Shown: positions 1 to 64,000 of the stretch, one piece after another
How positions within the stretch are numbered: position 1 is the stretch's first letter
Layout of the letters: the number at the start of each line of letters is the position of its first letter
Origin: Sterolibacterium sp.
Lineage (GTDB): Bacteria; Pseudomonadota; Gammaproteobacteria; Burkholderiales; Rhodocyclaceae
Direction of reading: 5' to 3'
Length of the DNA: 64,000 bases
NCBI GenBank assembly: GCA_023258955.1
Contig: JAHFRE010000001.1
Coordinates: 1-64,000 of the forward strand
Notes under the pieces: model-generated
What the model saw: the letters and a program-made list of their open reading frames with translations, nothing else
The model's database searches: none
What the model was told of the DNA's origin: nothing
Made by a program: the position numbers and the translations under genes

Positions 1-1
1 T

Positions 2-394
2 CTGCCCAAAGACCTGTATTTCCTGGTCGGCCTTTGGGCGGTGGACAACCTCGGCGTCAAACTCGCGCCGGAGGTGAAGAAGGCGCAGGACGAACTCTAC
101 GCTGCTTACCGGGCCGAGAACACGGCGCCGGACGAGGCAGCGGCGCTGGCCTGGGGACCGGCGATGGCGGTGATCGATGCGCTGAAGAAGCTCGGGACCA
201 ACGCCACCGCGGCGCAGCTGCGCGAGCATCTGGCGCAGCTGAAGAACCAAGCCGGCATCAACGGCATGCTCGACTTCGAGGCGGTGCCGCAGCGCGGCCT
301 GAGCGTGCAAAACGCCGTGGTGACCCGTTGGGACGCCGCCAAGCAGCGATGGGAAGGCATGAGCCAGCCGACGGGCATTCCGCTGGTGAAATAG
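2..394 (+). CDS. ABC transporter substrate-binding protein, Liv type (C-terminal part)
   Basis: The reading frame is open from the left edge and stops at 392-394, so only about the last 130 residues of a periplasmic binding protein are present; the start lies outside the window. The visible part (LPKDLYFLVGLWAVDNLG onward, then an AWGPAMAVIDALKKLG segment) resembles the C-terminal lobe of type I periplasmic binding proteins of the LivJ/LivK family. The next three genes encode the matching permease fusion and two ATPases, which supports a role as the solute receptor for that transporter. The substrate cannot be read from the sequence; Liv-type systems in proteobacteria also carry aromatic acids, amides and urea. 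Confidence 0.8.
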   Translation: MPKDLYFLVGLWAVDNLGVKLAPEVKKAQDELYAAYRAENTAPDEAAALAWGPAMAVIDALKKLGTNATAAQLREHLAQLKNQAGINGMLDFEAVPQRGLSVQNAVVTRWDAAKQRWEGMSQPTGIPLVK

Positions 395-408
395 CCAGCG
401 GCCAGCAA

Positions 409-2286
409 GTGGACCAAGCGCTGCAGATCGTTATCGGTGGGCTGCTCCAAGGCAGCGTCTTTGCGGTTGTCGCTTTGGGTTTCTCCCTGGTCTATCGCGT
501 CACCGGCACCATCAATCTGGCGCAAGGCGCATTCTGCATATTGGGTGCGCTGCTGACCTATACGCTGGAGGACGGCTTCGGCTGGCCGGTGGCGCTGGCC
601 GCTGTCGGAGGCGGCGCGCTGACCGGCGTCGCCGGCCTCGTCATCGGTGCGACCGTGTTCGTACCAGCGCTTTCCCAGCTGCCGGTGTCGAGCATGCTGA
701 TCATGACCACGGGGCTGTTGACCCTGGTCGAGGGCCTGGTGCTGGTGATCTGGGGCAGCCAGCCCTACGCCTTGGCAGCGTTCTCGGGCGAGGCGCCGAT
801 CGAACTGTTCGGCCTGCGCGTCACCTCCCAGGGCTTCTGGATCGCCGGCATGGCGGCGACCGTCTTCACCTCCCTGTGGTATCTGCTGATGCGCACGGGC
901 GCCGGCAAGGTGCTGCGCGCCTGCGCCGAGAATCCGCTGGCGGCGCGGCTGATGGGCATATCCGTGCCGCGGGTGACCCTGGCGAGCTTTGCGCTGGCTG
1001 CCTTCATCGGCGGTCTGGGCGGCATCTTCGTCGGGCCGATCACCTCGCTGCAGTTCGATACCGGACGCTTCTTCACCATCTTCGGCTTCATCGCTGTGGC
1101 CATCGGTGGACTTGGCTCCTTCGTCGGCGCCGTCGTCGGTGGCCTGCTGCTGGGCGTCGTGCTGCAGCTGGCGGCCGGCTACGTGTCCTCGCTGTTCGCC
1201 AATTCCCTGGCCTTCGGCCTGCTGCTCGTGGTGCTGTTGTGGCGGCCCAACGGCTTGTTCGCCGGCGGTCTGGCGCGGCGCAGCGACGTGCGCGAGGAGC
1301 AACGCATCTACCCACCGATCGTGCGCTTGGAAGGGCGCCGCGCCGCCGTGTTGGCGGCGGTCGCGCTGCTGGGGGCGCTGCTGCTGCCCGAGTTGGTTTC
1401 TTCCGAGAGCGTGATGAGCTCGCTGGTCATCACCTTCATCCTGTATGTCGCCCTGCTCGGCTTGGACGTCCTGATGGGCTACGCCGGCCAGGTGAGCCTG
1501 GGACAGGCGGGATTCATGGCCATCGGCGGCTACGCCGCGGCGATCCTCGCCACCAACTACGGCTGGTCGCCGCTGGCCGGGACCGGCGTCGGCATGCTGC
1601 TCTCTGTCGCCTGCGCCGCCGTGCTGTCCTTCTTCACCATGGGCCTGCGCGGCAACTACCTGGCGCTGGCGACGCTGGCTTTCGGCCTGCTGGTGGATTC
1701 CTTCGCCGTCGGCCTCACCGAGACGACCGGCGGTCCCTCGGGTCTGGTCGGCATTCCCGCCTTTGCGCTGGGGCCGCTGGTGTTCGACAGCACGGTGAAG
1801 ATGTACTACCTGCTGGTTGCCCTGATCGTGGTCCTGCTGCTGCTGCTCCTGGGCGGCATGCGTTCGGGTTTCGGACGGGCGCTGCAGGCGGTGCGCACCG
1901 ACCAGACCGCAGCCAGCGCCCTGGGCATCAACGTCGCCCGCTACAAGTTGATCGCGCTGTGCATCAGCGCGGCGCTGGCCTCGCTGGCGGGCAGCCTGTA
2001 CGCCTTCTACTTTCATTTCCTGTCGCCGGAAATGGTCGGCACGCCGCGTTCGCTGGAGTTGATCGCGATGCTGGTCATGGGCGGCGAGGGAACGCTGATC
2101 GGGCCGCTCGCCGGCGCCGCGCTGCTGACCTTGCTGCCGACGGTGATCCAGCCGCTGGCGACCTACAAGACCTTTGCCACCGGCGCCCTGCTGGTGCTGG
2201 CGGTGCGCTACCTGCCCGGCGGCATCTACGGGGCAACGGTGCAAAGGCTGCGCCACTGGGCGGCTGCGCGAGGCAAGACCTCGTGA
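409..2286 (+). CDS. Branched-chain amino acid-type ABC transporter permease, LivH-LivM fusion
   Basis: A 625-residue inner-membrane protein. Residues about 1-290 match the LivH half (VVALGFSLVYRVTGTINLAQGAF near the N-terminus, IGGLGSFVGAVVGG near the end of the half) and residues about 310-625 match LivM (LMGYAGQVSLGQAGFMAIGG, then VRTDQTAASALGIN). Normally these are two genes; here one frame joins them through a short linker rich in charged residues. The GTG at 409 is chosen because it follows the upstream stop by 14 bases and opens directly into the first membrane segment; the frame is open further upstream but there it is only the shadow of the preceding gene. The 3' end overlaps the next start (GTGA), so translation is probably coupled. 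Confidence 0.9.
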   Translation: MDQALQIVIGGLLQGSVFAVVALGFSLVYRVTGTINLAQGAFCILGALLTYTLEDGFGWPVALAAVGGGALTGVAGLVIGATVFVPALSQLPVSSMLIMTTGLLTLVEGLVLVIWGSQPYALAAFSGEAPIELFGLRVTSQGFWIAGMAATVFTSLWYLLMRTGAGKVLRACAENPLAARLMGISVPRVTLASFALAAFIGGLGGIFVGPITSLQFDTGRFFTIFGFIAVAIGGLGSFVGAVVGGLLLGVVLQLAAGYVSSLFANSLAFGLLLVVLLWRPNGLFAGGLARRSDVREEQRIYPPIVRLEGRRAAVLAAVALLGALLLPELVSSESVMSSLVITFILYVALLGLDVLMGYAGQVSLGQAGFMAIGGYAAAILATNYGWSPLAGTGVGMLLSVACAAVLSFFTMGLRGNYLALATLAFGLLVDSFAVGLTETTGGPSGLVGIPAFALGPLVFDSTVKMYYLLVALIVVLLLLLLGGMRSGFGRALQAVRTDQTAASALGINVARYKLIALCISAALASLAGSLYAFYFHFLSPEMVGTPRSLELIAMLVMGGEGTLIGPLAGAALLTLLPTVIQPLATYKTFATGALLVLAVRYLPGGIYGATVQRLRHWAAARGKTS

Positions 2287-3059
2287 GCGCCACGGCGCTC
2301 GAGGTCGTCGGCCTGAGCAAGACCTTCGGCGGTCTGCGCGCTGTCGACGGCGTCTCTTTCGCCGTGCCCCACGGCAGCCTGACCGCCTTGATCGGACCCA
2401 ACGGCGCCGGCAAGACGACCCTGTTCAATCTGATCACCAATTTCTTTCGGCCCGACGCCGGCGAAGTGCATTTCTACGGTTCGTCTCTGGCGCGACTGAC
2501 GCCGGGGCGGATCGCGGCGCTGGGGTTGGTGCGCACCTTTCAGAGCGCGCGCATCTTCCCCGGCATGACCACGCTCGAGAACGCCCTGGTCGGCGCCCAT
2601 CTGCAGCTGCGCGCCGGCCCGCTGCAACAGATGTCCTGGCTTCCCGCGGCGCGCCGCGAAGAGCGGACGCTGCTGGCCCGGGCCGAGGCGCTGTTGGAAC
2701 TGGTCGGGCTGGCGCGGGCGCGCGACGTCGCCGCCTCTGAGCTGCCGATGGGCGCGCAGAAGCTGCTCGAAGTGGTGCGCGCCTTGATGGCGCGGCCGCG
2801 GCTGCTGCTCCTGGACGAACCGGCGGCGGGTCTCAACGACTCCGAAACCGCCGAACTCGCGGCTCTGCTGCGCGCGGTGCGCGCCAACGGCATCACGGTG
2901 GCCCTGGTCGAGCACAACATGTCGCTGGTGATGGGTGTGGCCGACCAGGTGGTGGTGCTCGATGCGGGCAAGCTCTTGGCGAGCGGAACGCCGGCGCAGA
3001 TGCAGGCCGACGCCCGGGTCATCGAGGCCTATATCGGCATCGACGAGGCGGCGAACTGA
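2283..3059 (+). CDS. livG: Branched-chain amino acid-type ABC transporter ATP-binding protein, LivG type
   Basis: A 258-residue cytoplasmic ATPase that would energise the LivHM permease fusion. Walker A is GPNGAGKTTL, Walker B is RLLLLDEPAAGL and the switch histidine is in VEHNM. The ABC signature is unusual: where LSxGxQ is expected the protein reads ELPMGAQKLLE, a variant seen in LivG-like subunits. The start is GTG at 2283, overlapping the permease stop; the gene ends by overlapping the next ATG (ATGA at 3056-3060). The order permease, LivG, LivF is the standard one. The gene name rests on family resemblance and position. Confidence 0.9.
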   Translation: MSATALEVVGLSKTFGGLRAVDGVSFAVPHGSLTALIGPNGAGKTTLFNLITNFFRPDAGEVHFYGSSLARLTPGRIAALGLVRTFQSARIFPGMTTLENALVGAHLQLRAGPLQQMSWLPAARREERTLLARAEALLELVGLARARDVAASELPMGAQKLLEVVRALMARPRLLLLDEPAAGLNDSETAELAALLRAVRANGITVALVEHNMSLVMGVADQVVVLDAGKLLASGTPAQMQADARVIEAYIGIDEAAN

Positions 3060-3844
3060 TGCTCGAGGTGCGGCGACTGACGACCGGCTACGGCGCTGAC
3101 GCCGTGGTGCATGAAGCCAGTCTGGAGGTGCGCGCCGGCGAGATCGTCGCCTTGATCGGCGCCAACGGCGCCGGCAAGTCCACCCTGCTCAAGGCGATAT
3201 CCGGGCTGCTCCCGGTGCGTGGCGGGGAAGTTGTCTTCGACGGCGAGCAGATCGCCGGCGTGTCGCCAAAGGAGCGCGTGCGGCGTGGTCTGGCTCACGT
3301 GCCGGAGGGCAGGCAGGTTTTCGCCGGCCTGACGATCGAAGACAACCTGTGGCTGGGCGGCAACGCCAATCGGCGCCTCGGCGCCGAAGATTCGGCGCAG
3401 CGCTTGGCCGAGATGTGCGCGCGTTTCCCCGTGCTCGCCGAGCGGCTGCTACTGCCGGCCGGCAATCTCTCCGGCGGACAGCAGCAGATGCTGGCGATCG
3501 CCCGCGGCCTGATGTCGCGGCCGCGCCTGCTGCTGCTCGATGAACCTTCGCTCGGACTGTCACCGCTCTTGGTCAGCGGCATCTTTCGCCTGGTCGCCGG
3601 CTTGCGCGCCCAGGGCATGGCGATCCTGCTCTCGGAGCAGAATGCCCGGCAGAGCCTGGCCATCGCCGACCGCGGCTACGTGTTGGAGTCGGGCCGCATC
3701 GTCCTGGCCGGCGGAGGGAAAGATCTGCTCGATGACCCGCAGGTCGCAGAGCGTTATCTGGGCGTCGGCAAAGCGCAGGCTGGCCAGGGCGCGGGCGAAG
3801 CCGCGCAACTGGCGGCGCGTTTGGGAAAGATACTGCAACGCTGA
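3059..3844 (+). CDS. livF: Branched-chain amino acid-type ABC transporter ATP-binding protein, LivF type
   Basis: A 261-residue second ATPase of the Liv transporter. Walker A is GANGAGKSTLL, the signature is LSGGQQQML, Walker B is LLLLDEPSLGLSP, and the Q-loop and H-loop regions are in the usual places. LivF proteins are usually about 235 residues; the extra 25 residues at the C-terminus (an Ala/Gln-rich tail after YLGVGKAQ) have no recognised function. Its ATG overlaps the LivG stop, so the three transporter genes form a tightly coupled operon. Confidence 0.9.
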   Translation: MLEVRRLTTGYGADAVVHEASLEVRAGEIVALIGANGAGKSTLLKAISGLLPVRGGEVVFDGEQIAGVSPKERVRRGLAHVPEGRQVFAGLTIEDNLWLGGNANRRLGAEDSAQRLAEMCARFPVLAERLLLPAGNLSGGQQQMLAIARGLMSRPRLLLLDEPSLGLSPLLVSGIFRLVAGLRAQGMAILLSEQNARQSLAIADRGYVLESGRIVLAGGGKDLLDDPQVAERYLGVGKAQAGQGAGEAAQLAARLGKILQR

Positions 3845-3930
3845 CCGCGGCAGCCGTTGGGCAGCAGCAAACAATGCTCGGGCGTTTGGACGCTGAGCGC
3901 AGATCGCATCAATCTATCGGGAGAGTTTTG

Positions 3931-4695
3931 ATGGGCGCAGAAAATGCCACGGCAGCGGTTGATCCGCAGCTGATCAGCGACTTGATCAGCGCCAACCACA
4001 TCTTGTATGACCAGGGCGTACTCGACGCTTTCGGTCACGTCAGCGTTCGCCACGACAAGGATCCGCAACGATTCCTGCTGGCGCGGAACATGGCGCCGGC
4101 GCTGGTCACGGCAGCCGATATCGTCGAATTTCAACTCGACGGCACGGCGATCAACGGCGCCGGCCGCGCCGTCTATCTGGAGCGCTTCATCCACGGCGAA
4201 ATCTACCGCGCCAGAGCCGATGTCATGGCCGTCGTGCACAGCCACTCGCCGGCGGTGGTGCCCTTCAGCGCCGTCCAGACTTCGCCGCTGCGCGCCCTGT
4301 GCCATATGGCGGGGTTTCTCGGGACCAGCACGCCGATCTATGAGATCCGCGATTTCGCCGGCGATGGCAGCGATCTTCTGATCACCGACAACCGCCTCGG
4401 GGCATCGCTGGCCCAGGTGCTGGGCCAGCGCTCGGTGGTGTTGATGCGCGGGCACGGCTCGACCGCGGTCGCCGATTCGCTGGTCACCGCCGTCTACCGT
4501 GCCGTCTACACCGAGATCAATGCGCGTATCCAGACCGACGCTTTGCGCCTGGGTCCGGTCAATTTCATGAGCGAAGCCGAAGGCAGATCCACCGCCCAGA
4601 CGATCGAAGGGCAGGGCAAAAGAGCCTGGGATCTATGGAAGAAGACGGCCGAGCTGCGCTGCGCCGAACTGGCCGCAGCCCAAACTGCAGTCTAG
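3931..4695 (+). CDS. Class II aldolase/adducin-family protein
   Basis: A 254-residue cytosolic protein of the class II aldolase/adducin fold. The zinc-binding HSHSPAVVPF motif sits near residue 95-104 and a third histidine is in LMRGHGSTAV near residue 170, so the metal site appears complete. Family members cleave or decarboxylate sugar phosphates and related hydroxy acids; the substrate here is not known. ATG 3931 is preferred over an in-frame ATG at 3874 because GGAGAG lies 5 bases upstream of it and the extra 19 residues look non-coding. It follows livF by 86 bases on the same strand and may be co-transcribed with the transporter, which would make it part of the pathway for the imported compound. 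Confidence 0.85.
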   Translation: MGAENATAAVDPQLISDLISANHILYDQGVLDAFGHVSVRHDKDPQRFLLARNMAPALVTAADIVEFQLDGTAINGAGRAVYLERFIHGEIYRARADVMAVVHSHSPAVVPFSAVQTSPLRALCHMAGFLGTSTPIYEIRDFAGDGSDLLITDNRLGASLAQVLGQRSVVLMRGHGSTAVADSLVTAVYRAVYTEINARIQTDALRLGPVNFMSEAEGRSTAQTIEGQGKRAWDLWKKTAELRCAELAAAQTAV

Positions 4696-4701
4696 GGGCG
4701 T

Positions 4702-5214
4702 CTAGCGGCCGAACATGCCGGTCAAAGTGGTCTTGGCGAGGGTGTTGCCGTTGACCATATAGCCGACCAGCGAAGGACTGGCGCCAGCAACGTCGAGATG
4801 CTCGACGTTGAGAGCGTACAAGGTAAAGTTGTAGCGATGCGCTTTGTCGCCGAGCGGAGGGCAGGGGCCACCCCAGCCGACGCTGCCAAAGTCGGTGCTG
4901 ATCTGCACCGCTCCCTGCGGCAGTTTCGAACCGTCCGCTCTGCCCGCATCCTTGGTCAGCGCTGACGTGCCCGCGGGGATGTTGACCACCAGCCAGTGCC
5001 ACCATCCTGCGCCGCCCGTTGGTGCGTCCGGGTCGTGTACCAGCAAGGCGAAACTCTGGGTGTTCTGAGGCGCGCCAGACCAGGCAAGCGCGGGCGATAT
5101 GTTCATGCCCGTGCAACCGAAGCCGCCAAACACCTGCTCCATCTTGATCGCGCCGTTGGGTTCGAAATCCGCGCTGGTCAGCACGAATTTCCCTGAGCTG
5201 TCGACTGCGACCAT
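4702..5214 (-). CDS. YbhB/YbcL family Raf kinase inhibitor-like protein (PEBP fold)
   Basis: A 170-residue protein of the phosphatidylethanolamine-binding-protein fold. Visible family marks are the SPALAWSGAPQNTQSFALL segment, the DPDAPTGGAGWWHWLVVNIP ligand-pocket block and GGPCPPLGDKAHRYNFTLYA. No signal peptide is apparent, so it is probably cytoplasmic like E. coli YbhB. The minus-strand ATG is preceded by GAGGAGAG. It ends only six bases from the converging aldolase gene. The physiological role of bacterial members is poorly defined; I see no functional link to its neighbours. Confidence 0.9.
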   Translation of the reverse strand: MVAVDSSGKFVLTSADFEPNGAIKMEQVFGGFGCTGMNISPALAWSGAPQNTQSFALLVHDPDAPTGGAGWWHWLVVNIPAGTSALTKDAGRADGSKLPQGAVQISTDFGSVGWGGPCPPLGDKAHRYNFTLYALNVEHLDVAGASPSLVGYMVNGNTLAKTTLTGMFGR

Positions 5215-5379
5215 GAATCTCTCCTCTGGGTGGAATGCTTATGTGAAATCATTATAGGGGTGCGGCAAATCGCGAGCAACAGCTTGCCGCTGTGGCTCGG
5301 CAAGCTTTTTTGCAAAACTTGAATTCTTGAGCAGGTTGCGGCGCTATGCTAGGCGTCCCACCTGTAGAAGGCCGAGCGA

Positions 5380-6435
5380 ATGGATTGGAGAGAGGGTTTG
5401 CGCCAACCTGGTGTCGCTGCGGCACTCGGCGCAGCGGTGCTGTTCGGTGTCGGAACGCCCCTGGCCAAAGGGCTGCTCGCTGGCGTGAATCCCTATTTGC
5501 TGGCGGGCCTGCTCTATCTCGGATCGGGCATCGGGTTGAGCCTGTACCGTCGCTGGAAAAAGGCGCCCGCTGTTCGCATTTCGCCACGCGAAGCCGCCTG
5601 GTTCGCCGCGGCGATCTTGTCGGGAGGCGTTGCCGGGCCGGTGCTGCTGATGATCGGTCTGAGCGGCATGTCGGCGTCCGCTGCATCGCTATTGTTGAAT
5701 GCGGAATGCGTCTTCACCACCCTGATCGCCTGGTTCGCATTCAAGGAAAATTTCGACCGGCGCCTCGCCTTGGGCATGGCGGCCATCGTCGCCGCTGCGG
5801 CTATCCTGAGTTGGTCAGGGGAGGCGCGCTTCGCCGAGCTTTGGCCGACGCTGTCCATCCTGGGTGCCTGCGCCGCTTGGGGCATCGACAACAACCTAAC
5901 GCGCAGGATCGCCCTCACCGACGCGATCTGGATCGCCGCACAGAAAGGCCTGGTCGCCGGCAGCATCAATCTGCTGCTGGCGTATTCGCAGGGCGCTTCT
6001 CTGCCAGGCTTGCCGCACCTGGCCGGCGCGATGCTCGTCGGTGTCTTTGCCTACGGCCTCAGCCTGACCTTGTTCGTCACCGCGCTACGCCACCTCGGCA
6101 CGGCACGCGCCGGGGCCTACTTCGCGGTTGCGCCATTCTTCGGGGCGGCATTGGCCTTGCTGATGGGCGAGCCGATCACCGCGCCGCTGCTCATCGCCGG
6201 CGCACTGATGGCCTTGGGAACCTGGCTCTACCTGACCGAGAGCCACGTGCATGAACATAGCCACGAAACGACGGAGCACGAACACGAGCACGTCCATGAC
6301 GATCACCACCAGCACCATCACGAGCTGACCCTAAGCGTGCGAACCAAGCATAGCCACGCCCACTGGCATCAGCCGCAAAGGCACAGGCACCCGCATTTCC
6401 CCGACGCCCATCACCGCAAGCACAGCCATCGCTAG
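5380..6435 (+). CDS. EamA/DMT-family transporter with a histidine-rich C-terminal tail
   Basis: A 351-residue inner-membrane protein with about ten membrane segments in two EamA repeats (first repeat begins AALGAAVLFGVGTPLAKGLL; second begins LSILGACAAWGIDNN). Residues about 285-351 form a hydrophilic tail packed with histidines in runs such as HEHEHVHDDHHQHHHE, a composition typical of divalent-metal-binding tails on zinc, nickel and cobalt transporters. This suggests metal handling, but DMT members mostly export metabolites, so the substrate is open. The stop codon lies inside a 14-bp perfect palindrome (CATCGCTAGCGATG, 6427-6440). Confidence 0.85.
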   Translation: MDWREGLRQPGVAAALGAAVLFGVGTPLAKGLLAGVNPYLLAGLLYLGSGIGLSLYRRWKKAPAVRISPREAAWFAAAILSGGVAGPVLLMIGLSGMSASAASLLLNAECVFTTLIAWFAFKENFDRRLALGMAAIVAAAAILSWSGEARFAELWPTLSILGACAAWGIDNNLTRRIALTDAIWIAAQKGLVAGSINLLLAYSQGASLPGLPHLAGAMLVGVFAYGLSLTLFVTALRHLGTARAGAYFAVAPFFGAALALLMGEPITAPLLIAGALMALGTWLYLTESHVHEHSHETTEHEHEHVHDDHHQHHHELTLSVRTKHSHAHWHQPQRHRHPHFPDAHHRKHSHR

Positions 6436-6465
6436 CGATGAGTGGCCGGGGCAGGGCGGCGAGAC

Positions 6466-6717
6466 CTAGGACATCCAGTAGATTTCATGGCATTGCGGGA
6501 TGCCTACCTTGACGGCTCCTCGCTCGAGGTCGTCGTCGTTCTGAGCTTCGCTCGTTGCGGCGTCTTGGCCTATGGCTGGCCGTGACCCGGTCTGCAGCCT
6601 GCTCCTGGCCTGCCGCATCATTAGCAAGACGCCGCTGGCCAGGGCATGGGTGTCCTGCGCCAGCCGTTCAAATGGGTGCGCCAAACCGCTGCCGTGCATT
6701 GCGAGATCGAGTTTCAT
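6466..6717 (-). CDS. Hypothetical small protein (83 aa)
   Basis: A possible small gene beginning MKLDLAMHGSGLAHPFERLA. The minus-strand ATG at 6717 has an AAGGGG ribosome-binding sequence about 8 bases upstream, which is the main support. I do not recognise the protein; it has no signal peptide or membrane segment, and ends in an acidic then mixed tail. An overlapping frame on the plus strand (6572-6769) is less convincing because it has no ribosome-binding site. Could be spurious. Confidence 0.35.
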   Translation of the reverse strand: MKLDLAMHGSGLAHPFERLAQDTHALASGVLLMMRQARSRLQTGSRPAIGQDAATSEAQNDDDLERGAVKVGIPQCHEIYWMS

Positions 6718-6894
6718 GGAAGACCCCTTTTCTCTTGCCATCGGTTGTATCGCCTATCAGATTAGCTAACCTGACGGTCTGCGACCAAGGTGACACTGGG
6801 GCCGAATATAGAGGAATTGCCGCACCGCAACAAACAATATATTGCGACGCACGAATTAGCTTGCCTAAACCATGATGCGCGCTTCGTCGCGGGC

Positions 6895-7518
6895 TTAGGG
6901 TGCAGCGGCGACCGGCGCAGCGTTCACCGCCAGAATTTGCGCGGTGCGCTTCATGCCGAGGTGATAGCGGCCTTCGTTCAACTCGCGTTCCTGCTCCCGC
7001 ACCAATGAAATGCTCAAGGGCGAGAGTTCATCGCAAAGAATCTGCGCGCCAGGGTAGCGATTGTCGGCCGCACCATCGGTTTCGACCTTGCATTCCAGCA
7101 CCAGCTTGCCGTTCGGGCGCAACGCCTGGTGCAACTGGCGGTAGAGTCGCTGGCGAACGGCGCTGGCCGGTTGGGCGAATATCGACAGCACCAGATCCCA
7201 ACGCGCGTAGCCCAGATCGAAGTCGGCCAGATCGACGACCACCGTCGTGATCTCGACCTGGTGCCGCGCGGCGAGGGCGCGCGCCTTGGCCAAGCCCACC
7301 TCGGAGAAGTCGATGGCGGTGACGCGGAAGCCGCGGCGCGCCAGATATACCGCGTTGCGGCCTTCGCCTTCGCACAAGGACAAGGCATCGCCCGGCGCCA
7401 GGCCTTGGCATGACTCGCGCAGAAAATCGTTGGGCTGTTCGCCGTAGGCGTAGCCGGGTTCGCTGAAGCGCGAATCCCAGAATTGCCGTCGCCCTGAGCG
7501 GTTCGCTGCATCTGCCAT
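6895..7518 (-). CDS. Class I SAM-dependent methyltransferase
   Basis: A 207-residue cytosolic methyltransferase. The N-terminus (FWDSRFSEPGYAYGEQPNDFL) resembles TehB/thiopurine-type small methyltransferases. The SAM-binding motif I is LSLCEGEGRNAVYLA, motif II contains AIDFSEVGLAKARALA, and a post-motif region VDLADFDLGYARWDLVLSIF supplies the acidic residue expected after strand 4. The acceptor is unknown. It is transcribed away from the cupin operon starting at 7712; the 193-bp intergenic region carries the promoter and operator for that operon and presumably the methyltransferase promoter as well. Confidence 0.85.
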   Translation of the reverse strand: MADAANRSGRRQFWDSRFSEPGYAYGEQPNDFLRESCQGLAPGDALSLCEGEGRNAVYLARRGFRVTAIDFSEVGLAKARALAARHQVEITTVVVDLADFDLGYARWDLVLSIFAQPASAVRQRLYRQLHQALRPNGKLVLECKVETDGAADNRYPGAQILCDELSPLSISLVREQERELNEGRYHLGMKRTAQILAVNAAPVAAAP

Positions 7519-7608
7519 CAGAATCTCCGGTTGAAAAACGCCAGCCGATTATGCACCAATCGTCGGTCCTGGAATTGCGCCGGCTGACGGTTTGGGCGCT
7601 GCGGCGAT

Positions 7609-7637
7609 TTGACATTGCGACCGCGCACGGATAGGAT
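7609..7637 (+). promoter_or_regulatory. Sigma70-type promoter of the cupin1-eutA1 operon
   Basis: A perfect -35 box TTGACA (7609-7614), a 17-base spacer and a -10 box TAGGAT (7632-7637, four of six consensus bases). Transcription would start near 7644, about 68 bases before the cupin ATG, just ahead of the palindromic site at 7651-7675. Confidence 0.7.
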
Positions 7638-7650
7638 CGCCGGACACAAA

Positions 7651-7675
7651 GGAACGGTGTTCCGTATATAAGAAC
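7651..7675 (+). promoter_or_regulatory. Operator-like double dyad (site 1 of 4)
   Basis: Two overlapping inverted repeats: GGAAC-ggt-GTTCC (7651-7663) and GTTCCGTATATAAGAAC (7659-7675). The second is 16/17 identical to the site at 36055 and 15/17 identical (reverse orientation) to 11474-11490. It lies just downstream of the predicted transcription start, a position typical for repression. The IclR protein encoded at 15895 is the likely binder; this is inference. Confidence 0.65.
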
Positions 7676-7711
7676 GTAGGTCACGACCGAGCAAGTCCGA
7701 GGGGGAAGGCA

Positions 7712-8526
7712 ATGCCGCACGACAAGGACCGCAGCCACTGGCACGAACCGGCGGGCAACAAGAAGGCCGGCTTCGGCAAGTTCAACAAGCAGCCGACGCC
7801 CTACGATGCCTTCATGGAGCAGGAGGGGATTCCGGTGTTTCGCGACATCGGCATCCGCCGGGTGCAGGACCTGGAACTGTTCCCGTGGAAGCGGATGGGC
7901 GGTCGCGGTCACTTCATCCAGCTGTTCGGCACGGAGGGCAAGTGGGGCTGCTACGTGGTGGAGGTGCCGCCGGGCGGAGCGCTCAACGTCGAGAAGCACA
8001 TGTACGAGGAAATCTTTCTGGTGGTCGAGGGCCGCGGCACGACCGAGGTTTGGCAGGAAGGCGACAGCAAGAAGCACGTTTTTGAATGGCAGGCGGGCTC
8101 GATGTTCTCGATCCCGATGAACGCCCTGCACCGCATCGTCAATGCCACCTCCGGCGGCGCGCTGCTCCTGGCCGGCACCACGGCGCCCAACGTGATCAAC
8201 ATGCTGAACAACTTCGGCGCCGTGTTCGCCAATCCGTTCGTCTTCCACGATCGCTTCAGCGGCGCCGACGATTTCTTCAAGCCCAAGGACGAGATCGAAG
8301 CCGACCCGGTACGCGGCCTGGCGATGCGCCGCACCAATCTGATCGCCGACGCCACGAATTGCGAGCTGCCCCTGGACAATCGGCGCTCGCCCGGCTACCG
8401 GCGCATCGAGCCGTTCATGACCAACAACTGCTTCTACTTCTGGATCGGCCAGCACGAGAACGGCCGCTATTCCAAGGGTCACGCCCACACCTCGGCGGCG
8501 GTGCTGATCTGCCTCAAGGGCAAGGG
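7712..8526 (+). repeat. 815-bp perfect direct repeat (matches 12740-13554)
   Basis: By line-by-line reading the two bicupin genes are identical from the A of the start codon to the second base of codon 272. The first mismatch is at 8527/13555 (T/C, silent). Flanking upstream bases differ immediately, and after 8526 the copies show scattered silent and amino-acid changes. The offset is 5028 bp. Confidence 0.9.
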
Positions 8527-8914
8527 TTACACGTACACCTGGCCCGAGAAGCTGGGCGTCAATCCCTGGAAAGACGGGCACGGCGACCAGGTGCGGCGGG
8601 TCGACTACGAACCGGTGGGGATGGTGACGGCGGCGCCCGGCGGGGCCCGCTGGTACCACCAGCACTTCAGCGTCTCGGAGGATCCGTTCCGTCTGACCGC
8701 CTGGTTCGGACCGCACAATCCGGGCAGAGACGCCGGACCGCCGGGCGAGAAACACACCGACTACACCGCCATCGATGTCAACGAAGGCGGCACCGCGATC
8801 CCCTATTGGCTGGAAGACCCCTACATCCGCCGCGAATACGACGAGACGCTGCAGCGCAACGGCGTGATGAACCGGATGGATCCCGGCTGGTATCTCGCGC
8901 CTGGCGCCAAGTAG
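7712..8914 (+). CDS. Bicupin protein, copy 1 (400 aa; partner of EutA-like ATPase)
   Basis: A 400-residue cytosolic protein with two cupin barrels. In barrel 1 the first motif is reduced to KHMYEEIFLVVEGRG (His96, Glu100) with a second-motif histidine at 140 (IPMNALHRIVN). In barrel 2 the first motif is GHAHTSAAVLICLKGKG (His257, His259; the usual glutamate is replaced) and the second motif is GGARWYHQHF (His316, His318). Both barrels could bind metal but neither is canonical. I recall homologues being labelled as ethanolamine ammonia-lyase-activating proteins, apparently from neighbourhood with eutA; no lyase exists here, so the function is unknown. The first 815 nucleotides are identical to the copy at 12740. 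GGGGGAAGG precedes the ATG. It is followed by a eutA-like gene 56 bases downstream. Confidence 0.85.
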   Translation: MPHDKDRSHWHEPAGNKKAGFGKFNKQPTPYDAFMEQEGIPVFRDIGIRRVQDLELFPWKRMGGRGHFIQLFGTEGKWGCYVVEVPPGGALNVEKHMYEEIFLVVEGRGTTEVWQEGDSKKHVFEWQAGSMFSIPMNALHRIVNATSGGALLLAGTTAPNVINMLNNFGAVFANPFVFHDRFSGADDFFKPKDEIEADPVRGLAMRRTNLIADATNCELPLDNRRSPGYRRIEPFMTNNCFYFWIGQHENGRYSKGHAHTSAAVLICLKGKGYTYTWPEKLGVNPWKDGHGDQVRRVDYEPVGMVTAAPGGARWYHQHFSVSEDPFRLTAWFGPHNPGRDAGPPGEKHTDYTAIDVNEGGTAIPYWLEDPYIRREYDETLQRNGVMNRMDPGWYLAPGAK

Positions 8915-8970
8915 GCGGCGCGAGCAGGCTCACCGCGGAATGATCCGCCCCAGCCTTGGAGCGTAGGCAC

Positions 8971-10488
8971 ATGCAGGAAGCAGAGGGCGGCAGGGTGTTT
9001 TTCAGCAGCGTCAGGCGCAGCCTGGAGGTCGAGGACGAGATCCTTCTGCTCAGCGTCGGCGTCGACATCGGCTCCTCCACCTCGCATCTGGTGTTCTCGC
9101 GCATCCTCTTGGAGCGGCTCGATAGCCGTTACATCGTCTCCAAGCGCGAGGTGGTGCACGAATCCGAGGTGCTGCTGACGCCCTACGCAGCGGACGCGAG
9201 CATCGACGCCGTGACGCTCGGCCGCTTCATTGAGCGCCAATACGCGCTGGCGCAAATCGACCCGCGCGACATCGACAGCGGGGCGCTGATTCTCACCGGT
9301 GTCGCGGTTCGCCGCAGCAACGCCCGCGCCATCGGCGAGCTGTTCGCCGCGCAAGCGGGAAAGTTCGTCTCGGTCAGCGCCGGTGACGCACTGGAAACCA
9401 CGCTGGCCGCCTTCGGTTCCGGCGCCGCGGCACGTTCCATTCGCGAAGCGGTGCGAGTCATGAACATCGATATCGGCGGCGGCACCTCGAAGATCGCGGT
9501 GTGCGAGGCGGGCGACCTGGTCGACCTGACCGCGGCCGACGTCGGCGCACGGATCGTCTGCTTCGACGCCGATGGACGGGTGCAACGCGTCGAGGCAGCC
9601 GGCTACCGTTTCGCCGCCGAAGTTGGCCTGGCACTGCAGCCAGGCGTCGTGCCCGATGCCCAGGGCCTCGCGCGGATGGTCGAACGCATGGCTGAACGCC
9701 TTCTGGAAATCGTCGCGCAGCCCTCGCTCGGCGCCGCCACGGCCGAGCTGCTGCGCCTCGAGCCGCTGAACAACGAGCGGGCGCCCGATGTGCTGACCTT
9801 CTCAGGGGGCGTCGCCGAATACATCTATGGTCGGCAGCCGGGGTATTTTGGCGATCTCGGCCCGCAACTGGCCCAGGCGGTGCTGCAACGGGTGCAGCGC
9901 TGGGGGCCGCGCATCGAGCACCCGGACCAGGGCATACGCGCCACCGTGGTCGGCGCCTCGCAGTACACGATCCAGGTCAGTGGTGGCACCATCTACGTCG
10001 CGCCGCAGGCGGTGCTGCCGCTGAAGAACGTCGCCGTGATCAAGCCCGATCTGCCGCTCGCGGCGGAGATCCTCGACGTCGAACAGATCGCAGCGGCGCT
10101 GCGCCTGGCGCTACGGCGCTTCGATCTGCAGCGCGGCGAGCAGGCGGTGGCGCTGTGCTACCACTGGCAGGGATCGGCCACCTTTGCCCGGCTGGACGCA
10201 TTCTGTCGCGCCGCCGTCGCCGGACTGGCGGCGATCCTGGCGGGCGGTCTGCCGTTGATCCTGGTCGGCGACGGCGACATCGGTGGCCTGGTCGGCATCC
10301 ACTGCAAGTCCGAATTGCGCCTGGCCAATGCGATCGTCTCGATCGACGGCATCACCCTCAGCGCTTTCGATTTCATCGACATCGGCGTCATCCTCGATAC
10401 CTCCGGCGCCGTGCCGGTGGTGATCAAGTCGTTGGTATTCCCCGTCTCCAGCGCCGTCGGTCGGCGCGCCGAACCGGCCGCCGCATGA
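8971..10488 (+). CDS. EutA-like reactivase-family ATPase, copy 1
   Basis: A 505-residue protein of the EutA family, an ASKHA (actin/Hsp70-fold) ATPase. The phosphate-1 motif is GVDIGSSTSHLVFSRI (from residue 30), the phosphate-2 motif is NIDIGGGTSKIAV and the adenosine motif is FSGGVAEYI. EutA proper reactivates the B12 enzyme ethanolamine ammonia-lyase by exchanging damaged cofactor, but eutBC is absent in this window. ATG 8971 is chosen over an in-frame TTG at 8956 because a GGAG sequence overlaps the TTG and sits 10 bases before the ATG. It lies directly downstream of a bicupin gene, an arrangement repeated at 32560-35313. Its likely client is a neighbouring enzyme, not ethanolamine ammonia-lyase. 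Confidence 0.85.
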   Translation: MQEAEGGRVFFSSVRRSLEVEDEILLLSVGVDIGSSTSHLVFSRILLERLDSRYIVSKREVVHESEVLLTPYAADASIDAVTLGRFIERQYALAQIDPRDIDSGALILTGVAVRRSNARAIGELFAAQAGKFVSVSAGDALETTLAAFGSGAAARSIREAVRVMNIDIGGGTSKIAVCEAGDLVDLTAADVGARIVCFDADGRVQRVEAAGYRFAAEVGLALQPGVVPDAQGLARMVERMAERLLEIVAQPSLGAATAELLRLEPLNNERAPDVLTFSGGVAEYIYGRQPGYFGDLGPQLAQAVLQRVQRWGPRIEHPDQGIRATVVGASQYTIQVSGGTIYVAPQAVLPLKNVAVIKPDLPLAAEILDVEQIAAALRLALRRFDLQRGEQAVALCYHWQGSATFARLDAFCRAAVAGLAAILAGGLPLILVGDGDIGGLVGIHCKSELRLANAIVSIDGITLSAFDFIDIGVILDTSGAVPVVIKSLVFPVSSAVGRRAEPAAA

Positions 10489-10515
10489 ACGCCGGCGCCG
10501 CCGTCGGGTGAGCCG

Positions 10516-11463
10516 ATGTTCGAGGCGACCCTCTATCCACCGATAGAGCCGTACGAGAGCGGCTACCTCGCGGTGGACGGCGCCCATCGGCTCTACTGGG
10601 AGCAGTGCGGCAATCCGCAAGGCACGCCGGCCCTGTTCCTGCACGGCGGCCCGGGCGGCGGTTGCACCGCCAACAATCGGCGCTGGTTCGATCCCCAACG
10701 CTATCGCATCATCTTGTTGGACCAGCGCGGCTGCGGGCGCTCCCAACCCACGGGCGAGCTTGCCGCCAACACCACCGAGCACTTGCTCGGGGACATCGAG
10801 GCTTTGCGCCAGCGTTGCGCCGTCGAGCGCTGGTTGCTGATGGGTGGCTCCTGGGGCGCGACCCTGGCGCTGGCCTACGCCCAGCGTCACCCAGCGCGGG
10901 TGCGGGCGCTGGTGTTGCGCGGCGTGTTTTGCGCCAGGCGCAGCGAGCTGCGCTGGCTCTACCAGGAAGGCGCCTCGCGGCTATTTCCGGAAGCCTGGCA
11001 ACGCTTCGTCGCACCGATCGCAGCAGCCGAGCGGCACGACCTGATCGCCGCCTATCATGCGCGCCTGAACAACGCCGACGCGACGCTGCAAATGAACGCC
11101 GCGATCGCCTGGTGCGCCTGGGAAGACAGCATTGCTTCGCTGCTGCCGTACTCGTCCACGGGCACCATCGATGCGGCAGCGACGCTGGCGCTGGCCCGCA
11201 TCGGCAACCACTATATGCAGCGCCGCTGCTTTCTCGACGATGGCCAATTGATCGCCCACGCCCATCTGCTGCGCGACATTCCCGCCGTCATCGTCCAGGG
11301 CCGCTACGATGCCGTGACGCCGCCGATCACGGCTTGGGAGCTGGCGCGCGACTGGCCGCAAGCCACCCTGCAGCTGGTCGCCGATGCCGGCCATGCATCG
11401 TCCGAGCCGGGCATCCTGCGCCGCCTGATCGCCGCAACGGACGGCTTCGCTGTCCAGCCGTAG
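10516..11463 (+). CDS. pip: Proline iminopeptidase-like alpha/beta hydrolase (S33)
   Basis: A 315-residue cytosolic serine hydrolase. It has the oxyanion-hole block FLHGGPGGGC, the DQRGCGRS block, nucleophile elbow GGSWGATLALAYA (Ser in GGSWG), the acid in GRYDAVTPP and the histidine in DAGHASS, so the catalytic triad is complete and the length is normal for S33 prolyl aminopeptidases. These release N-terminal proline from peptides; some relatives cleave other amides. It starts 27 bases after eutA1 and probably belongs to the same transcript. Its role beside cupins is unclear. Confidence 0.85.
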   Translation: MFEATLYPPIEPYESGYLAVDGAHRLYWEQCGNPQGTPALFLHGGPGGGCTANNRRWFDPQRYRIILLDQRGCGRSQPTGELAANTTEHLLGDIEALRQRCAVERWLLMGGSWGATLALAYAQRHPARVRALVLRGVFCARRSELRWLYQEGASRLFPEAWQRFVAPIAAAERHDLIAAYHARLNNADATLQMNAAIAWCAWEDSIASLLPYSSTGTIDAAATLALARIGNHYMQRRCFLDDGQLIAHAHLLRDIPAVIVQGRYDAVTPPITAWELARDWPQATLQLVADAGHASSEPGILRRLIAATDGFAVQP

Positions 11464-11473
11464 CTCCGGTCGC

Positions 11474-11490
11474 GTTCTTGTATGCGGGAC
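11474..11490 (-). promoter_or_regulatory. Operator-like dyad (site 2 of 4, reverse orientation)
   Basis: GTTCTTGTATGCGGGAC on the plus strand matches the reverse complement of the 36055 site (GTTCTTGTATACGGAAC) at 15 of 17 positions. It lies just upstream of the -35 box of the promoter at 11504, unlike the other sites, which lie downstream of their promoters. Confidence 0.55.
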
Positions 11491-11503
11491 GTTGTTTCAT
11501 TTA

Positions 11504-11532
11504 TTGCGGCAGAGCGCAAATCGCCCTACAAT
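11504..11532 (+). promoter_or_regulatory. Probable promoter for the binding protein-cupin2 operon
   Basis: TTGCGG (11504-11509), a 17-base spacer and TACAAT (11527-11532, five of six consensus bases). It precedes the start at 11624 by about 90 bases. The weak -35 box next to an operator-like dyad would fit activation or competition at this promoter. Confidence 0.45.
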
Positions 11533-11623
11533 GATTTTGCTTCGGGATGTCAATCCGATGCCTGGATCGCGCGGCAAGCGCCGCGCTCCGGAAGAACAAT
11601 AGGCGGTCGATTGGGGAGGGGAG

Positions 11624-12697
11624 ATGCGTCACCCGGGGAGACACGGCATCCGCAACCTGTGGCTGGGCTTAGGCCTTGCTGCGGCGACGCTCGCGGGCGA
11701 GGCCGCAGCGCTGGCGCCAGCGGCGAACCCGGACGGCAATCAGGCGATCTATCTGTACCAGGGCTCGGACCGCGAGCAGCGCCTGCTCCAGCAGGCTCGC
11801 CAGGAAGGCGCGGTCGTCGTCTATACCTCGCTGGCGACGAAAGAATCGACGCCCCTGGCCAAGGCCTTCGAGAAGAAGTACGGCGTCAAGGTCGAACTGT
11901 GGCGCGCCACCAGCGACAAGGTGGTGCAGCGGACGGTCAGCGAGGCGCAGGCGAGGCGTTTTGCGGTCGATGTGGTCGAGACCAACGGCCCCGAAGTCGA
12001 GATGATCGCGCGCGAGAAGTTGCTCGCGGAGTTCTTCAGCCCCCACTTCGCCGACCTGCCGGCGACCGCGATCGCCCTCAACCGCCTGTGGGTGAGCGAC
12101 CGCTTGAACTTCTTCGTCGTCGCCTACAACACCAATCGGTTCAAGCGCGAAGAGCTGCCCAGACACTACGAGGGCTTCCTCGAGGCGAAATGGCGCGGCA
12201 AGATCGGCATCGAAGCCACCGACGCCGAGTGGATGGCCACCATCATCAAGAAGCTGGGCAGCGAACGCGGCGGCAAGCTCTTCGAAAAGCTGGCGGAGAT
12301 GCAGCCGGACGTGCGCAAGGGCCACATCCTCTTGGCCGAGATGGTGGGCGTCGGCGAAGTTCCGGTGGCGCTGACGGTCTACGACTCGGAAGTGGAATCG
12401 CTGAAGCGGCGAGGCGCGCCGATCGACTGGCTGCCGGTCGAACCGGTGGTCGCCCGGCCGCAAGGTATCGCCGTGATGAAGCGGGCACCGCATCCGCACG
12501 CGGCGCTGCTGTTCGCCGACTTCGTGCTGTCGCCCGAGGGACAGGAACTATTCAACGCCATGGGGCGGATACCGACGAGCCTCAAGGTGAAGACCCGCTC
12601 GCACGACTTTCCCTACCTCATGGTCGACCCGGCGACGGTGCTCGATGAGAGCGAAAAGTGGGAAAAGCTGTGGAATCGCCTATTTCTCAAACAATAG
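11624..12697 (+). CDS. ABC transporter substrate-binding protein, ferric/polyamine type, copy 1
   Basis: A 357-residue exported protein: N-terminal signal peptide through about residue 30 (hydrophobic core LGLGLAAATLAGEAAALA), then a type II periplasmic binding fold with VVVYTSLATKESTPLAKAF and KKYGVKVELWRATSDKV, marks of the FbpA/extracellular solute-binding family 1 group. Its nearest relative in the window is the gene at 13945, with two more distant ones at 38867 and 39988. A strong GGGGAGGGGAG ribosome-binding site precedes the ATG. No permease is adjacent; the only matching permease/ATPase pair is at 19737-22614. The ligand could be an anion-metal complex or an organic acid. Confidence 0.85.
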   Translation: MRHPGRHGIRNLWLGLGLAAATLAGEAAALAPAANPDGNQAIYLYQGSDREQRLLQQARQEGAVVVYTSLATKESTPLAKAFEKKYGVKVELWRATSDKVVQRTVSEAQARRFAVDVVETNGPEVEMIAREKLLAEFFSPHFADLPATAIALNRLWVSDRLNFFVVAYNTNRFKREELPRHYEGFLEAKWRGKIGIEATDAEWMATIIKKLGSERGGKLFEKLAEMQPDVRKGHILLAEMVGVGEVPVALTVYDSEVESLKRRGAPIDWLPVEPVVARPQGIAVMKRAPHPHAALLFADFVLSPEGQELFNAMGRIPTSLKVKTRSHDFPYLMVDPATVLDESEKWEKLWNRLFLKQ

Positions 12698-12739
12698 CCG
12701 CGATCCCGGCAAACAACAGCAGCGTTAAGGAGCCATACC

Positions 12740-13942
12740 ATGCCGCACGACAAGGACCGCAGCCACTGGCACGAACCGGCGGGCAACAAGAAGGCCGGCT
12801 TCGGCAAGTTCAACAAGCAGCCGACGCCCTACGATGCCTTCATGGAGCAGGAGGGGATTCCGGTGTTTCGCGACATCGGCATCCGCCGGGTGCAGGACCT
12901 GGAACTGTTCCCGTGGAAGCGGATGGGCGGTCGCGGTCACTTCATCCAGCTGTTCGGCACGGAGGGCAAGTGGGGCTGCTACGTGGTGGAGGTGCCGCCG
13001 GGCGGAGCGCTCAACGTCGAGAAGCACATGTACGAGGAAATCTTTCTGGTGGTCGAGGGCCGCGGCACGACCGAGGTTTGGCAGGAAGGCGACAGCAAGA
13101 AGCACGTTTTTGAATGGCAGGCGGGCTCGATGTTCTCGATCCCGATGAACGCCCTGCACCGCATCGTCAATGCCACCTCCGGCGGCGCGCTGCTCCTGGC
13201 CGGCACCACGGCGCCCAACGTGATCAACATGCTGAACAACTTCGGCGCCGTGTTCGCCAATCCGTTCGTCTTCCACGATCGCTTCAGCGGCGCCGACGAT
13301 TTCTTCAAGCCCAAGGACGAGATCGAAGCCGACCCGGTACGCGGCCTGGCGATGCGCCGCACCAATCTGATCGCCGACGCCACGAATTGCGAGCTGCCCC
13401 TGGACAATCGGCGCTCGCCCGGCTACCGGCGCATCGAGCCGTTCATGACCAACAACTGCTTCTACTTCTGGATCGGCCAGCACGAGAACGGCCGCTATTC
13501 CAAGGGTCACGCCCACACCTCGGCGGCGGTGCTGATCTGCCTCAAGGGCAAGGGCTACACGTACACCTGGCCGGAGAAGCTGGGCGTCAATCCCTGGCGA
13601 GACGGGCACGGCGACCAGGTGCGGCGGGTCGACTACGAGCCGGGCGGCATGGTGACGGCGGCGCCCGGCGGCGCCCGCTGGTACCACCAGCACTTCAGCG
13701 TCTCGGAAGAATCGCTGCGTCTGACCGCCTGGTTCGGGCCGCACAATCCGGGCAGGGACCCGGGGCCGCCGGGTGAGAAGCACACCGACTACACCGCCAT
13801 CGACGTCACCGAAGGCGGCACCTCGATCCCCTACTGGATGGAAGATCCCTACATCCGCGCTGAATACGCGGCCAAGCTGCAGCAAAACGGCGTCCCCAGT
13901 CGGATGGATCCCGACTGGTATGTCGCGCCAGCGAGCAAGTAG
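12740..13942 (+). CDS. Bicupin protein, copy 2 (400 aa)
   Basis: A 400-residue double-cupin protein identical to the 7712 copy for its first 272 codons and about nine-tenths identical in the rest (changes include residues 287, 302 and the stretch after SVSE). All histidines of both barrels (96, 140, 257, 259, 316, 318) are kept. AAGGAG lies 7 bases before the ATG. Unlike copy 1 it is not followed by a eutA gene but sits between two paralogous binding proteins, 42 bases after the first and 2 bases before the second, so it is surely co-expressed with them. The function is unknown. Confidence 0.85.
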   Translation: MPHDKDRSHWHEPAGNKKAGFGKFNKQPTPYDAFMEQEGIPVFRDIGIRRVQDLELFPWKRMGGRGHFIQLFGTEGKWGCYVVEVPPGGALNVEKHMYEEIFLVVEGRGTTEVWQEGDSKKHVFEWQAGSMFSIPMNALHRIVNATSGGALLLAGTTAPNVINMLNNFGAVFANPFVFHDRFSGADDFFKPKDEIEADPVRGLAMRRTNLIADATNCELPLDNRRSPGYRRIEPFMTNNCFYFWIGQHENGRYSKGHAHTSAAVLICLKGKGYTYTWPEKLGVNPWRDGHGDQVRRVDYEPGGMVTAAPGGARWYHQHFSVSEESLRLTAWFGPHNPGRDPGPPGEKHTDYTAIDVTEGGTSIPYWMEDPYIRAEYAAKLQQNGVPSRMDPDWYVAPASK

Positions 13943-13944
13943 CC

Positions 13945-15009
13945 GTGGCATTCTGCGACGCCGACGCGCGCATCATCAGGCTGCTTGCCGGCCTGGCGTT
14001 GCTGCTGGGGGCGCCAGCGGTCTTGGCGCAAGCGCCGGCGCCGGGCAACAACGATGCTGTCTACAGGTACCGCGGTGCTGACCGCGATCGCCTGTTGCTC
14101 GATGGAGCGCGTCGGGAAGGCACGGTGGTGGTGTACACCTCTCTGGCGACCAAGGAGTCCACCCCGCTGGCCAAGGCCTTCGAAAAGAAGTACGGCGTCA
14201 AGGTCGAGCTGTGGCGCGCCACCAGCGACAAGGTGGTGCAGCGGCTGGTCACCGAGGGGCAGGCCAGGCGCTTCGTGGTCGATGTGGTCGAAACCAACGG
14301 TCCCGAAGTCGATATGGTTGCCCGCGAGAAATTGCTCGCCGAGTTCTTCAGCCCGCACCTCGCCGACTTGCCGCCCATGGCCATCGCCGCCAATCACCTC
14401 TGGGTGAGCGACCGGCTCAACTATTTCATCGTCGCCTACAACACCAACAAGTTCAAGCGCGAAGATCTGCCCAAACACTACGAAGGCTTCCTCGATCCGA
14501 AATGGCGCGGACAGATCGGCATCGAGGCGACCGACGCGGAGTGGATGGCCACGGTGATCAAGGCGCTGGGCAACGAACGCGGCATGCGCTTGTTTGAAAA
14601 GCTGGCGGAAATGCGACCGGACATGCGCAAGAGCCATATTCTGCTGGCCGAGATGGTCGCTGCCGGCGAAGTGCCGGTGGCGCTGTCGGCCTACGATTCG
14701 AACGCCGAAGCGCTGAAGCGGCGAGGCGCGCCGATCGACTGGCTGCCGGTGACGCCGGTGGTCGGACGGCCGCAGGGCATAGCGGTGATGACCCAGGCGC
14801 CGCATCCGCACGCGGCGCTGCTCTTCGTCGATTTCGTGCTGTCGCCGGAGGGACAGGAACTGCTCAAGGCGATGGGTCGTGTGCCTTCGAGTCTGAAAGC
14901 GCGCGGCAGCCAGAACAACTTCCCCTACGTCATGCTCGACCCGGCAACGGTGCTCGACGAGAGCGAGAAGTGGGAGAAGCTGTGGAACAAGCTCTTCCTC
15001 AGCAGATGA
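13945..15009 (+). CDS. ABC transporter substrate-binding protein, ferric/polyamine type, copy 2
   Basis: A 354-residue exported binding protein, closely similar to the 11624 product over the mature region (shared YTSLATKESTPLAKAFEKKY and the LWRATSDKVVQR block). Signal peptide: hydrophobic core LLAGLALLLGAPAVLA. The start is a GTG at 13945, two bases after the cupin2 stop, with no clear ribosome-binding site, so translation is probably coupled to cupin2. Together with 11624 it frames the duplicated cupin, which suggests that a binding protein-cupin unit was duplicated in tandem and then diverged. Confidence 0.85.
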   Translation: MAFCDADARIIRLLAGLALLLGAPAVLAQAPAPGNNDAVYRYRGADRDRLLLDGARREGTVVVYTSLATKESTPLAKAFEKKYGVKVELWRATSDKVVQRLVTEGQARRFVVDVVETNGPEVDMVAREKLLAEFFSPHLADLPPMAIAANHLWVSDRLNYFIVAYNTNKFKREDLPKHYEGFLDPKWRGQIGIEATDAEWMATVIKALGNERGMRLFEKLAEMRPDMRKSHILLAEMVAAGEVPVALSAYDSNAEALKRRGAPIDWLPVTPVVGRPQGIAVMTQAPHPHAALLFVDFVLSPEGQELLKAMGRVPSSLKARGSQNNFPYVMLDPATVLDESEKWEKLWNKLFLSR

Positions 15010-15047
15010 ACAGCTGTTGCCCACCAACCGGATAGACGGAGACGACG

Positions 15048-15866
15048 ATGCAAGAAGCTTTGCCGCAAGACTGGATAAGCCTGGTGCTGGTGGTGTTCGC
15101 CCTGGGCATGAAGCACGGCATCGATCCCGACCACCTGGCGACCATCGACGGTATGACCCGCTTCAACGCGCTCGCCCGGCCGCGCCTCTCGCGTTGGTCC
15201 GGCTTCCTCTTTTCGCTCGGCCACGGCCTGGTGGTGACGGCGGTCGCCGCCGTCGTCGCGCTCACCGCCAGCACCTGGGAGGTGCCGCCGTGGCTGGAGG
15301 ATCTCGGCGCCTGGATCTCCATCGCCATCCTGCTGCTGCTCGGCTTTGCCAATCTGCGCGAGGTGTTGCGTGCGCCGCCGGATCAGCCGGTGCGTCCCGT
15401 CGGCGTCAAAGGGCGCTTCCTGCGCCGCTTTGCCGAGACCAAACATCCGGTGCTGATCGCGGCAGTGGGTGCCGCCTTCGCCCTGTCCTTCGATACTGTC
15501 AGCCAGACGGCGCTGTTCTCACTGACGGCTTCCAACCTGGCCGGCTGCCTGTTCGCCATCGGCTTGGGCATCCTCTTCATGATCGGCATGATGCTGACCG
15601 ACAGCGTGAACGGGCTTTGGGTGGCGCGGCTACTGCGCGAGACCAACCAGCGGGCCTTGATCGCTTCGCGGGTGATGGGCTTGTCGATCGGCTTTCTCAG
15701 CATCGCCATCGCCGGCCTCGGTCTGGTAAAGTACTTCGCGCCGTCGACGGCCGCTCTGCTCGACGGCGCGAGCCTGCTGACAGGGGTTGGTCTGGTGGCG
15801 ATACTGCTGGGCAGTTTCGGCCTGGCCCTGCGCCTGTCACGTCGCCCGCCGGTGGTGCAGAACTAA
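15048..15866 (+). CDS. NiCoT-family nickel/cobalt permease
   Basis: A 272-residue inner-membrane protein with about seven or eight membrane segments. The NiCoT signature in the first part reads GMKHGIDPDHLATIDG (H-x4-DH pattern), followed by FSLGHGLVVT and, later, ALSFDTVSQTALFSL, matching the four conserved motifs of HoxN/NixA/NhlF transporters. It is shorter than the classical 330-370 residue members. It would import Ni(II) or Co(II). In an operon with metal-site cupins and EutA-like ATPases, one of them histidine-rich, it is the best clue that the local chemistry depends on a transition metal or on cobalamin. A GGAGACGACG sequence precedes the ATG. Confidence 0.8.
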   Translation: MQEALPQDWISLVLVVFALGMKHGIDPDHLATIDGMTRFNALARPRLSRWSGFLFSLGHGLVVTAVAAVVALTASTWEVPPWLEDLGAWISIAILLLLGFANLREVLRAPPDQPVRPVGVKGRFLRRFAETKHPVLIAAVGAAFALSFDTVSQTALFSLTASNLAGCLFAIGLGILFMIGMMLTDSVNGLWVARLLRETNQRALIASRVMGLSIGFLSIAIAGLGLVKYFAPSTAALLDGASLLTGVGLVAILLGSFGLALRLSRRPPVVQN

Positions 15867-15894
15867 GCCGGCCAACTTCGATAGAAAGTTAGCC

Positions 15895-16725
15895 ATGCCA
15901 CAAATTCCCATCGGGGAACGCAAAAAAGCCAGCCCGGCGAAGCCGAAGACGCGGCTGTCGTCGGTCGCCAACGCCATTCGCCTGATCAAGGTGTTTTCTG
16001 ACGAAGAATACGAGATCGGCATCAGCGACCTGGGCAAGCGCTTGGGCTTGCCCAAGAGCACCGTGCATCGGCTGGCCAGTACGCTGACCGAATCCAGGTT
16101 GCTGGAGCAGAACCCGGAGAGCGGCAAGTATCGGCTGGGGCTGGTGGTGTTCGAGCTCGGTTCGCTGGTGCGGCGCAAGCTGGAAACCTTCAGCGAGGCC
16201 AAGCGCTTCCTGATGGCCTTGCGCGACAAGACCGGTGAGACGGTGCACATGTCCATCCTCGATCAAGGCAGCGTCGTCTATATCAACTGTCTGGAGAGCA
16301 AACAGGCGATCCGCATGACGCTGAACGTCGGCGTGCGCAAACCAGCGTACGCCACGGCTGCGGGCAAAGCCATGCTGGCCTACCAGCCGACCGAAGTGCT
16401 GAACGGCCTGTTCGCCGCGGGGCTGACGGAGAGGACAGCAAACACCATCGTCGATCCGGAAGCCTTCAGCAAGGAACTGGCGACCATCCGCAATCGCGGC
16501 TACGCGATCGCCGACGAGGAAAACGAAGTCGGCGTGCGCAGCCTGGCAGCACCGGTGCGCGACCATTCCAACAACGTCATCGCCGCCACCAGCATCGCCG
16601 GCCCGGCACACCGTCTGACCAAGAAGGTGCTGGCCCTGTTTGCGCAGGATGTCGTCGCCGCCGCCGACGCCATCTCGCTGCGCCTCGGCTATCAACCGCG
16701 CTCGGCCGGGCGAATTCGCGGCTGA
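15895..16725 (+). CDS. IclR-family transcriptional regulator
   Basis: A 276-residue DNA-binding regulator. The N-terminal winged helix-turn-helix is at about residues 24-85 (ISDLGKRLGLPKSTVHRLA), followed by the IclR effector-binding domain with MSILDQGSVVYINCLES and the closing GIAGPAHRLT-type stretch (SIAGPAHRL). ATG 15895 is used because upstream in-frame sequence is the shadow of the permease gene. It is the only regulator gene in the 7.7-50 kb region, so it is the natural candidate for binding the 17-bp dyads at 7659, 11474, 19646 and 36055. Whether it represses or activates cannot be told. Confidence 0.9.
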   Translation: MPQIPIGERKKASPAKPKTRLSSVANAIRLIKVFSDEEYEIGISDLGKRLGLPKSTVHRLASTLTESRLLEQNPESGKYRLGLVVFELGSLVRRKLETFSEAKRFLMALRDKTGETVHMSILDQGSVVYINCLESKQAIRMTLNVGVRKPAYATAAGKAMLAYQPTEVLNGLFAAGLTERTANTIVDPEAFSKELATIRNRGYAIADEENEVGVRSLAAPVRDHSNNVIAATSIAGPAHRLTKKVLALFAQDVVAAADAISLRLGYQPRSAGRIRG

Positions 16726-16810
16726 GCCGGCGGCCGGGTGACCGCGTCCGGCTGCCGCAGCTGTACAAACCGTACGACCCAACACGCAAAGCGTGAGACA
16801 GGAATCGCAA

Positions 16811-17800
16811 GTGAGCAAACTGAGATTGAGCTTCGCCTGCTGGAACTACGATCGGACCCGCAGCCTCCTGGAAGGCCGTGTTCAGCCCGACGGCATCGAC
16901 CTGAACTACCTTTCCATGCCGGTCGAAGAGACCTTCTTCCGCATGCTGCGCAACCGCGAATTCGACGTCGCCGAAATGTCTCTGTCGTCCTACACGGTTT
17001 CATTGTTCAAGGACAGTCCGTTCATCGCCATCCCGATCTTCCCCTCGCGCTTCTTCCGCCACTCTTGCATCTACGTCAACGCCGACAGCGGCATCCGCGA
17101 ACCGAAGGATCTGATCGGCAAGCGCGTCGGCAATCCGGAATACCAGATGACCGCGCCGGTCTGGATTCGGGGCGTACTCGCTGACGAATACGCCGTTCCG
17201 GTCAACAGTGTCCGCTACTTCACCGGCGGCGAGGAAGAACCGGGTCGCCCGGAAAAGCTCAAGCTGGACCTTCCCGCCGACATCCGGGTGGAGGCCATCG
17301 GCGCGACGCAGACGCTGTCGGCGATGTTGGCCAGCGGCGAGATCGACGCCCTGTACACGGCGCGCATGCCGTCCACCTTCCGCAGCGGCGGCGGCAAGGT
17401 CAAGCGGCTGTTCGCGGACTACGTGCCGGTCGAGCAGGACTATTTCCGGCGCACTGGCATCTTCCCGATCATGCATACGGTGGTGATCAGGCGCGAGCTC
17501 TATGAGCAGAACCGCTGGGTGGCGCAATCGCTGTACAAGGCTTTCTGCCAGGCGCAGCAGGAGACCTACCAGGATCTCTACGAGACCGCGGCGCTGAAGA
17601 CTATGCTGCCCTGGCTGACCGCTCACGTCGAGCAGACGCGGCGGCAAATGGGCGACGACTTCTGGCCCTACGGCTACGAGAAGAACAAGGCGACCCTGAC
17701 CACCTTTCTGCGCTATTCGTTCGAGCAGGGCTTGTCCAAGCGTCTGCTCGAGCCGGAACAGCTGTTCGCGGCGGAGACGCTGGAGTCCTTCAAGATTTGA
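16811..17800 (+). CDS. Substrate-binding protein-like, 4,5-dihydroxyphthalate decarboxylase-related family
   Basis: A 329-residue protein of the type II periplasmic-binding fold. The opening LRLSFACWNYDRTRSLLEGR and the internal GEIDALYTARMPSTF match proteins often annotated as 4,5-dihydroxyphthalate decarboxylase, a name carried over from Pht5 that most relatives probably do not deserve. No signal peptide is visible with either start, so it may be cytoplasmic or leave by another route. GTG 16811 (with ACAGGA 8 bases upstream) is preferred over GTG 16793. It lies between the IclR gene and eutA2, so it could be an enzyme or a ligand-binding partner in the pathway. Confidence 0.65.
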   Translation: MSKLRLSFACWNYDRTRSLLEGRVQPDGIDLNYLSMPVEETFFRMLRNREFDVAEMSLSSYTVSLFKDSPFIAIPIFPSRFFRHSCIYVNADSGIREPKDLIGKRVGNPEYQMTAPVWIRGVLADEYAVPVNSVRYFTGGEEEPGRPEKLKLDLPADIRVEAIGATQTLSAMLASGEIDALYTARMPSTFRSGGGKVKRLFADYVPVEQDYFRRTGIFPIMHTVVIRRELYEQNRWVAQSLYKAFCQAQQETYQDLYETAALKTMLPWLTAHVEQTRRQMGDDFWPYGYEKNKATLTTFLRYSFEQGLSKRLLEPEQLFAAETLESFKI

Positions 17801-17832
17801 GTCGACGCACAACCACCACGGTCGCAACCTCC

Positions 17833-19575
17833 ATGACGGACAAGCCAGAGCAAGGCCCCAAGCGCAGCCACCAGCTGGCCGATCATCAGTACGGCGAGGA
17901 GTTCAATCACGTGCACGGCGACGACTGCGAAGCCGATCACGATCACGACGACTTCGACCTCGCCGCCGGTGCGCTGGAGGAAAACCCGATCTGGCTGCAG
18001 GATCACGTGTCGCTGGTCAGCGTCGGCATCGACATCGGCTCCTCCGGCACCCAGGTGATCTTCTCGCGTATCGCGCTACGGCGCCTCGGCGAGGATCTGT
18101 CGAGCCGCTATTTTGTGGTGGCTCGCGATACCCTGTATCAGTCGCCGGTGGCGCTGACCCCCTACCAAAGCGAGAGCCGCATCGACGAAGCCGGCCTCGG
18201 GGCGATCATCGACCAGGCCTACCAGGCTGCCGGCTTGCATCCCGACAACATCGACAGCGGTGCCGTCATCCTCACCGGCGAAGCGCTGCGGCGGGAAAAC
18301 GCCGAGGCGATCGCCGGCGTCTTGGCAGAGCAGGGCGGCGAGTTCGTCTGCGCCGCCGCCGGCCATCACATGGAAGCGATGCTGGCGGCCTATGGTTCCG
18401 GTGCCGCCCGCGTCTCCCACGATCAGGGCAAGCGGCTGCTCAACGTCGACATCGGCGGCGGTACCACCAAGCTGGCCATCGTCGAAGCCGGCAAGGTGCT
18501 AGCGACCGCCGCATTGCACATCGGCGGCCGCTTGCAGGTGGTCGATAACCAGGGCCGCATCGTGCGCCTCGATCCGGCCGGCGCCCATCTGGCGCGCGCG
18601 GCGGGTATGGCCTGGCAGCTCGGTGACGAGGCGTCGCCAGAGGCGCTGCAGCGGCTGGCCGAAGCGATGGCCGCGACCTTGCTGGCGGCGCTCGGCGCGC
18701 CGCCGCTGCCGCACGACATCGAGCAGCTGTATCTGACCGAGCCGCTCGCCGAGCTCGGTGCGATCGAGGGCGTGATGTTCTCCGGCGGCGTCGCCGAGTA
18801 CGTGTACGGCCGCGAGGCGCGAGATTTCGGCGACATGGGACGCTTGCTGGGAACCGCCCTGCGCCGGCGCATCGATGCCGGAGCGCTGCCGTGGCCACTG
18901 TTGGCGGCCGGGGAATGCATCCGCGCCACGGCGCTGGGTGCCTCCGAGTACTCGATCCAGTTGAGCGGCAACACCACCTTCATCTCCAGCCCGGGCAAGC
19001 TGCTGCCGCGGCGCAATTTGCAGGTGCTGCAGCCGAGCTACGACTGCAGCGGCGCCATCGATCCGGCAGCGCTGGCGCGAGCGATTCGTGGCCACTTCAA
19101 GGCCTTCGACCTGGTCGAAGGGGGGTGCGAAGTCGCTCTGGCTTTTCGTTGGAGCGGTCCGCCCGCCTACCAGCGGGTTGCCGCCTTCGCTGCCGGCATC
19201 GTCCAGGCCATGGCCGCAACCCTCGCCCAGAAGCGACCGCTGTACCTGATCCTCGATGGCGATCTGGCGCACACCCTGGGGAGCTTGCTGCGCGAAGAGT
19301 TGGGCGTCGCCAGCGAGATTCTGGTGATCGACGGCATCATGCTCATGGACTTCGATTACGTCGATTTGGGTCGCATCCGCATGCCTTCGCAAACGGTGCC
19401 GGTGACGGTCAAGTCGCTGGTCTTCAGCCAGGATCCGCGCACCCTGCTGGGCAAGGCGCGTAGCGCGCCGAAATACCGGCCGCACGGCCACGATCACGGC
19501 CACGATCACGACGGCGGGACGCATCAGCACCCGCACCCGGCGGCATTTGCCGCAGCCAAAAAGCCGCGCTCCTAG
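17833..19575 (+). CDS. EutA-like ATPase, copy 2, with histidine-rich N- and C-termini
   Basis: A 580-residue EutA-family ASKHA ATPase, about 75 residues longer than the other two. The core has GIDIGSSGTQVIFSRI, NVDIGGGTTKLAIV and FSGGVAEYVYG. The extra length is at the ends: residues about 13-45 hold HVHGDDCEADHDHDD and the last 30 residues hold HGHDHGHDHDGGTHQHPHP. Such tails resemble the metal-storage tails of HypB, UreE and CooJ, which deliver nickel or zinc to enzymes. With the NiCoT permease two genes upstream, a metal-insertion or cofactor-repair role is plausible but unproven. ATG 17833 is chosen; a TTG at 17797 overlapping the previous stop is an alternative. Confidence 0.8.
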   Translation: MTDKPEQGPKRSHQLADHQYGEEFNHVHGDDCEADHDHDDFDLAAGALEENPIWLQDHVSLVSVGIDIGSSGTQVIFSRIALRRLGEDLSSRYFVVARDTLYQSPVALTPYQSESRIDEAGLGAIIDQAYQAAGLHPDNIDSGAVILTGEALRRENAEAIAGVLAEQGGEFVCAAAGHHMEAMLAAYGSGAARVSHDQGKRLLNVDIGGGTTKLAIVEAGKVLATAALHIGGRLQVVDNQGRIVRLDPAGAHLARAAGMAWQLGDEASPEALQRLAEAMAATLLAALGAPPLPHDIEQLYLTEPLAELGAIEGVMFSGGVAEYVYGREARDFGDMGRLLGTALRRRIDAGALPWPLLAAGECIRATALGASEYSIQLSGNTTFISSPGKLLPRRNLQVLQPSYDCSGAIDPAALARAIRGHFKAFDLVEGGCEVALAFRWSGPPAYQRVAAFAAGIVQAMAATLAQKRPLYLILDGDLAHTLGSLLREELGVASEILVIDGIMLMDFDYVDLGRIRMPSQTVPVTVKSLVFSQDPRTLLGKARSAPKYRPHGHDHGHDHDGGTHQHPHPAAFAAAKKPRS

Positions 19576-19591
19576 AAACAACACTGATGAG

Positions 19592-19620
19592 TTGACATTG
19601 ATCGCGTGGACCGGTACTTT
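19592..19620 (+). promoter_or_regulatory. Sigma70-type promoter of the ABC transporter-cupin operon
   Basis: A perfect -35 TTGACA (19592-19597), 17-base spacer and TACTTT at 19615-19620. It lies just after eutA2 and about 115 bases before the permease start, with an inverted repeat over and after the -10 box. Confidence 0.6.
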
Positions 19621-19650
19621 GCGCTGTCTTTCTATACAGACTACCGGTCC
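19608..19650 (+). repeat. Inverted repeat GGACCGGTA / TACCGGTCC overlapping the -10 region
   Basis: Nine-base perfect arms at 19608-19616 and 19642-19650 separated by 25 bases. The left arm overlaps the -10 box of the promoter and the right arm overlaps the IclR-type dyad at 19646. It could be a second operator pair or an RNA hairpin at the transcript start. Confidence 0.6.
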
Positions 19651-19662
19651 GCATAGCGGAAC
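19646..19662 (+). promoter_or_regulatory. Operator-like dyad (site 3 of 4)
   Basis: GGTCCGCATAGCGGAAC shares 12 of 17 positions with the 7659 site and contains its own perfect dyad TCCGC-ata-GCGGA. It lies 26 bases after the predicted -10 box, similar to sites 1 and 4. Confidence 0.55.
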
Positions 19663-19736
19663 AGTCAAAGAGGCGCAAGAAGACAACCCGCCACCAAGAA
19701 AGCGGGAAGACAACACGGCAACCCGAGGAGGACGAG

Positions 19737-21482
19737 TTGGAGGTGGTCGGGAAATATGTTGGCGTGCCAGCGACTCAGGGCAGAGGCTGGCATAGCTTCG
19801 ATTTGAAATGGCTGGTCATCGGCAGCAGCGTCGCGGTGGTTGCCTACCTGGCACTGATGCCGCTGGGCTTTCTGCTCTGGCAGAGCTTCTTCACGCCGCA
19901 GACCGCCACCAAGGCGGCTGAATTCACCTACGACAACTACCTCACCGCCTATTCCAGCAGCGAGACGCTGAAGCTGTTCTTCACTTCGCTGCGCTTCGCC
20001 ACCGGCACCTCGATCTTCTCATTCATCGTCGGCACCCTCCTGGCGTGGATGAACGAGCGCACCAATACGCCGCTGAAGCCGCTGTTCTTTGCCTTGTCGA
20101 TCATTCCCCTGATCATCCCCGGGGTGCTGTTCACCGTCGCCTGGATCATGCTCGCCAGTCCGAAGATCGGCATCGTCAACCTGCTGTTGCAGGAGCTCTT
20201 CAATACCGACTACGTCTTCGTCAACATCTATTCGATCTGGGGCATGATCTGGGTCGACGGCCTGCACTACTCGTCGATGGCCTTCCTGATCATGAGCGCG
20301 GCCTTCCGCTCGATGGATCCATCGCTCGAGGAGTCGGCGATGATGAGCGGCGCCAGCGTGCCGCAGGTCGCCTGGCACATCACCCTGAAGCTGACCTGGC
20401 CGGCGATCTTTGCCACCCTGCTGATCCTCTTCGTGCGTTCCATCGAATCGTTCGAGGTGCCGGCCCTGCTCGGCCTGCCGGTGGGCATCCAGGTATTCAC
20501 CTCGTCGATCTACCAGGCCATCCATCAGTATCCGAGCAAGATCGGCCTGGCGTCCTCCTACGCCGTGACGCTGCTGATGATCACCACCATCGGCATCTAC
20601 TGCCAGTCGAAGCTGTCCGGTCAGGGCAACAAGTATTCGACCGTGACCGGCAAGGGCTTTCGCCCGCGGGCGATGGACCTGGGCGGCTGGCGCTACGTGA
20701 CGGCAACCGTCTTCCTGCTCTATTTCTCCCTGATCGTGGTTTTGCCCTTCCTGGTGCTGCTCTGGTCGTCGCTGCAGAAGTTCTACAGCGTGCCGTCGCT
20801 GGCGGCCCTGCACAACCTCAGCTTCGACGCCTACGCCTTCATCCTCACCTATCCGACGCTCGCTAGCGCCGTGACCAACAGCCTGATCCTGGCGGTCGGT
20901 TGCGCCACCCTGGTGATGCTGCTGACCTCGGTGATCTGCTGGATCGTGGTCAAGACCAAGCTGCCCGGGCGCTGGATCCTCGACAATCTGGCCTCCCTGC
21001 CGATGGTCTTTCCGGGCCTGGTGCTGGGCCTGGCGATCATGATCTTCTACCTCAACTTCGACATCGGCATCTACGGCACGATGTGGATCATGTTCATCGC
21101 CTACGTCACGCGCTTCATGCCTTACGGCTTGCGCTACAACACCACCTCGATGCTGCAGATCCACAAGGAGCTGGAAGAGTCGGCAGCGATGAGCGGTGCC
21201 TCCTGGGGCACCACCTTCTGGCGGATCATCGTGCCCCTGCTGAAGCCGGGTCTGATGGCCGGCTGGATCTACATCATGATCGTCTCGATCCGCGAGCTGT
21301 CGACCTCGATCCTGCTCTACAGCCCTGGCACCGAAGTGGTCTCGGTGCTGATCTGGGAGCTGTGGGAAAACGGCCAGTACGTCGAACTGTCGGCGCTCGG
21401 GGTGATGTTCATCATCGCCTTGTTCATGCTGGTCATGGCGGCCCAGCTGGTCGGCAAGCGATTCGGCGTCAAGGAGGACTGA
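19737..21482 (+). CDS. ABC transporter permease, ferric/polyamine type, two fused domains (FbpB-like)
   Basis: A 581-residue inner-membrane protein with about twelve segments and two permease modules, each with the EAA-type loop (LEESAMMSGASVPQVAWHIT in the first, LEESAAMSGASWGTTFWRII in the second). The fused double permease is standard for FbpB/SfuB-type ferric and related transporters. The start is probably TTG 19737, five bases after AGGAGG; a GTG at 19743 is also possible. It has an ATPase partner next door but no binding-protein gene in its operon. Four related binding proteins lie at 11624, 13945, 38867 and 39988. Confidence 0.88.
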   Translation: MEVVGKYVGVPATQGRGWHSFDLKWLVIGSSVAVVAYLALMPLGFLLWQSFFTPQTATKAAEFTYDNYLTAYSSSETLKLFFTSLRFATGTSIFSFIVGTLLAWMNERTNTPLKPLFFALSIIPLIIPGVLFTVAWIMLASPKIGIVNLLLQELFNTDYVFVNIYSIWGMIWVDGLHYSSMAFLIMSAAFRSMDPSLEESAMMSGASVPQVAWHITLKLTWPAIFATLLILFVRSIESFEVPALLGLPVGIQVFTSSIYQAIHQYPSKIGLASSYAVTLLMITTIGIYCQSKLSGQGNKYSTVTGKGFRPRAMDLGGWRYVTATVFLLYFSLIVVLPFLVLLWSSLQKFYSVPSLAALHNLSFDAYAFILTYPTLASAVTNSLILAVGCATLVMLLTSVICWIVVKTKLPGRWILDNLASLPMVFPGLVLGLAIMIFYLNFDIGIYGTMWIMFIAYVTRFMPYGLRYNTTSMLQIHKELEESAAMSGASWGTTFWRIIVPLLKPGLMAGWIYIMIVSIRELSTSILLYSPGTEVVSVLIWELWENGQYVELSALGVMFIIALFMLVMAAQLVGKRFGVKED

Positions 21483-21489
21483 AAACAAC

Positions 21490-22614
21490 ATGCTGAAGGT
21501 CAATGCTCTATACACGGAATATCCGAACGACAAGGGTGAGATCGTCAAGGCGGCGCAGAACGTCAGCTTCGAGGTGCCGGAGGGCAAGCTGTTCACCCTG
21601 CTCGGCCCGAGCGGCTGCGGCAAGACCACCACGCTGCGCTCGATCGCCGGGCTGGAGCGACCGCGCGCCGGCGAGATTTCCGTGGACGGGGTCGCCGTGT
21701 ATTCCTCGGAGCAGGGCATCTTCCTGCCGCCGAACAAGCGCAACTTCGGCATGGTGTTCCAGTCCTACGCGATCTGGCCGCACATGAACGTGTTCCAGAA
21801 CGCCGCTTTTCCGCTGCGCGTCGGCACACGCAAATTCACCAAGAAAGAGATCGAAGAGAAGGTGATGCGGGTGTTGACCGCCGTCGGCCTCGAGCAATTC
21901 GCCGACCGCGAGGCGACCAAGATGTCGGGTGGCCAGCAGCAAAGGCTGGCGCTGGCGCGGGCGCTGGTGATGGAACCGAAGCTGTTGTTGCTCGACGAGC
22001 CGCTGTCGAATCTCGACGCCAAGCTGCGCGAGCGGATGCGCTTCGAGTTGAAGCGGATGCAGCGCGAGCTGCGCCTGACGACCGTCTATGTGACCCACGA
22101 CCAGGGCGAAGCGCTGGCGCTGTCGCACGAGATCGCGGTGATGAGCGCCGGTCACGTGGTGCAGATCGGTTCGCCGCGCGACATCTACGAACGCCCGCGC
22201 AACAAGTTCGTCGCCGACTTCGTCGGCCTCACCAATTTTCTCGATGCCACGGTCGAGGCGCCGGACCCCGCGCACGACGACGGCTATCGCGTCAATTCTT
22301 GCATCGGCCAGCTCAGCGTCACCTCCATGGACAAATTCGCCAAGGGCGACACGGTGCTGGTCTCGGTGCGCCCGGAAGACATCGAGTTGTACGAAACGCG
22401 CCCCGCCGGTCCCAACGTCATCGAAGGCCGCGTCGATTTCAAGGTCTTCCTCGGCGAGTACATGGACTACCAGATCAAGATCGGCGATCGCCAGATTCTG
22501 GCGCGGACCCATCCCTCGTTCAAGTCGCCGGTGGGCGAAAGCGTCTACCTGAAGATGCATCCCGGCAAGTGCATCACCATTCAAGACAATACCCAATACC
22601 GGAAGGCGGCCTGA
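21490..22614 (+). CDS. ABC transporter ATP-binding protein, ferric/polyamine type (FbpC/PotA-like)
   Basis: A 374-residue ATPase: Walker A GPSGCGKTTTL, signature MSGGQQQRLALARAL, Walker B LLLLDEPLSNLDAKLRE, then a C-terminal TOBE-like regulatory domain from about residue 245 (VLVSVRPEDIELYE). It pairs with the preceding double permease; the ATG lies 12 bases after AAGGAGG and 7 bases after the permease stop. The next gene, a small cupin, follows after 2 bases, so the transporter and cupins are co-expressed. Confidence 0.9.
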   Translation: MLKVNALYTEYPNDKGEIVKAAQNVSFEVPEGKLFTLLGPSGCGKTTTLRSIAGLERPRAGEISVDGVAVYSSEQGIFLPPNKRNFGMVFQSYAIWPHMNVFQNAAFPLRVGTRKFTKKEIEEKVMRVLTAVGLEQFADREATKMSGGQQQRLALARALVMEPKLLLLDEPLSNLDAKLRERMRFELKRMQRELRLTTVYVTHDQGEALALSHEIAVMSAGHVVQIGSPRDIYERPRNKFVADFVGLTNFLDATVEAPDPAHDDGYRVNSCIGQLSVTSMDKFAKGDTVLVSVRPEDIELYETRPAGPNVIEGRVDFKVFLGEYMDYQIKIGDRQILARTHPSFKSPVGESVYLKMHPGKCITIQDNTQYRKAA

Positions 22615-22616
22615 TC

Positions 22617-23171
22617 ATGGCGCAAGAACCGCTGTACCACAGCAAGAAGGATCGCGTCTTCGTTCGCGCCATCGCCGGTGCCTACAACCTCAAGGAGGAG
22701 TTGGCCAGGCTGCGCGCCCAGCCGCGGGTGCGCCGCGCCAAGGAGATCAAGTTCGTCGATGGACCGCAGGCCTACAGCCGGCACTATGTTGAACCGAAGG
22801 ACGGGATCACCCAGACCTTCCATCTGCACCTCGAAGAGTACGGCCCCGGTGGCAAGTCGCAAAAGCACGGTCACGTCAACGAGGCCGCCTTCTACATCCT
22901 CGATGGCAACGGTTACGAAATCCACGACGGCGTTCGCTACGACTGGAGCGCTGGCGACGTCGCCATCGTGCACAACAACTGCGTGCATCAGCATTTCAAC
23001 GCCGATGCGGCGAAGCCGGCGCGCGCGCTGGTGATCAAGACCAAGCCGATGTACCTGTTCATGAACATGCTCTTCCAGTATCAGGTGGAGCCGCGTCCGC
23101 CACTGCCGGCACCGGGCGGCGAGGGTTTCGCGGTGCGGGAAGAGGAAGAGAATTTCAACCACGCCGACTAG
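22617..23171 (+). CDS. Small cupin-domain protein A (184 aa)
   Basis: A single-barrel cupin of 184 residues. Its first motif is KHGHVNEAAFYILDGNGYE, with the complete HxH...E metal-ligand set, and its second motif is VHNNCVHQHFN, supplying the fourth ligand. The N-terminus YHSKKDRVFVRAIAGAYNLK is shared with a paralogue at 26589 on the other side of the porin gene. Canonical ligands suggest an active metal site. The reaction is unknown; small cupins of this sort include dioxygenases, isomerases and decarboxylases. It starts two bases after the ATPase stop. Confidence 0.82.
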   Translation: MAQEPLYHSKKDRVFVRAIAGAYNLKEELARLRAQPRVRRAKEIKFVDGPQAYSRHYVEPKDGITQTFHLHLEEYGPGGKSQKHGHVNEAAFYILDGNGYEIHDGVRYDWSAGDVAIVHNNCVHQHFNADAAKPARALVIKTKPMYLFMNMLFQYQVEPRPPLPAPGGEGFAVREEEENFNHAD

Positions 23172-23238
23172 TGCCCGAAGCGGTAGCCAGGGTGGTGGGC
23201 GGCGCAAAGCAACGAATCACAGCACAAGGAGATTGAAG

Positions 23239-23838
23239 ATGGCATGGGGCGAATCGAAAGCCTGGATGACGGGCAGCGAAAACCAGCAGCTGTATCAGGA
23301 TCTGCTCGACGATGCGGCCGCTGCACCGGCGCGCAACGCCAAGCGCAAGAAGGTCGTGCATCCGCAGGAAATGCCCTGGGACATGGCGCGTCAGGGGCTG
23401 CTCAAGCACCTGCTCAACGAGCAGATGAACACGCGCATGGAATCGGTCGATGCCTACATGCAGATCATCCCGCCGGGCAGTCGCTCGGGCAAGCACCGGC
23501 ATCTGGCCGAGGAATGCCTCTACGTGGTCGAGGGCCGCGGCTACGACCTGCACCAGGACTGCGACGTGGAGATCACCGACACCTACCACTGGAAGGTGCA
23601 GGACGAGGTCAAGCGCTACGAGTGGGAGGCCGGCGACGTTATCTACATCCCGCCAAATACCGTGCATCAGCATTTCAACGCCGACCCGGCGCGGCCGGCG
23701 CGGCTGATCTCGGCGATCAACCGCATCTACGAGAAGTTCGGCCTGAACGATCTGGAGCAGATCGAAGATGCACCGGAATACCAGCCCGGCGTCACCCTCT
23801 CGGCGGAGATCGTGGCGCGCTTGATCAAGCAAAAGTAG
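23239..23838 (+). CDS. Small cupin-domain protein B (199 aa)
   Basis: A 199-residue single cupin. The first motif is GKHRHLAEECLYVVEGRGYD (HxH...E present), the second motif is IPPNTVHQHFN. Residues 1-60 form a charged N-terminal region (KRKKVVHPQEMPWDMA) before the barrel. ATG 23239, preceded by AAGGAG, is preferred over TTG 23233. It sits 67 bases after cupin A and 42 bases before the bicupin at 23881, so three cupins of different build are made from one transcript, which hints at a multi-cupin complex or sequential steps. Confidence 0.82.
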   Translation: MAWGESKAWMTGSENQQLYQDLLDDAAAAPARNAKRKKVVHPQEMPWDMARQGLLKHLLNEQMNTRMESVDAYMQIIPPGSRSGKHRHLAEECLYVVEGRGYDLHQDCDVEITDTYHWKVQDEVKRYEWEAGDVIYIPPNTVHQHFNADPARPARLISAINRIYEKFGLNDLEQIEDAPEYQPGVTLSAEIVARLIKQK

Positions 23839-23880
23839 GTCCGATCGCACCGCTTCAAATTTGAACAGCAGGAGTATCGA

Positions 23881-25020
23881 ATGGCAAAGAACGCATTGGT
23901 ATCAGAAGAAATGGCGAAGAAATTCGCCAGCGAGAAGGAAACGCCTTACAGCCGCTGGGTCGCCGCCGAAGGACTCGACATCATCAGCGCCCACTACGTG
24001 CCCAGCTTGCACACCGTGGCGTTGAAGCCCTGGGCGCGGCGCGGTGGTGCTGGCGTCTTCATCAACCACGAAGCCTCGCGCACTTCGAACGACTGCTACG
24101 TCTGCGAGATTGCGCCAGGCCAGCAGTTGGCGCCGCAACGGCAGTTGTTCGAGGAAATGATCTACGTCCTCGCCGGCCGTGGCTCGACCACGGTGTGGAA
24201 CGATGCCGGGAAGAAGGTGAGCTTCGAATGGCGTGCCGGCTCGCTGTTCGCGATTCCCCTCAACACCAGCTGTCAGCACTTCAACGGCTCCGGCAAGGAG
24301 GCTGCGCGCTTCGTCGCCGTGACCAATGGCCCGCCGGTGATCAACCTGTACGAAGACATCGATTTCGTCTTCAACACCCAGCACGACTTCAAGAACCGCT
24401 TCTCTGGCGAACCCGATTATTTCGACAACAAGGGCGAGCAGAAGGGGCTGCTGCTGGAAACCAACTTCGTCGCCGACGCCATTAACCTGCCCCTGATCAG
24501 CGCCAAGGAGCGCGGCGCCGGCGGTGGCCACATCCGCTTCAACATGGCCAAGGGCTCGATGAACAGCCACATCTCCCAGTTTCCCGTCAGCACCTACAAG
24601 AAGGCCCACTGCCATGGACCCGGCGCCCACGTGATCATCCTCTCCGGCGAGGGCTACAGCCTGATGTGGGCCGAAGGCGAGGAGCCGAAGCGCTACGAAT
24701 GGCACACCGGTTCGATGATCGTGCCGCCCAATATGTGCTACCACCAGCATTTCAACACCGGCACCACGCCGGCGCGCTATCTCGCCTTCAAGCACGAGGT
24801 GGTGTCGATCCGCAACTCGCAGGGCGTGCCCAAGGCCTGGATCAGCAAGCGCGTCGGCGGCGACCAGATCGACTATGCGGACGAGAGCCAGTTGGTTCGC
24901 GATCTGTTCACCAAGGCGCTGGCGCAGCACGGATTGGCGCCGCGCATGGACGATGCCTATGCCGCGGAGCTCGCCGACCTGCCACCGAAGCCGAATGCAG
25001 CAGCAGAGGCGCGGCCGTGA
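23881..25020 (+). CDS. Bicupin protein (379 aa), barrel 1 degenerate
   Basis: A 379-residue double cupin related to those at 7712 and 32560. In barrel 1 the first motif has lost its histidines (APQRQLFEEMIYVLAGRG) although a second-motif CQHFN remains. In barrel 2 the first motif is KKAHCHGPGAHVIILSGEG and the second motif is PPNMCYHQHFN, so a metal site there is likely. This asymmetry suggests one structural and one catalytic barrel. AGGAG precedes the ATG. It is the last gene of the ABC transporter-cupin operon; a stem-loop (25107-25140) follows. Confidence 0.82.
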   Translation: MAKNALVSEEMAKKFASEKETPYSRWVAAEGLDIISAHYVPSLHTVALKPWARRGGAGVFINHEASRTSNDCYVCEIAPGQQLAPQRQLFEEMIYVLAGRGSTTVWNDAGKKVSFEWRAGSLFAIPLNTSCQHFNGSGKEAARFVAVTNGPPVINLYEDIDFVFNTQHDFKNRFSGEPDYFDNKGEQKGLLLETNFVADAINLPLISAKERGAGGGHIRFNMAKGSMNSHISQFPVSTYKKAHCHGPGAHVIILSGEGYSLMWAEGEEPKRYEWHTGSMIVPPNMCYHQHFNTGTTPARYLAFKHEVVSIRNSQGVPKAWISKRVGGDQIDYADESQLVRDLFTKALAQHGLAPRMDDAYAAELADLPPKPNAAAEARP

Positions 25021-25106
25021 TTTCGTCACCTCGGTGCCCCCCTTGGCGAGACCTTGGCCAACGGGAAAGGGGTGCCACGTACTGCTTTTTGCTGTAGCTG
25101 GACGGA

Positions 25107-25140
25107 GCGCCGACAGTTGGTCATTGGGACCAGTCGGTGC
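25107..25140 (+). terminator. Stem-loop after the ABC-cupin operon
   Basis: GCGCCGAC (25107-25114) pairs with GTCGGTGC (25133-25140) with one G-U pair, and TGGTC/GACCA (25118-25122/25128-25132) extends the stem inside. There is no clean U-run after it, so termination is only a guess. Confidence 0.4.
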
Positions 25141-25245
25141 ACCTTGATTGGGAAATTGTCTCTTTTCGTTACTTTTTGTGCTTCAGTTCCGCGGCCGGAT
25201 AGTTGCTAATGCGGTCGTCATCGAATTTTTGAGGAGGAAACAATA

Positions 25246-26508
25246 ATGATGCAACGCAAATCGAAATTGGTTCTCGCAGTGTTGTCGACCCTGGCACTAC
25301 CGGGGGTGGCTTGGGCGGAAGCGGATGCCGACGATACCAAGGCTGGTAATCTGAAGGGGGTGGTCTCGGGCATTGAACTGCAAGTCTACGGCAAGCTCTA
25401 CCCCGAGTTTGTCACCGTCAGCCAGGACGGCGCCACCGCCGCCGCGGCCAAGAGCGCGGCCACCCTGGGTGCGGCACCCACCGGCGTCAATACGCCGAAT
25501 CGCAACGAAATCAACTCGTCGAACTCACGCATCGGCATCCGCGGCGAGAAGAATCTGGGCGGCGGCATCAAGGCGATGGCGCAGGTCGAGTACAAGCTCT
25601 CAGTCGACAATTCCGGCACCAGCCCCGGCACCAACCTGTCGTCGCGCGACACCTGGGTCGGCGTCGGCAGCGGTTTCGGCACGGTCAAGCTCGGCAACAT
25701 GGACACCGTCTACAAGCAGATCGGCGACACCTTGAGTTTCCTCGGCGTCAGCAGCGGCAACTTCGTTACCAACAGCAACATCATCGCCAAGGGCGGCTTC
25801 GGCTCCAGTTCTGCGAGCAGCTTCCACCTGCGCCGCGCCAACGTCGTCGTGTACGAATCGCCCACCATCGGCGGTTTCCAGTTCCTGGGCATGTACGGAC
25901 CGGACGAGGCCAAGGACGTCGGCCGCAACGCTGATCTGGTGTCCTACGGCGTCACCTTCACCGGGGTCAAGAACCTCTACCTGGCGCTGTCCCACGAAGA
26001 GCACAACGATCTGTTTGGCGGCTCGAAGAACGTCGCCTCGTCGCTGTCCAACTCGTCCAACCTGGCGGCCCACTCCAAAGACACCTCGACGCGGGGAACG
26101 GTGCAATACAAGTTCGGCAGCACCACCGCCGAGCTCAACGTCGCCACCACCGAGCTGTCGGAGTCCGGCGGCACGGTCGGCAAGTTTGCCGGCTACAAGC
26201 ACGACAGTTGGTCGCTCGGCGTCGCGCAGAAGTTCGGCAAGTGGAACGCCGCGGTGCAGTTCTCCAACGCCGCGGCCGGAAGCTGCACGCTGATCGGCGG
26301 CGCCGCCTGCAGCACCACGGGCATGGAAGGCAAGCAGATTGCCCTCGGCGGGAGCTACGATTTCCCGGAGGCTTCGATCTTCGTGATGTATGCCAAGGTG
26401 GTCAACGGCGCCTCGGCGCAGTACGACAATCGGGAGAATAATTCCCCGACGCTGGCGGCGGGCGCGGACATCAGCCAGTTGGCTGTGGGTGTCAACTTCA
26501 AGTTCTAA
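25246..26508 (+). CDS. Outer-membrane porin (Gram-negative trimeric porin family)
   Basis: A 420-residue beta-barrel porin. Signal peptide: KSKLVLAVLSTLALPGVAWA. The mature protein shows the hallmark pattern of betaproteobacterial porins: ELQVYGKLYPEF near the N-terminus, SRIGIRGEKNLGGG and WVGVGSGFGTVKLGN, and a C-terminal strand ending in phenylalanine (VGVNFKF), the outer-membrane assembly signal. GAGGAGG lies just before the ATG pair (ATGATG). It would let the pathway substrate cross the outer membrane; it is flanked by the ABC/cupin and Tct/cupin gene sets. A strong hairpin follows. Confidence 0.92.
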   Translation: MMQRKSKLVLAVLSTLALPGVAWAEADADDTKAGNLKGVVSGIELQVYGKLYPEFVTVSQDGATAAAAKSAATLGAAPTGVNTPNRNEINSSNSRIGIRGEKNLGGGIKAMAQVEYKLSVDNSGTSPGTNLSSRDTWVGVGSGFGTVKLGNMDTVYKQIGDTLSFLGVSSGNFVTNSNIIAKGGFGSSSASSFHLRRANVVVYESPTIGGFQFLGMYGPDEAKDVGRNADLVSYGVTFTGVKNLYLALSHEEHNDLFGGSKNVASSLSNSSNLAAHSKDTSTRGTVQYKFGSTTAELNVATTELSESGGTVGKFAGYKHDSWSLGVAQKFGKWNAAVQFSNAAAGSCTLIGGAACSTTGMEGKQIALGGSYDFPEASIFVMYAKVVNGASAQYDNRENNSPTLAAGADISQLAVGVNFKF

Positions 26509-26520
26509 GTTAGGTAATCG

Positions 26521-26551
26521 CCGGCGGCCCGCAGCGTTTGCGGGCCGCCGG
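26521..26551 (+). terminator. Strong hairpin between the porin and cupin genes
   Basis: A perfect 12-bp stem, CCGGCGGCCCGC / GCGGGCCGCCGG, with loop AGCGTTT, beginning 12 bases after the porin stop. No U-tract follows, so it may be an attenuator or an mRNA 3'-end stabiliser that keeps porin mRNA abundant relative to the downstream genes. Confidence 0.6.
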
Positions 26552-26588
26552 TCGCCGCACCAGGTCAATAAAATTTCGAGGAAGTCAC

Positions 26589-27146
26589 ATGGGCAAGGAA
26601 TCACACTACAGCAGCAAAAAGGACCGGGTTTTCCTGCGAGCCATCGCCGGCTCCTATAACCTCAAGGACGAGCTGGCCCGACTGCGGTCGCTGCCGCGCG
26701 TGATCAAGGGCACCGAGCTCAAATTTCAGGATGGCCCGCAGTCGTTCAGCAAGCACTTCGTCGAGCCGGTCGATGGTATGACGCAGACGCTGCACGTGCA
26801 TCTGGAGGAATACGGCCCCGGCGGCCGCACCCAAAAGCACGGCCACGTCAACGAGGCAGCGTTCTATATTCTCGATGGCACCGGCTACGAGGTCCACGAC
26901 GGCATACGTTACGACTGGGACGCCGGTGACGTGGCGATCGTGCACAACAACTGCGTGCATCAACACTTCAACAAGGATCCGTTGAAGCCGGCGCGGGCGC
27001 TGGTGCTGAAGCCCAAGCCGATGATGATGTTCATGAACCTGCTGTTCCAGCAGATGGTGATCCCCAGACCCAAGGAACCGACGCCCGAGGGCGTGGGCTA
27101 CCAGGCGCGCAACGACGAGACCGACTACAATCACCTCGAATCCTGA
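26589..27146 (+). CDS. Small cupin-domain protein C (185 aa), paralogue of 22617
   Basis: A 185-residue single cupin strongly similar to the 22617 product along its length (shared HYSSKKDRVFLRAIAGSYNL-type start, KHGHVNEAAFYILDG and VHNNCVHQHFN). The metal-ligand motifs are complete. It starts 37 bases after the porin hairpin and ends three bases before an ornithine-cyclodeaminase-like gene, so it heads the Tct transporter operon or belongs to a transcript that reads through from the porin. Function unknown. Confidence 0.82.
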   Translation: MGKESHYSSKKDRVFLRAIAGSYNLKDELARLRSLPRVIKGTELKFQDGPQSFSKHFVEPVDGMTQTLHVHLEEYGPGGRTQKHGHVNEAAFYILDGTGYEVHDGIRYDWDAGDVAIVHNNCVHQHFNKDPLKPARALVLKPKPMMMFMNLLFQQMVIPRPKEPTPEGVGYQARNDETDYNHLES

Positions 27147-27149
27147 GCA

Positions 27150-28250
27150 ATGACCCTGCTGCTCAACAACGCCGACGTCGCTCGCGTTCTGACCCCGCGC
27201 ATGACGCGCGAGGCTCTGCGCGTCGCCTATCGGGATCTTGCCAGCGGCGAGGCCGTGTGCCGGCCACGGACCGATATCCGCATTCCCGGCACGACGCCGG
27301 GGCAGAACTACCAGTGGGGCTCGATGGAGGGCGGCTCGACGGCGGGCTACTTCGCCGTGCGCATGAAGTCCGACGTGATCCACTTCCAGGAATACCAGGG
27401 GGTGCGCACCGAAGAGAAGTTTGCCGGCCGACCGGGGCTGTTTTGCGGCCTGATCCTGCTCTTCGAGATCGAAACCGGCGTCCCCGTGGCGCTGATCAAT
27501 GACGGCCATCTGCAGCATATGCGGGTGGCTGCCGACGCCGCCATCGGCGCCGATCTGATGGCGCGCAGCGGGCCGCTCACGCTGGGCATGCTCGGCTCCG
27601 GCGGCATGGCGCGCTCGCATCTCCAGGCGTTGCTCGAAGTGCGCGATATCCGGCGCGTCCGCGTCTGGAGTCCGACCGCCGAGAATTGCCGGCGCTACGC
27701 CGCCGAGATGTCGTCTCAGCACGCCATCGAGGTGCTGGCGATGGCTGAACCGCGGGATGTCTATCGCGGCGCCGACATCCTCGCCGCGTGCACCGATTCG
27801 GCGCTGCCGGTAATTCGCGGCGAGTGGCTGGAGCCGGGCATGCACGTGATTTCGGTCGGCGGCCGGCCCGACGCCGAGGCGCAGCGCCGCTTCGATCGCC
27901 GGCTGCGCCTGGGCACCGCGCCGGCGCCGGTGGGGCGGCCGGAGCTGGCCACCGCCGACGAGTACCTGGGCTACGTCGCCCGGCCGCAGGACCCCTGCTG
28001 GCAAGGGCGACGGGCCGGCAAGCGGGCGCCGGCAGTGACCAGCGACAGCTACGACGTGATGCTCGCCGACATCGACCAGGGGCGCGCTCGCGGGCGTCTG
28101 CACGACCACCAGATCAGCTACGCCGAACGCGGCAACGCCCAGGGCGCGCAGTTCTACGCCGTGGCCGCGGCCGCCTTCGAGGCGGCGCGCAGTCAGGGCC
28201 TCGGGCACGAGCTGCCGACCGAATGGTTCTTGCAGGACATTCGCGATTGA
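27150..28250 (+). CDS. Ornithine cyclodeaminase/mu-crystallin family protein, copy 1
   Basis: A 366-residue NAD(P)-dependent protein. The Rossmann motif is GMLGSGGMARSHLQAL near residue 150, preceded by the family's substrate-side block (GLILLFEIETGVPVALINDGH) and followed by SVGGRPDAEAQRRF. Members catalyse ornithine cyclisation, alanine dehydrogenation or reduction of cyclic imines and keto acids; the actual substrate is unknown. It starts three bases after cupin C. A second, divergent member (31439) closes the same operon, so two related redox steps or a heteromer are possible. Confidence 0.85.
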   Translation: MTLLLNNADVARVLTPRMTREALRVAYRDLASGEAVCRPRTDIRIPGTTPGQNYQWGSMEGGSTAGYFAVRMKSDVIHFQEYQGVRTEEKFAGRPGLFCGLILLFEIETGVPVALINDGHLQHMRVAADAAIGADLMARSGPLTLGMLGSGGMARSHLQALLEVRDIRRVRVWSPTAENCRRYAAEMSSQHAIEVLAMAEPRDVYRGADILAACTDSALPVIRGEWLEPGMHVISVGGRPDAEAQRRFDRRLRLGTAPAPVGRPELATADEYLGYVARPQDPCWQGRRAGKRAPAVTSDSYDVMLADIDQGRARGRLHDHQISYAERGNAQGAQFYAVAAAAFEAARSQGLGHELPTEWFLQDIRD

Positions 28251-28302
28251 AGCGGGCGGTCCTTGACGGATTCTTAATCTTGCACGGTACTGAGAGGAAA
28301 AT

Positions 28303-29325
28303 ATGAGAACGAAGAAGATCTGCTTAGGTTTTGTCCTCGGCGCGCTGTTGTCCCTCGCCGCGACGGTCCACGCCGCAGCCTCCAATCCGGATCTCGATTT
28401 CTACAAGGGCAAGACCGTCACCTACATCGTGTCGACCAAGACCGGTGGCGGCTATGACACCTACGCCCGTTTGGTCGCGCGCTACATGCAGAAGTATCTG
28501 CCCGGTTCTAAGGTCATCGTCAAGAACGTCCCCGGTGCCGGCCACATCATCGGCGCCAATACCATCTATCAAGCCGCGCCCGACGGGCTGACCATCGGTA
28601 CCTTCAACACAGGCCTGATCTATGGACAGATTGTCGGCCAGGAGGGCATCCAGTTCGATCTGAACAAGTTCAGCTGGATCGGCAAGGCCAATTCCGAGAC
28701 CCGGGTGTTCGTGGTCGGGGCAAAGACCCCGTACAAGTCCTTCAAGGACATCATGGAGAGCAAGTCGCCGATCAAGATGCCTTCCTCCGGCGTCGGCAGC
28801 GAAGACCACAACGAGACGGTGATCCTGGCCGCCGCTCTGCCCGCCAATTTTCAAGTCGTGCCGGGCTACGCCGGCAAGGAGGCGGAAATGGCCATCCTGC
28901 GCGGCGAGGTACCCGCCGTGCTGGGCTCCTACACCGGGCTGTCCGGGCTGATCGCCGCCAAGGAGGGCCGTGCGCTGATGCAGTACGGCAGTGAGAACGG
29001 AATTCCGGAATTGAATGGGGTGCCGCACATCAACAGCATCAGCGTCAGCCCCGCCGGGAAGAGCATGATCGATCTGGTCAATTCGATCGACGTCATAGGC
29101 CGCCTCACCGCCGCGCCCCCCGGCATGCCAGCGGGTCGGCTGGCGGTGCTGCGCGAGGCCTACAAGAAGGCCCTGACCGATGCGGACTTGATCAAGGACG
29201 CCAAGAAGTACAACTTGGGCCTCGATCCGGCCTACGGTGAAGAGGTGCAGAGGCTGGTCGCGGCGGGCATCAACCAATCCCCCGACAACCTGAAGATGCT
29301 CAGGCAAATCATCAAGACCGATTAG
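28303..29325 (+). CDS. tctC: Tripartite tricarboxylate transporter binding protein, TctC/Bug family
   Basis: A 340-residue exported binding protein. The signal peptide core is LGFVLGALLSLAATVHAAA; the mature start has the Bug-family DFYKGKTVTYIVSTKTGGGYD and a VPGAGHIIGANTIYQAAPDG block. Bug proteins bind carboxylates or amides with a conserved loop near the N-terminus. GAGAGG precedes the ATG. It is followed by tctA and tctB, giving a complete TTT system that imports an organic acid with a cation gradient. Confidence 0.9.
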   Translation: MRTKKICLGFVLGALLSLAATVHAAASNPDLDFYKGKTVTYIVSTKTGGGYDTYARLVARYMQKYLPGSKVIVKNVPGAGHIIGANTIYQAAPDGLTIGTFNTGLIYGQIVGQEGIQFDLNKFSWIGKANSETRVFVVGAKTPYKSFKDIMESKSPIKMPSSGVGSEDHNETVILAAALPANFQVVPGYAGKEAEMAILRGEVPAVLGSYTGLSGLIAAKEGRALMQYGSENGIPELNGVPHINSISVSPAGKSMIDLVNSIDVIGRLTAAPPGMPAGRLAVLREAYKKALTDADLIKDAKKYNLGLDPAYGEEVQRLVAAGINQSPDNLKMLRQIIKTD

Positions 29326-29407
29326 GCGTCGCCGCCCGAGAAGATGCTCGCCGAGCCGGCGCCCGCGATGGCGCCGGGAGCGTTCGAACCACAACTGGAG
29401 AATTTCG

Positions 29408-30904
29408 ATGGAAGTATGGGACGCAATCTGGGCCGGCCTGGGTGGAGCGGTGAGCTGGCCGGCCTTTGGGCTGATGCTGATGGCCATTCCGATCGGTCTG
29501 GTCATCGGCATCATCCCCGGGATGGGCGGCAACATGGGCCTGGCCCTGCTCATCCCGTTCACCTTCGGAATGGACCCTATCTCTGGCTTTGCCTTGTTGC
29601 TGGGGATGCACGCGGTGGTGCACACCGGCGGCTCCATTCCGGCGATCCTCTTTGACACGCCGGGCACGGGCCCCAACGCGGCGACCTGCATCGAGGGCTT
29701 TCCGATGGCGCAGAAGGGCGAGGCGGGACGAGCGCTCGGCGCCGCCCTGACCTCTTCGATGCTCGGTGGCGTGCTGGGCGCCGTCTTCATGGCCCTGGTC
29801 ATTCCCGTCGTGCGGCCCATGGTGCTCTCCTTCGGGCCGCCGGAATTCTTCATGCTGGCCATGATGGGGGTGGCCTTCATCTCGCTGATGTCCGGCAACT
29901 CGATCTTGAAGGGTTTGATGGCCGGCGGCATGGGCCTGGTCATCTCTTTCGTTGGGATGGACCCGCAAACGGGCGTGGTGCGCTTCTCCTTCGGCATCCT
30001 CGAGTTGATGGACGGCATCAACATCGTGACCATCGTGGTTGGCCTGTTCGCCGTCGCCGAGGTCATCGACATGGGCATCAAGGGCGGCGCCATTGCCCAC
30101 AGCAAGTCTCCCAACCTCAAGGGATCCGGGGTGATGCAGGGGGTCAAGGACTGCTTCCTCAACTGGTGGCTGGTCATGCGCTGCAGCGTCATCGGCAACA
30201 TCATCGGCATCATCCCGGGCTTGGGCGGCGATGCGGCGGCCTTCATCTGCTACGGCCACGCCCTGCAGACGACCAAGCGCCGCGACGAGTACGGCAAGGG
30301 CTGCGTCGAGGGCGTGCTCGCCACCGACGCCGCACACAATTCGAAGGAGGGCGGCGCCCTCATCCCCACCCTGGCCTTCGGCGTCCCCGGTAGCTCGGGC
30401 ATGGCGATCTTGCTCGGTGCCTTCATGATCCTCGGCGTCTCCCCGGGCAAGGAGATGTTTACGGAGCACCTGGACCTGGTGTTCAGCATGGTCTGGGTCC
30501 TGGTATTCGCCAACATCATCGCCGTGGCGATCTGCCTGCCGCTGGCCGGAACGATGGCCAAGATCACCTTCCTGCGCACGTCGGTGATGATTCCCTTCAT
30601 CCTCGTCTGCGGCATCCTGGGCAGCTATCTGACCACCTCGCGGATCGGCGACATCCTGATCACGGTCCTCTTCGGCGTGATCGGTTACGGCATGAAGAAG
30701 TTCGATTACGCGCGCGGGCCGCTGATCCTCGGCATCGTTCTGGGCAAGATCGCCGAAAACGCGCTGCACGTCTCGCTGAACCTTTACGGGATGAAGTTCA
30801 TCTTCGAGCCGATCGCCTTCGTCATCCTGCTGATCACCCTGGCCACCGTGTTTTTTCCCGTCTATCAGAGCTACGCAAGGAAGAAGAAGGAGGCAAGGAA
30901 ATGA
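29408..30904 (+). CDS. tctA: Tripartite tricarboxylate transporter large membrane subunit TctA
   Basis: A 498-residue inner-membrane protein with about twelve segments and length normal for TctA. The two family signatures are visible: GIIPGMGGNMGLALLIPFTF near the N-terminus and GIIPGLGGDAAAFICYGHA in the second half. It forms the transport channel with TctB. CTGGAG precedes the ATG. Its last bases overlap the tctB start (ATGA), so the two membrane subunits are coupled. Confidence 0.93.
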   Translation: MEVWDAIWAGLGGAVSWPAFGLMLMAIPIGLVIGIIPGMGGNMGLALLIPFTFGMDPISGFALLLGMHAVVHTGGSIPAILFDTPGTGPNAATCIEGFPMAQKGEAGRALGAALTSSMLGGVLGAVFMALVIPVVRPMVLSFGPPEFFMLAMMGVAFISLMSGNSILKGLMAGGMGLVISFVGMDPQTGVVRFSFGILELMDGINIVTIVVGLFAVAEVIDMGIKGGAIAHSKSPNLKGSGVMQGVKDCFLNWWLVMRCSVIGNIIGIIPGLGGDAAAFICYGHALQTTKRRDEYGKGCVEGVLATDAAHNSKEGGALIPTLAFGVPGSSGMAILLGAFMILGVSPGKEMFTEHLDLVFSMVWVLVFANIIAVAICLPLAGTMAKITFLRTSVMIPFILVCGILGSYLTTSRIGDILITVLFGVIGYGMKKFDYARGPLILGIVLGKIAENALHVSLNLYGMKFIFEPIAFVILLITLATVFFPVYQSYARKKKEARK

Positions 30905-31434
30905 AACTTCAAGGCAGACACTACTTCAGCCTGTTCTGGGTGCTGTTCTTCGCGGGCTTCATCTACATCTCCTTCGGCTACCAGTACAAGGCCCGCCTGA
31001 TACCCCTGGTGGTCTGCGTCCCCTGCCTGGTCTTCGCCCTGTACCGCTTCTACGTGGAGCTTTCCGGCAAGGAAGAGGCGGTGCGGGTCGAAGAAGACGA
31101 ACGCCTGAAGGAAATCAAACAGCAGGTGGGAGAAATCTCCCTCGGCCACAAGGCGATGGAGAAGCTCGACCAGGCGGAGAAGCAGCGCCGCCTGTGGAAC
31201 ATCCTGCTGTGGATCGCCATGCTCCTCGTCCTGATCTTCGTGGCTGGCTTCATGCTCGCTATCCCGATCTTCACCCTCGCCTACATGCGCTTCAAGCAGG
31301 AGACCTGGCTGCTCTCGGCGCTGTGTTCGCTCGGCCTGACGGCGGGAGTCTACCTGGCCTTTGTCATCGGCACCGAAAGCTATCTCTACGAAGGCATGCT
31401 CATCCCGCTGCTCAGACAGGCCATGCAGTCGTAA
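30901..31434 (+). CDS. tctB: Tripartite tricarboxylate transporter small membrane subunit TctB
   Basis: A 177-residue membrane protein with four predicted segments (first: YFSLFWVLFFAGFIYISFGY), interrupted after the second by a charged cytoplasmic stretch of about 50 residues rich in Glu and Lys. Size, topology and position after tctA fit TctB. The start overlaps the tctA stop. The next gene, an ornithine-cyclodeaminase-like gene, follows after four bases. Confidence 0.85.
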   Translation: MKLQGRHYFSLFWVLFFAGFIYISFGYQYKARLIPLVVCVPCLVFALYRFYVELSGKEEAVRVEEDERLKEIKQQVGEISLGHKAMEKLDQAEKQRRLWNILLWIAMLLVLIFVAGFMLAIPIFTLAYMRFKQETWLLSALCSLGLTAGVYLAFVIGTESYLYEGMLIPLLRQAMQS

Positions 31435-31438
31435 CAGC

Positions 31439-32512
31439 ATGCGCGTACTCAGCAACGACGACGTCGATCTACTGCTGACGATGCCCGAATGCATCGCCGA
31501 GCTGGAGCTGATGTACGCCGACTACGCCGACGGCCGGGCGCTGCTGGTGCCGCGCGTAGACAATCTGTCGCCATCGACCGAGCCCGATAGCTACTACGCT
31601 TTCAAGCAGATGGGCGGTGCCTGGCCGCGCAAGCGGGTGCAGGCGCTGCGCATCAACTCGGACATCATCATCCACCCGCTGGTCGAGGGAAAGCGGCGTC
31701 GCGTCAAGCGGCCGCGGGCGAACGGTCGTTGGGTCGGCCTGGTCTTCCTCTTCAGCAGCGAAAGCGGGGCCTTGATCGGCATCTTTCCCGACGGGGCGAT
31801 GCAACGCCTGCGCGTGGGCGCGACCAACGGCATCGCCCTCAAGCACCTGGCCCGCGACGACGCCCGCACGCTGGCGATCATCGGCAGCGGCTGGCAGGCC
31901 GGCGGGCAGCTGATGGCCGCGCTGGTCGCGCGTCCCTTCGCGCGGGTGCGCATCTTCAGCCCGCGCGCGGAGAGCCGCGAGCGCTTCGCCGCGACGGCGC
32001 AGGCGCGTCATCCGGGGGTAGACATCCGGGCGGTAGACAATGCCGAGGAATGCGTCGCCGGCGCCGACGTGATCATGGCCGCCACCTCGTCGCTGGTGCG
32101 GGTGCTGGAACCGGCCTGGCTCAAGCCGGGGGTGCACCTTTCCTGCATCAAGACGCAGGAGGTGGAGCAGACCCTGCTCGACGGCTGCGACCGGGTGGTC
32201 GTGCATGTCAGCGCGCAGCCAAAGCAGTTCGACAACGTCATGGCGAACACCCCGAACCTGGCCGCCGAGCGCGAGTCCGGTTGGTGGAACGCGCCGGGCA
32301 ACCGCTTCGCAGAATACCCCGAACTGGCGCAACTGGTCGCCGGTCGAGTGGCGGGACGCAGCCGCCGCGAGGACATCACCTGTTTCGTGAACAACATCGG
32401 CGTCGGCCTGCAGTTTGCCGCCGTTGGCGCGCTGGTACTGGCCAAGGCAGTCGCCGCGGGGCTGGGCCACGAGGTGCCGGACGAGTGGTTTTCGGAAGAC
32501 GTGCATCCCTAG
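31439..32512 (+). CDS. Ornithine cyclodeaminase/mu-crystallin family protein, copy 2
   Basis: A 357-residue NAD(P)-binding protein with Rossmann motif LAIIGSGWQAGGQLMAAL near residue 140 and the family's ADVIMAATSSLVRVLEP block. It is only distantly similar to the 27150 product. ATG 31439 is used because the frame upstream is the shadow of tctB and the ATG lies four bases after the tctB stop. Placement within a carboxylate transporter operon suggests it works on the imported acid or an imine derived from it. Confidence 0.85.
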   Translation: MRVLSNDDVDLLLTMPECIAELELMYADYADGRALLVPRVDNLSPSTEPDSYYAFKQMGGAWPRKRVQALRINSDIIIHPLVEGKRRRVKRPRANGRWVGLVFLFSSESGALIGIFPDGAMQRLRVGATNGIALKHLARDDARTLAIIGSGWQAGGQLMAALVARPFARVRIFSPRAESRERFAATAQARHPGVDIRAVDNAEECVAGADVIMAATSSLVRVLEPAWLKPGVHLSCIKTQEVEQTLLDGCDRVVVHVSAQPKQFDNVMANTPNLAAERESGWWNAPGNRFAEYPELAQLVAGRVAGRSRREDITCFVNNIGVGLQFAAVGALVLAKAVAAGLGHEVPDEWFSEDVHP

Positions 32513-32559
32513 CGACCGACGCAAGCGCTTTGCATCTCACTATGAAATGGAGTTGAAGA

Positions 32560-33771
32560 ATGACGCGCGGTGAAAATCCAGCAGCAGACGACGATGCCCC
32601 GGTCAAGGAGTCGCGAGTCCTCATCGATCCCTACCGCGATTGGGCCGAAGGCGAGGGCATTCCGATCCACCTCGATTTCGGACACAACCTGCTCGAGTTG
32701 GAGACCGGCCCCTGGGACCGCTACGATGCCCGCGGCTGCTTTGCCCACACCCACGGTGCGGGAGACTTCATGGCCAATTACGTGCTAGAAATCGCGCCCG
32801 CAGGCAAGACCCGTCCGATCAAGCACCTCTACGAGGTCTTCTGCTTTGTCCTCGCCGGCTACGGCTCGACCAAGGTCTGGCTGCCCAATGGCGAGACGCG
32901 GGTGTTCGAGTGGGGTCCCAAGGCGCTGTTTGCGATCCCGCTCAACTGCCAATATCAAATATTCAACAGTACCGGCCAGACGCCGGTGCGGATCTCCTGC
33001 ACCAACGACGCGCCGATCACCATCAATCTCTATCACAATCTGGATTTCGTCTTCGACAACCCCTGCAGCTTCCCGGAGCGGATAGGCCAGGCCAAGCACT
33101 TCGAAGGCGAAGGCGATCACACTGCGTATACGCACGGTACGAACACGGTCAAGCGGAACGTTTGGGAGACCAACTTTGTCCACGATCTGACCAGCTTCAA
33201 ACTCTACGAGCTGCCCGAGCGGGGCAAAGGCTCGACCAACATGAGCTTCATACTCGCCGACGGAACCATGCACGCCCACGTTTCGCAGATTCCCAAGGGA
33301 CGCTACAAGAAGGCCCATCGCCACGCCGCCGGCACCCACGTGCATGCCGTCGACGGCGAGGGTTACTCGCTGTTGTGGTACGAGGACGATGCAGAATTCA
33401 AGGAATTTCCCTGGCAGCACGGCTTCATGTATACGCCGCCGTTCTGGATGTTCCACCAACACTTCAATACCTGCCCGCGGCCGGCGCGCTATCTGGCTTG
33501 CAGCCTCGGCAGCCGGCGCTATCCGTTCATCTCGCTGCGGCGCAAGAGCTCCGAAGGACAGGGTTCCATATCGATCCAGCAGGGCGGTCGCCAGCTCGAG
33601 TACGAGGATCAGGATCTACGCATCCACCGCAAATGGCTCGAAGCCTTGCGCCTGACCGGGGTGCCGTCGGAAATGGGAGAGATCTTCGACGAAGCGGCGA
33701 TCCTCGAATTGCCGCCCGAAGCCTTGACCGGGGTCATCCGCCAGCCGAGTTCGATCGGCCCCGCCGTCTAG
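32560..33771 (+). CDS. Bicupin protein (403 aa), partner of eutA3
   Basis: A 403-residue double cupin, a divergent relative of the 7712/12740 proteins. Barrel 1 has the reduced motif IKHLYEVFCFVLAGYGS and IPLNCQYQIFN (second-motif histidine lost). Barrel 2 has KKAHRHAAGTHVHAVDGEG and PPFWMFHQHFN, a likely metal site. As at 7712, it is followed closely (33 bases) by a eutA-like gene; this repeated pairing is the best evidence that bicupin and EutA-like ATPase work together. Function not known. Confidence 0.82.
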   Translation: MTRGENPAADDDAPVKESRVLIDPYRDWAEGEGIPIHLDFGHNLLELETGPWDRYDARGCFAHTHGAGDFMANYVLEIAPAGKTRPIKHLYEVFCFVLAGYGSTKVWLPNGETRVFEWGPKALFAIPLNCQYQIFNSTGQTPVRISCTNDAPITINLYHNLDFVFDNPCSFPERIGQAKHFEGEGDHTAYTHGTNTVKRNVWETNFVHDLTSFKLYELPERGKGSTNMSFILADGTMHAHVSQIPKGRYKKAHRHAAGTHVHAVDGEGYSLLWYEDDAEFKEFPWQHGFMYTPPFWMFHQHFNTCPRPARYLACSLGSRRYPFISLRRKSSEGQGSISIQQGGRQLEYEDQDLRIHRKWLEALRLTGVPSEMGEIFDEAAILELPPEALTGVIRQPSSIGPAV

Positions 33772-33804
33772 CCGTGGTGGACCTCGAGCGAGGAGCCATC
33801 CAGC

Positions 33805-35313
33805 GTGCCGCATGACGTCGAGCTCGATCATGAGCACGAACAACTGGCCGAAGCCGATAGCGCGGCGCTGGCCCAAGTCATCTGGGAACAGGAGACGCTG
33901 GTGCTGCGCACCGTCGGCATCGACATCGGCAGCTCCACCACGCACCTGCTGTTCGCCCGTGTCACCCTGAAGCGACTGGCGGAGGGATTGTCCAGTCGCT
34001 TCGTGGTGATCGACCGGCAGATCCTCTGGTGCTCGCCCATCCGCCTGACGCCGTTCCTGGCCGACGGCAGCATCGATGCGCGCGAGTTGGCGCATTTCAT
34101 CCACCATGCCTACCACGACGCCGGCCTGTGCCGCAGCGACATCGATAGCGGCGCGGTGATCCTCACCGGCGAGGCGATCAAGCGCAACAACGCCCGGGCG
34201 ATCGACGAGATCTTTGCCGCCGAGTCCGGCAAGTTCGTCTGTGCCACAGCCGGCCATAAGCTGGAATCAATCCTCGCCGCGCACGGTTCGGGCGCCACCG
34301 CGCTGTCCAAGCGTCGCGACGCCTGCGCGTTGCACGTCGATGTCGGCGGCGGCACCACCAAGCTCGCCTTAATCGATCGCGGCGAAATTCTCAGCGTCGC
34401 CGCCTTTGCCGTCGGCGGCCGCCTGCTGGCGCAAGACGAGCAGGGGGCGTGGACCCGCATCGATGACTCCGCCCGCCGGGTGGCTGAGGAACTGGGGATA
34501 GCGGCGACGGCCGGCAGCGTTGCCGATGCCGGCGTCAGGACCCGCATGGCAGAACGCCTGGCCTGCATCGTCGTCGATCAGCTCGCGGCAACGCCGCTCG
34601 ATGCGCTGGGTCAGGCGCTGCAATTGACCGAGCCGCTGGCAAGGAGCGTGGCGCCGGACTTCATCACATTTTCGGGCGGCGTCGCCGAGTACATCTTCGG
34701 TCGCGAGAGCGCCGACCACGGCGACATCGCGCAAGCGCTCGCCGCCGCGATCGTCCGCCAACTCAAAGCGCGTATCGCCGTTCCCATCATCGAACCCAGA
34801 GAGCGCATCCGCGCGACGGTGATCGGCGCCTCGCAATTCACGGTGCAGGTCAGCGGCAAGACCATCTACCTGCCGGATCCGGCGGTGTTGCCGGTGCACA
34901 ACGTGCCCGTGGTCCATCTTGGCCTGGCTCTCCCCGAGCGTATCGACGTCGATGCTATCGTTGCCGCATTTCAGACCAGCGCCGAGCTGCTCGATCTGGC
35001 GCCGGCTGCCCGCCTGGCGCTGGCTCTTGCCTGGGACGGGGCGCCCGAGCACGGGCGGCTCCTGGCGATGGCTCAGGCCATCATGCGCTTTGCCGCGCCC
35101 GCCGGGAGCAGGGATCAGCCCCTCTTCCTGATGATCGACGGCGACGTCGGCGCCTCCCTCGGCCGCCTGCTGCACGACGAACTGCAGCTCGAAGGCAAGC
35201 TCGTCTCGATCGACGGGATCCAACTGCGCCAACTGGACTTCGTCGATGTCGGGGAATTGCTCGACCCACCGGGGGTGGTGCCCGTCGTCATCAAGTCGCT
35301 GCTCTTTTCATGA
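33805..35313 (+). CDS. EutA-like ATPase, copy 3
   Basis: A 502-residue EutA-family ASKHA ATPase with GIDIGSSTTHLLFARV, HVDVGGGTTKLALI and FSGGVAEYIFG. The start is GTG 33805, ten bases after GAGGAG; the N-terminus carries a short acidic/histidine stretch (ELDHEHEQLAEAD), a reduced version of the tail on the 17833 product. Length is standard for EutA. It is the last gene of the Tct/cupin operon and ends 13 bases from a converging gene. No eutB or eutC is present, so its client is probably not ethanolamine ammonia-lyase. Confidence 0.85.
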   Translation: MPHDVELDHEHEQLAEADSAALAQVIWEQETLVLRTVGIDIGSSTTHLLFARVTLKRLAEGLSSRFVVIDRQILWCSPIRLTPFLADGSIDARELAHFIHHAYHDAGLCRSDIDSGAVILTGEAIKRNNARAIDEIFAAESGKFVCATAGHKLESILAAHGSGATALSKRRDACALHVDVGGGTTKLALIDRGEILSVAAFAVGGRLLAQDEQGAWTRIDDSARRVAEELGIAATAGSVADAGVRTRMAERLACIVVDQLAATPLDALGQALQLTEPLARSVAPDFITFSGGVAEYIFGRESADHGDIAQALAAAIVRQLKARIAVPIIEPRERIRATVIGASQFTVQVSGKTIYLPDPAVLPVHNVPVVHLGLALPERIDVDAIVAAFQTSAELLDLAPAARLALALAWDGAPEHGRLLAMAQAIMRFAAPAGSRDQPLFLMIDGDVGASLGRLLHDELQLEGKLVSIDGIQLRQLDFVDVGELLDPPGVVPVVIKSLLFS

Positions 35314-35326
35314 AGGGCTTGCTCGC

Positions 35327-35878
35327 TCACCACATGGGCTCGCCGCTGTGCAGGCGCTGGAGCATGTCGTGTTGAAACTCGGGCGGACCGAAGCCGAATT
35401 TTTCGCCACCCTGCTCATAGAAGAAGGGCTGCCCGGTCGCTGTGCTGAAGCGGCGCATCCACTCCAGCATCGGCTCATCCGGATCGCGCCCGGCGTTGCG
35501 CAGGAGAAAGGCCGGGCGTTGGCGCCAGAGGATCCTGGCGATGATGACCTGGGTCACGGTCGGGTTGAATGTTTCGGGGAATGGGCTGTCGTCGGCGCGC
35601 CAACCGCAGACGAAGCGGCGGCAGGGACTTTCCGGCCGCCGTTGATAGATGCTGCAGCCGCCGTCCTTGAGGAAGTGACAAGGCACCCCATGCTTCATCT
35701 CGTGGCCATAGATGGTCGCGGCCATCCAGCCTTCGCAACAGGCAGTGCACTCGCCACAGCGGCGGGGCGGTGCCTTGTGCGCTGCCGCAGCAGGGTCGGC
35801 TGCCGGCGTTTGCGCGCAGCACTTCTTGTATTTCCTGCCGCTACCGCAAGGGCAGGGGTCGTTTCTGCCTGTGCTCAT
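35327..35878 (-). CDS. SEC-C motif and YkgJ-type cysteine-cluster protein
   Basis: A 183-residue cytosolic protein. It opens with the SEC-C zinc motif (GRNDPCPCGSGRKYKKCC, residues 4-21) and continues with a YkgJ-like cysteine cluster (RCGECTACCEGW, then PCHFLKDGGCSIYQRRPESP and CRRFVCGW), which binds zinc or an Fe-S centre. ATG 35878 is chosen because the SEC-C motif normally sits at the very start; upstream in-frame sequence overlaps the promoter region of the next operon. Function of such proteins is not established. It is transcribed toward eutA3. Confidence 0.85.
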   Translation of the reverse strand: MSTGRNDPCPCGSGRKYKKCCAQTPAADPAAAAHKAPPRRCGECTACCEGWMAATIYGHEMKHGVPCHFLKDGGCSIYQRRPESPCRRFVCGWRADDSPFPETFNPTVTQVIIARILWRQRPAFLLRNAGRDPDEPMLEWMRRFSTATGQPFFYEQGGEKFGFGPPEFQHDMLQRLHSGEPMW

Positions 35879-35995
35879 GATGACCAGCTGATCGAGGTGG
35901 GGCGCCGCCGTCGGCTGGCGCCAAGTTCGCGTGTTCGCGCAGTATGGCATAAACGATACGCCCTTCGCGCCGCCGCTCTGCTGCGGCCGCCAGCG

Positions 35996-36024
35996 TTGAC
36001 AGCGGCGGCGTTGGCCTATAGATT
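35996..36024 (+). promoter_or_regulatory. Sigma70-type promoter of the ThDP enzyme operon
   Basis: A perfect -35 TTGACA (35996-36001), 17-base spacer and TAGATT (36019-36024; TATAGA two bases earlier is an alternative). The architecture (TTGACA, 17, TA-rich -10, then the dyad 20-30 bases downstream) repeats that at 7609. Confidence 0.65.
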
Positions 36025-36054
36025 CCGCTCTGCAATTCAAAAAAACGGACCAAT

Positions 36055-36071
36055 GTTCCGTATACAAGAAC
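36055..36071 (+). promoter_or_regulatory. Operator-like dyad (site 4 of 4)
   Basis: GTTCCGTATACAAGAAC, identical to the 7659 site except for one T/C change. As at 7651 it is preceded by a partial dyad, GGAC-caat-GTTCC. It lies 50 bases before the ThDP enzyme ATG, within the predicted leader. Confidence 0.65.
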
Positions 36072-36120
36072 ATCCAGGAAGCGGCCGCGGCACCGCGATG
36101 GATCGATGGAGGAGACGCTG

Positions 36121-37935
36121 ATGGTTGCTGCCGGACACCGCTCGGCTCAGGCTGCGACGCCGGCCGCCGCCACCGGCGGCCCGCCGGCCGTGGTTCCAGC
36201 GCCGCAGCGCTGGGCGTCTGACCTCATCGTCGATCTGCTGCATCACTTCCAGCTGCCCTACGCGGCGCTGAACCCGGGGGCGAGCTACCGCGGTCTGCAC
36301 GACTCCATCGTCAACTACGGGGCCAATTACCCCTGCATGATGCTGTGCCAGCACGAGGAAACGGCGGTGCAGATCGCCCACGGCTACGCCAAAGCCAGCG
36401 GCAAGCCGATGGTCGCCATCTTGCACAACCTGGTCGGCCTGCTGCACGCCAACATGGCCATCTATTACGCCTACATCGACCGGGTTCCCATCTTCATCGT
36501 CGGCGCCACCGGGCCCCTCGACGAAACCAAGCGCCGGCCACGCATCGACTGGACCCACAGCGCCAACGTGCAGGGACAGGCGGTCCGCGACTACACCAAA
36601 TGGGACTACCAGCCCAGCGTCATCGACGGGGTGCCGGAATCCTTCGCGCGCGCTTACGGCGTGATGATGACCGAGCCGCGCGGTCCGATCTACATGTGCT
36701 ACGACGCCTGGCTGCAGGAGCAGCCACTCGACCACGCAGTCACTCTGCCGCCGGCCCAGGCCATGCCGGTACCCTCGCTGCTGGCCGCAGATCCGGCGTC
36801 ATTGCGCCAGGCGGCGGCGATGCTGCTGGAAGCGCAGCGGCCGGTGATCCTGACCGAATACGTCGGCCGCGATGCGCGTGGCTTCGCGGCGTTGATCGAG
36901 CTGGCCGAAACGCTCGGCGCGGCGGTGTTCGACGTCAATAGCCGGCTCAATTTCCCGGGTTGCCACCCGCTCAACCTGAGCATGGTCAAAGACGTGTTCC
37001 GCGACGCTGATCTGCTACTCGCCTTGGACGTGCGCGATTGGGAGAAACCGACCAGCGAGCTGGACAGCATCACCCGCAGCGCGGTCAGCCTGGTACCGCC
37101 GGGCTGTCGCTGGATCGACATCGGCTTCGGGGATCTGGAACTGTCCAGCTGGGCCATGGACTACCAGCGGCTGTTGCAGGCCGATCTGCGCATCCTCGCC
37201 GACACCACCACGGCCATCCCTGCGCTGACGCAACTTTGCAAGGAGTTGCAGTCGAGCCAGCCGCACGCGCTCGAGCGCGCCAGCGCCAACTTTGCCCGCA
37301 ACGCCGAGCGGCACCGCGCGGCGCGTGCCGAATGGGCGCGACAGGCGCGCGTCGATTGGGACGCCAGCCCGCTGACGCTGGCGCGGCTGGCGAGCGAAGT
37401 GTGGGAGGTGATCCGCGCCGAGGATTGGGTCTTGACGGCCGGAACGCTGCAAGACTGGACGCGCAAGCTGTGGGATTTCGACCAACCCTACCGCCATCCC
37501 GGCAAGTCGCTCGGCACCGCCACGCAGATCGGCATTTCGCTCGGGGTGGCGCTGGCGCACCGCGATGCCGGCCGCCTGGTGGTGGACCTGCAGCCCGACG
37601 GTGATCTGATGTTCGACGCCGGCGCCCTCTGGGTCGCCGCCAAGCACAAGATTCCCCTGCTCATCGTCATGTACAACAACCGCGCCTACTACAACGACTG
37701 GGAACACCAGTTGCGCCTGGCGAAGCAGCGGCAGACGCCGCCAGAACGAGCCCACATCGGCATGGATCTGGACGGGCCGGCGCCTGACTTCGCTGGCCTC
37801 GCGCGCTCCATGGGCTGGTACGCCGAAGGCCCGATCGAGCGCGGCGAGGAGGTCGGGCCGGCCTTGCGCCGGGCCATTGCGCAGGTCAAGGCGGGGCAAC
37901 CGGCCCTGCTCGACACCATCACCCGCAAGCGTTGA
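36121..37935 (+). CDS. Thiamine diphosphate-dependent enzyme, acetolactate synthase-like
   Basis: A 604-residue cytosolic enzyme of the acetohydroxyacid synthase/decarboxylase superfamily. The catalytic glutamate is in CQHEETAVQIAHGYAKASG (about residue 80) and the ThDP/Mg motif runs from QPDGDLMFDAGALWVA to VMYNNRAYYND (GDG replaced by DGD, then NN). The middle FAD-type domain is present in outline. Whether it is a decarboxylase, carboligase or C-C lyase is not evident; it is not a close match to biosynthetic IlvB. ATG 36121 is preferred over ATG 36106 because GGAGGAG lies 6 bases before it. It heads a long operon controlled by the TTGACA promoter and dyad upstream. Confidence 0.85.
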   Translation: MVAAGHRSAQAATPAAATGGPPAVVPAPQRWASDLIVDLLHHFQLPYAALNPGASYRGLHDSIVNYGANYPCMMLCQHEETAVQIAHGYAKASGKPMVAILHNLVGLLHANMAIYYAYIDRVPIFIVGATGPLDETKRRPRIDWTHSANVQGQAVRDYTKWDYQPSVIDGVPESFARAYGVMMTEPRGPIYMCYDAWLQEQPLDHAVTLPPAQAMPVPSLLAADPASLRQAAAMLLEAQRPVILTEYVGRDARGFAALIELAETLGAAVFDVNSRLNFPGCHPLNLSMVKDVFRDADLLLALDVRDWEKPTSELDSITRSAVSLVPPGCRWIDIGFGDLELSSWAMDYQRLLQADLRILADTTTAIPALTQLCKELQSSQPHALERASANFARNAERHRAARAEWARQARVDWDASPLTLARLASEVWEVIRAEDWVLTAGTLQDWTRKLWDFDQPYRHPGKSLGTATQIGISLGVALAHRDAGRLVVDLQPDGDLMFDAGALWVAAKHKIPLLIVMYNNRAYYNDWEHQLRLAKQRQTPPERAHIGMDLDGPAPDFAGLARSMGWYAEGPIERGEEVGPALRRAIAQVKAGQPALLDTITRKR

Positions 37936-37943
37936 GGAGATCC

Positions 37944-37976
37944 ATGAGCACAGATCAGAGAGGGCGCCGGGCATGA
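37944..37976 (+). CDS. Possible 10-residue leader ORF overlapping the next start
   Basis: ATG 37944, preceded by GAGGAGAT, opens a frame of ten codons (MSTDQRGRRA) that stops at 37974-37976, overlapping the ATG of the dehydrogenase (ATGA). The ribosome-binding site belongs to this short frame, and the dehydrogenase has none of its own, so translation by re-initiation is likely. Confidence 0.45.
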   Translation: MSTDQRGRRA

Positions 37977-38800
37977 GTCGAGTCGCCATAAGCACGGTGG
38001 GGGTGATCGGTGCCGGACGCATGGGCATGCCCATCATCGGCCACCTCGTACGCTCCGGCTTCAGGGTAATGGTGCACGAGCGCGACGCCGCCCGACGCGA
38101 AGCGGTGGCGGCGCAGGGCGCGACCTGGAACGCTGACCTGGGCGAGCTGACGAGCCGCGCGCAGGCCCTGCTAATCTGCGTTGGCTTCGACCGCGAGGTG
38201 CGCGAGCTGATGCAGAGCACGGACGGCCTCCTGGCGTCGGCGCAGCCGGGCACCGTCATCGCCATCTTGAGCACCATCAGTCCGAAGACGGTGCAGGAAC
38301 TGGCGCAGCAAGGCGAGCCGCGCGGGCTCGAGGTGATCGACGCGACGGTCTGCCGCGGCGGCGCGGCGGCCGATCAGGGCCGGCTGCTGTCTTTTGTCGG
38401 CGGCGACGCGGCGGTCGTGGCAAAAATCAGGCCGGTCCTCTCGGCCTACTCTTCCGACGTCGTGCACTGCGGCGGGGTCGGTTCGGCGCAGGTGGCCAAG
38501 GCCGTCAACAACATGATCCTGTGGGCATGTCTGGTCGCCGATCACGAAGGCCTGGCGCTGGCGCAGCGCTACGGCGTCGATGTTGAGGCGCTGCGCCGGG
38601 CGCTGCTGATCAGCAGCGCGACCAACGGACCCCTGGCCAAATGGGGCGAGCAGACCATGGCCTGGGCGCAGGACGACATGGCCATCATCGCCGAGATGGC
38701 CGAGGATCGCGGCATCGCCCTGCCCCAATCCGGCGTGGTGCGCGAGATCTGCCGCGCGCTGAAGCCGCGGCGCTACCGACTCGAAGAATATGGCCGGTGA
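37973..38800 (+). CDS. NAD(P)-dependent beta-hydroxyacid dehydrogenase (3-hydroxyisobutyrate dehydrogenase family)
   Basis: A 275-residue oxidoreductase. Motifs: GVIGAGRMGMPIIGHLVRSG (nucleotide binding), DATVCRGGAAADQGRL (substrate block) and AKAVNNMILWA with the catalytic lysine and asparagine. The residue after beta-strand 2 is E in VHERD, leaving NAD versus NADP open. It would oxidise a beta-hydroxyacid or reduce the semialdehyde, a sensible follow-on step to a ThDP enzyme. Its start overlaps the stop of a tiny leader frame. Confidence 0.88.
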   Translation: MSRVAISTVGVIGAGRMGMPIIGHLVRSGFRVMVHERDAARREAVAAQGATWNADLGELTSRAQALLICVGFDREVRELMQSTDGLLASAQPGTVIAILSTISPKTVQELAQQGEPRGLEVIDATVCRGGAAADQGRLLSFVGGDAAVVAKIRPVLSAYSSDVVHCGGVGSAQVAKAVNNMILWACLVADHEGLALAQRYGVDVEALRRALLISSATNGPLAKWGEQTMAWAQDDMAIIAEMAEDRGIALPQSGVVREICRALKPRRYRLEEYGR

Positions 38801-38866
38801 CGACGCGGCGCCGCCTGCCGGGGCCAGCGCATACTCCATCCATCCAATACTGCAAAGGGCTTAGTC

Positions 38867-39940
38867 ATGGCGATTCGAAACTTCAACTCGGCGCGGTTCA
38901 AGGCGCTCTGCTGCGGCGCACTCGCGAGCGCCTTGCTGACGCTGGCCGCAGCCGCCGTGGCGCAGGGCAAAACCAGCGCCGAAGCCGCGGGCTACCGTGG
39001 CCCCGACCGGCAGGCGCGCCTGGTCGCCGCGGCGAAGCAGGAAGGCGAGCTGCTCGTCTACACCTCCGCCCCGGTCGATGACATGGCGGTGCTGACGACG
39101 GCCTTCGAAAAGAAGTACGGGGTCAAGGTCAAGCTATGGCGCTCCGGTTCCGAGAACGTGCTGCAACGCGTCTTGACCGAAGCCCGGGCGAATCGCTTCG
39201 ACGCCGACATCATCGAAACCAACGGCCCGGAAATGGAATCGCTGCATCGCGAGAAGATGCTCCAGGAGGTCGTTTCGCCCTACCTCGCGGATTTGATCGC
39301 GCCGGCCATCCGGCCGCACCGCGAATGGGTCAGCACGCGCCTCAATATTTTCTGCATGGCCTACAACAGCAAACTGGTGAAGAAGGCGGACTTGCCAAAG
39401 ACCTATCAGGATCTGCTCGATCCGAAATGGAAGGGCAAGCTGGGGATCGAGGCGGATGACGACGACTGGTTCGCCGCGGTGATCGGCGAACTGGGCGAAG
39501 CCAAGGGATTGAAGCTGTTCCGCGACCTGGTCAAGACCAATGGCCTCTCGGTGCGCAAGGGCCACACCCTGCTGACCAACCTGGTCATCTCCGGTGAGGT
39601 GCCGCTGGCGCTCACCGCATACAACTACAAGGCCGAGCAATTCAAGAACAAGGGTGCGCCGATCGACTGGTTCGTGATCCCGCCAGCCTTCGCCCGGCCC
39701 AACGGTATCGGTGTCACCCGGCGCGCGCCGCATCCGAACGCGGCGGTGCTGTTCTTCGACTTCATGCTCAGCGATGCACAGACCATCCTGCTGGCGCGCG
39801 ATTTCGTGCCGACGAGCAAGAAGGTGAATACGGTGCTGAACAAGATGCCGATCAAATTCATCGACCCGGCCGTGATCCTCGATGAAGGAGAAAAGTGGAG
39901 AAAGCTGTACGACGAGATCGTTACCCAGCAGGCGAAATGA
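38867..39940 (+). CDS. ABC transporter substrate-binding protein, ferric/polyamine type, copy 3
   Basis: A 357-residue exported protein; signal core CCGALASALLTLAAAAVA; mature part with LLVYTSAPVDDMAVLTTAF and KKYGVKVKLWRSGSENVLQR, the same family as 11624 and 13945 but clearly diverged. The neighbouring gene (39988) is its nearest paralogue. No permease of this family is adjacent. AGGGC precedes the ATG. Confidence 0.85.
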   Translation: MAIRNFNSARFKALCCGALASALLTLAAAAVAQGKTSAEAAGYRGPDRQARLVAAAKQEGELLVYTSAPVDDMAVLTTAFEKKYGVKVKLWRSGSENVLQRVLTEARANRFDADIIETNGPEMESLHREKMLQEVVSPYLADLIAPAIRPHREWVSTRLNIFCMAYNSKLVKKADLPKTYQDLLDPKWKGKLGIEADDDDWFAAVIGELGEAKGLKLFRDLVKTNGLSVRKGHTLLTNLVISGEVPLALTAYNYKAEQFKNKGAPIDWFVIPPAFARPNGIGVTRRAPHPNAAVLFFDFMLSDAQTILLARDFVPTSKKVNTVLNKMPIKFIDPAVILDEGEKWRKLYDEIVTQQAK

Positions 39941-39987
39941 GCGGGCGGCGCGGCAAAGATCCGGCAGCATCTGCGCAGGAGAAGACA

Positions 39988-41037
39988 ATGAGTATCAAGC
40001 AAGTTTTGCTGCGCGTCGGCGCGATGTTGGCCACGCTTGCGCTCGCGGGTCCCCTCCTGGCCCAGAGCCCAGCGCTGCTGACCTACGAGGGCGCCGATCG
40101 CAGCGCCAAACTGCTCGCCGCGGCGCAGAAGGAGGCCACCTGCACCCTCTACACCTCGATCGCGGAAAAGGACCTGCAGCCCTTGATCGGGCCCTTCGAA
40201 AAGAAGTACGGCATCAAGGTCAGGGTCTGGCGCGCCGGGACCGACAAGGTGCTGCAGCGGACCGTGACCGAGGCCGCCGGCAAGCACTACGAAGTCGACG
40301 CCATCCATATCAGCGCCCCGGAGATGGAGGCCCTGCGTTTGGAAAGGATTCTGCAGCCGGTGAGCAGCCCGGTGTTCAAGGATCTCTTGCCCAGCGCCGT
40401 GCCCTCCCACCGCGAGTGGGCAGCGACGCTGCTGACGGTGTTCGTCCAGGCCTACAACACCAATCAGGTGAAGAAGGAGGAACTGCCGAAGAGCTTTCAG
40501 GACCTGCTGCATCCCAAGTGGAAGGGCAAGCTCGGCATCGAGGCCGAGGATTTCGACTGGTTCGCCGCGACGGTCAGCGAACTGGGCGAAGCGCGCGGAC
40601 TGCAGCTGTTTCGCGATATCGTTGCCGCCAACGGCATCTCGGTGCGCAAGGGCCACTCCCTGCTGACCAATATGGTCGGTTCGGGCGAAGTGCCGTTGGC
40701 CCTGACGGTCTACAATTACATGCCGGAGATGGCGCGCAAGAAGGGCGTGCCGATCGACTGGTTCGTCCTCGAGCCGGCGATCGCCCGCGCCAACGCCATC
40801 GGCATCGCGCGCCGTGCGCCGCATCCCAACGCCGCGCTGCTGTTCTACGATTACCTGCTGTCGGCGGAGGGGCAGAAGACCTTGGCCTCGCTGGACTACG
40901 TGCCGACCAACGCCACGGTCGAGTCGCCGATGAAGAAGTTGAAGCTCAAGCTGATCGATCCGGCGGTCAGCCTGGGTCAGATGGAGAAGTGGTCCAAGCT
41001 CTACGACGACGTCGTGCTGAAGCGCGGCGGCAAGTAA
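39988..41037 (+). CDS. ABC transporter substrate-binding protein, ferric/polyamine type, copy 4
   Basis: A 349-residue exported binding protein (signal core VLLRVGAMLATLALAGPLLA; mature block CTLYTSIAEKDLQPLIGPF, then KKYGIKVRVWRAGTDKVLQR). It starts 47 bases after copy 3 with AGGAG before the ATG, so the two form a tandem pair like 11624/13945. Sharing of YTSxAxKDLQPL and the RxDWF-type block with copy 3 indicates duplication before divergence. Ligand unknown. Confidence 0.85.
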   Translation: MSIKQVLLRVGAMLATLALAGPLLAQSPALLTYEGADRSAKLLAAAQKEATCTLYTSIAEKDLQPLIGPFEKKYGIKVRVWRAGTDKVLQRTVTEAAGKHYEVDAIHISAPEMEALRLERILQPVSSPVFKDLLPSAVPSHREWAATLLTVFVQAYNTNQVKKEELPKSFQDLLHPKWKGKLGIEAEDFDWFAATVSELGEARGLQLFRDIVAANGISVRKGHSLLTNMVGSGEVPLALTVYNYMPEMARKKGVPIDWFVLEPAIARANAIGIARRAPHPNAALLFYDYLLSAEGQKTLASLDYVPTNATVESPMKKLKLKLIDPAVSLGQMEKWSKLYDDVVLKRGGK

Positions 41038-41088
41038 GCGTCGCGCCTGTCGATGCTCGGTTCCCCCATCAACTCGTCAGGAATAGCC

Positions 41089-42339
41089 ATGACCAGCCTT
41101 GCCAACACCGTTGAACCCGTACCCGAGAAGTCGTTTCGCGACGTCTGGCTGATCGCCGTCGGCCACGGCCTGACCCACTGGTATCCGGCCACCTTCTATT
41201 TGTTGCTGCCGCTGATCGGCAAGGAGTTGGGGCTCAGCTATAGCCAAATCGGTCTGGTCATGACCTGCCAATACATCGCCGGTGCGATCTCCAACGTTCC
41301 CGGCGGCATGCTGGTAGATACGGTCGGCAGAAAAGGCCTGTTGATGGCGCTGTCCTTGTTCTGGGTCGGCTTTCCCTATCTGCTGATGGGATTCACCCAC
41401 AGCTATTCGTTGCTGCTGATGTGTGTGTGCATGGTCGGCGTCGGCAACAACCTCTGGCATCCGACGGCGATTCCGATGCTGGCGCTACGCCATCCGACCC
41501 GCAAGGGGCTGGTCCTGTCCCTGCACGGCATGGGTGGCAACGCCGGCGATGCGCTGGCGCCGCTGGCAATCGGGGCGCTGCTGGCCAGCTTCAGCTGGCG
41601 CCAGATCGTGCTGTTCAACGCCGCGCCGGGTGTGCTCATGGCGCTGCTGATTCTGGCTTACCTGGGCACGCTGAAGTACGGCCGCAGCAAGCAGAAGAGC
41701 GCCGTGGCGCCGCCCGAGGGGCAGGCCATCGGCGAATATGCGCAGGGTCTGCGCGGTCTGCTGCGCAACCGCAACCTAATCCTGCTGACGGTCAGTTCGG
41801 CCTTCCGTTCGATGACCCAGACCACGCTGCTGACTTTTCTGCCGGTCTTCCTGGCCTACGAGATGGGCTATTCGCCGCTGTGGGTCGGCGTTTGCATGTT
41901 TGCCCTGCAGGCGGCCGGGTTCACCGCGGCGCCGATCGCCGGGCATCTGTCGGACTCGATGGGGCGGCGCCGCATCATCATGACCAGCATGGCGATGACG
42001 GCGCTGGTGCTGGCCTTCATGGCGGTGGCGGGGCGCTCCCACGCCTTCGTCTTGTTCATCGCCGTGCTCGGCTTCTTCCTCTACGCGATCCGGCCGGTGC
42101 TGCAGGCCTGGTTGCTGGAGGCGACGCCGAAGAAGATGGGCGGCACCAGCATCGGTCTGTTGTTCGGCCTGCAGGCCCTGGGCTCGTCGATCGGACCGAT
42201 GCTCGGCGGCGGCATCGCCGATCGCTTCGGGCTGATGAGCACCTTCTATTTTCTGGCAGTGACGATCGTCATCGCCAACCTGTTCATCTTCCTGATTCCG
42301 GCGCAGGCGCCGAGCCTGGCGCCGGCCAGTGCCGATTGA
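41089..42339 (+). CDS. Major facilitator superfamily transporter 1
   Basis: A 416-residue inner-membrane protein with about twelve segments. Visible MFS signatures are GGMLVDTVGRKGLLMAL between segments 2 and 3 and AGHLSDSMGRRRIIM at the matching place in the second half. Family relatives include fosmidomycin-resistance-type exporters (the HGLTHWYPATFYLLLPLIG opening is similar). ATG 41089, with CAGGAA upstream, is preferred to ATG 41053. Direction and substrate unknown. Confidence 0.85.
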   Translation: MTSLANTVEPVPEKSFRDVWLIAVGHGLTHWYPATFYLLLPLIGKELGLSYSQIGLVMTCQYIAGAISNVPGGMLVDTVGRKGLLMALSLFWVGFPYLLMGFTHSYSLLLMCVCMVGVGNNLWHPTAIPMLALRHPTRKGLVLSLHGMGGNAGDALAPLAIGALLASFSWRQIVLFNAAPGVLMALLILAYLGTLKYGRSKQKSAVAPPEGQAIGEYAQGLRGLLRNRNLILLTVSSAFRSMTQTTLLTFLPVFLAYEMGYSPLWVGVCMFALQAAGFTAAPIAGHLSDSMGRRRIIMTSMAMTALVLAFMAVAGRSHAFVLFIAVLGFFLYAIRPVLQAWLLEATPKKMGGTSIGLLFGLQALGSSIGPMLGGGIADRFGLMSTFYFLAVTIVIANLFIFLIPAQAPSLAPASAD

Positions 42340-42384
42340 TCCGCCGTCCGCACGCTTCGCGCCAGCTGTCGCGGCGGAACAGCG

Positions 42385-43308
42385 ATGGGTGAATGGCTGG
42401 CGTTGCTGTCGGCCTGCTGTTTCTCGGCGTCGAACGTGACCATCATCCGCGGCATTGGCGCCAAGGGGGAAGATAACGGGGCCTTTCTGTCGATCATGCT
42501 GACGGCGGCCATCGCCGCTGCCCTGTGGCTCGCCCAGGGGATGCAGCAAGGCTGGCGCGAGCCAACCCCGGCCGGTGTGGCGTGGTTCGCCGGGGCCGGC
42601 GTGCTGACCATCTTCGTCGGCAGAGTATTTTCCTACGCTTCGATTCAACACCTGGGCGCCATCCGCGCCTCGGTGGCGAAGCGCTTGATTCCGCTGTTCT
42701 CGATTGGCTTGGCGGTGCTGCTGCTGGGCGAGACCCTGGATGCTTCGATGCTGGTCGGGATGCTGCTGATCGGTTCCGCCTTCGCCGTGCTGATCCTGCA
42801 GGCGCTCAACAGCGTAGACGTCGAGCCGCAGGCCGGCGCCGCCCGGACAGCGTCGTGGATGGCGACCCTGGGCAATCTGGGCTTCTACTATGGCCCGGTA
42901 TCGTCGCTGGCTTACGCCCTGGGCTACATCGCGCGCAAGCAGGGCCTGACCGCCTTGCCCGATCCGGCCTTCGGTACCATGCTCGGCTCGGTCGTCGGCG
43001 GCGTGGTGTTCGTCCTGGTGGCCTGCTTTGTGACCAGCTACCGAACCGCCTTGCAGCGCACCTTCAGCCACTTCAATCCATGGCTGTTGCTGGCCGGGGT
43101 GCTGAGCAGCGCCGGCCAATTGCTCTACTTCGCTGCCTTGAACCACAGCACCATTTCCCGGGTCGCCATGATCAGCTCGCTCGAAGCCTTCGTGACGATC
43201 TTCCTGACCGTCGTGGTCACGCGCTCCTTCAAGCAGATCAACGGCCCCGTCCTGCTGGCCGCGAGTCTCGGTGTCGCCGGTACCATGGTGCTCCTGGTGC
43301 GCTGGTGA
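42385..43308 (+). CDS. EamA/DMT-family transporter
   Basis: A 307-residue membrane protein with about ten segments and two EamA repeats (start LALLSACCFSASNVTIIRGI; repeat end ALNHSTISRVAMISSLEAFV). It lacks the histidine tail of the 5380 gene. It lies between two MFS genes on the same strand; three exporter-type genes in a row suggest that the pathway must move a product or toxic intermediate out. Confidence 0.85.
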   Translation: MGEWLALLSACCFSASNVTIIRGIGAKGEDNGAFLSIMLTAAIAAALWLAQGMQQGWREPTPAGVAWFAGAGVLTIFVGRVFSYASIQHLGAIRASVAKRLIPLFSIGLAVLLLGETLDASMLVGMLLIGSAFAVLILQALNSVDVEPQAGAARTASWMATLGNLGFYYGPVSSLAYALGYIARKQGLTALPDPAFGTMLGSVVGGVVFVLVACFVTSYRTALQRTFSHFNPWLLLAGVLSSAGQLLYFAALNHSTISRVAMISSLEAFVTIFLTVVVTRSFKQINGPVLLAASLGVAGTMVLLVRW

Positions 43309-43316
43309 GTCGATCC

Positions 43317-44465
43317 ATGTCCATCTATTACGCGGTGCTGTTGTCGGTGCTCAACCAGATCGGCCTCAAGGGCAGCAAGATGCTCGTCGCGCTCTATGCG
43401 CTCGACCTGCACGCCAGCCCCTTCACCGTCGGTCTGCTGATTTCCATGTACGCGATCTTCCCGCTGCTGCTGGCGATCTATGCCGGCCGCATCTCGGATC
43501 GCTTCGGGGTGCGCCTGCCGATGGTGATGGGTTCCTTCGGCATGTGCGGCAGCCTGCTCATCCCGATCTTCTTCCCGTCGCTGCCGGCGCTGTTCGTCTC
43601 GGCCTCGCTGGTGGGCATCGCCAACATCTTCTTCCACGTCTCGTCACACAATCTGGTCGGTGCGCTGGGAGAAGCCCATCTGCGCACCGCCAATTTCGGC
43701 ACCTTGAGCCTGGGCGCGGCCATCTCCGGCATGATCGGCCCGATGCTCGCTGGTTTCCTGGTCGACCGCGGCGGCTATGCGGTGACCTACTACGTGCTGG
43801 CCGCCATCACCATCATCCCCGGCACCGCCTTGCTCTGCAAGGGCGGCTCCATCCCGGCCAGGGCGAGCGAGGGCAAACAGGCGGTCAGCGGCGGTGTCCG
43901 GGAACTCCTGGGGATCGGCCGCCTGCGCAGCATCCTGCTGACCAGCGGCGTGATCTTGACCGGCATCGACCTGTTCAATTTCTACATGCCCATCCACGGC
44001 CGCTCGATCGGGCTCTCCGCATCGGTGATCGGGGTGATCATCGGCATGCAGGCGGCGGCGGCATTCGTGGTGCGGTTCTGGATGCCGTGGACCGCCAACA
44101 GATTCGGCGAAATGCGCGTTCTCACCTGGTCGCTGCTGATGGCGGGTTGCACCTTCCTGCTGTTTCCGCTGTTCAAGGAGCCGCTGATCCTCGGCGCGAT
44201 ATCGTTTCTGCTGGGCTTGGGACTGGGCTGCGGCCAGCCCCTGTCGATCATCCTGACCTATAGCTTTTCTCCCCCCGGACGTTCGGGAGAGGCGCTGGGC
44301 ATGCGCCTGACGGTGAACAAGTTCACCCAGATCATGGTGCCCCTGGTCTTCGGCTCGCTGGGCAACGCTTTCGGCATCTATCCGATATTCTGGGCCAGCG
44401 CCGTGATATTGCTCGCCGGCGGCGTGGACAACGCCAGACAAGACCAGTCCCGAACAACTCCATGA
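43317..44465 (+). CDS. Major facilitator superfamily transporter 2
   Basis: A 382-residue MFS protein, slightly shorter than typical. Signatures: YAGRISDRFGVRLPMVMGSF after the second segment and WTANRFGEMRVLTW at the equivalent second-half position. ATG 43317 is used; a GTG at 43305 overlapping the previous stop is possible. Its stop overlaps the ATG of the following binding-protein gene (ATGA). The C-terminus ends in a short polar tail (DNARQDQSRTTP). Confidence 0.83.
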   Translation: MSIYYAVLLSVLNQIGLKGSKMLVALYALDLHASPFTVGLLISMYAIFPLLLAIYAGRISDRFGVRLPMVMGSFGMCGSLLIPIFFPSLPALFVSASLVGIANIFFHVSSHNLVGALGEAHLRTANFGTLSLGAAISGMIGPMLAGFLVDRGGYAVTYYVLAAITIIPGTALLCKGGSIPARASEGKQAVSGGVRELLGIGRLRSILLTSGVILTGIDLFNFYMPIHGRSIGLSASVIGVIIGMQAAAAFVVRFWMPWTANRFGEMRVLTWSLLMAGCTFLLFPLFKEPLILGAISFLLGLGLGCGQPLSIILTYSFSPPGRSGEALGMRLTVNKFTQIMVPLVFGSLGNAFGIYPIFWASAVILLAGGVDNARQDQSRTTP

Positions 44466-45529
44466 AAGGCAGATCAGCGATGACGAATAGACTCTGGCCG
44501 GCATTGACGGTCGCTCTACTGTTGGTTGCCGCCGGCCCGAGGGCGAGCGCAGCGCAGCTGGCGCTGGTGCGCGTCGGCCTGGTCAATTCCAGCAGCGACG
44601 TGTGTTTCTTTCTCGCCGACAAGAAGGGCTACTTCAAACAGGAAGGCCTCGCCGTCACCTTCACCTCGTTCAACTCCGCTGCGAAGATGGTCGCGCCGCT
44701 CGGCGCCGATCAACTCGACGTTGGTGGCGGTTCGCCCTCGGCCGGGCTGTACAACGCCATCGAGCGCGGCATCGACATCAAGATCGTCGCCGACAAGGGC
44801 TCGACGCCGCCGGGCTATGGCTTTCAGCCGCTCCTGGTGCGCAAGGATTTGATCGACAGCGGTCGCTTCAAGACGCTGAAGGATCTCAAGGGCATGAAGA
44901 TCGCCGGTAGCGCGCCCGGCAGCGCCTCGACCTCGACCTTGAACGAGGCCCTGAAGAAGGCCGGGCTCAAGTATGGCGACGTCGAGCGGGTGTTCATGGC
45001 CTTTCCCCAGCACGTGATGGCGCTGCAGAACAAGGCAGTCGATGCCGCGATGACCACCGAGCCGTCGGCCACCCGCGCGGTGCAAAGCGGCGCCGCGATA
45101 AGGGTCATGGGCGATGACGTGATCTACCCGAATCATCAACTGGCCGTGGTGCTCTATGCAGGCGCCTTCATCAAGGCCAATCCGGAGGCGGCGAAGCGCT
45201 TCATGCGCGCCTATCTGCGCGCCGCCCGCGACTACAACGACGCGCTGAAGGACGGCAGGATCGCCGGCGCCAACGCCAAGGAGGTGATCGATATTCTGAC
45301 CGAATACACCGCGATCAAGGATCCGGCGGTGTTTCGTGCGATCACCGCCAACGGCACCAATCCGGACGGCAGGGTGCATGAGGCGAGCCTGAAGAACGAT
45401 CTGCAGTTCTTCAAGGATGAAGGGCAGGTGACGGGCAAGGTCAGCGTCGAGCAGGTGCTGGATCACTCCTTCGTCGACTATGCGCTGAAGGATTTGGGCG
45501 CGTACAAGCCGAAGACAGGAAAGCCATGA
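44462..45529 (+). CDS. ABC transporter substrate-binding protein, NitT/TauT type
   Basis: A 355-residue exported protein. Signal core LWPALTVALLLVAAGPRASA; the mature start VRVGLVNSSSDVCFFLADKK and KGYFKQEGLAV are typical of SsuA/TauA/ThiY-like receptors (NMT1-like fold). ATG 44462 overlaps the preceding stop; ATG 44480 is an alternative that still gives a full signal peptide. It begins a fully coupled three-gene ABC system. Members bind sulfonates, nitrate, pyrimidines or aromatic acids; the ligand here is unknown. Confidence 0.87.
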   Translation: MKGRSAMTNRLWPALTVALLLVAAGPRASAAQLALVRVGLVNSSSDVCFFLADKKGYFKQEGLAVTFTSFNSAAKMVAPLGADQLDVGGGSPSAGLYNAIERGIDIKIVADKGSTPPGYGFQPLLVRKDLIDSGRFKTLKDLKGMKIAGSAPGSASTSTLNEALKKAGLKYGDVERVFMAFPQHVMALQNKAVDAAMTTEPSATRAVQSGAAIRVMGDDVIYPNHQLAVVLYAGAFIKANPEAAKRFMRAYLRAARDYNDALKDGRIAGANAKEVIDILTEYTAIKDPAVFRAITANGTNPDGRVHEASLKNDLQFFKDEGQVTGKVSVEQVLDHSFVDYALKDLGAYKPKTGKP

Positions 45530-46371
45530 GCAATAGCCTGGTCACCGCCGAGACACCGGCGCTGCTCGGCGGCGCATCGGTCAAGATACGGCTGCGCAAT
45601 CTGAGCAAGAGCTTCATCACCGGCAGCGGCCTGGTGATCGCTGTGGACGATGTCTCTCTGGATATTCCCAGCGGCTGCTTCTTCATGATCGTCGGCCCCA
45701 GCGGTTGCGGCAAGACCACCCTGCTGCGCATGCTCGCCGGCCTCGACACGCCGACTTCGGGCAGCGTCGAACTGAGCGCGCCGGCGGCCGGCCGCCCGGG
45801 CAATTCGATGGTCTTCCAGGGCGGCTCGCTGTTTCCCTGGATGACCGTATTCGACAACGCCGCCTATGGCCTCCGCCTGCGCAAGCGTCCGCAGGCGGAG
45901 ATCGCCGAAGTCGTCGGCCACTATCTGAACCGCACCGGCCTGTCCAAGTTCGCCCACGCCTACCCGCACCAACTGTCTGGCGGCATGCAGCAGCGGGTGT
46001 CGATCGCGCGGGCCTTCGCCAACGACCCGGACATCCTGCTGATGGACGAACCGTTTTCGGCGCTCGACGAGCAGAACAAGCTGCTGCTGCAGGAGGAACT
46101 GTTGCGCATCTGGGAGGAGACGCGCAAGACGGTGCTGTTCATCACCCACAGCGTCGACGAAGCGGTGACCCTGGGCGATCGCATCATGATCATGACGGCG
46201 CAGCCGGGACGGGCCAAGCAGATCGTCGATGTGCCATTCGCGCGGCCGCGCGAAGTCCTGGAATTGCGCGCGCTGCCGGCCTACGGCGAACTGGTCTATT
46301 CGATCTGGGGCCAGCTGCGGGAAGAGGTGCAACGCGCCCGGGCCAAGGACGAAGAGCGGGAGCGGACATGA
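45526..46371 (+). CDS. ABC transporter ATP-binding protein, NitT/TauT type
   Basis: A 281-residue ATPase: Walker A GPSGCGKTTLLRMLAG, signature LSGGMQQRVSIARAF, Walker B ILLMDEPFSALDEQ, H-loop in ITHSVDEA. The start overlaps the binding-protein stop and its end overlaps the permease start, so subunits are made in fixed proportion. Confidence 0.92.
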   Translation: MSNSLVTAETPALLGGASVKIRLRNLSKSFITGSGLVIAVDDVSLDIPSGCFFMIVGPSGCGKTTLLRMLAGLDTPTSGSVELSAPAAGRPGNSMVFQGGSLFPWMTVFDNAAYGLRLRKRPQAEIAEVVGHYLNRTGLSKFAHAYPHQLSGGMQQRVSIARAFANDPDILLMDEPFSALDEQNKLLLQEELLRIWEETRKTVLFITHSVDEAVTLGDRIMIMTAQPGRAKQIVDVPFARPREVLELRALPAYGELVYSIWGQLREEVQRARAKDEERERT

Positions 46372-47177
46372 GCAAGCTGCCCAACTCCCATCCGCAGGTA
46401 TTGCGTCGCACGGGACTCAGCGCCAACAATCGCGATCGCCTGATCAGCCTGACCTCGCCGCTGATCCTGCTGCTGCTGTGGGAGCTGTGCGTGCGCGCCG
46501 GCCTGGTCGACGCGCGCTTCTTTCCGGCGCCTTCCTCGATCTTCGAGACATTGACCCTGCTGATCGGCGACGGCAGCTTGTGGATCAACACCTGGGCCAG
46601 CCTGCAGCGCCTGTTCTGGGGCTTTCTGCTCGGCGGCATACCGGCGCTGATCCTGGGGATCGCGATGGGCTTGAATCGCCCCCTGCGCGCGCTGATCGAT
46701 CCGCTGGTGGCGACGACCTATCCGATTCCGAAGAGTGCGATATTTCCTCTGATCCTGTTGATCTTCGGTCTCGACGAAGCCTCCAAGATCGTCATGGTGG
46801 CCATCGGCGTGTTCTATCCGGTGCTGGTCAATTCGCTCACCGGCGTGCTCGAGATCAACAGCATCTATCTGGACGTCGGCAAGAATTTCGGCGCCAATCG
46901 CTGGCAGGTGTTTCGCACCATCGCCTTTCCGGGGGCGGTGCCGCACATCATGAGCGGAATCAAGCTGGGCATCGGCATGGGCCTGATCCTGATCGCCATC
47001 GCCGAGATGATCGGCGCCAAGAGCGGCCTGGGCTTCATGATCTGGAACGCCTGGGAAATCCTCTCGGTCGAGACCATGTACGTCGGCCTGATCGTGATCG
47101 CGCTGCTCGGCTTCCTGTTCTCGATCATCATCAACGAACTGGAGCGCTTGATCGTGCCCTGGAAGAAGTCGCGCTGA
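46368..47177 (+). CDS. ABC transporter permease, NitT/TauT type
   Basis: A 269-residue inner-membrane protein with six segments and the permease loop around ISLDVGKNFGAN-type residues (YLDVGKNFGANRWQVFRTIA), as in SsuC/TauC. ATG 46368 overlaps the ATPase stop. It completes the importer for the solute bound by the 44462 product. Confidence 0.9.
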   Translation: MSKLPNSHPQVLRRTGLSANNRDRLISLTSPLILLLLWELCVRAGLVDARFFPAPSSIFETLTLLIGDGSLWINTWASLQRLFWGFLLGGIPALILGIAMGLNRPLRALIDPLVATTYPIPKSAIFPLILLIFGLDEASKIVMVAIGVFYPVLVNSLTGVLEINSIYLDVGKNFGANRWQVFRTIAFPGAVPHIMSGIKLGIGMGLILIAIAEMIGAKSGLGFMIWNAWEILSVETMYVGLIVIALLGFLFSIIINELERLIVPWKKSR

Positions 47178-47194
47178 GCGCACAAGGAGATCCC

Positions 47195-48235
47195 ATGCAG
47201 CAAGCACCGGCGCCCTATCGCTGTCTGTTGGCCGGACTATTCCTGGCGCTGCTCGCGGCGCCAGCCTTGGCAGAGGCGTCGGCGAACGGTGCCGCCTTGC
47301 TCGTTGCCCCGGCCGCAGCGGCACCGATCGTCGCCGAGGAATACTGGACCGACAAGGGCGGCGTCAAGCTGTGGCTGTATCGCAAGTATTCCGGGGCGAG
47401 CGACGCCCGGCGACCGTTGCTGTTCCTGGTGCATGGCTCGTCCTATTCCGGCAAGACCATGTTCGATCTTCAGGTTCCCGGACGCGCCGACTATTCCTTC
47501 ATGGATCATTTCGTCCGCCGCGGTTTCGAAGTGTGGACCATGGACCACGAAGGCTACGGCCACTCCGACCGCAGTTCGGGCAACTCCGACATCGCCAGCG
47601 GCGTCGCCGATCTCAAGGCGGCGATGGCTGTCGTCACCCGGGTCAGCGGGCAGTCCCGGGCGGCGTTCTTCGGCCAGTCCTCGGGCGCCCTGCGCGCCGC
47701 GCGCTTCGCCAATTTCCATCCGCAGCACGTCGAGCGCCTGATCGTCGACGCCTTCGTGTGGACCGGCAAGGACGCGCCGACGCTGAAGCAGCGTGCGAAG
47801 ATGCTGCCCCAGCTGCGCGCCAGCAACGTGCGCAAGGTCGACGTCGAATTCTATCGCTCGGTGTTCACCCGCGATCATCCCGGCGCCTCGGAGCCGATGA
47901 TCGGCGACGTGGTGGCGCAGACGGAACTGAAATACGGCGACACCGTGCCCACCGGCACCTACCTCGACATGGTCGCCAATCTGCCGGTGGTCGATCCGGC
48001 CAAGGTACTCTGCCCGGTCCTGATGATCCGCGCCGAGCACGACGGCATCGCCACCGATGACGATGTGATGGGTTTCTTCTCGCGCCTGCCCAATGCCGAC
48101 AAGCAAATGGTGAAGATCTCCGGGCTGGCGCACACGGCGCCGCTGGGGGTAAACCGCCATCGCTTCTATCACGTCATCGAGGCCTTTCTGACGATGCCGG
48201 AGCGCATCGACATCGTCGCCGGGAGCAAACAATGA
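47195..48235 (+). CDS. Exported alpha/beta hydrolase
   Basis: A 346-residue protein with a clear signal peptide (LLAGLFLALLAAPALA), then an alpha/beta-hydrolase domain: oxyanion region LFLVHGSSYSGKTM, MDHEGYGHSD, nucleophile elbow FFGQSSGALRAARFA (Ser in GQSSG), acid in RAEHDGIATDD and histidine in GLAHTAPLG. The triad is complete. It would hydrolyse an ester or amide in the periplasm or outside. CAAGGAG precedes the ATG, 17 bases after the permease. Confidence 0.85.
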   Translation: MQQAPAPYRCLLAGLFLALLAAPALAEASANGAALLVAPAAAAPIVAEEYWTDKGGVKLWLYRKYSGASDARRPLLFLVHGSSYSGKTMFDLQVPGRADYSFMDHFVRRGFEVWTMDHEGYGHSDRSSGNSDIASGVADLKAAMAVVTRVSGQSRAAFFGQSSGALRAARFANFHPQHVERLIVDAFVWTGKDAPTLKQRAKMLPQLRASNVRKVDVEFYRSVFTRDHPGASEPMIGDVVAQTELKYGDTVPTGTYLDMVANLPVVDPAKVLCPVLMIRAEHDGIATDDDVMGFFSRLPNADKQMVKISGLAHTAPLGVNRHRFYHVIEAFLTMPERIDIVAGSKQ

Positions 48236-48275
48236 GAGCCAACTTTGCAGTAGGATTTGATCATCGGGAGGAGAC

Positions 48276-49079
48276 ATGGAAAAGATGAATCGTCGTGGCC
48301 TGTTGCAGGCGGCGGGTGTGATGGCGGCCGGTGCGGTCGCCGGCTGCGCCCTGCCGGTGGTCGCCGCGGTGGACGAGAGGCGGGTCCGGACGCCGTTTGA
48401 GGTAGCCCAGACGACCGTTCCGATCGTCGGCAGCACCGAACAGTTTCCGGTGCGGCGGATCTATTGCATCGGCCGCAACTACGCCGCCCACGCCCGCGAA
48501 ATGGGCTCCGACCCGACGCGCGAGCCGCCGTTCTTCTTCCAGAAGCCGAGCGATGCGGTGCAATACGTCGCGCCCGACCAGACCACCGACCATCCCTACC
48601 CATCGCTGACCAAGAACTACCACTACGAGATCGAGTTGGTGGCCGCGATCAGCAAAGGCGGGCGCAATATTCCGCTCGACCAGGCGCTGCAGCACGTCTT
48701 CGGCTATACCATTGGCCTGGACATGACCCGCCGTGATCTGCAGCGCGAAATGGGCGAGCAGAAGAAGCCCTGGGAGATCGGCAAGAGCTTCGATCGTTCG
48801 GCGCCGATGGGGCCAATCCATCCGGTGGCGCAGATCGGTCACTTTACCAAGGGCAGCATCTGGCTGAAGGTCAATGGCCAGGTCAAGCAGAACGCCGACC
48901 TGCAGCAGATGATCTGGTCGGTGGCGGAACAGATCAGCAAACTGTCAGAAGCCTTCGAGCTGATGCCGGGCGACCTGATCTATTCCGGCACGCCGGAAAA
49001 TGTCGGGCCGGTGGTGCGCGGCGATGTCATGGAAGGCCATATCGACCGCCTGCCGAATCTCTCGGTCAAGGTGGTATGA
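48276..49079 (+). CDS. Fumarylacetoacetate hydrolase-family protein with Tat/lipoprotein-like signal
   Basis: A 267-residue FAH-family protein. Motifs of the fold: YCIGRNYAAHAREMG, the acidic metal ligands in YEIELVAAISKGG, DMTRRDLQ and the lysine in WEIGKSFD. FAH enzymes cleave or decarboxylate acylpyruvates and are usually cytosolic. Here residues 1-30 (MNRRGLLQAAGVMAAGAV, then AGCAL) form a twin-arginine signal, possibly with a lipobox cysteine, so this one is probably exported. GGGAGGAG precedes the ATG. The last bases overlap the next start. Confidence 0.83.
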   Translation: MEKMNRRGLLQAAGVMAAGAVAGCALPVVAAVDERRVRTPFEVAQTTVPIVGSTEQFPVRRIYCIGRNYAAHAREMGSDPTREPPFFFQKPSDAVQYVAPDQTTDHPYPSLTKNYHYEIELVAAISKGGRNIPLDQALQHVFGYTIGLDMTRRDLQREMGEQKKPWEIGKSFDRSAPMGPIHPVAQIGHFTKGSIWLKVNGQVKQNADLQQMIWSVAEQISKLSEAFELMPGDLIYSGTPENVGPVVRGDVMEGHIDRLPNLSVKVV

Positions 49080-49852
49080 GTCGCGCGATCGGCGACGCCT
49101 GGTCGAGGTGCCTGCGGGCCGCGCTGCTGGGCCCGCTAGTGCTATTTGCAGCGCCTACCTGGTGCGCCGAGATCACCGTCTTGAGCGCTGCCGCGGTGCA
49201 GTCGCCGCTGAGCGACATGGCGCAACAATTCGAACGTGCGACGGGCAACCGCGTGCGCTTCGAGTTTTCCACTGGTGGCGGGGTCGACGCCCGGCTCAAG
49301 GCGGGCGCGCGTCCCGATCTGGTGATGAATGACCGCCTGCGCCTGGACCAACTGGCGGCGGACAAACTGATTGCGACGGCCGCGCCGCGCGATCTCGGTA
49401 CGGTGAAGATCGGCGTCGCGCTGCGCAAAGGCGGCGTCCGTCCCGACCTGAGCAGCGTCGAGACCTTCAGCGAGTCCTTGCAGAAGGCCCAGTCGGTGGC
49501 CTACGGCGATCCGCAGCGGGGCGCGACGACCGGCATCCATTTTGCAAAGGTGCTGGAGCGGCTTGGCCTCCTCGACGCCGTCAAGGCGAAATCCCTGCTC
49601 GCGGCAAACGGCCTCGAAGTGATGAAACTGGTGGTCAGCGGCGAGGCCGAACTGGGGATCACCCAGATCAGCGAAATCCTGCACATCCAGGCCGATTGCC
49701 TGGTCGGTCCCTTGCCCCAGGAACTGCAATTGAGCACCACCTACAGCGTCAGCCTGGGCAGCGATGCCGCGCCGCCGGAGGCGCGGCGCTTCGTCGAGCT
49801 GCTGCTCGGCCCGGCCGGGCGCGAACGCTTTGCTCACGCCGGATTTCGATAG
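49076..49852 (+). CDS. ModA-like periplasmic substrate-binding protein
   Basis: A 258-residue protein with signal peptide (LLGPLVLFAAPTWCAE) and the ModA/molybdate-binding-like fold (ITVLSAAAVQSPLSDMAQQF; later GEAELGITQISEIL). No modB or modC is near, so molybdate uptake is unlikely to be its job; related orphan proteins occur beside catabolic genes. Its ATG overlaps the FAH-gene stop. It is the last gene of the operon that begins at 36121. Confidence 0.8.
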   Translation: MSRAIGDAWSRCLRAALLGPLVLFAAPTWCAEITVLSAAAVQSPLSDMAQQFERATGNRVRFEFSTGGGVDARLKAGARPDLVMNDRLRLDQLAADKLIATAAPRDLGTVKIGVALRKGGVRPDLSSVETFSESLQKAQSVAYGDPQRGATTGIHFAKVLERLGLLDAVKAKSLLAANGLEVMKLVVSGEAELGITQISEILHIQADCLVGPLPQELQLSTTYSVSLGSDAAPPEARRFVELLLGPAGRERFAHAGFR

Positions 49853-49900
49853 CGCCTCGACCGAATCCTTGTTCCGGCGGCGGTAGCGTCGGCGCTGCCC

Positions 49901-51343
49901 TCAGTAGATGCCGATCAGCGGCCAATAGAATGGCACTAGCAGCATCAGGATCAAGAATTCCACGACGGTCAGCCACAAGCCAACGCGGATCAGGTCGCGC
50001 GGCTCGAAATAGCCATAGGAATAGCCCACGACAAGCACGCCCGACTGATAGGCGAACAGCTTGCCTCCGCCCGAAAATGTCCACACCATGCCCAGCATCA
50101 ACGCATTCACGCCGTGCGATTTGGCGAACTCCATCACCAAGGGCATGGAGGTGGCCAGCATCGATATCTCGCTGGCGAGGAAGAAGTGGTACACGAATCC
50201 AGCCCAGTACATGATCGCGGTGGTGCTGAAGATATTGCTGAGATAGGGCTGAATCCCTGAGAAGACGACTGTGGTCAACACATCCAGACCCTTGGTCACC
50301 TCGAGCACGTTGCCCATGCTCAACGCCGTAGCGACGAAAAATACGGGCATGTAGTTCAACTTCCGCATGTCCTCTTCATGGAGGACCTCGACGCGCGGAA
50401 GCAAGGCGAACAGAGCGACGCCGAGGCCTATCATCGCCGGCGGCACATGGTGCACGAAGTCCGTGACCCAGAGCGCGATCGCCGTGCCGATGAGCAACGC
50501 CGCCTTCTTTTCGAGCGAAGTCCACGGTCCCATGGCGGCGAGCTCTTGGCGAAAGAACTCCTTGCCGTTGGCAAGCACCGTCTGCTCGGGCGGATAGAGC
50601 CAGAGCGTCAGGCGCCAGGCGACAAACACGGTGAGGATGCTGCAGGGCAAAAAGGCAAACATCCAGACACCCCACAACACCTCAACGCCGCCGAATTTCG
50701 TCATCGCGCCGGCAGCGGTGATCGAGCCGGCGCCGGCGAGGAGCATCTTGTCGAACAGGTTACCGGTGTAGGTCAGGATCAGGAACATGCCGCGGGCGAT
50801 GTTGCTGCCCTTCTCGGCCCGAAACGCCTCCACCAAGGCCAAGGCGATCGAGGCGAGGATCACCACGCGCGCCATGCCGGAAGGAACGATGAAGGTCAAC
50901 AGAAAATCGGTGATGATGAGGCCGAGCAGGATTTGCGAATAGGTCGATCCGACGCGCAGCATGATCGAATAGGCCATCCGACGTGCAAGTCCGGATTTCC
51001 CGGCGATGCGGCCGAACAGCAAGGCGGCGAACAGGAACCACGGGGTATCGCTGGCAAAGCCGCTGAAGGCCACATTGAAGCGCGCAACGCCCAGCGCCCA
51101 GAACAGAAAGCAGCCGACAAAGCCCGCGATCGCGAACTCCATCGCCTGGGTCATCCACGCCAGAACCATGAATCCGACGATCGCCAGCCCGTGCTGAGTC
51201 CGCGGCTCGATGCCTAGCGGCGCAAACCAGAATGCGAGCGGAAGCAGCAGGCAGAGGAGATGACTGAACAGCCTGAAACCGGAACCTTGATCCTTCGCGG
51301 TGCAGACGCTTTCTGCCAAGGCTGCGGGCGCGGAAAAGCTCAC
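49901..51343 (-). CDS. SLC13/DASS-family anion:sodium symporter
   Basis: A 480-residue inner-membrane protein with about twelve segments. Marks of the divalent-anion:sodium symporter family include FVLP-type motif IVPSGMARVVILASIALAL, GSITAAGAMTKFGG (SNT-like turn in the first repeat) and the second repeat region MYWAGFVYHFFLASEISMLA. Substrates of relatives are dicarboxylates, citrate or sulfate. GTG 51343 is chosen because GGAAGGGGG lies just upstream on the minus strand and the length then fits the family; the frame is open 34 codons further. It converges on the operon ending at 49852. Confidence 0.82.
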   Translation of the reverse strand: MSFSAPAALAESVCTAKDQGSGFRLFSHLLCLLLPLAFWFAPLGIEPRTQHGLAIVGFMVLAWMTQAMEFAIAGFVGCFLFWALGVARFNVAFSGFASDTPWFLFAALLFGRIAGKSGLARRMAYSIMLRVGSTYSQILLGLIITDFLLTFIVPSGMARVVILASIALALVEAFRAEKGSNIARGMFLILTYTGNLFDKMLLAGAGSITAAGAMTKFGGVEVLWGVWMFAFLPCSILTVFVAWRLTLWLYPPEQTVLANGKEFFRQELAAMGPWTSLEKKAALLIGTAIALWVTDFVHHVPPAMIGLGVALFALLPRVEVLHEEDMRKLNYMPVFFVATALSMGNVLEVTKGLDVLTTVVFSGIQPYLSNIFSTTAIMYWAGFVYHFFLASEISMLATSMPLVMEFAKSHGVNALMLGMVWTFSGGGKLFAYQSGVLVVGYSYGYFEPRDLIRVGLWLTVVEFLILMLLVPFYWPLIGIY

Positions 51344-51566
51344 GATCTGCCCCCTTCCATCGACCGCGCGCTCTTGCCCGAGACAGCGGCTTGCCGCCTT
51401 GTCCCAAACGCGGCTGGGCAATGGCTGTTGGCGCCATCGGTGCACAGCTTGAACCGAAGAGCGCCAAAAATGGCAGGTTTGCTATCAGTGACGCGGGTAA
51501 GCAATCGCTCCATTTGCCGTCTCTCCTGGAAACAAGTCACCATCCGCCGCAGCGACTGTGGCAAAG

Positions 51567-51579
51567 TCCATATAATGGA
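51567..51579. promoter_or_regulatory. Small dyad TCCATATAATGGA
   Basis: A perfect 5-3-5 dyad about 224 bases upstream of the symporter start. The layout (5-bp arms around ATA) matches the TCCGC-ata-GCGGA dyad at 19648 in form but not sequence. It may be an operator for the symporter gene or chance. Confidence 0.3.
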
Positions 51580-51731
51580 TAGTCGTGAAGAGCGGATATC
51601 GCGATCACGGATTTCGCGAAGCAACTCGCTGCCAGCGATCGCTGCGAACTTTAGCAACCTATGCAGAAACAAACAATCCAACAGGACAGACGCGTGAGTA
51701 AATTTGCGCTCATGATGTGGACTATCTCTAA

Positions 51732-51974
51732 ATGCGCAACACGGCCAAACCGAAGCCCATTATCTGGCGCACAGCATGTACGCCGGGGCAAAACCGCAGT
51801 GGATCACGCGCGTACGAAGGATGGGCCCACGCTGCGCCGGGCGACCAGGAGGAGAAGTCCGCCATGCGGCGGCGCAGCCGCCGCATGGCGGGTTCAACGA
51901 CTGCGAGGACGAGATTGCATGCTAGTTGCGACTACTGGCCACTTCCCAGTATCTCTCTCTGCTTCTCAAGGTAG
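51732..51974 (+). pseudogene. Possible remnant of a small orphan gene
   Basis: A frame starting MRNTAKPKPIIWR resembles the opening of short conserved proteins of unknown function (about 60-80 residues) common in proteobacteria. After about 13 residues the resemblance is lost, and a neighbouring frame (AHSMYAGAKPQWITRV) may continue it, which would mean a frameshift. The frame then runs through the hairpin at 51859. Evidence is weak. Confidence 0.25.
51859..51891. repeat. Perfect 15-bp inverted repeat with 3-base loop
   Basis: CCGCCATGCGGCGGC at 51859-51873 and its exact complement at 51877-51891 around GCA. There is no T-run on either side. It could be a transcription terminator, a REP-like element or a scar of a mobile element. 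Confidence 0.7.
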
Positions 51975-52591
51975 ATTGCCTCTGAGATCAGTCCTTTTTC
52001 GTGGAAGCCCTTCAACTCGTAAAGGCGTGACTCTTTGGAGGTCAGTGCGGGTGTCGGGGCATCCGCTTTCGCCGGAGGACTAGGAGCTCTAGCTGCGGCA
52101 TCAATCGGCGCTGGCAGGTTCGTCGAAGCTGTCGCCTGCAGGAGTTTGGTTTCTTTCAGCGCTATGGCGTAGGGTCCGCCATTCACATCGACCGAGCCAT
52201 CTCTTACCGTACCCTTGGCCCCAAGGAAGCTTGGCGCTTCAAGATGCGCTGCTCTCGGCGCAATTTCAAAGTGGTACTCTCGGTTAGCTTCCAGCTCGAA
52301 GTGAGATACGAATGTTCCCGGAGTAAACCACGCGTAGGTCGCGAGGATGACCTTTCCAGGTTCGATTGCTGCCGAATAGCTCTCGCCTTGCCGCAGTTCA
52401 GCAACGCGGTTCCCGTTTAGGTCAACTCTTGCTGGTACCTGCATAAGCGACATGTCGTCGTTCATCGTGATGGTCAGCTTGGCCTTGCCCTGCGGCACGA
52501 CCAATGCCGAAGGTGCTTGCACCCCGGCGGGTTGTGTTGTCGCGCAACCCGATAGGACTATGGACAAGGCCAAGATTGTCAAAATGCGCAT
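51932..52591 (-). CDS. Lipoprotein with C-terminal SHOCT domain
   Basis: A 219-residue protein with a lipoprotein signal (ILTILALSIVLSGC, Cys16). Residues about 30-145 form a beta-rich domain resembling DUF2846-type lipoproteins (KLTITMNDDMSLMQVPARV; an EANREYHFEI strand). After a proline/alanine linker, the last 30 residues (LYELKGFHEKGLISEAIY) match the SHOCT oligomerisation motif. Likely anchored in a membrane facing the periplasm. Function unknown; unrelated to the catabolic operons. Confidence 0.8.
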   Translation of the reverse strand: MRILTILALSIVLSGCATTQPAGVQAPSALVVPQGKAKLTITMNDDMSLMQVPARVDLNGNRVAELRQGESYSAAIEPGKVILATYAWFTPGTFVSHFELEANREYHFEIAPRAAHLEAPSFLGAKGTVRDGSVDVNGGPYAIALKETKLLQATASTNLPAPIDAAARAPSPPAKADAPTPALTSKESRLYELKGFHEKGLISEAIYLEKQREILGSGQ

Positions 52592-52895
52592 GGATGCTCC
52601 AGAAGAAAGTCGTGCCGTGACATTGGAATGGTGTGATCCGCGAAAATCCGCGATTTACTGAACCGTCGCACCATGAATGGCGAAGATCCCGGTGCTGAAC
52701 ACAACAACCGCCTTCTTACCTGAGGCGGCACCCGACTGAGATGAGATGGTATCTATCCGACAGTAGAATGCCCATGGCATAGAGGGGCGCGGCCACCAAG
52801 GTCTCCGGTAGAGTGGTTGTTGCGACACATCCACTTTTACAGGAGAAAACACGATGACCGCTATCTCGTATAGTCGTCGTGGCAAAAGGGAGTGT
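52592..52895. other. Intergenic stretch, no convincing gene
   Basis: About 300 bases, AT-richer than the left half. Both strands carry short open frames (for example 52655-52885 on the minus strand) that match nothing I recognise. A plus-strand ACAGGAG followed by ATG at 52854 opens a frame that does not extend far. It may contain insertion-sequence debris, but no terminal repeats were seen. Confidence 0.4.
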
Positions 52896-53150
52896 TTATT
52901 TCCAGCCAGCCTCTTTCTCGCATGCCTTCATTTCATTGGGGTGAGTCTTCTCCCATGCTGAAATTGACTTCGTTTCGTTGTCGTCCATCTTGCCATTCAT
53001 GCAGGTACAGTACTTCCTAACGACCTCAGGTGTAGCGCCTTCTCCTTTGTTGTCTGCAACACATTTCTTAATCCATGCTTGGTCATCTGCGCCAGCTTGA
53101 GCTTGGAATGAAAGAGCGATGAACGCAACTGCCGCGATTACCTTGTACAT
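52896..53150 (-). CDS. Small exported cysteine-containing protein (84 aa)
   Basis: An 84-residue protein with a signal peptide (YKVIAAVAFIALSFQAQA) and a short mature region with four cysteines (KKCVADNK, RKYCTCMNG, KACEKEAG), probably forming two disulfides in the periplasm. ATG 53150 has GGAGG 5 bases upstream, so it is preferred to the ATG five codons earlier. Similar short CxC/Cys-motif proteins of unknown function are common; I cannot assign a role. Confidence 0.75.
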   Translation of the reverse strand: MYKVIAAVAFIALSFQAQAGADDQAWIKKCVADNKGEGATPEVVRKYCTCMNGKMDDNETKSISAWEKTHPNEMKACEKEAGWK

Positions 53151-53376
53151 GCGACGCCTCCCCAAGAAGATAAGCGATCGAAAAGAATGGAGTACAAACT
53201 ATAACGCAAAAATCCGTTCCTGCGACCTCTCCACGACAATGTTCCGGATCAATGTAGCGGCTCTCCCGTCTCGACTGGGGACCTCAGTACGGCGTCCGCC
53301 CTGAGTCGAACTTCTGCTGCCCTTGGCGATGTAGAGGTGCGCGCTTGGATCCGTTCAGCGGAAATCGAGACAGCCG

Positions 53377-56300
53377 CTACATCCCATTTAGTTGTTGGTA
53401 GATTTGGCTCAATATCTCCTCTGCCGTCTTGGAGCGGATGCTGTATGCCTTGTTATCCATATTGAAGTACTCGTAGCCGAACGAATAGCACCCTTGGACC
53501 CAAGGTGTTGCAGCAAATGCGAGCAGCGTCGCTTGATAGGCCCGCGCCTGTTCGTCATAGTCGCTGACGGGTGAAACGACGGTCGGGGAGAACTGGGTAA
53601 TTTCTGGCGCGTCAACCCGGTACTGCTGCATCGCCGACGTGTTCGCGGAATAGTATGCTATTTCGCCAAACACAAAGGGCTTGTTGCCGAAGCGTTGTGA
53701 AAGCGGCTGGTATTTCGACGCCAATTTGCTGAGGGCTGCCGAATACATATCAGATACCGGCGCATTGTCAGTGGTCGCCACGGGCCACCACCATTTATCG
53801 CCCAGATAATCGAGGTCGCCGTACCAGTCGTATTCGGCGGCGTCGGAATTGAAGCTGTCAATCGTCAACTTGAGCGACGGCGCGACGGCACGGATCGAAG
53901 CGATTATGTCCTTCCATTTCGCGTTGATGTAAAGCCGAGTTGCTGGATTGGCGGATTCGACTCTATCCTCCGCCCAGCCGTTGTTCGCCAGGATCAACAG
54001 GTCCACCCCCTCCTGCTGGGCGATGGTTGCGTGATACATGAATACGGCCTTCACCTGGTCGTAGAATTGGTCGTACCAGGCATTGCTGTGAGGCACCAAG
54101 AAGAAGCTTTCGTAGTCGGCGTTGTTGCCGATAGGGAATGGAAAGGCCTTGAGCGCAACCTTCAAGCCCTGCCTCTTGATTTCACGGATATGGGTCAGCA
54201 GGTCCTCGGTCGGAAAGGAATTGCCCCCCTGCTCGACGATGGGATTATCGGTATTTCGAATATCCCAAACTGAGGCAATCTGCAGCCACTTAGCGTTCTT
54301 GCTCTTGAGCCTTGCTACCGACGGCCCAATCAGCGGCAGCCATGCGGGCCGCCAAAAGTCGATGAATTCAACACCGGTCTCGAAGGGCTCCGTCGTCCGC
54401 GGCGCAATTGCTCCGGCCATGCTGGTTTGCACGGTTGCCTGTGGCGTCTCGCGCATCTGGACGCCCCACACGGTGACGGAATCGTTGGCGGTCGCGCCCG
54501 CTGGACCAACGCTCACACTGCGGAAGACCGGAGGATCTTGATCGACCGGCGGGATCAGCTCAGAAATCACGCCGTCGCGCAAATAGCGATACCGCAGGGT
54601 TGAGTTCGGGCTGGTGTAGATGACGTAGGATGCCGTGTCCGATCCCGTTGCCCACATTTTCATCGGCGGACTATTGTTACCATAGTCGTCCGTGGCTACA
54701 TAGAGGGAACCGGTGCTGCCGGCCGGCGAGCTTACGGACAGCGCGACGGGAACCTGCTGCGGCGTCTTCCACGCCGTGACCGTATCCGTAATGGTCATCG
54801 GGCCGGTCACGCAAAACGATCGCAGCACTGGCCTGCCGTTTGCGTCGCGTTCTCTGCCGTCGCGTTCGTTGTTGAGGCCGCCGTAGGCCAATGTGTAGGT
54901 GTAGTTGAAGCAGGATCCGATACCCAGGCTCGTGGTGTATGACCAGCGTGCGCCGCTGACCGAGGTCATGTCGATCATGCGCGTGTAATCGACATTGCTC
55001 GTATGAAATCCAGCAACCATTCCAAGGCGCAGGCTGTCGCCGAAAATCCGTGGAATCGCCCCGCTGGGTGTGCCTGCCGGCAAGGTCACTTGGATCGTGA
55101 CATCGGCCATCGTCGCTGCGGCCATCGATATGTTCGCGATCGTCGTCCCTGTGGCGGAGACCGTCGCGGAGGCTCTGGTTGTCACGTGCTCGCCGCTGTC
55201 GGCGAAGACCGTAATCTCGCACGGCCCTGCGGGAACCCCTTGAAGTGTGTACGTACCATCCCAGCGTGTAGTAGTGCGGTGCGGTCCTGCACTGACGGAC
55301 AGGCCCATCAGGGGACGCCCATCCAGGCTACTGACTCTCCCGCCAAGTGTGCCCGTCGATCCTGTCGCAAGCTGCAAGCCATCCCACTGCGCGACGGTTT
55401 CCCTGACCACGCCATTCCTTATGACAAGGGCGTGACGAGCGGCAGTCGCATCGGGTCGGAAAGGAACCGCTTCCGTCTTTAGCCAGTCCATATTGCGCTT
55501 GAGTGCATAGCGGAGAACGGTACCTTCCGGTGCGTTGATGGATGCTTGAAAGACGTCGGGCCCGCTGGAAACCTTGGTCATCTGGACTTCCTGTGCGTCC
55601 ACTTCCAGGAAGATGCCGGTACGCAGCCAGATTGTGTCGGCAGCAGGCGTGCTGGGCGGAACCGCAACCGAGACTGTCATGCTGGCCATGGCAGGCTGCG
55701 CCGCCAACGTCGGCAGGGTCAATTGCATCGCGCTGGTGGCGTTGACCCAAAAGCCGTCCCCGACGGGAATCTGGCTCAGAACGCCAAGACCCCGGGCAGC
55801 GGCGTAGCTCGGCAAATCCACTGTGGGCGAGGGCGTATAGAAATCCCAGGAAGACCTGCCGCTGTTCCAATGCCATATCGATTCTATCTGCGGCGAAAGA
55901 GAGCCGAACACCGCAGCAACGTCGATGGCTCTATTGGCGTTGTTGCCCAGCAGGCTCCATCCCCTCGCCAGGTTGAGCACCGGAGTGGAGGAGACGATTG
56001 CATTGGCGCTCGCTCCCGTGTGGGGTAGGGTTAGGCTCAGATCAGAACCGGCAGCGAGATTTACCCAAAAGCCTTCGCCCAAGCCGATCTGATTCAGTAC
56101 GCCATAGCCGTGAGTCACAGCAAATGCTGCCGAATCGATGCTGGCGAGTGGCGAGTAGAACTCCCATGACGAAGACGCCCCGTTCCAGCGCCAGACAGCA
56201 TTCACCCGGCCGCTAAGAGCGCCAAAGGCTGACGCAACGTCGAAGGGCTGATTGGAACTGTTGCCGACGAGGTTCCAACCTGGCTTGAGATTCAGGGTCG

Positions 56301-56424
56301 GCAGGGGGGCGGTGATATTCTGACCGAAGCCTTTGTTGCACAGGAATAAGCCGGTAAGCAGACCGACTATTCTTAGGGTTGTACGGAAGTTCCCCAACCT
56401 CAATGTCGGCGTCGTCGCGCCCAT
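53377..56424 (-). CDS. Large secreted multidomain protein with glycoside-hydrolase-like C-terminal domain
   Basis: A 1015-residue exported protein. After a signal peptide (IVGLLTGLFLCNKGFG) there are two tandem repeats of about 90 residues (LNLKPGWNLVGNSSNQPFDV and LNLARGWSLLGNNANRAIDV begin them; each contains a WxWN block and ends GEGFWVN or GDGFWVN). A carboxypeptidase-regulatory-like beta sandwich follows (GRVSSLDGRPLMGLSVSAG), then one or two CBM-like beta domains, and from about residue 700 a TIM-barrel-like domain (VEFIDFWRPAWLPLIG; KVALKAFPFPIG; ILANNGWAEDRVE; KPFVFGEIAYYS) resembling GH113/clan-A hydrolases. The glutamate in FGEIAY fits a nucleophile; the acid/base site reads NNGWAED. 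ATG 56424 has GGGAGG 6 bases upstream. Confidence 0.7.
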   Translation of the reverse strand: MGATTPTLRLGNFRTTLRIVGLLTGLFLCNKGFGQNITAPLPTLNLKPGWNLVGNSSNQPFDVASAFGALSGRVNAVWRWNGASSSWEFYSPLASIDSAAFAVTHGYGVLNQIGLGEGFWVNLAAGSDLSLTLPHTGASANAIVSSTPVLNLARGWSLLGNNANRAIDVAAVFGSLSPQIESIWHWNSGRSSWDFYTPSPTVDLPSYAAARGLGVLSQIPVGDGFWVNATSAMQLTLPTLAAQPAMASMTVSVAVPPSTPAADTIWLRTGIFLEVDAQEVQMTKVSSGPDVFQASINAPEGTVLRYALKRNMDWLKTEAVPFRPDATAARHALVIRNGVVRETVAQWDGLQLATGSTGTLGGRVSSLDGRPLMGLSVSAGPHRTTTRWDGTYTLQGVPAGPCEITVFADSGEHVTTRASATVSATGTTIANISMAAATMADVTIQVTLPAGTPSGAIPRIFGDSLRLGMVAGFHTSNVDYTRMIDMTSVSGARWSYTTSLGIGSCFNYTYTLAYGGLNNERDGRERDANGRPVLRSFCVTGPMTITDTVTAWKTPQQVPVALSVSSPAGSTGSLYVATDDYGNNSPPMKMWATGSDTASYVIYTSPNSTLRYRYLRDGVISELIPPVDQDPPVFRSVSVGPAGATANDSVTVWGVQMRETPQATVQTSMAGAIAPRTTEPFETGVEFIDFWRPAWLPLIGPSVARLKSKNAKWLQIASVWDIRNTDNPIVEQGGNSFPTEDLLTHIREIKRQGLKVALKAFPFPIGNNADYESFFLVPHSNAWYDQFYDQVKAVFMYHATIAQQEGVDLLILANNGWAEDRVESANPATRLYINAKWKDIIASIRAVAPSLKLTIDSFNSDAAEYDWYGDLDYLGDKWWWPVATTDNAPVSDMYSAALSKLASKYQPLSQRFGNKPFVFGEIAYYSANTSAMQQYRVDAPEITQFSPTVVSPVSDYDEQARAYQATLLAFAATPWVQGCYSFGYEYFNMDNKAYSIRSKTAEEILSQIYQQLNGM

Positions 56425-56781
56425 CTCTGCCTCCCTGTTCCCGCTTGTCTGATCGTTATTGTTATCAAGATGACCGCGTGGAACCAACGCGGAGTTGCTT
56501 CCCCAGATGGTAGCTCCTTATGCCGTTTGGTCTATCTCATCCGATCGCTCACGTTACCCATTATCATTATTGGCGTCAATGCGAATCGGTCGACGTCAGC
56601 CAGCTAAAGCAAAGTGCGGCTTCAGCAAACTGGGTAGAGCATTAGCAGAAGGTCTGAGACAACTAGCTGTCGCCGGATGGTCAGCGTATATTCCAGTCCG
56701 GCTAGCTGGGCAGTGTCCGAGGACGTGCAAGCGACATCAACGGTACCGAGGACGCTCACACCGAAAAGGGGTTGAAGTACT
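56425..56781. other. Divergent intergenic region
   Basis: About 357 bases between the divergent secreted-protein and YVTN-protein genes. It must contain both promoters, but no clear -35/-10 pair was found. Short frames on both strands match nothing known. Confidence 0.5.
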
Positions 56782-58455
56782 ATGAATCTTTCAGAGCGTA
56801 TCGCCACATTGCGCTTGGTCGTCGGGCTGTTGCTGTGCACTATCGTCGCACCAACACAGGCTTTCCCGATTATCGTCGATCCTCCCTATCCAGTCGTTTG
56901 CAAGTGTGTGGCCGTGAACCCAGTGACCAACAAGACCTACATGATCATCGGCGGGACGGATCTGACCGTGGTCGACGGCGCGACAGGCAACTCGAAATCG
57001 CTGTGGAATAGCACGACTAGCCTTGCCTATCCCATTGCGGTGGCCGTGAACCCGGTGACCAATAAAGTCTACCTGGTGAACTATAGCGCCGACACCAAGG
57101 CCAACTTTGTGTTAGTCGTTGATGGGGCGACTGAAGCATCGACCACTGTCGCTACTGGCTTGGCGTCGATTGACGTACAAGTAAATTCCGTAACCAACAG
57201 AGTCTACATTGTGAACAGCGGCGGCTACCAGACCAGAGCTTCCGAACAACATCCTCCCTTTCAAGGTTCCGTTACCGTATTGGATGGCGCTACCAACACC
57301 ACCATCGGCACCGTGCCAACGGGAAGTTCATCTATTGCTGCGGGCGTGAATCCTGTTACCAACAAGATCTATGTTGCGAACTACGACAGCAACGACGTCA
57401 CGGTGATCGATGGCGCTACCAACACCGCAACGACGGTTGCGGCGATGAACTCGCCGATCGATGTGGCAGTCAATCCATCAACCGATAAGATCTATGTAGC
57501 CAACTACGGTAGCAATGCCGTCACCGTGATCGATGGCGCGACCAACAGCACAGCTGCGGTGGCCAGTGGTATTCATCCGGTAGAACTGGCAGTGAATCAG
57601 GTAACCAACGCGATCTATGCTCTCAACGTCGGTGACGAACGAGGCGGCAGAGGCAACGTCACGGTAATCGATGGTGCAACCAACGCCACAAGCACCGTGC
57701 CGACTTGGGCAGATCCCACTGGGATCGCGATCAATTCGCTGACCAACAAGGTCTATGTGGTGAACTCAGGTTGGGTTGCAGGCAATGCATATAACCTCTT
57801 CAGCGTGACGGTGATCGATGGGGCAAGCAACGTGCCGAACACTGTGGCAACCGAGATGCACCCGACGGCAATTGGATTGAATATGACGACCAACAAGATC
57901 TATGTCGCGGATATCTTATCGATCGGTACGAACCTGGCAGGCCGCAATCACATCACGATAATTGACGGTTCAATCTCGCCCAGCGTCGTTGAGTTTTACA
58001 ACAGCAAGCTTGACAACTACTTTATTACCGCGGACCCATTCGAGGCGAGCGCGATTGACAACGGGAGTGCGGGACTGAGTTGGTCGCGCACCGGGAAGTT
58101 GTTCAAGTCGGGAGGCAACGCCGCAGTGTGCCGTTTTTACGGAAGTCAGTCGCCGGGACCGAACTCGCATTTCTACACGGTGAACGCCGCCGAGTGTGCA
58201 GGCCTGAAGCAACTTCAAGCTATCACGCCTGTAACAGAAAAGCGTTGGAATTTCGAAAGCTTGGACTTTCTGTCAACCATGCCCAGCAGCGGTACCTGTC
58301 CCAGCGGCACAACACCGGTCCATCGTGCATACAACAATGGCTATGCCCGTGGTGTCGATAGCAATCATCGAATCACAATCGATCCGGCGGCCATACAACA
58401 GGCGGTCTCACTCGGCTGGATTGCAGAAGGTGTGGTTATGTGCGCGCCGATATGA
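56782..58455 (+). CDS. Exported YVTN/YncE-type beta-propeller protein with DUF5648-like C-terminus
   Basis: A 557-residue protein. The signal peptide ends near residue 28 (LVVGLLLCTIVAPTQAF). Residues about 40-395 are built from roughly eight repeats of the form AVNPVTNKIYVANY ... VTVIDGATN, the YVTN beta-propeller unit found in surface and periplasmic proteins. From about residue 400 there is a separate domain (VVEFYNSKLDNYFITADPFE; FYTVNAAECAGL; WIAEGVVMCAPI) resembling DUF5648. AAGGGG precedes the ATG. Function unknown; probable extracellular binding or structural role. Less GC-rich than the left-hand operons. Confidence 0.82.
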   Translation: MNLSERIATLRLVVGLLLCTIVAPTQAFPIIVDPPYPVVCKCVAVNPVTNKTYMIIGGTDLTVVDGATGNSKSLWNSTTSLAYPIAVAVNPVTNKVYLVNYSADTKANFVLVVDGATEASTTVATGLASIDVQVNSVTNRVYIVNSGGYQTRASEQHPPFQGSVTVLDGATNTTIGTVPTGSSSIAAGVNPVTNKIYVANYDSNDVTVIDGATNTATTVAAMNSPIDVAVNPSTDKIYVANYGSNAVTVIDGATNSTAAVASGIHPVELAVNQVTNAIYALNVGDERGGRGNVTVIDGATNATSTVPTWADPTGIAINSLTNKVYVVNSGWVAGNAYNLFSVTVIDGASNVPNTVATEMHPTAIGLNMTTNKIYVADILSIGTNLAGRNHITIIDGSISPSVVEFYNSKLDNYFITADPFEASAIDNGSAGLSWSRTGKLFKSGGNAAVCRFYGSQSPGPNSHFYTVNAAECAGLKQLQAITPVTEKRWNFESLDFLSTMPSSGTCPSGTTPVHRAYNNGYARGVDSNHRITIDPAAIQQAVSLGWIAEGVVMCAPI

Positions 58456-58523
58456 TGCGATACTTGAGAATCTCCAGACAAGGCAAACGTCGGTTGTCTT
58501 CGCACAGGAGATGCCCTGTCGAC

Positions 58524-59120
58524 CTAGCGACGGTCATAGTTTCTTGTCTTGAGGCGGGCGACTTCTTCTGTCGCCAGTACACGAGGCTCGACCACCGGGC
58601 TGCCTGCGCGGGAGAACAGCGGCGACTGGCGATAGCGCCCGGAGATTCGATCGGCGATGGACATGACCAGAAACTTGCCGATCGTGCTGAGTAGTCTATG
58701 CTGTCTGGGCATGGTGCTGCCAGTGGCCGTGTGGGTGTTGACCGCTGCAGTCACCGCGCCGAAGTCGCGATCGATCGTCGCCGGATCCAGGCAGGTGTGG
58801 ATGAGACCGACTATTGAGACTCTTGGGTTTGCAAGCGTGTTGCCGATAGGGGTGTTGCAGCAGCGCGCATACCAGCGCAGCAGCCCCTTGGCTGTAAGCC
58901 GCACACAGGCCAGTTGATCAAGGCCCGTGTCGATCTGCAGACGCGATTGCGACACTTGAACGATCTCGGTTCCGCCCTGCTGATCCAGAACACCAGCGGC
59001 AGGACCAAAGAAGCGTCCAAACGCCTGGCAGTCGGTGCAATAGCAGCGAAGTCGATTGCTCGGTGAGCCGTTCCGGATGTAACCACTGACGGTGCCGCAC
59101 TTGCAGCTTAGTCGATGCAT
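58524..59120 (-). CDS. DUF6151/GFA-like zinc-binding protein
   Basis: A 198-residue protein with the cysteine pattern of glutathione-dependent formaldehyde-activating (GFA)-like proteins: CKCGTVSG near the N-terminus, CYCTDCQAF, and CCNTPIGN in the middle, which together should bind zinc. It matches the DUF6151 subgroup by pattern. The family's biochemical role is uncertain. It converges with the YVTN gene (68 bases between stops). Confidence 0.75.
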   Translation of the reverse strand: MHRLSCKCGTVSGYIRNGSPSNRLRCYCTDCQAFGRFFGPAAGVLDQQGGTEIVQVSQSRLQIDTGLDQLACVRLTAKGLLRWYARCCNTPIGNTLANPRVSIVGLIHTCLDPATIDRDFGAVTAAVNTHTATGSTMPRQHRLLSTIGKFLVMSIADRISGRYRQSPLFSRAGSPVVEPRVLATEEVARLKTRNYDRR

Positions 59121-59436
59121 AGATTGACCATCCGCCAGTGGCCTGGCTCTTGTGGCGCCTAACGAAAATGGGGAGCCTAAACGACGGGCGATGGGGCGTC
59201 AATGAGACCATGAGTGTTTGAAAGATGAAATCGGTGGGACAATGCGACCTGGGTCAAGCTTAGAGGTTGTCATTGGCCCGAACAGGGAGAGGCGGAGGAG
59301 CGCTGACCTTGTTGCTGGCAAATGTCTGGTCCTTAAGTTGACTGGCAGCGAACGAACCGCCGAGGTATACGTCGAATAACATCTTGTGGCGCTTGTTCGG
59401 CCGGTCGGCCAAGCCCCATTCGGGGGGGGTACAATC
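59121..59436. other. Divergent intergenic region ending in a G8 tract
   Basis: About 316 bases between DUF6151 and the GGDEF-EAL gene. Small overlapping frames on both strands were judged spurious. Its notable feature is eight consecutive G residues at 59422-59429, which act as the ribosome-binding sequence of the next gene (spacing 7). Confidence 0.6.
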
Positions 59437-61968
59437 ATGATCGACGAACTGAGCCGACTGCTGGCCGTCAATGGCTTCCTTCCCCACGGCTATTGTCTCA
59501 GCTGGTCGCCGCCGCTGATATTGATCTACGTCGTCAGCGATGTTCTGATCTTTCTCGCCTATTTTTCCATGCCGGTGGCCCTGGTCTATTTCGCGCGGCG
59601 GCGCGCGGATTTTCCCTACCGGTGGTTGTTGTGGATGTTCGCCGCCTTCATCATGGCCTGTGGCGCAACCCACCTGATGGGGGCCGTCGTGTTGTGGCAG
59701 CCGCTATATGGCTTGGACGCCCTGTTCAAAGCCATCACCGCCCTGGTCTCGATTACGACGGCGGCCATGATTTGGCCCTTGATTCCGCACGCGCTGAAGC
59801 TGCCCAGCCCGGCTCAGTTGACCAACGCCAACGAAGAACTGCAACGCGAGATTGTTGTACGCAAACGTGCCGAGGAAGCCCTGCGCGTGGCCAAGGAGGC
59901 GGCGGAAGACAGCTTGCAGAACGAGCGGGTTCTTATGGCGGCGATCGTTGAATCCTCCGAGGACGCTATTCTCGGCGAAACGCTCGACGGCATCGTCACC
60001 AGTTGGAATCTGGCTGCGGAAAGGATGTTTGGCTACCGAGAGGATGAGATCCTGGGGCGGCCCATTCTCGATTTGTTGCCAGCAGAGCGGCGCGCGGAGC
60101 AGGACGAGGTGCTGGCCGTCATCCGCTGCGGCGAATCGATCAAGCAGCTCGAGACGGAACGCATCTGCAAGGATGGCCGACGCATTGCCGTATCCGTCAC
60201 GGTCTCCCCCATCCGCGACAAGGAAGGCCGGATCGTCGGCGCATCGAAAATTGCTCGCGACATCACCGATCGGCAACGATCGGGGGCCGAGCTACGCATC
60301 GCTGCCGTCGCCTTCGAGTCGCAGGAACCGATGATCGTCACGGATGCCAACACGGTTATTCTGCGCGTCAATCGGGCCTTTACCGAGACCACCGGCTTCA
60401 CCGCCGAGGATGCGGTCGGCAAAACGCCGCGTCTGCTCAAATCAGGCCGGCACGACACGGCCTTCTATCGCGACATGTGGCAAGCCATCAATCGCGTCGG
60501 TTTCTGGCAGGGAGAGATCTGGGACCGGCACAAGAACGACGAGGTGTATCCGAAGTGGCTCACCATCTCGGCGGTAAAGGATGGCGATGGCTCTGTCACC
60601 CACTACATAGGCACGCATTTTGACATCACGGAACGCAAGCAGGCGGAAGACAGGATCAAGGAATTGGCGTTCTATGACCAGCTTACCGGCCTGCCCAACC
60701 GGACGTTGTTGCTGGATCGCTTGAAACAAGCCATGACGGTCGGTACCCGTAGCGGCACTTATGGTGCGCTGCTATTCATCGATCTCGACAATTTCAAGAT
60801 GCTCAACGACACGCTGGGGCATGACAAGGGCGACCAACTGCTGCAGCAGGTCGCACGACGCTTGACGATGTGTGTCCGCGAGGGCGACACCGTGGCCCGC
60901 TTGGGCGGTGACGAATTTGTGCTGATACTGTCGGCGTTGAGTCCCAGCGAGAGCGATACCGCCAGCGGCACGGAGACGGTTGCGCTAAAGATTCTCGAGA
61001 CGCTAAACCAGAGCTACCAACTGGGTGAGGCGGTCTACCGCAGTACGGCAAGCATCGGCGCAACCTTGTTCAAAGGGCAGTCGATAGCGGTCGACAAGCT
61101 GATGAAGCAAGCTGACCTTTCCATGTACAAAGCCAAGGCAGCGGGCCGAAACGCGGTTCGGTTCTTTGACCCGGCCATGGAGGCTGCCGTGATGAAGCGC
61201 GTCGCGCTTGAAGAAGACCTGCGCCGCGCTCTCGATGAAAAGCAGTTCTTGCTCCACTACCAAGCCCAGGTCGCGGGCGAACGCGAGGTAACGGGAGCCG
61301 AAGTCCTGGTGCGCTGGCAACATCCGCAAAGAGGCATGGTTTCGCCGGCAGAGTTCATCCCGCTGGCCGAAGAAACTGGATTGATCCTGCCGTTGGGCCA
61401 GTGGGTGATGGAAGCCGCTTGCATCCAGTTGGCGCTATGGGCGCAGCGGCAGGAGATGGCCCATCTCACGATTGCGGTGAATGTCAGCGCCCATCAGTTT
61501 CGCCAATCCGACTTCGTCGAACAGGTGCTGGCGGTACTGAAGAACACTGGAGCCAACCCCTATCGGCTGAAATTGGAACTCACCGAAAGCTTGCTGGTAG
61601 AGAATGTGCAAGACATCATCGAGCAGATGTTCGCACTGAAGGCCAAAGGGGTGGGCTTCTCTCTCGACGACTTCGGCACCGGCTATTCGTCGCTCTCCTA
61701 TTTGAAGCGGCTGCCGCTGGACCAGTTGAAGATCGATCAGTCTTTTGTGCGTGACTTGCTCAAAGATCCGAACGACGCCGCGATCGCCAAGACCATCGTC
61801 GCGCTGGCGCAAAGCCTGTCGCTGGGTGTGATCGCGGAAGGGGTTGAGACAGAGGCCCAACGCGACGTCTTGGCCAGTTCCGGCTGCCATAACTATCAGG
61901 GATATTTCTTTAGTCGGCCGCTCCCGCTGACCGAGTTCGACGAATTCTTGAGGGCCAATCGGCGCTAA
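59437..61968 (+). CDS. Ethylene-receptor-like membrane PAS-PAS-GGDEF-EAL protein
   Basis: An 843-residue signalling protein. Residues about 25-120 hold three membrane segments matching the ethylene-binding domain of plant ETR1: SDVLIFLAYFSMPVALVYF and FAAFIMACGATHLMG, with Asp35, Tyr42, Ile72, Cys75 and His79 at exactly ETR1 positions 25, 32, 62, 65 and 69 plus ten. A short coiled coil (130-155) is followed by two PAS domains (about 165-285, 290-405), a GGDEF domain with intact GGDEF near residue 490 (LGGDEFVLIL) and an EAL domain whose signature is EVL (near 621), with LTES, DDFGTG and LKIDQSF retained. It may both make and degrade cyclic-di-GMP in response to ethylene or copper. ATG 59437 fits the ETR1 alignment and follows a G-rich ribosome-binding site. 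Confidence 0.88.
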   Translation: MIDELSRLLAVNGFLPHGYCLSWSPPLILIYVVSDVLIFLAYFSMPVALVYFARRRADFPYRWLLWMFAAFIMACGATHLMGAVVLWQPLYGLDALFKAITALVSITTAAMIWPLIPHALKLPSPAQLTNANEELQREIVVRKRAEEALRVAKEAAEDSLQNERVLMAAIVESSEDAILGETLDGIVTSWNLAAERMFGYREDEILGRPILDLLPAERRAEQDEVLAVIRCGESIKQLETERICKDGRRIAVSVTVSPIRDKEGRIVGASKIARDITDRQRSGAELRIAAVAFESQEPMIVTDANTVILRVNRAFTETTGFTAEDAVGKTPRLLKSGRHDTAFYRDMWQAINRVGFWQGEIWDRHKNDEVYPKWLTISAVKDGDGSVTHYIGTHFDITERKQAEDRIKELAFYDQLTGLPNRTLLLDRLKQAMTVGTRSGTYGALLFIDLDNFKMLNDTLGHDKGDQLLQQVARRLTMCVREGDTVARLGGDEFVLILSALSPSESDTASGTETVALKILETLNQSYQLGEAVYRSTASIGATLFKGQSIAVDKLMKQADLSMYKAKAAGRNAVRFFDPAMEAAVMKRVALEEDLRRALDEKQFLLHYQAQVAGEREVTGAEVLVRWQHPQRGMVSPAEFIPLAEETGLILPLGQWVMEAACIQLALWAQRQEMAHLTIAVNVSAHQFRQSDFVEQVLAVLKNTGANPYRLKLELTESLLVENVQDIIEQMFALKAKGVGFSLDDFGTGYSSLSYLKRLPLDQLKIDQSFVRDLLKDPNDAAIAKTIVALAQSLSLGVIAEGVETEAQRDVLASSGCHNYQGYFFSRPLPLTEFDEFLRANRR

Positions 61969-61970
61969 CA

Positions 61971-61993
61971 AGCGGCTCTTCCTGGCAGCCGCT
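61971..61993 (+). terminator. Short stem-loop after the GGDEF-EAL gene
   Basis: AGCGGCT (61971-61977) and AGCCGCT (61987-61993) pair around a nine-base loop immediately after the stop codon. No U-run follows. It lies between two converging genes and may end transcripts from either side. Confidence 0.35.
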
Positions 61994-62041
61994 GGCTGTC
62001 GCCGATGCTGTTCAACGCGCACGGCGGTCAGGCGCCTGGTC

Positions 62042-63610
<1,569 letters not shown>

Positions 63611-63619
63611 GAGCGGGTC

Positions 63620-64000
63620 CTATGCCGTGGCCGAGCCGGAGATCGTCAGATAGGCTTGCTTCCGCGCCATATCGTCATCGCTATCGACGAAGCGGCCGGC
63701 GATGGCGCGAAACTCGTCCTGGATCGCGAGGAAGCTGTCGACCACATCGGGATCGAAATGCCGGCCGCGACCCTCGGCGATGATGGTCACGGCCGCCTCG
63801 TGGGGCATCCCTTCCTTGTAGACGCGGCGGCTGATCAGCGCGTCGTAGACGTCGGCGACCGCCATCAGGCGGGCCGACAGGGGAATCGCTTCGCCGGCGA
63901 GGCCCTCGGGATAGCCGCTGCCATCCCACTTCTCCTGGTGCGAGTAGGCGATCTCCTTGGCCATGGTAAGAAACGCGACCGGCGTGCCCAGGGCCTGCTC
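63620..64000 (-). CDS. HD-GYP-domain protein (C-terminal part; 5' end outside window)
   Basis: The frame is open to the right edge, so the start lies beyond the window; 126 residues are visible. The HD-GYP half-motif is YSHQEKWDGSGYPEGLAGE, followed by IPLSARLMAVADVYDALISR and the RVYKEGMPHEAAV block, marks of cyclic-di-GMP phosphodiesterases of the RpfG type. The missing N-terminus is probably a receiver domain. With the two genes to its left it forms a cyclic-di-GMP/phosphorelay locus. Confidence 0.9.
   Translation of the reverse strand, partial: EQALGTPVAFLTMAKEIAYSHQEKWDGSGYPEGLAGEAIPLSARLMAVADVYDALISRRVYKEGMPHEAAVTIIAEGRGRHFDPDVVDSFLAIQDEFRAIAGRFVDSDDDMARKQAYLTISGSATA

What the first reader, a model, noticed from the sequence alone, without database searches (positions are those of the whole stretch)
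59437..61968. Ethylene-receptor copper site on a cyclic-di-GMP enzyme
Seen: Asp35, Tyr42, Ile72, Cys75 and His79 match ETR1 residues 25, 32, 62, 65 and 69 with constant offset, within matching membrane segments. Known: Cys65 and His69 hold the Cu(I) that binds ethylene in ETR1 and in the Synechocystis receptor. Here the output is PAS-PAS-GGDEF-EAL. Inference: ethylene or copper sensing controls cyclic-di-GMP in this bacterium.
Basis: partly seen in the sequence, partly recalled or inferred. Interest (0 to 1): 0.75.

Follow-up and report, generated by a model that had tools for sequence, protein, structure and literature searches.

The report
Ethylene-receptor domain on cyclic-di-GMP enzyme
A bacterium carries a protein whose front end closely resembles a proven ethylene-gas receptor and whose back end is a pair of enzyme domains that make and destroy the bacterial signal cyclic-di-GMP, so the gas may set the signal directly; the gene looks like a natural fusion, and such fusions arose more than once.

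Summary
Window 59437-61968 (+) encodes an 843-residue protein: ethylene-binding domain (Pfam ETR1_N, E 6e-37), two PAS domains, GGDEF, EAL. Asp35, Tyr42, Ile72, Cys75, His79 and Lys98 have the same residue numbers as in AzoEtr1 of Azospirillum brasilense, shown to bind ethylene (PMC11819568); Met45 replaces Ile35 of ETR1 (recalled as required). New here: the gene is an in-frame mosaic. Up to about base 60265 it matches the ethylene-receptor histidine kinase of its own genome; beyond, it matches ordinary PAS-GGDEF-EAL genes of that genome. A congener carries a separate fusion with another GGDEF-EAL partner (one origin rejected, p-AU 2.6e-50). Ten of 95 receptors compared have a GGDEF output; all ten keep the five residues. 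Related receptors often lie beside HD-GYP (cyclic-di-GMP phosphodiesterase) genes. Best reading: a one-protein ethylene-to-cyclic-di-GMP switch. Ethylene binding, enzyme activity and the direction of control are inferred. Bacterial ethylene-binding domains with varied outputs are already in print, so this is a new variant of a known kind.

The parts
59437..61968 (+). Whole gene (alternative in-frame start GTG 59386): EBD-PAS-PAS-GGDEF-EAL, 843 aa from ATG
59437..59802 (+). Ethylene-binding domain, residues 1-122, three predicted membrane helices; ETR1_N match at 59515-59802
59482..59505 (+). PHGYCLSW: P-H-G-x-C-x-x-W motif before helix 1
59539..59541 (+). Asp35 (ETR1 Asp25)
59560..59574 (+). 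Tyr42-Phe-Ser-Met45-Pro46; Met45 replaces ETR1 Ile35
59650..59673 (+). Ile72 to His79, holding Cys75 and His79, the presumed Cu(I) ligands
59728..59730 (+). Lys98 (ETR1 Lys91, AzoEtr1 Lys98)
59809..59901 (+). Long signalling helix, residues 125-155, between EBD and PAS1
59935..60279 (+). PAS1 and its closing DITDRQR motif
60258..60272 (+). Fusion junction: overlap of the stretch matching the own EBD-kinase gene and the stretch matching own PAS-GGDEF-EAL genes
60292..60648 (+). PAS2, ending in DITERKQAE
60667..61161 (+). GGDEF domain (REGD at 60877-60888, RLGGDEF at 60898-60918)
61204..61941 (+). EAL domain (E-V-L form of the motif in AEVLVRW at 61297-61317)
62042..63610 (-). Convergent neighbour: REC-REC-histidine-kinase-like protein, 522 aa (not shown to belong to the system)
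63620..64000 (-). Convergent neighbour, continues beyond the window: REC-HD-GYP protein of 385 aa (read whole in L038:6620-7777)

Best explanation
It is a membrane-bound one-component ethylene receptor whose output is cyclic-di-GMP turnover. Cys75 and His79 hold Cu(I) among the membrane helices of a dimer; ethylene binds the copper, and Asp35 and Lys98 help pass the change to the signalling helix, PAS1, PAS2 and then the GGDEF-EAL pair. I expect ethylene to lower net cyclic-di-GMP, as it does in A. brasilense; the direction is the least certain step (about 0.55 given that it is a receptor). The gene arose by in-frame fusion, at the end of PAS1, of an ethylene-receptor-kinase front to a PAS-GGDEF-EAL module of a kind resident in the genome. 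Shown here: domains, residues, their conservation, the mosaic, and a separate second fusion in the genus. Inferred: ethylene binding, copper loading, enzyme activity, and the direction of control.
For: ETR1_N 126 bits; key residues at the same numbers as in AzoEtr1, whose residues 1-130 bind ethylene; all 10 of 10 EBD-GGDEF proteins keep D35, Y42, I72, C75, H79, and 9 of 10 keep K98 (one Arg); membrane domain under purifying selection between congeners, dN/dS 0.10; GGDEF and EAL signature stretches present; ethylene lowers cyclic-di-GMP in A. brasilense; mosaic structure by protein bins and by DNA; AU tests against one origin; 8 of 21 related receptors within reach of an HD-GYP gene against 0.68 expected, a post hoc count.
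Against: No binding or activity data. Met45 replaces Ile at a position recalled as required in ETR1, though 22 of 79 kinase-type relatives also have Met. Direction is unsure: ethylene raises biofilm in Synechocystis (PMC11819568 introduction) and cellulose in Komagataeibacter (PMC4686702, title and passages), the opposite of A. brasilense. The two PAS domains may carry other signals. Copper supply was not examined. PAS2, GGDEF and EAL diverge strongly from the congener's protein, so its architecture is not conserved by descent.
Confidence: 0.7

Rival explanations
1. The membrane domain holds copper but senses something else, such as copper itself, another small alkene or alkyne, or carbon monoxide, with the same cyclic-di-GMP output.
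For: The Cu(I) ligands are the best-kept residues; 33 of the 79 genome loci found are from records named as methanotroph taxa, bacteria that depend on copper (general knowledge).
Against: Residues tied to ethylene binding beyond the ligands, D35, Y42, I72 and (outside L121) P46, are kept too in the GGDEF set; two bacterial homologues are reported to bind ethylene (PMC11819568).
Confidence: 0.15
2. The membrane domain is now mainly an anchor, and PAS1 or PAS2 provides the signal that controls GGDEF-EAL.
For: Two PAS domains lie between, and the fusion replaced the old output.
Against: Membrane domain is the most constrained part between congeners (dN/dS 0.10 against 0.19 for PAS1, 0.65 for PAS2); all five key residues are kept in 10 of 10 GGDEF-type proteins.
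Confidence: 0.1
3. The junction is an assembly misjoin of two genes.
For: The genome is a draft in 389 contigs with many similar PAS-GGDEF-EAL genes (34 scored matches of 89 candidates).
Against: Longest exact repeat at the junction is 18 bases among 11 compared loci and the rest of the window; the six other own-genome matches to the junction stretch are 70-75% identical; the frame is kept; the architecture recurs in other records, including a named strain (Solimonas terrae, GGDEF without EAL).
Confidence: 0.03

Closest known systems
AzoEtr1, Azospirillum brasilense Sp7 (PMC11819568; L195)
   Same: Ethylene-binding domain 47.8% identical over residues 11-123 (hit H12); D35, C75, H79, K98 at the same numbers; a PAS domain follows; ethylene lowers cyclic-di-GMP in that species.
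   Different: Output is a histidine kinase with a separate response regulator, not GGDEF-EAL; Ile45 instead of Met45.
SynEtr1/UirS (Slr1212), Synechocystis
   Same: Bacterial ethylene-binding domain; ethylene receptor by binding assay (as told in PMC11819568 and PMC5812497, passages).
   Different: Histidine kinase that also binds a light-sensing chromophore. Its sequence was not compared here.
Plant ETR1
   Same: Asp25, Tyr32, Ile62, Cys65, His69 correspond with constant offset (ETR1 letters recalled).
   Different: No PHGxCxxW motif in the recalled letters; plant output (kinase-like domain and receiver).
EBD-kinase of the same genome (G000:C40, L039:5558-7168)
   Same: 66.8% identical over residues 1-280 of the window protein.
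   Different: Histidine kinase output, with a response regulator overlapping its stop codon.
EBD-PAS-PAS-GGDEF-EAL of the congener (L058/L040) and EBD-GGDEF proteins L074, L109, L121, L123, L126, L128, L131
   Same: Same general architecture; five key residues kept.
   Different: Back halves come from other GGDEF-EAL lineages. I found none described in the papers I could search.

Membership tests
Ethylene-binding-domain receptors (ETR1_N, PF25487) | Profile match above the curated cut-off | tested here: met
   126 bits against 27
Ethylene-binding-domain receptors (ETR1_N, PF25487) | Cu(I) ligands Cys65 and His69 of ETR1 | tested here: met
   Cys75, His79
Ethylene-binding-domain receptors (ETR1_N, PF25487) | All seven residues required in ETR1 (list recalled: 25, 32, 35, 36, 62, 65, 69) | tested here: inconclusive
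   Six identical, the seventh Met45 for Ile35; effect of Met unknown; the source paper is not held
Ethylene-binding-domain receptors (ETR1_N, PF25487) | Saturable, copper-dependent ethylene binding | not testable with these tools
   needs a binding assay
Two-component ethylene receptors (SynEtr1/AzoEtr1 type) | Histidine kinase output with a partner response regulator | tested here: not met
   No HisKA or HATPase match in the protein; not filed as this subtype
Bifunctional GGDEF-EAL proteins | GGDEF and EAL domains with signature motifs | tested here: met
   GGDEF 154.6 bits, EAL 250 bits; RLGGDEF, REGD, AEVLVRW, LDDFGTGYSSL, IAEGVETE and others present; roles of the motifs recalled
Bifunctional GGDEF-EAL proteins | Diguanylate cyclase or phosphodiesterase activity | not testable with these tools
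   needs an enzyme assay

The most novel reading that the evidence does not exclude
Ethylene is a direct, one-protein regulator of cyclic-di-GMP in Rhodocyclales-like bacteria and methanotrophs: the receptor front end has been fused repeatedly to separate GGDEF-EAL modules, and kinase-type sisters sit beside HD-GYP phosphodiesterases, so both receptor types of this genome converge on the same messenger.
Probability: 0.45. Interest if true: 0.75.

Novelty: new variant of a known kind. Interest (0 to 1): 0.55.

Why it matters
How bacterial ethylene receptors reach physiology is open: the A. brasilense paper reports that ethylene lowers cyclic-di-GMP but that the pathway from receptor to responses is unknown. 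A receptor with the cyclic-di-GMP domains in the same chain offers a readable output, so gas binding could be tied to a measured reaction in one membrane protein. Repeated capture of new outputs by one gas-sensing front end is also a clear natural example of modular receptor evolution.

Tried and rejected
Solved structures: no sequence relative (best E 0.76, an unrelated enzyme); fold search of the model gave 0 matches at E <= 0.001, in line with the statement that an experimental high-resolution structure of this domain is lacking (PMC13012798, section 6). The same section says that EPR data on ETR1 fit an ab initio model better than AlphaFold's, so I draw no geometry from the model, and no coordinates were at hand to measure distances.

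Idea that the window's REC-HD-GYP neighbour is the orthologue of the one found beside related receptors: not established. L063's REC-HD-GYP matches it and a paralogue on C220 almost equally (437.7 and 436.7 bits), and the hybrid kinase beyond it is only 31-45% identical to those of four relatives. The association of HD-GYP genes with this receptor clade stands as a lead: 10 of 27 loci inside, 0 of 67 outside (recounted). For 21 of the 27 I estimated chance: 8 observed, 0.68 expected, Poisson 6e-7; left out were L047, L048, L049, L071 (no HD-GYP seen) and L076, L077 (near-copies of L075, HD-GYP seen). Clade and gene were picked after looking, the probe was the HD-GYP of L039 itself, the loci differ in length and are related, so the p-value is only a guide.

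The idea that the congener's gene is a plain orthologue was rejected: back half 26-51% identical against 64-86% in front, AU p 2.6e-50, and no shared flanking gene at the threshold used.

Literature: full-text searches for 'ethylene receptor' or 'ethylene-binding domain' with GGDEF, cyclic di-GMP, c-di-GMP, diguanylate cyclase, phosphodiesterase or methanotroph, and two wider ones, showed no title or abstract start that describes an EBD-GGDEF-EAL protein. Searches found more papers than they listed (18 of 19 and 20 of 28), and I opened only six papers (PMC11819568, PMC6682694, PMC7700396, PMC13012798, PMC5812497, PMC4686702), none in full. Wang 2006, Lacey and Binder 2016 and Carlew 2019 are not held. 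The review PMC7700396 says that bacterial EBD proteins have outputs not found in plants and points to a figure I could not see, so prior notice of this architecture is quite possible.

Sampling limits: of 37 first loci, 29 went into alignment A1 (L017 and L020, near-copies, and L032-L037, divergent, left out); 17 of the 37 (L010-L012, L016-L018, L020, L028-L037) are not in the 95-row set. The genome scan kept 79 distinct loci of 334 confirmed, nearest first, so 10 of 95 is not a population frequency. Six of 95 rows have no output assigned. The GGDEF-EAL tree holds 9 of the 10 GGDEF-type proteins (L125 has no EAL). One search read minus-strand loci in the wrong orientation and was redone. Copper transporters and ethylene metabolism genes were not searched.

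Full report
What is there. The gene runs from ATG 59437 (or GTG 59386) to 61968 on the + strand and encodes ETR1_N, two PAS, GGDEF and EAL domains, far above Pfam cut-offs. The better yardstick is AzoEtr1: the receptor read from A. brasilense Sp7 plasmid ABSP7_p1 (L195) is 525 aa from its ATG, as in the paper, and carries D35, C75 and H79 at the same numbers as the window protein. That paper (outline, sections 4, 6 and 7 and passages seen) shows saturable ethylene binding by AzoEtr1 1-130 and lower cyclic-di-GMP in ethylene-treated cells. One difference: Met45 where ETR1 (recalled) and AzoEtr1 have Ile; Met is also found in 22 of 79 kinase-type and 3 of 10 GGDEF-type rows, this protein included.

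The fold. AlphaFold2 on an alignment of 25 sequences gives a short helix at 17-21, membrane helices 25-55, 62-87, 91-121 and a long helix 125-155 (mean pLDDT 88.1). No solved structure resembles it convincingly by sequence or by fold at E <= 0.001.

The output. The GGDEF motif, an RxxD stretch five residues before it, and the usual EAL signature stretches (E-V-L in place of E-A-L) are present; the roles of these motifs are from general knowledge. Both activities are therefore possible; which dominates is not known.

The genome and relatives. The window lies in a 4.4-Mb draft genome with two ETR1_N genes. Of 61 genomes searched (own included), 8 have ETR1_N; within the genus 3 of 5. In a phylum-wide draw 28 of 398 pass the cut-off. 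The other gene of this genome (C40) is an EBD-PAS-histidine kinase whose end overlaps a single-domain response regulator by four bases, much as described for A. brasilense, followed by a REC-PAS-kinase-REC-Hpt-REC-HD-GYP gene.

The mosaic. Compared with the congener's protein (L058 = L040), identity is 86% in the membrane domain (dN/dS 0.10), 66% in the linker, 64% in PAS1, then 26% in PAS2, 48% in GGDEF and 51% in EAL. The window's back half is instead 76% and 75% identical to two G020 proteins at places without ETR1_N, and 70% to a paralogue on C75 of its own genome. In 30-aa bins the window protein matches three EBD kinases (own, G003, G020) at 53-90% over residues 1-210 and at 0-33% after residue 300; three EBD-less GGDEF-EAL proteins (L188, L189, L187) do the reverse, 13-43% over residues 1-270 and 53-93% over 301-840. 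In the own genome, window bases 60130-60272 match the EBD-kinase gene at 71%, and stretches starting at 60258 or 60266 match GGDEF-EAL genes at 71-75%. The change falls on the DITDRQR motif at the end of PAS1 (60259-60279). No exact repeat longer than 18 bases is shared there with 11 compared loci or the rest of the window.

More than one origin. On a tree of 95 membrane domains (120 columns; 41 of 92 inner branches open; bootstrap not settled) the GGDEF label needs 6 changes, at least 4 of them forced by well-supported branches. On a tree of 55 GGDEF-EAL regions, 9 with and 46 without an ethylene domain, the 9 need 4 changes; holding them as one clade is rejected (p-AU 6.5e-26), and so is holding the window and L040 together (p-AU 2.6e-50) (quick method, and the groups were suggested by earlier results). 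The congener's back half is nearest to L163 of G003 (86% identity). So the same front end has been fused to different cyclic-di-GMP modules, and this within one genus.

Constraint. In all 10 EBD-GGDEF proteins D35, Y42, I72, C75 and H79 are unchanged; in 79 kinase-type rows D35 is kept in 75, I72 in 78, the other three in all 79. The copper/ethylene site is thus kept as strictly with the new output as with the old one. Divergent loci left out of the set show what loss looks like: L033 and L034 have Arg in place of the His, L032 has Phe in place of the Tyr.

Neighbours. Downstream and convergent lie a REC-REC-kinase gene and a REC-HD-GYP gene. HD-GYP genes are found beside 10 of 27 receptors of this clade and 0 of 67 others; those of L063, L066, L069 and L075-L077 are 58-95% identical to each other, and the window's is 56-58% identical to them. 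See the caveats under Tried and rejected. It is a lead that kinase-type sisters also act on cyclic-di-GMP. By contrast, the congener's EBD-GGDEF-EAL gene has no HD-GYP gene in the locus held.

How it may work. In ETR1 the His69-copper distance grows on ethylene binding, and the conserved Asp is proposed to form a salt bridge to a conserved Lys that couples binding to signalling (PMC13012798, section 6). The window protein has Asp35, Cys75, His79 and Lys98, a continuous signalling helix and then PAS domains, so the same trigger could act on the GGDEF-EAL pair. For the direction I lean on A. brasilense (ethylene lowers cyclic-di-GMP); ethylene raises biofilm in Synechocystis and cellulose in Komagataeibacter, so the opposite sign is open.

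Verdict. Ethylene-binding domains in proteobacteria and their varied outputs are in print (PMC7700396, passages and legends; PMC11819568), so this is a variant of a known kind.

Noticed in passing
window 59482-59505; alignment A1; L032-L037: A P-H-G-x-C-x-x-W motif just before helix 1 is invariant in 29 of 29 rows of A1 and in 89 of 89 output-labelled rows (one of the two scan patterns contains it, so partly circular). It is absent from ETR1 as recalled. L033 and L034, which lack the copper His, also have an altered motif. His17 and Cys20 could help bind or receive copper.
   Followed up: partly
loci: 33 of the 79 genome loci come from records named Methylo- (methanotroph taxa), several with more than one copy (for example Methylobacter tundripaludum SV96: L085 with two, L114). 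Ethylene sensing in methanotrophs appears unstudied in the papers I could search (3 listings).
   Followed up: partly
L039:1508-7168 (G000:C40): Second ethylene receptor of the genome: EBD-PAS-kinase, then a response regulator, then a 1199-aa REC-PAS-kinase-REC-Hpt-REC-HD-GYP protein, all on one strand.
   Followed up: partly
G000: The genome is very rich in PAS-GGDEF-EAL proteins: 89 first-look candidates, 34 scored, all matching; it also has 18 HD-GYP-type matches.
   Followed up: no
L125:4392-6314: Solimonas terrae has an ethylene-binding domain with PAS and GGDEF but no EAL, so a possible cyclase-only version exists in a named strain.
   Followed up: no
window 53377-58455: A 1036-aa protein with a GH113-like domain and a 557-aa protein with NHL-like repeats and a DUF5648 end lie in a stretch of lower G+C (0.56-0.57 at 52001-60000, against 0.61-0.68 elsewhere).
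   Followed up: no
window 62042-64000 and L038:6620-13781: A run of signalling genes: REC-REC-kinase, REC-HD-GYP, a 1682-aa hybrid kinase (- strand), then another REC-HD-GYP on the + strand (domains of the last three by BLAST or sight only).
   Followed up: partly
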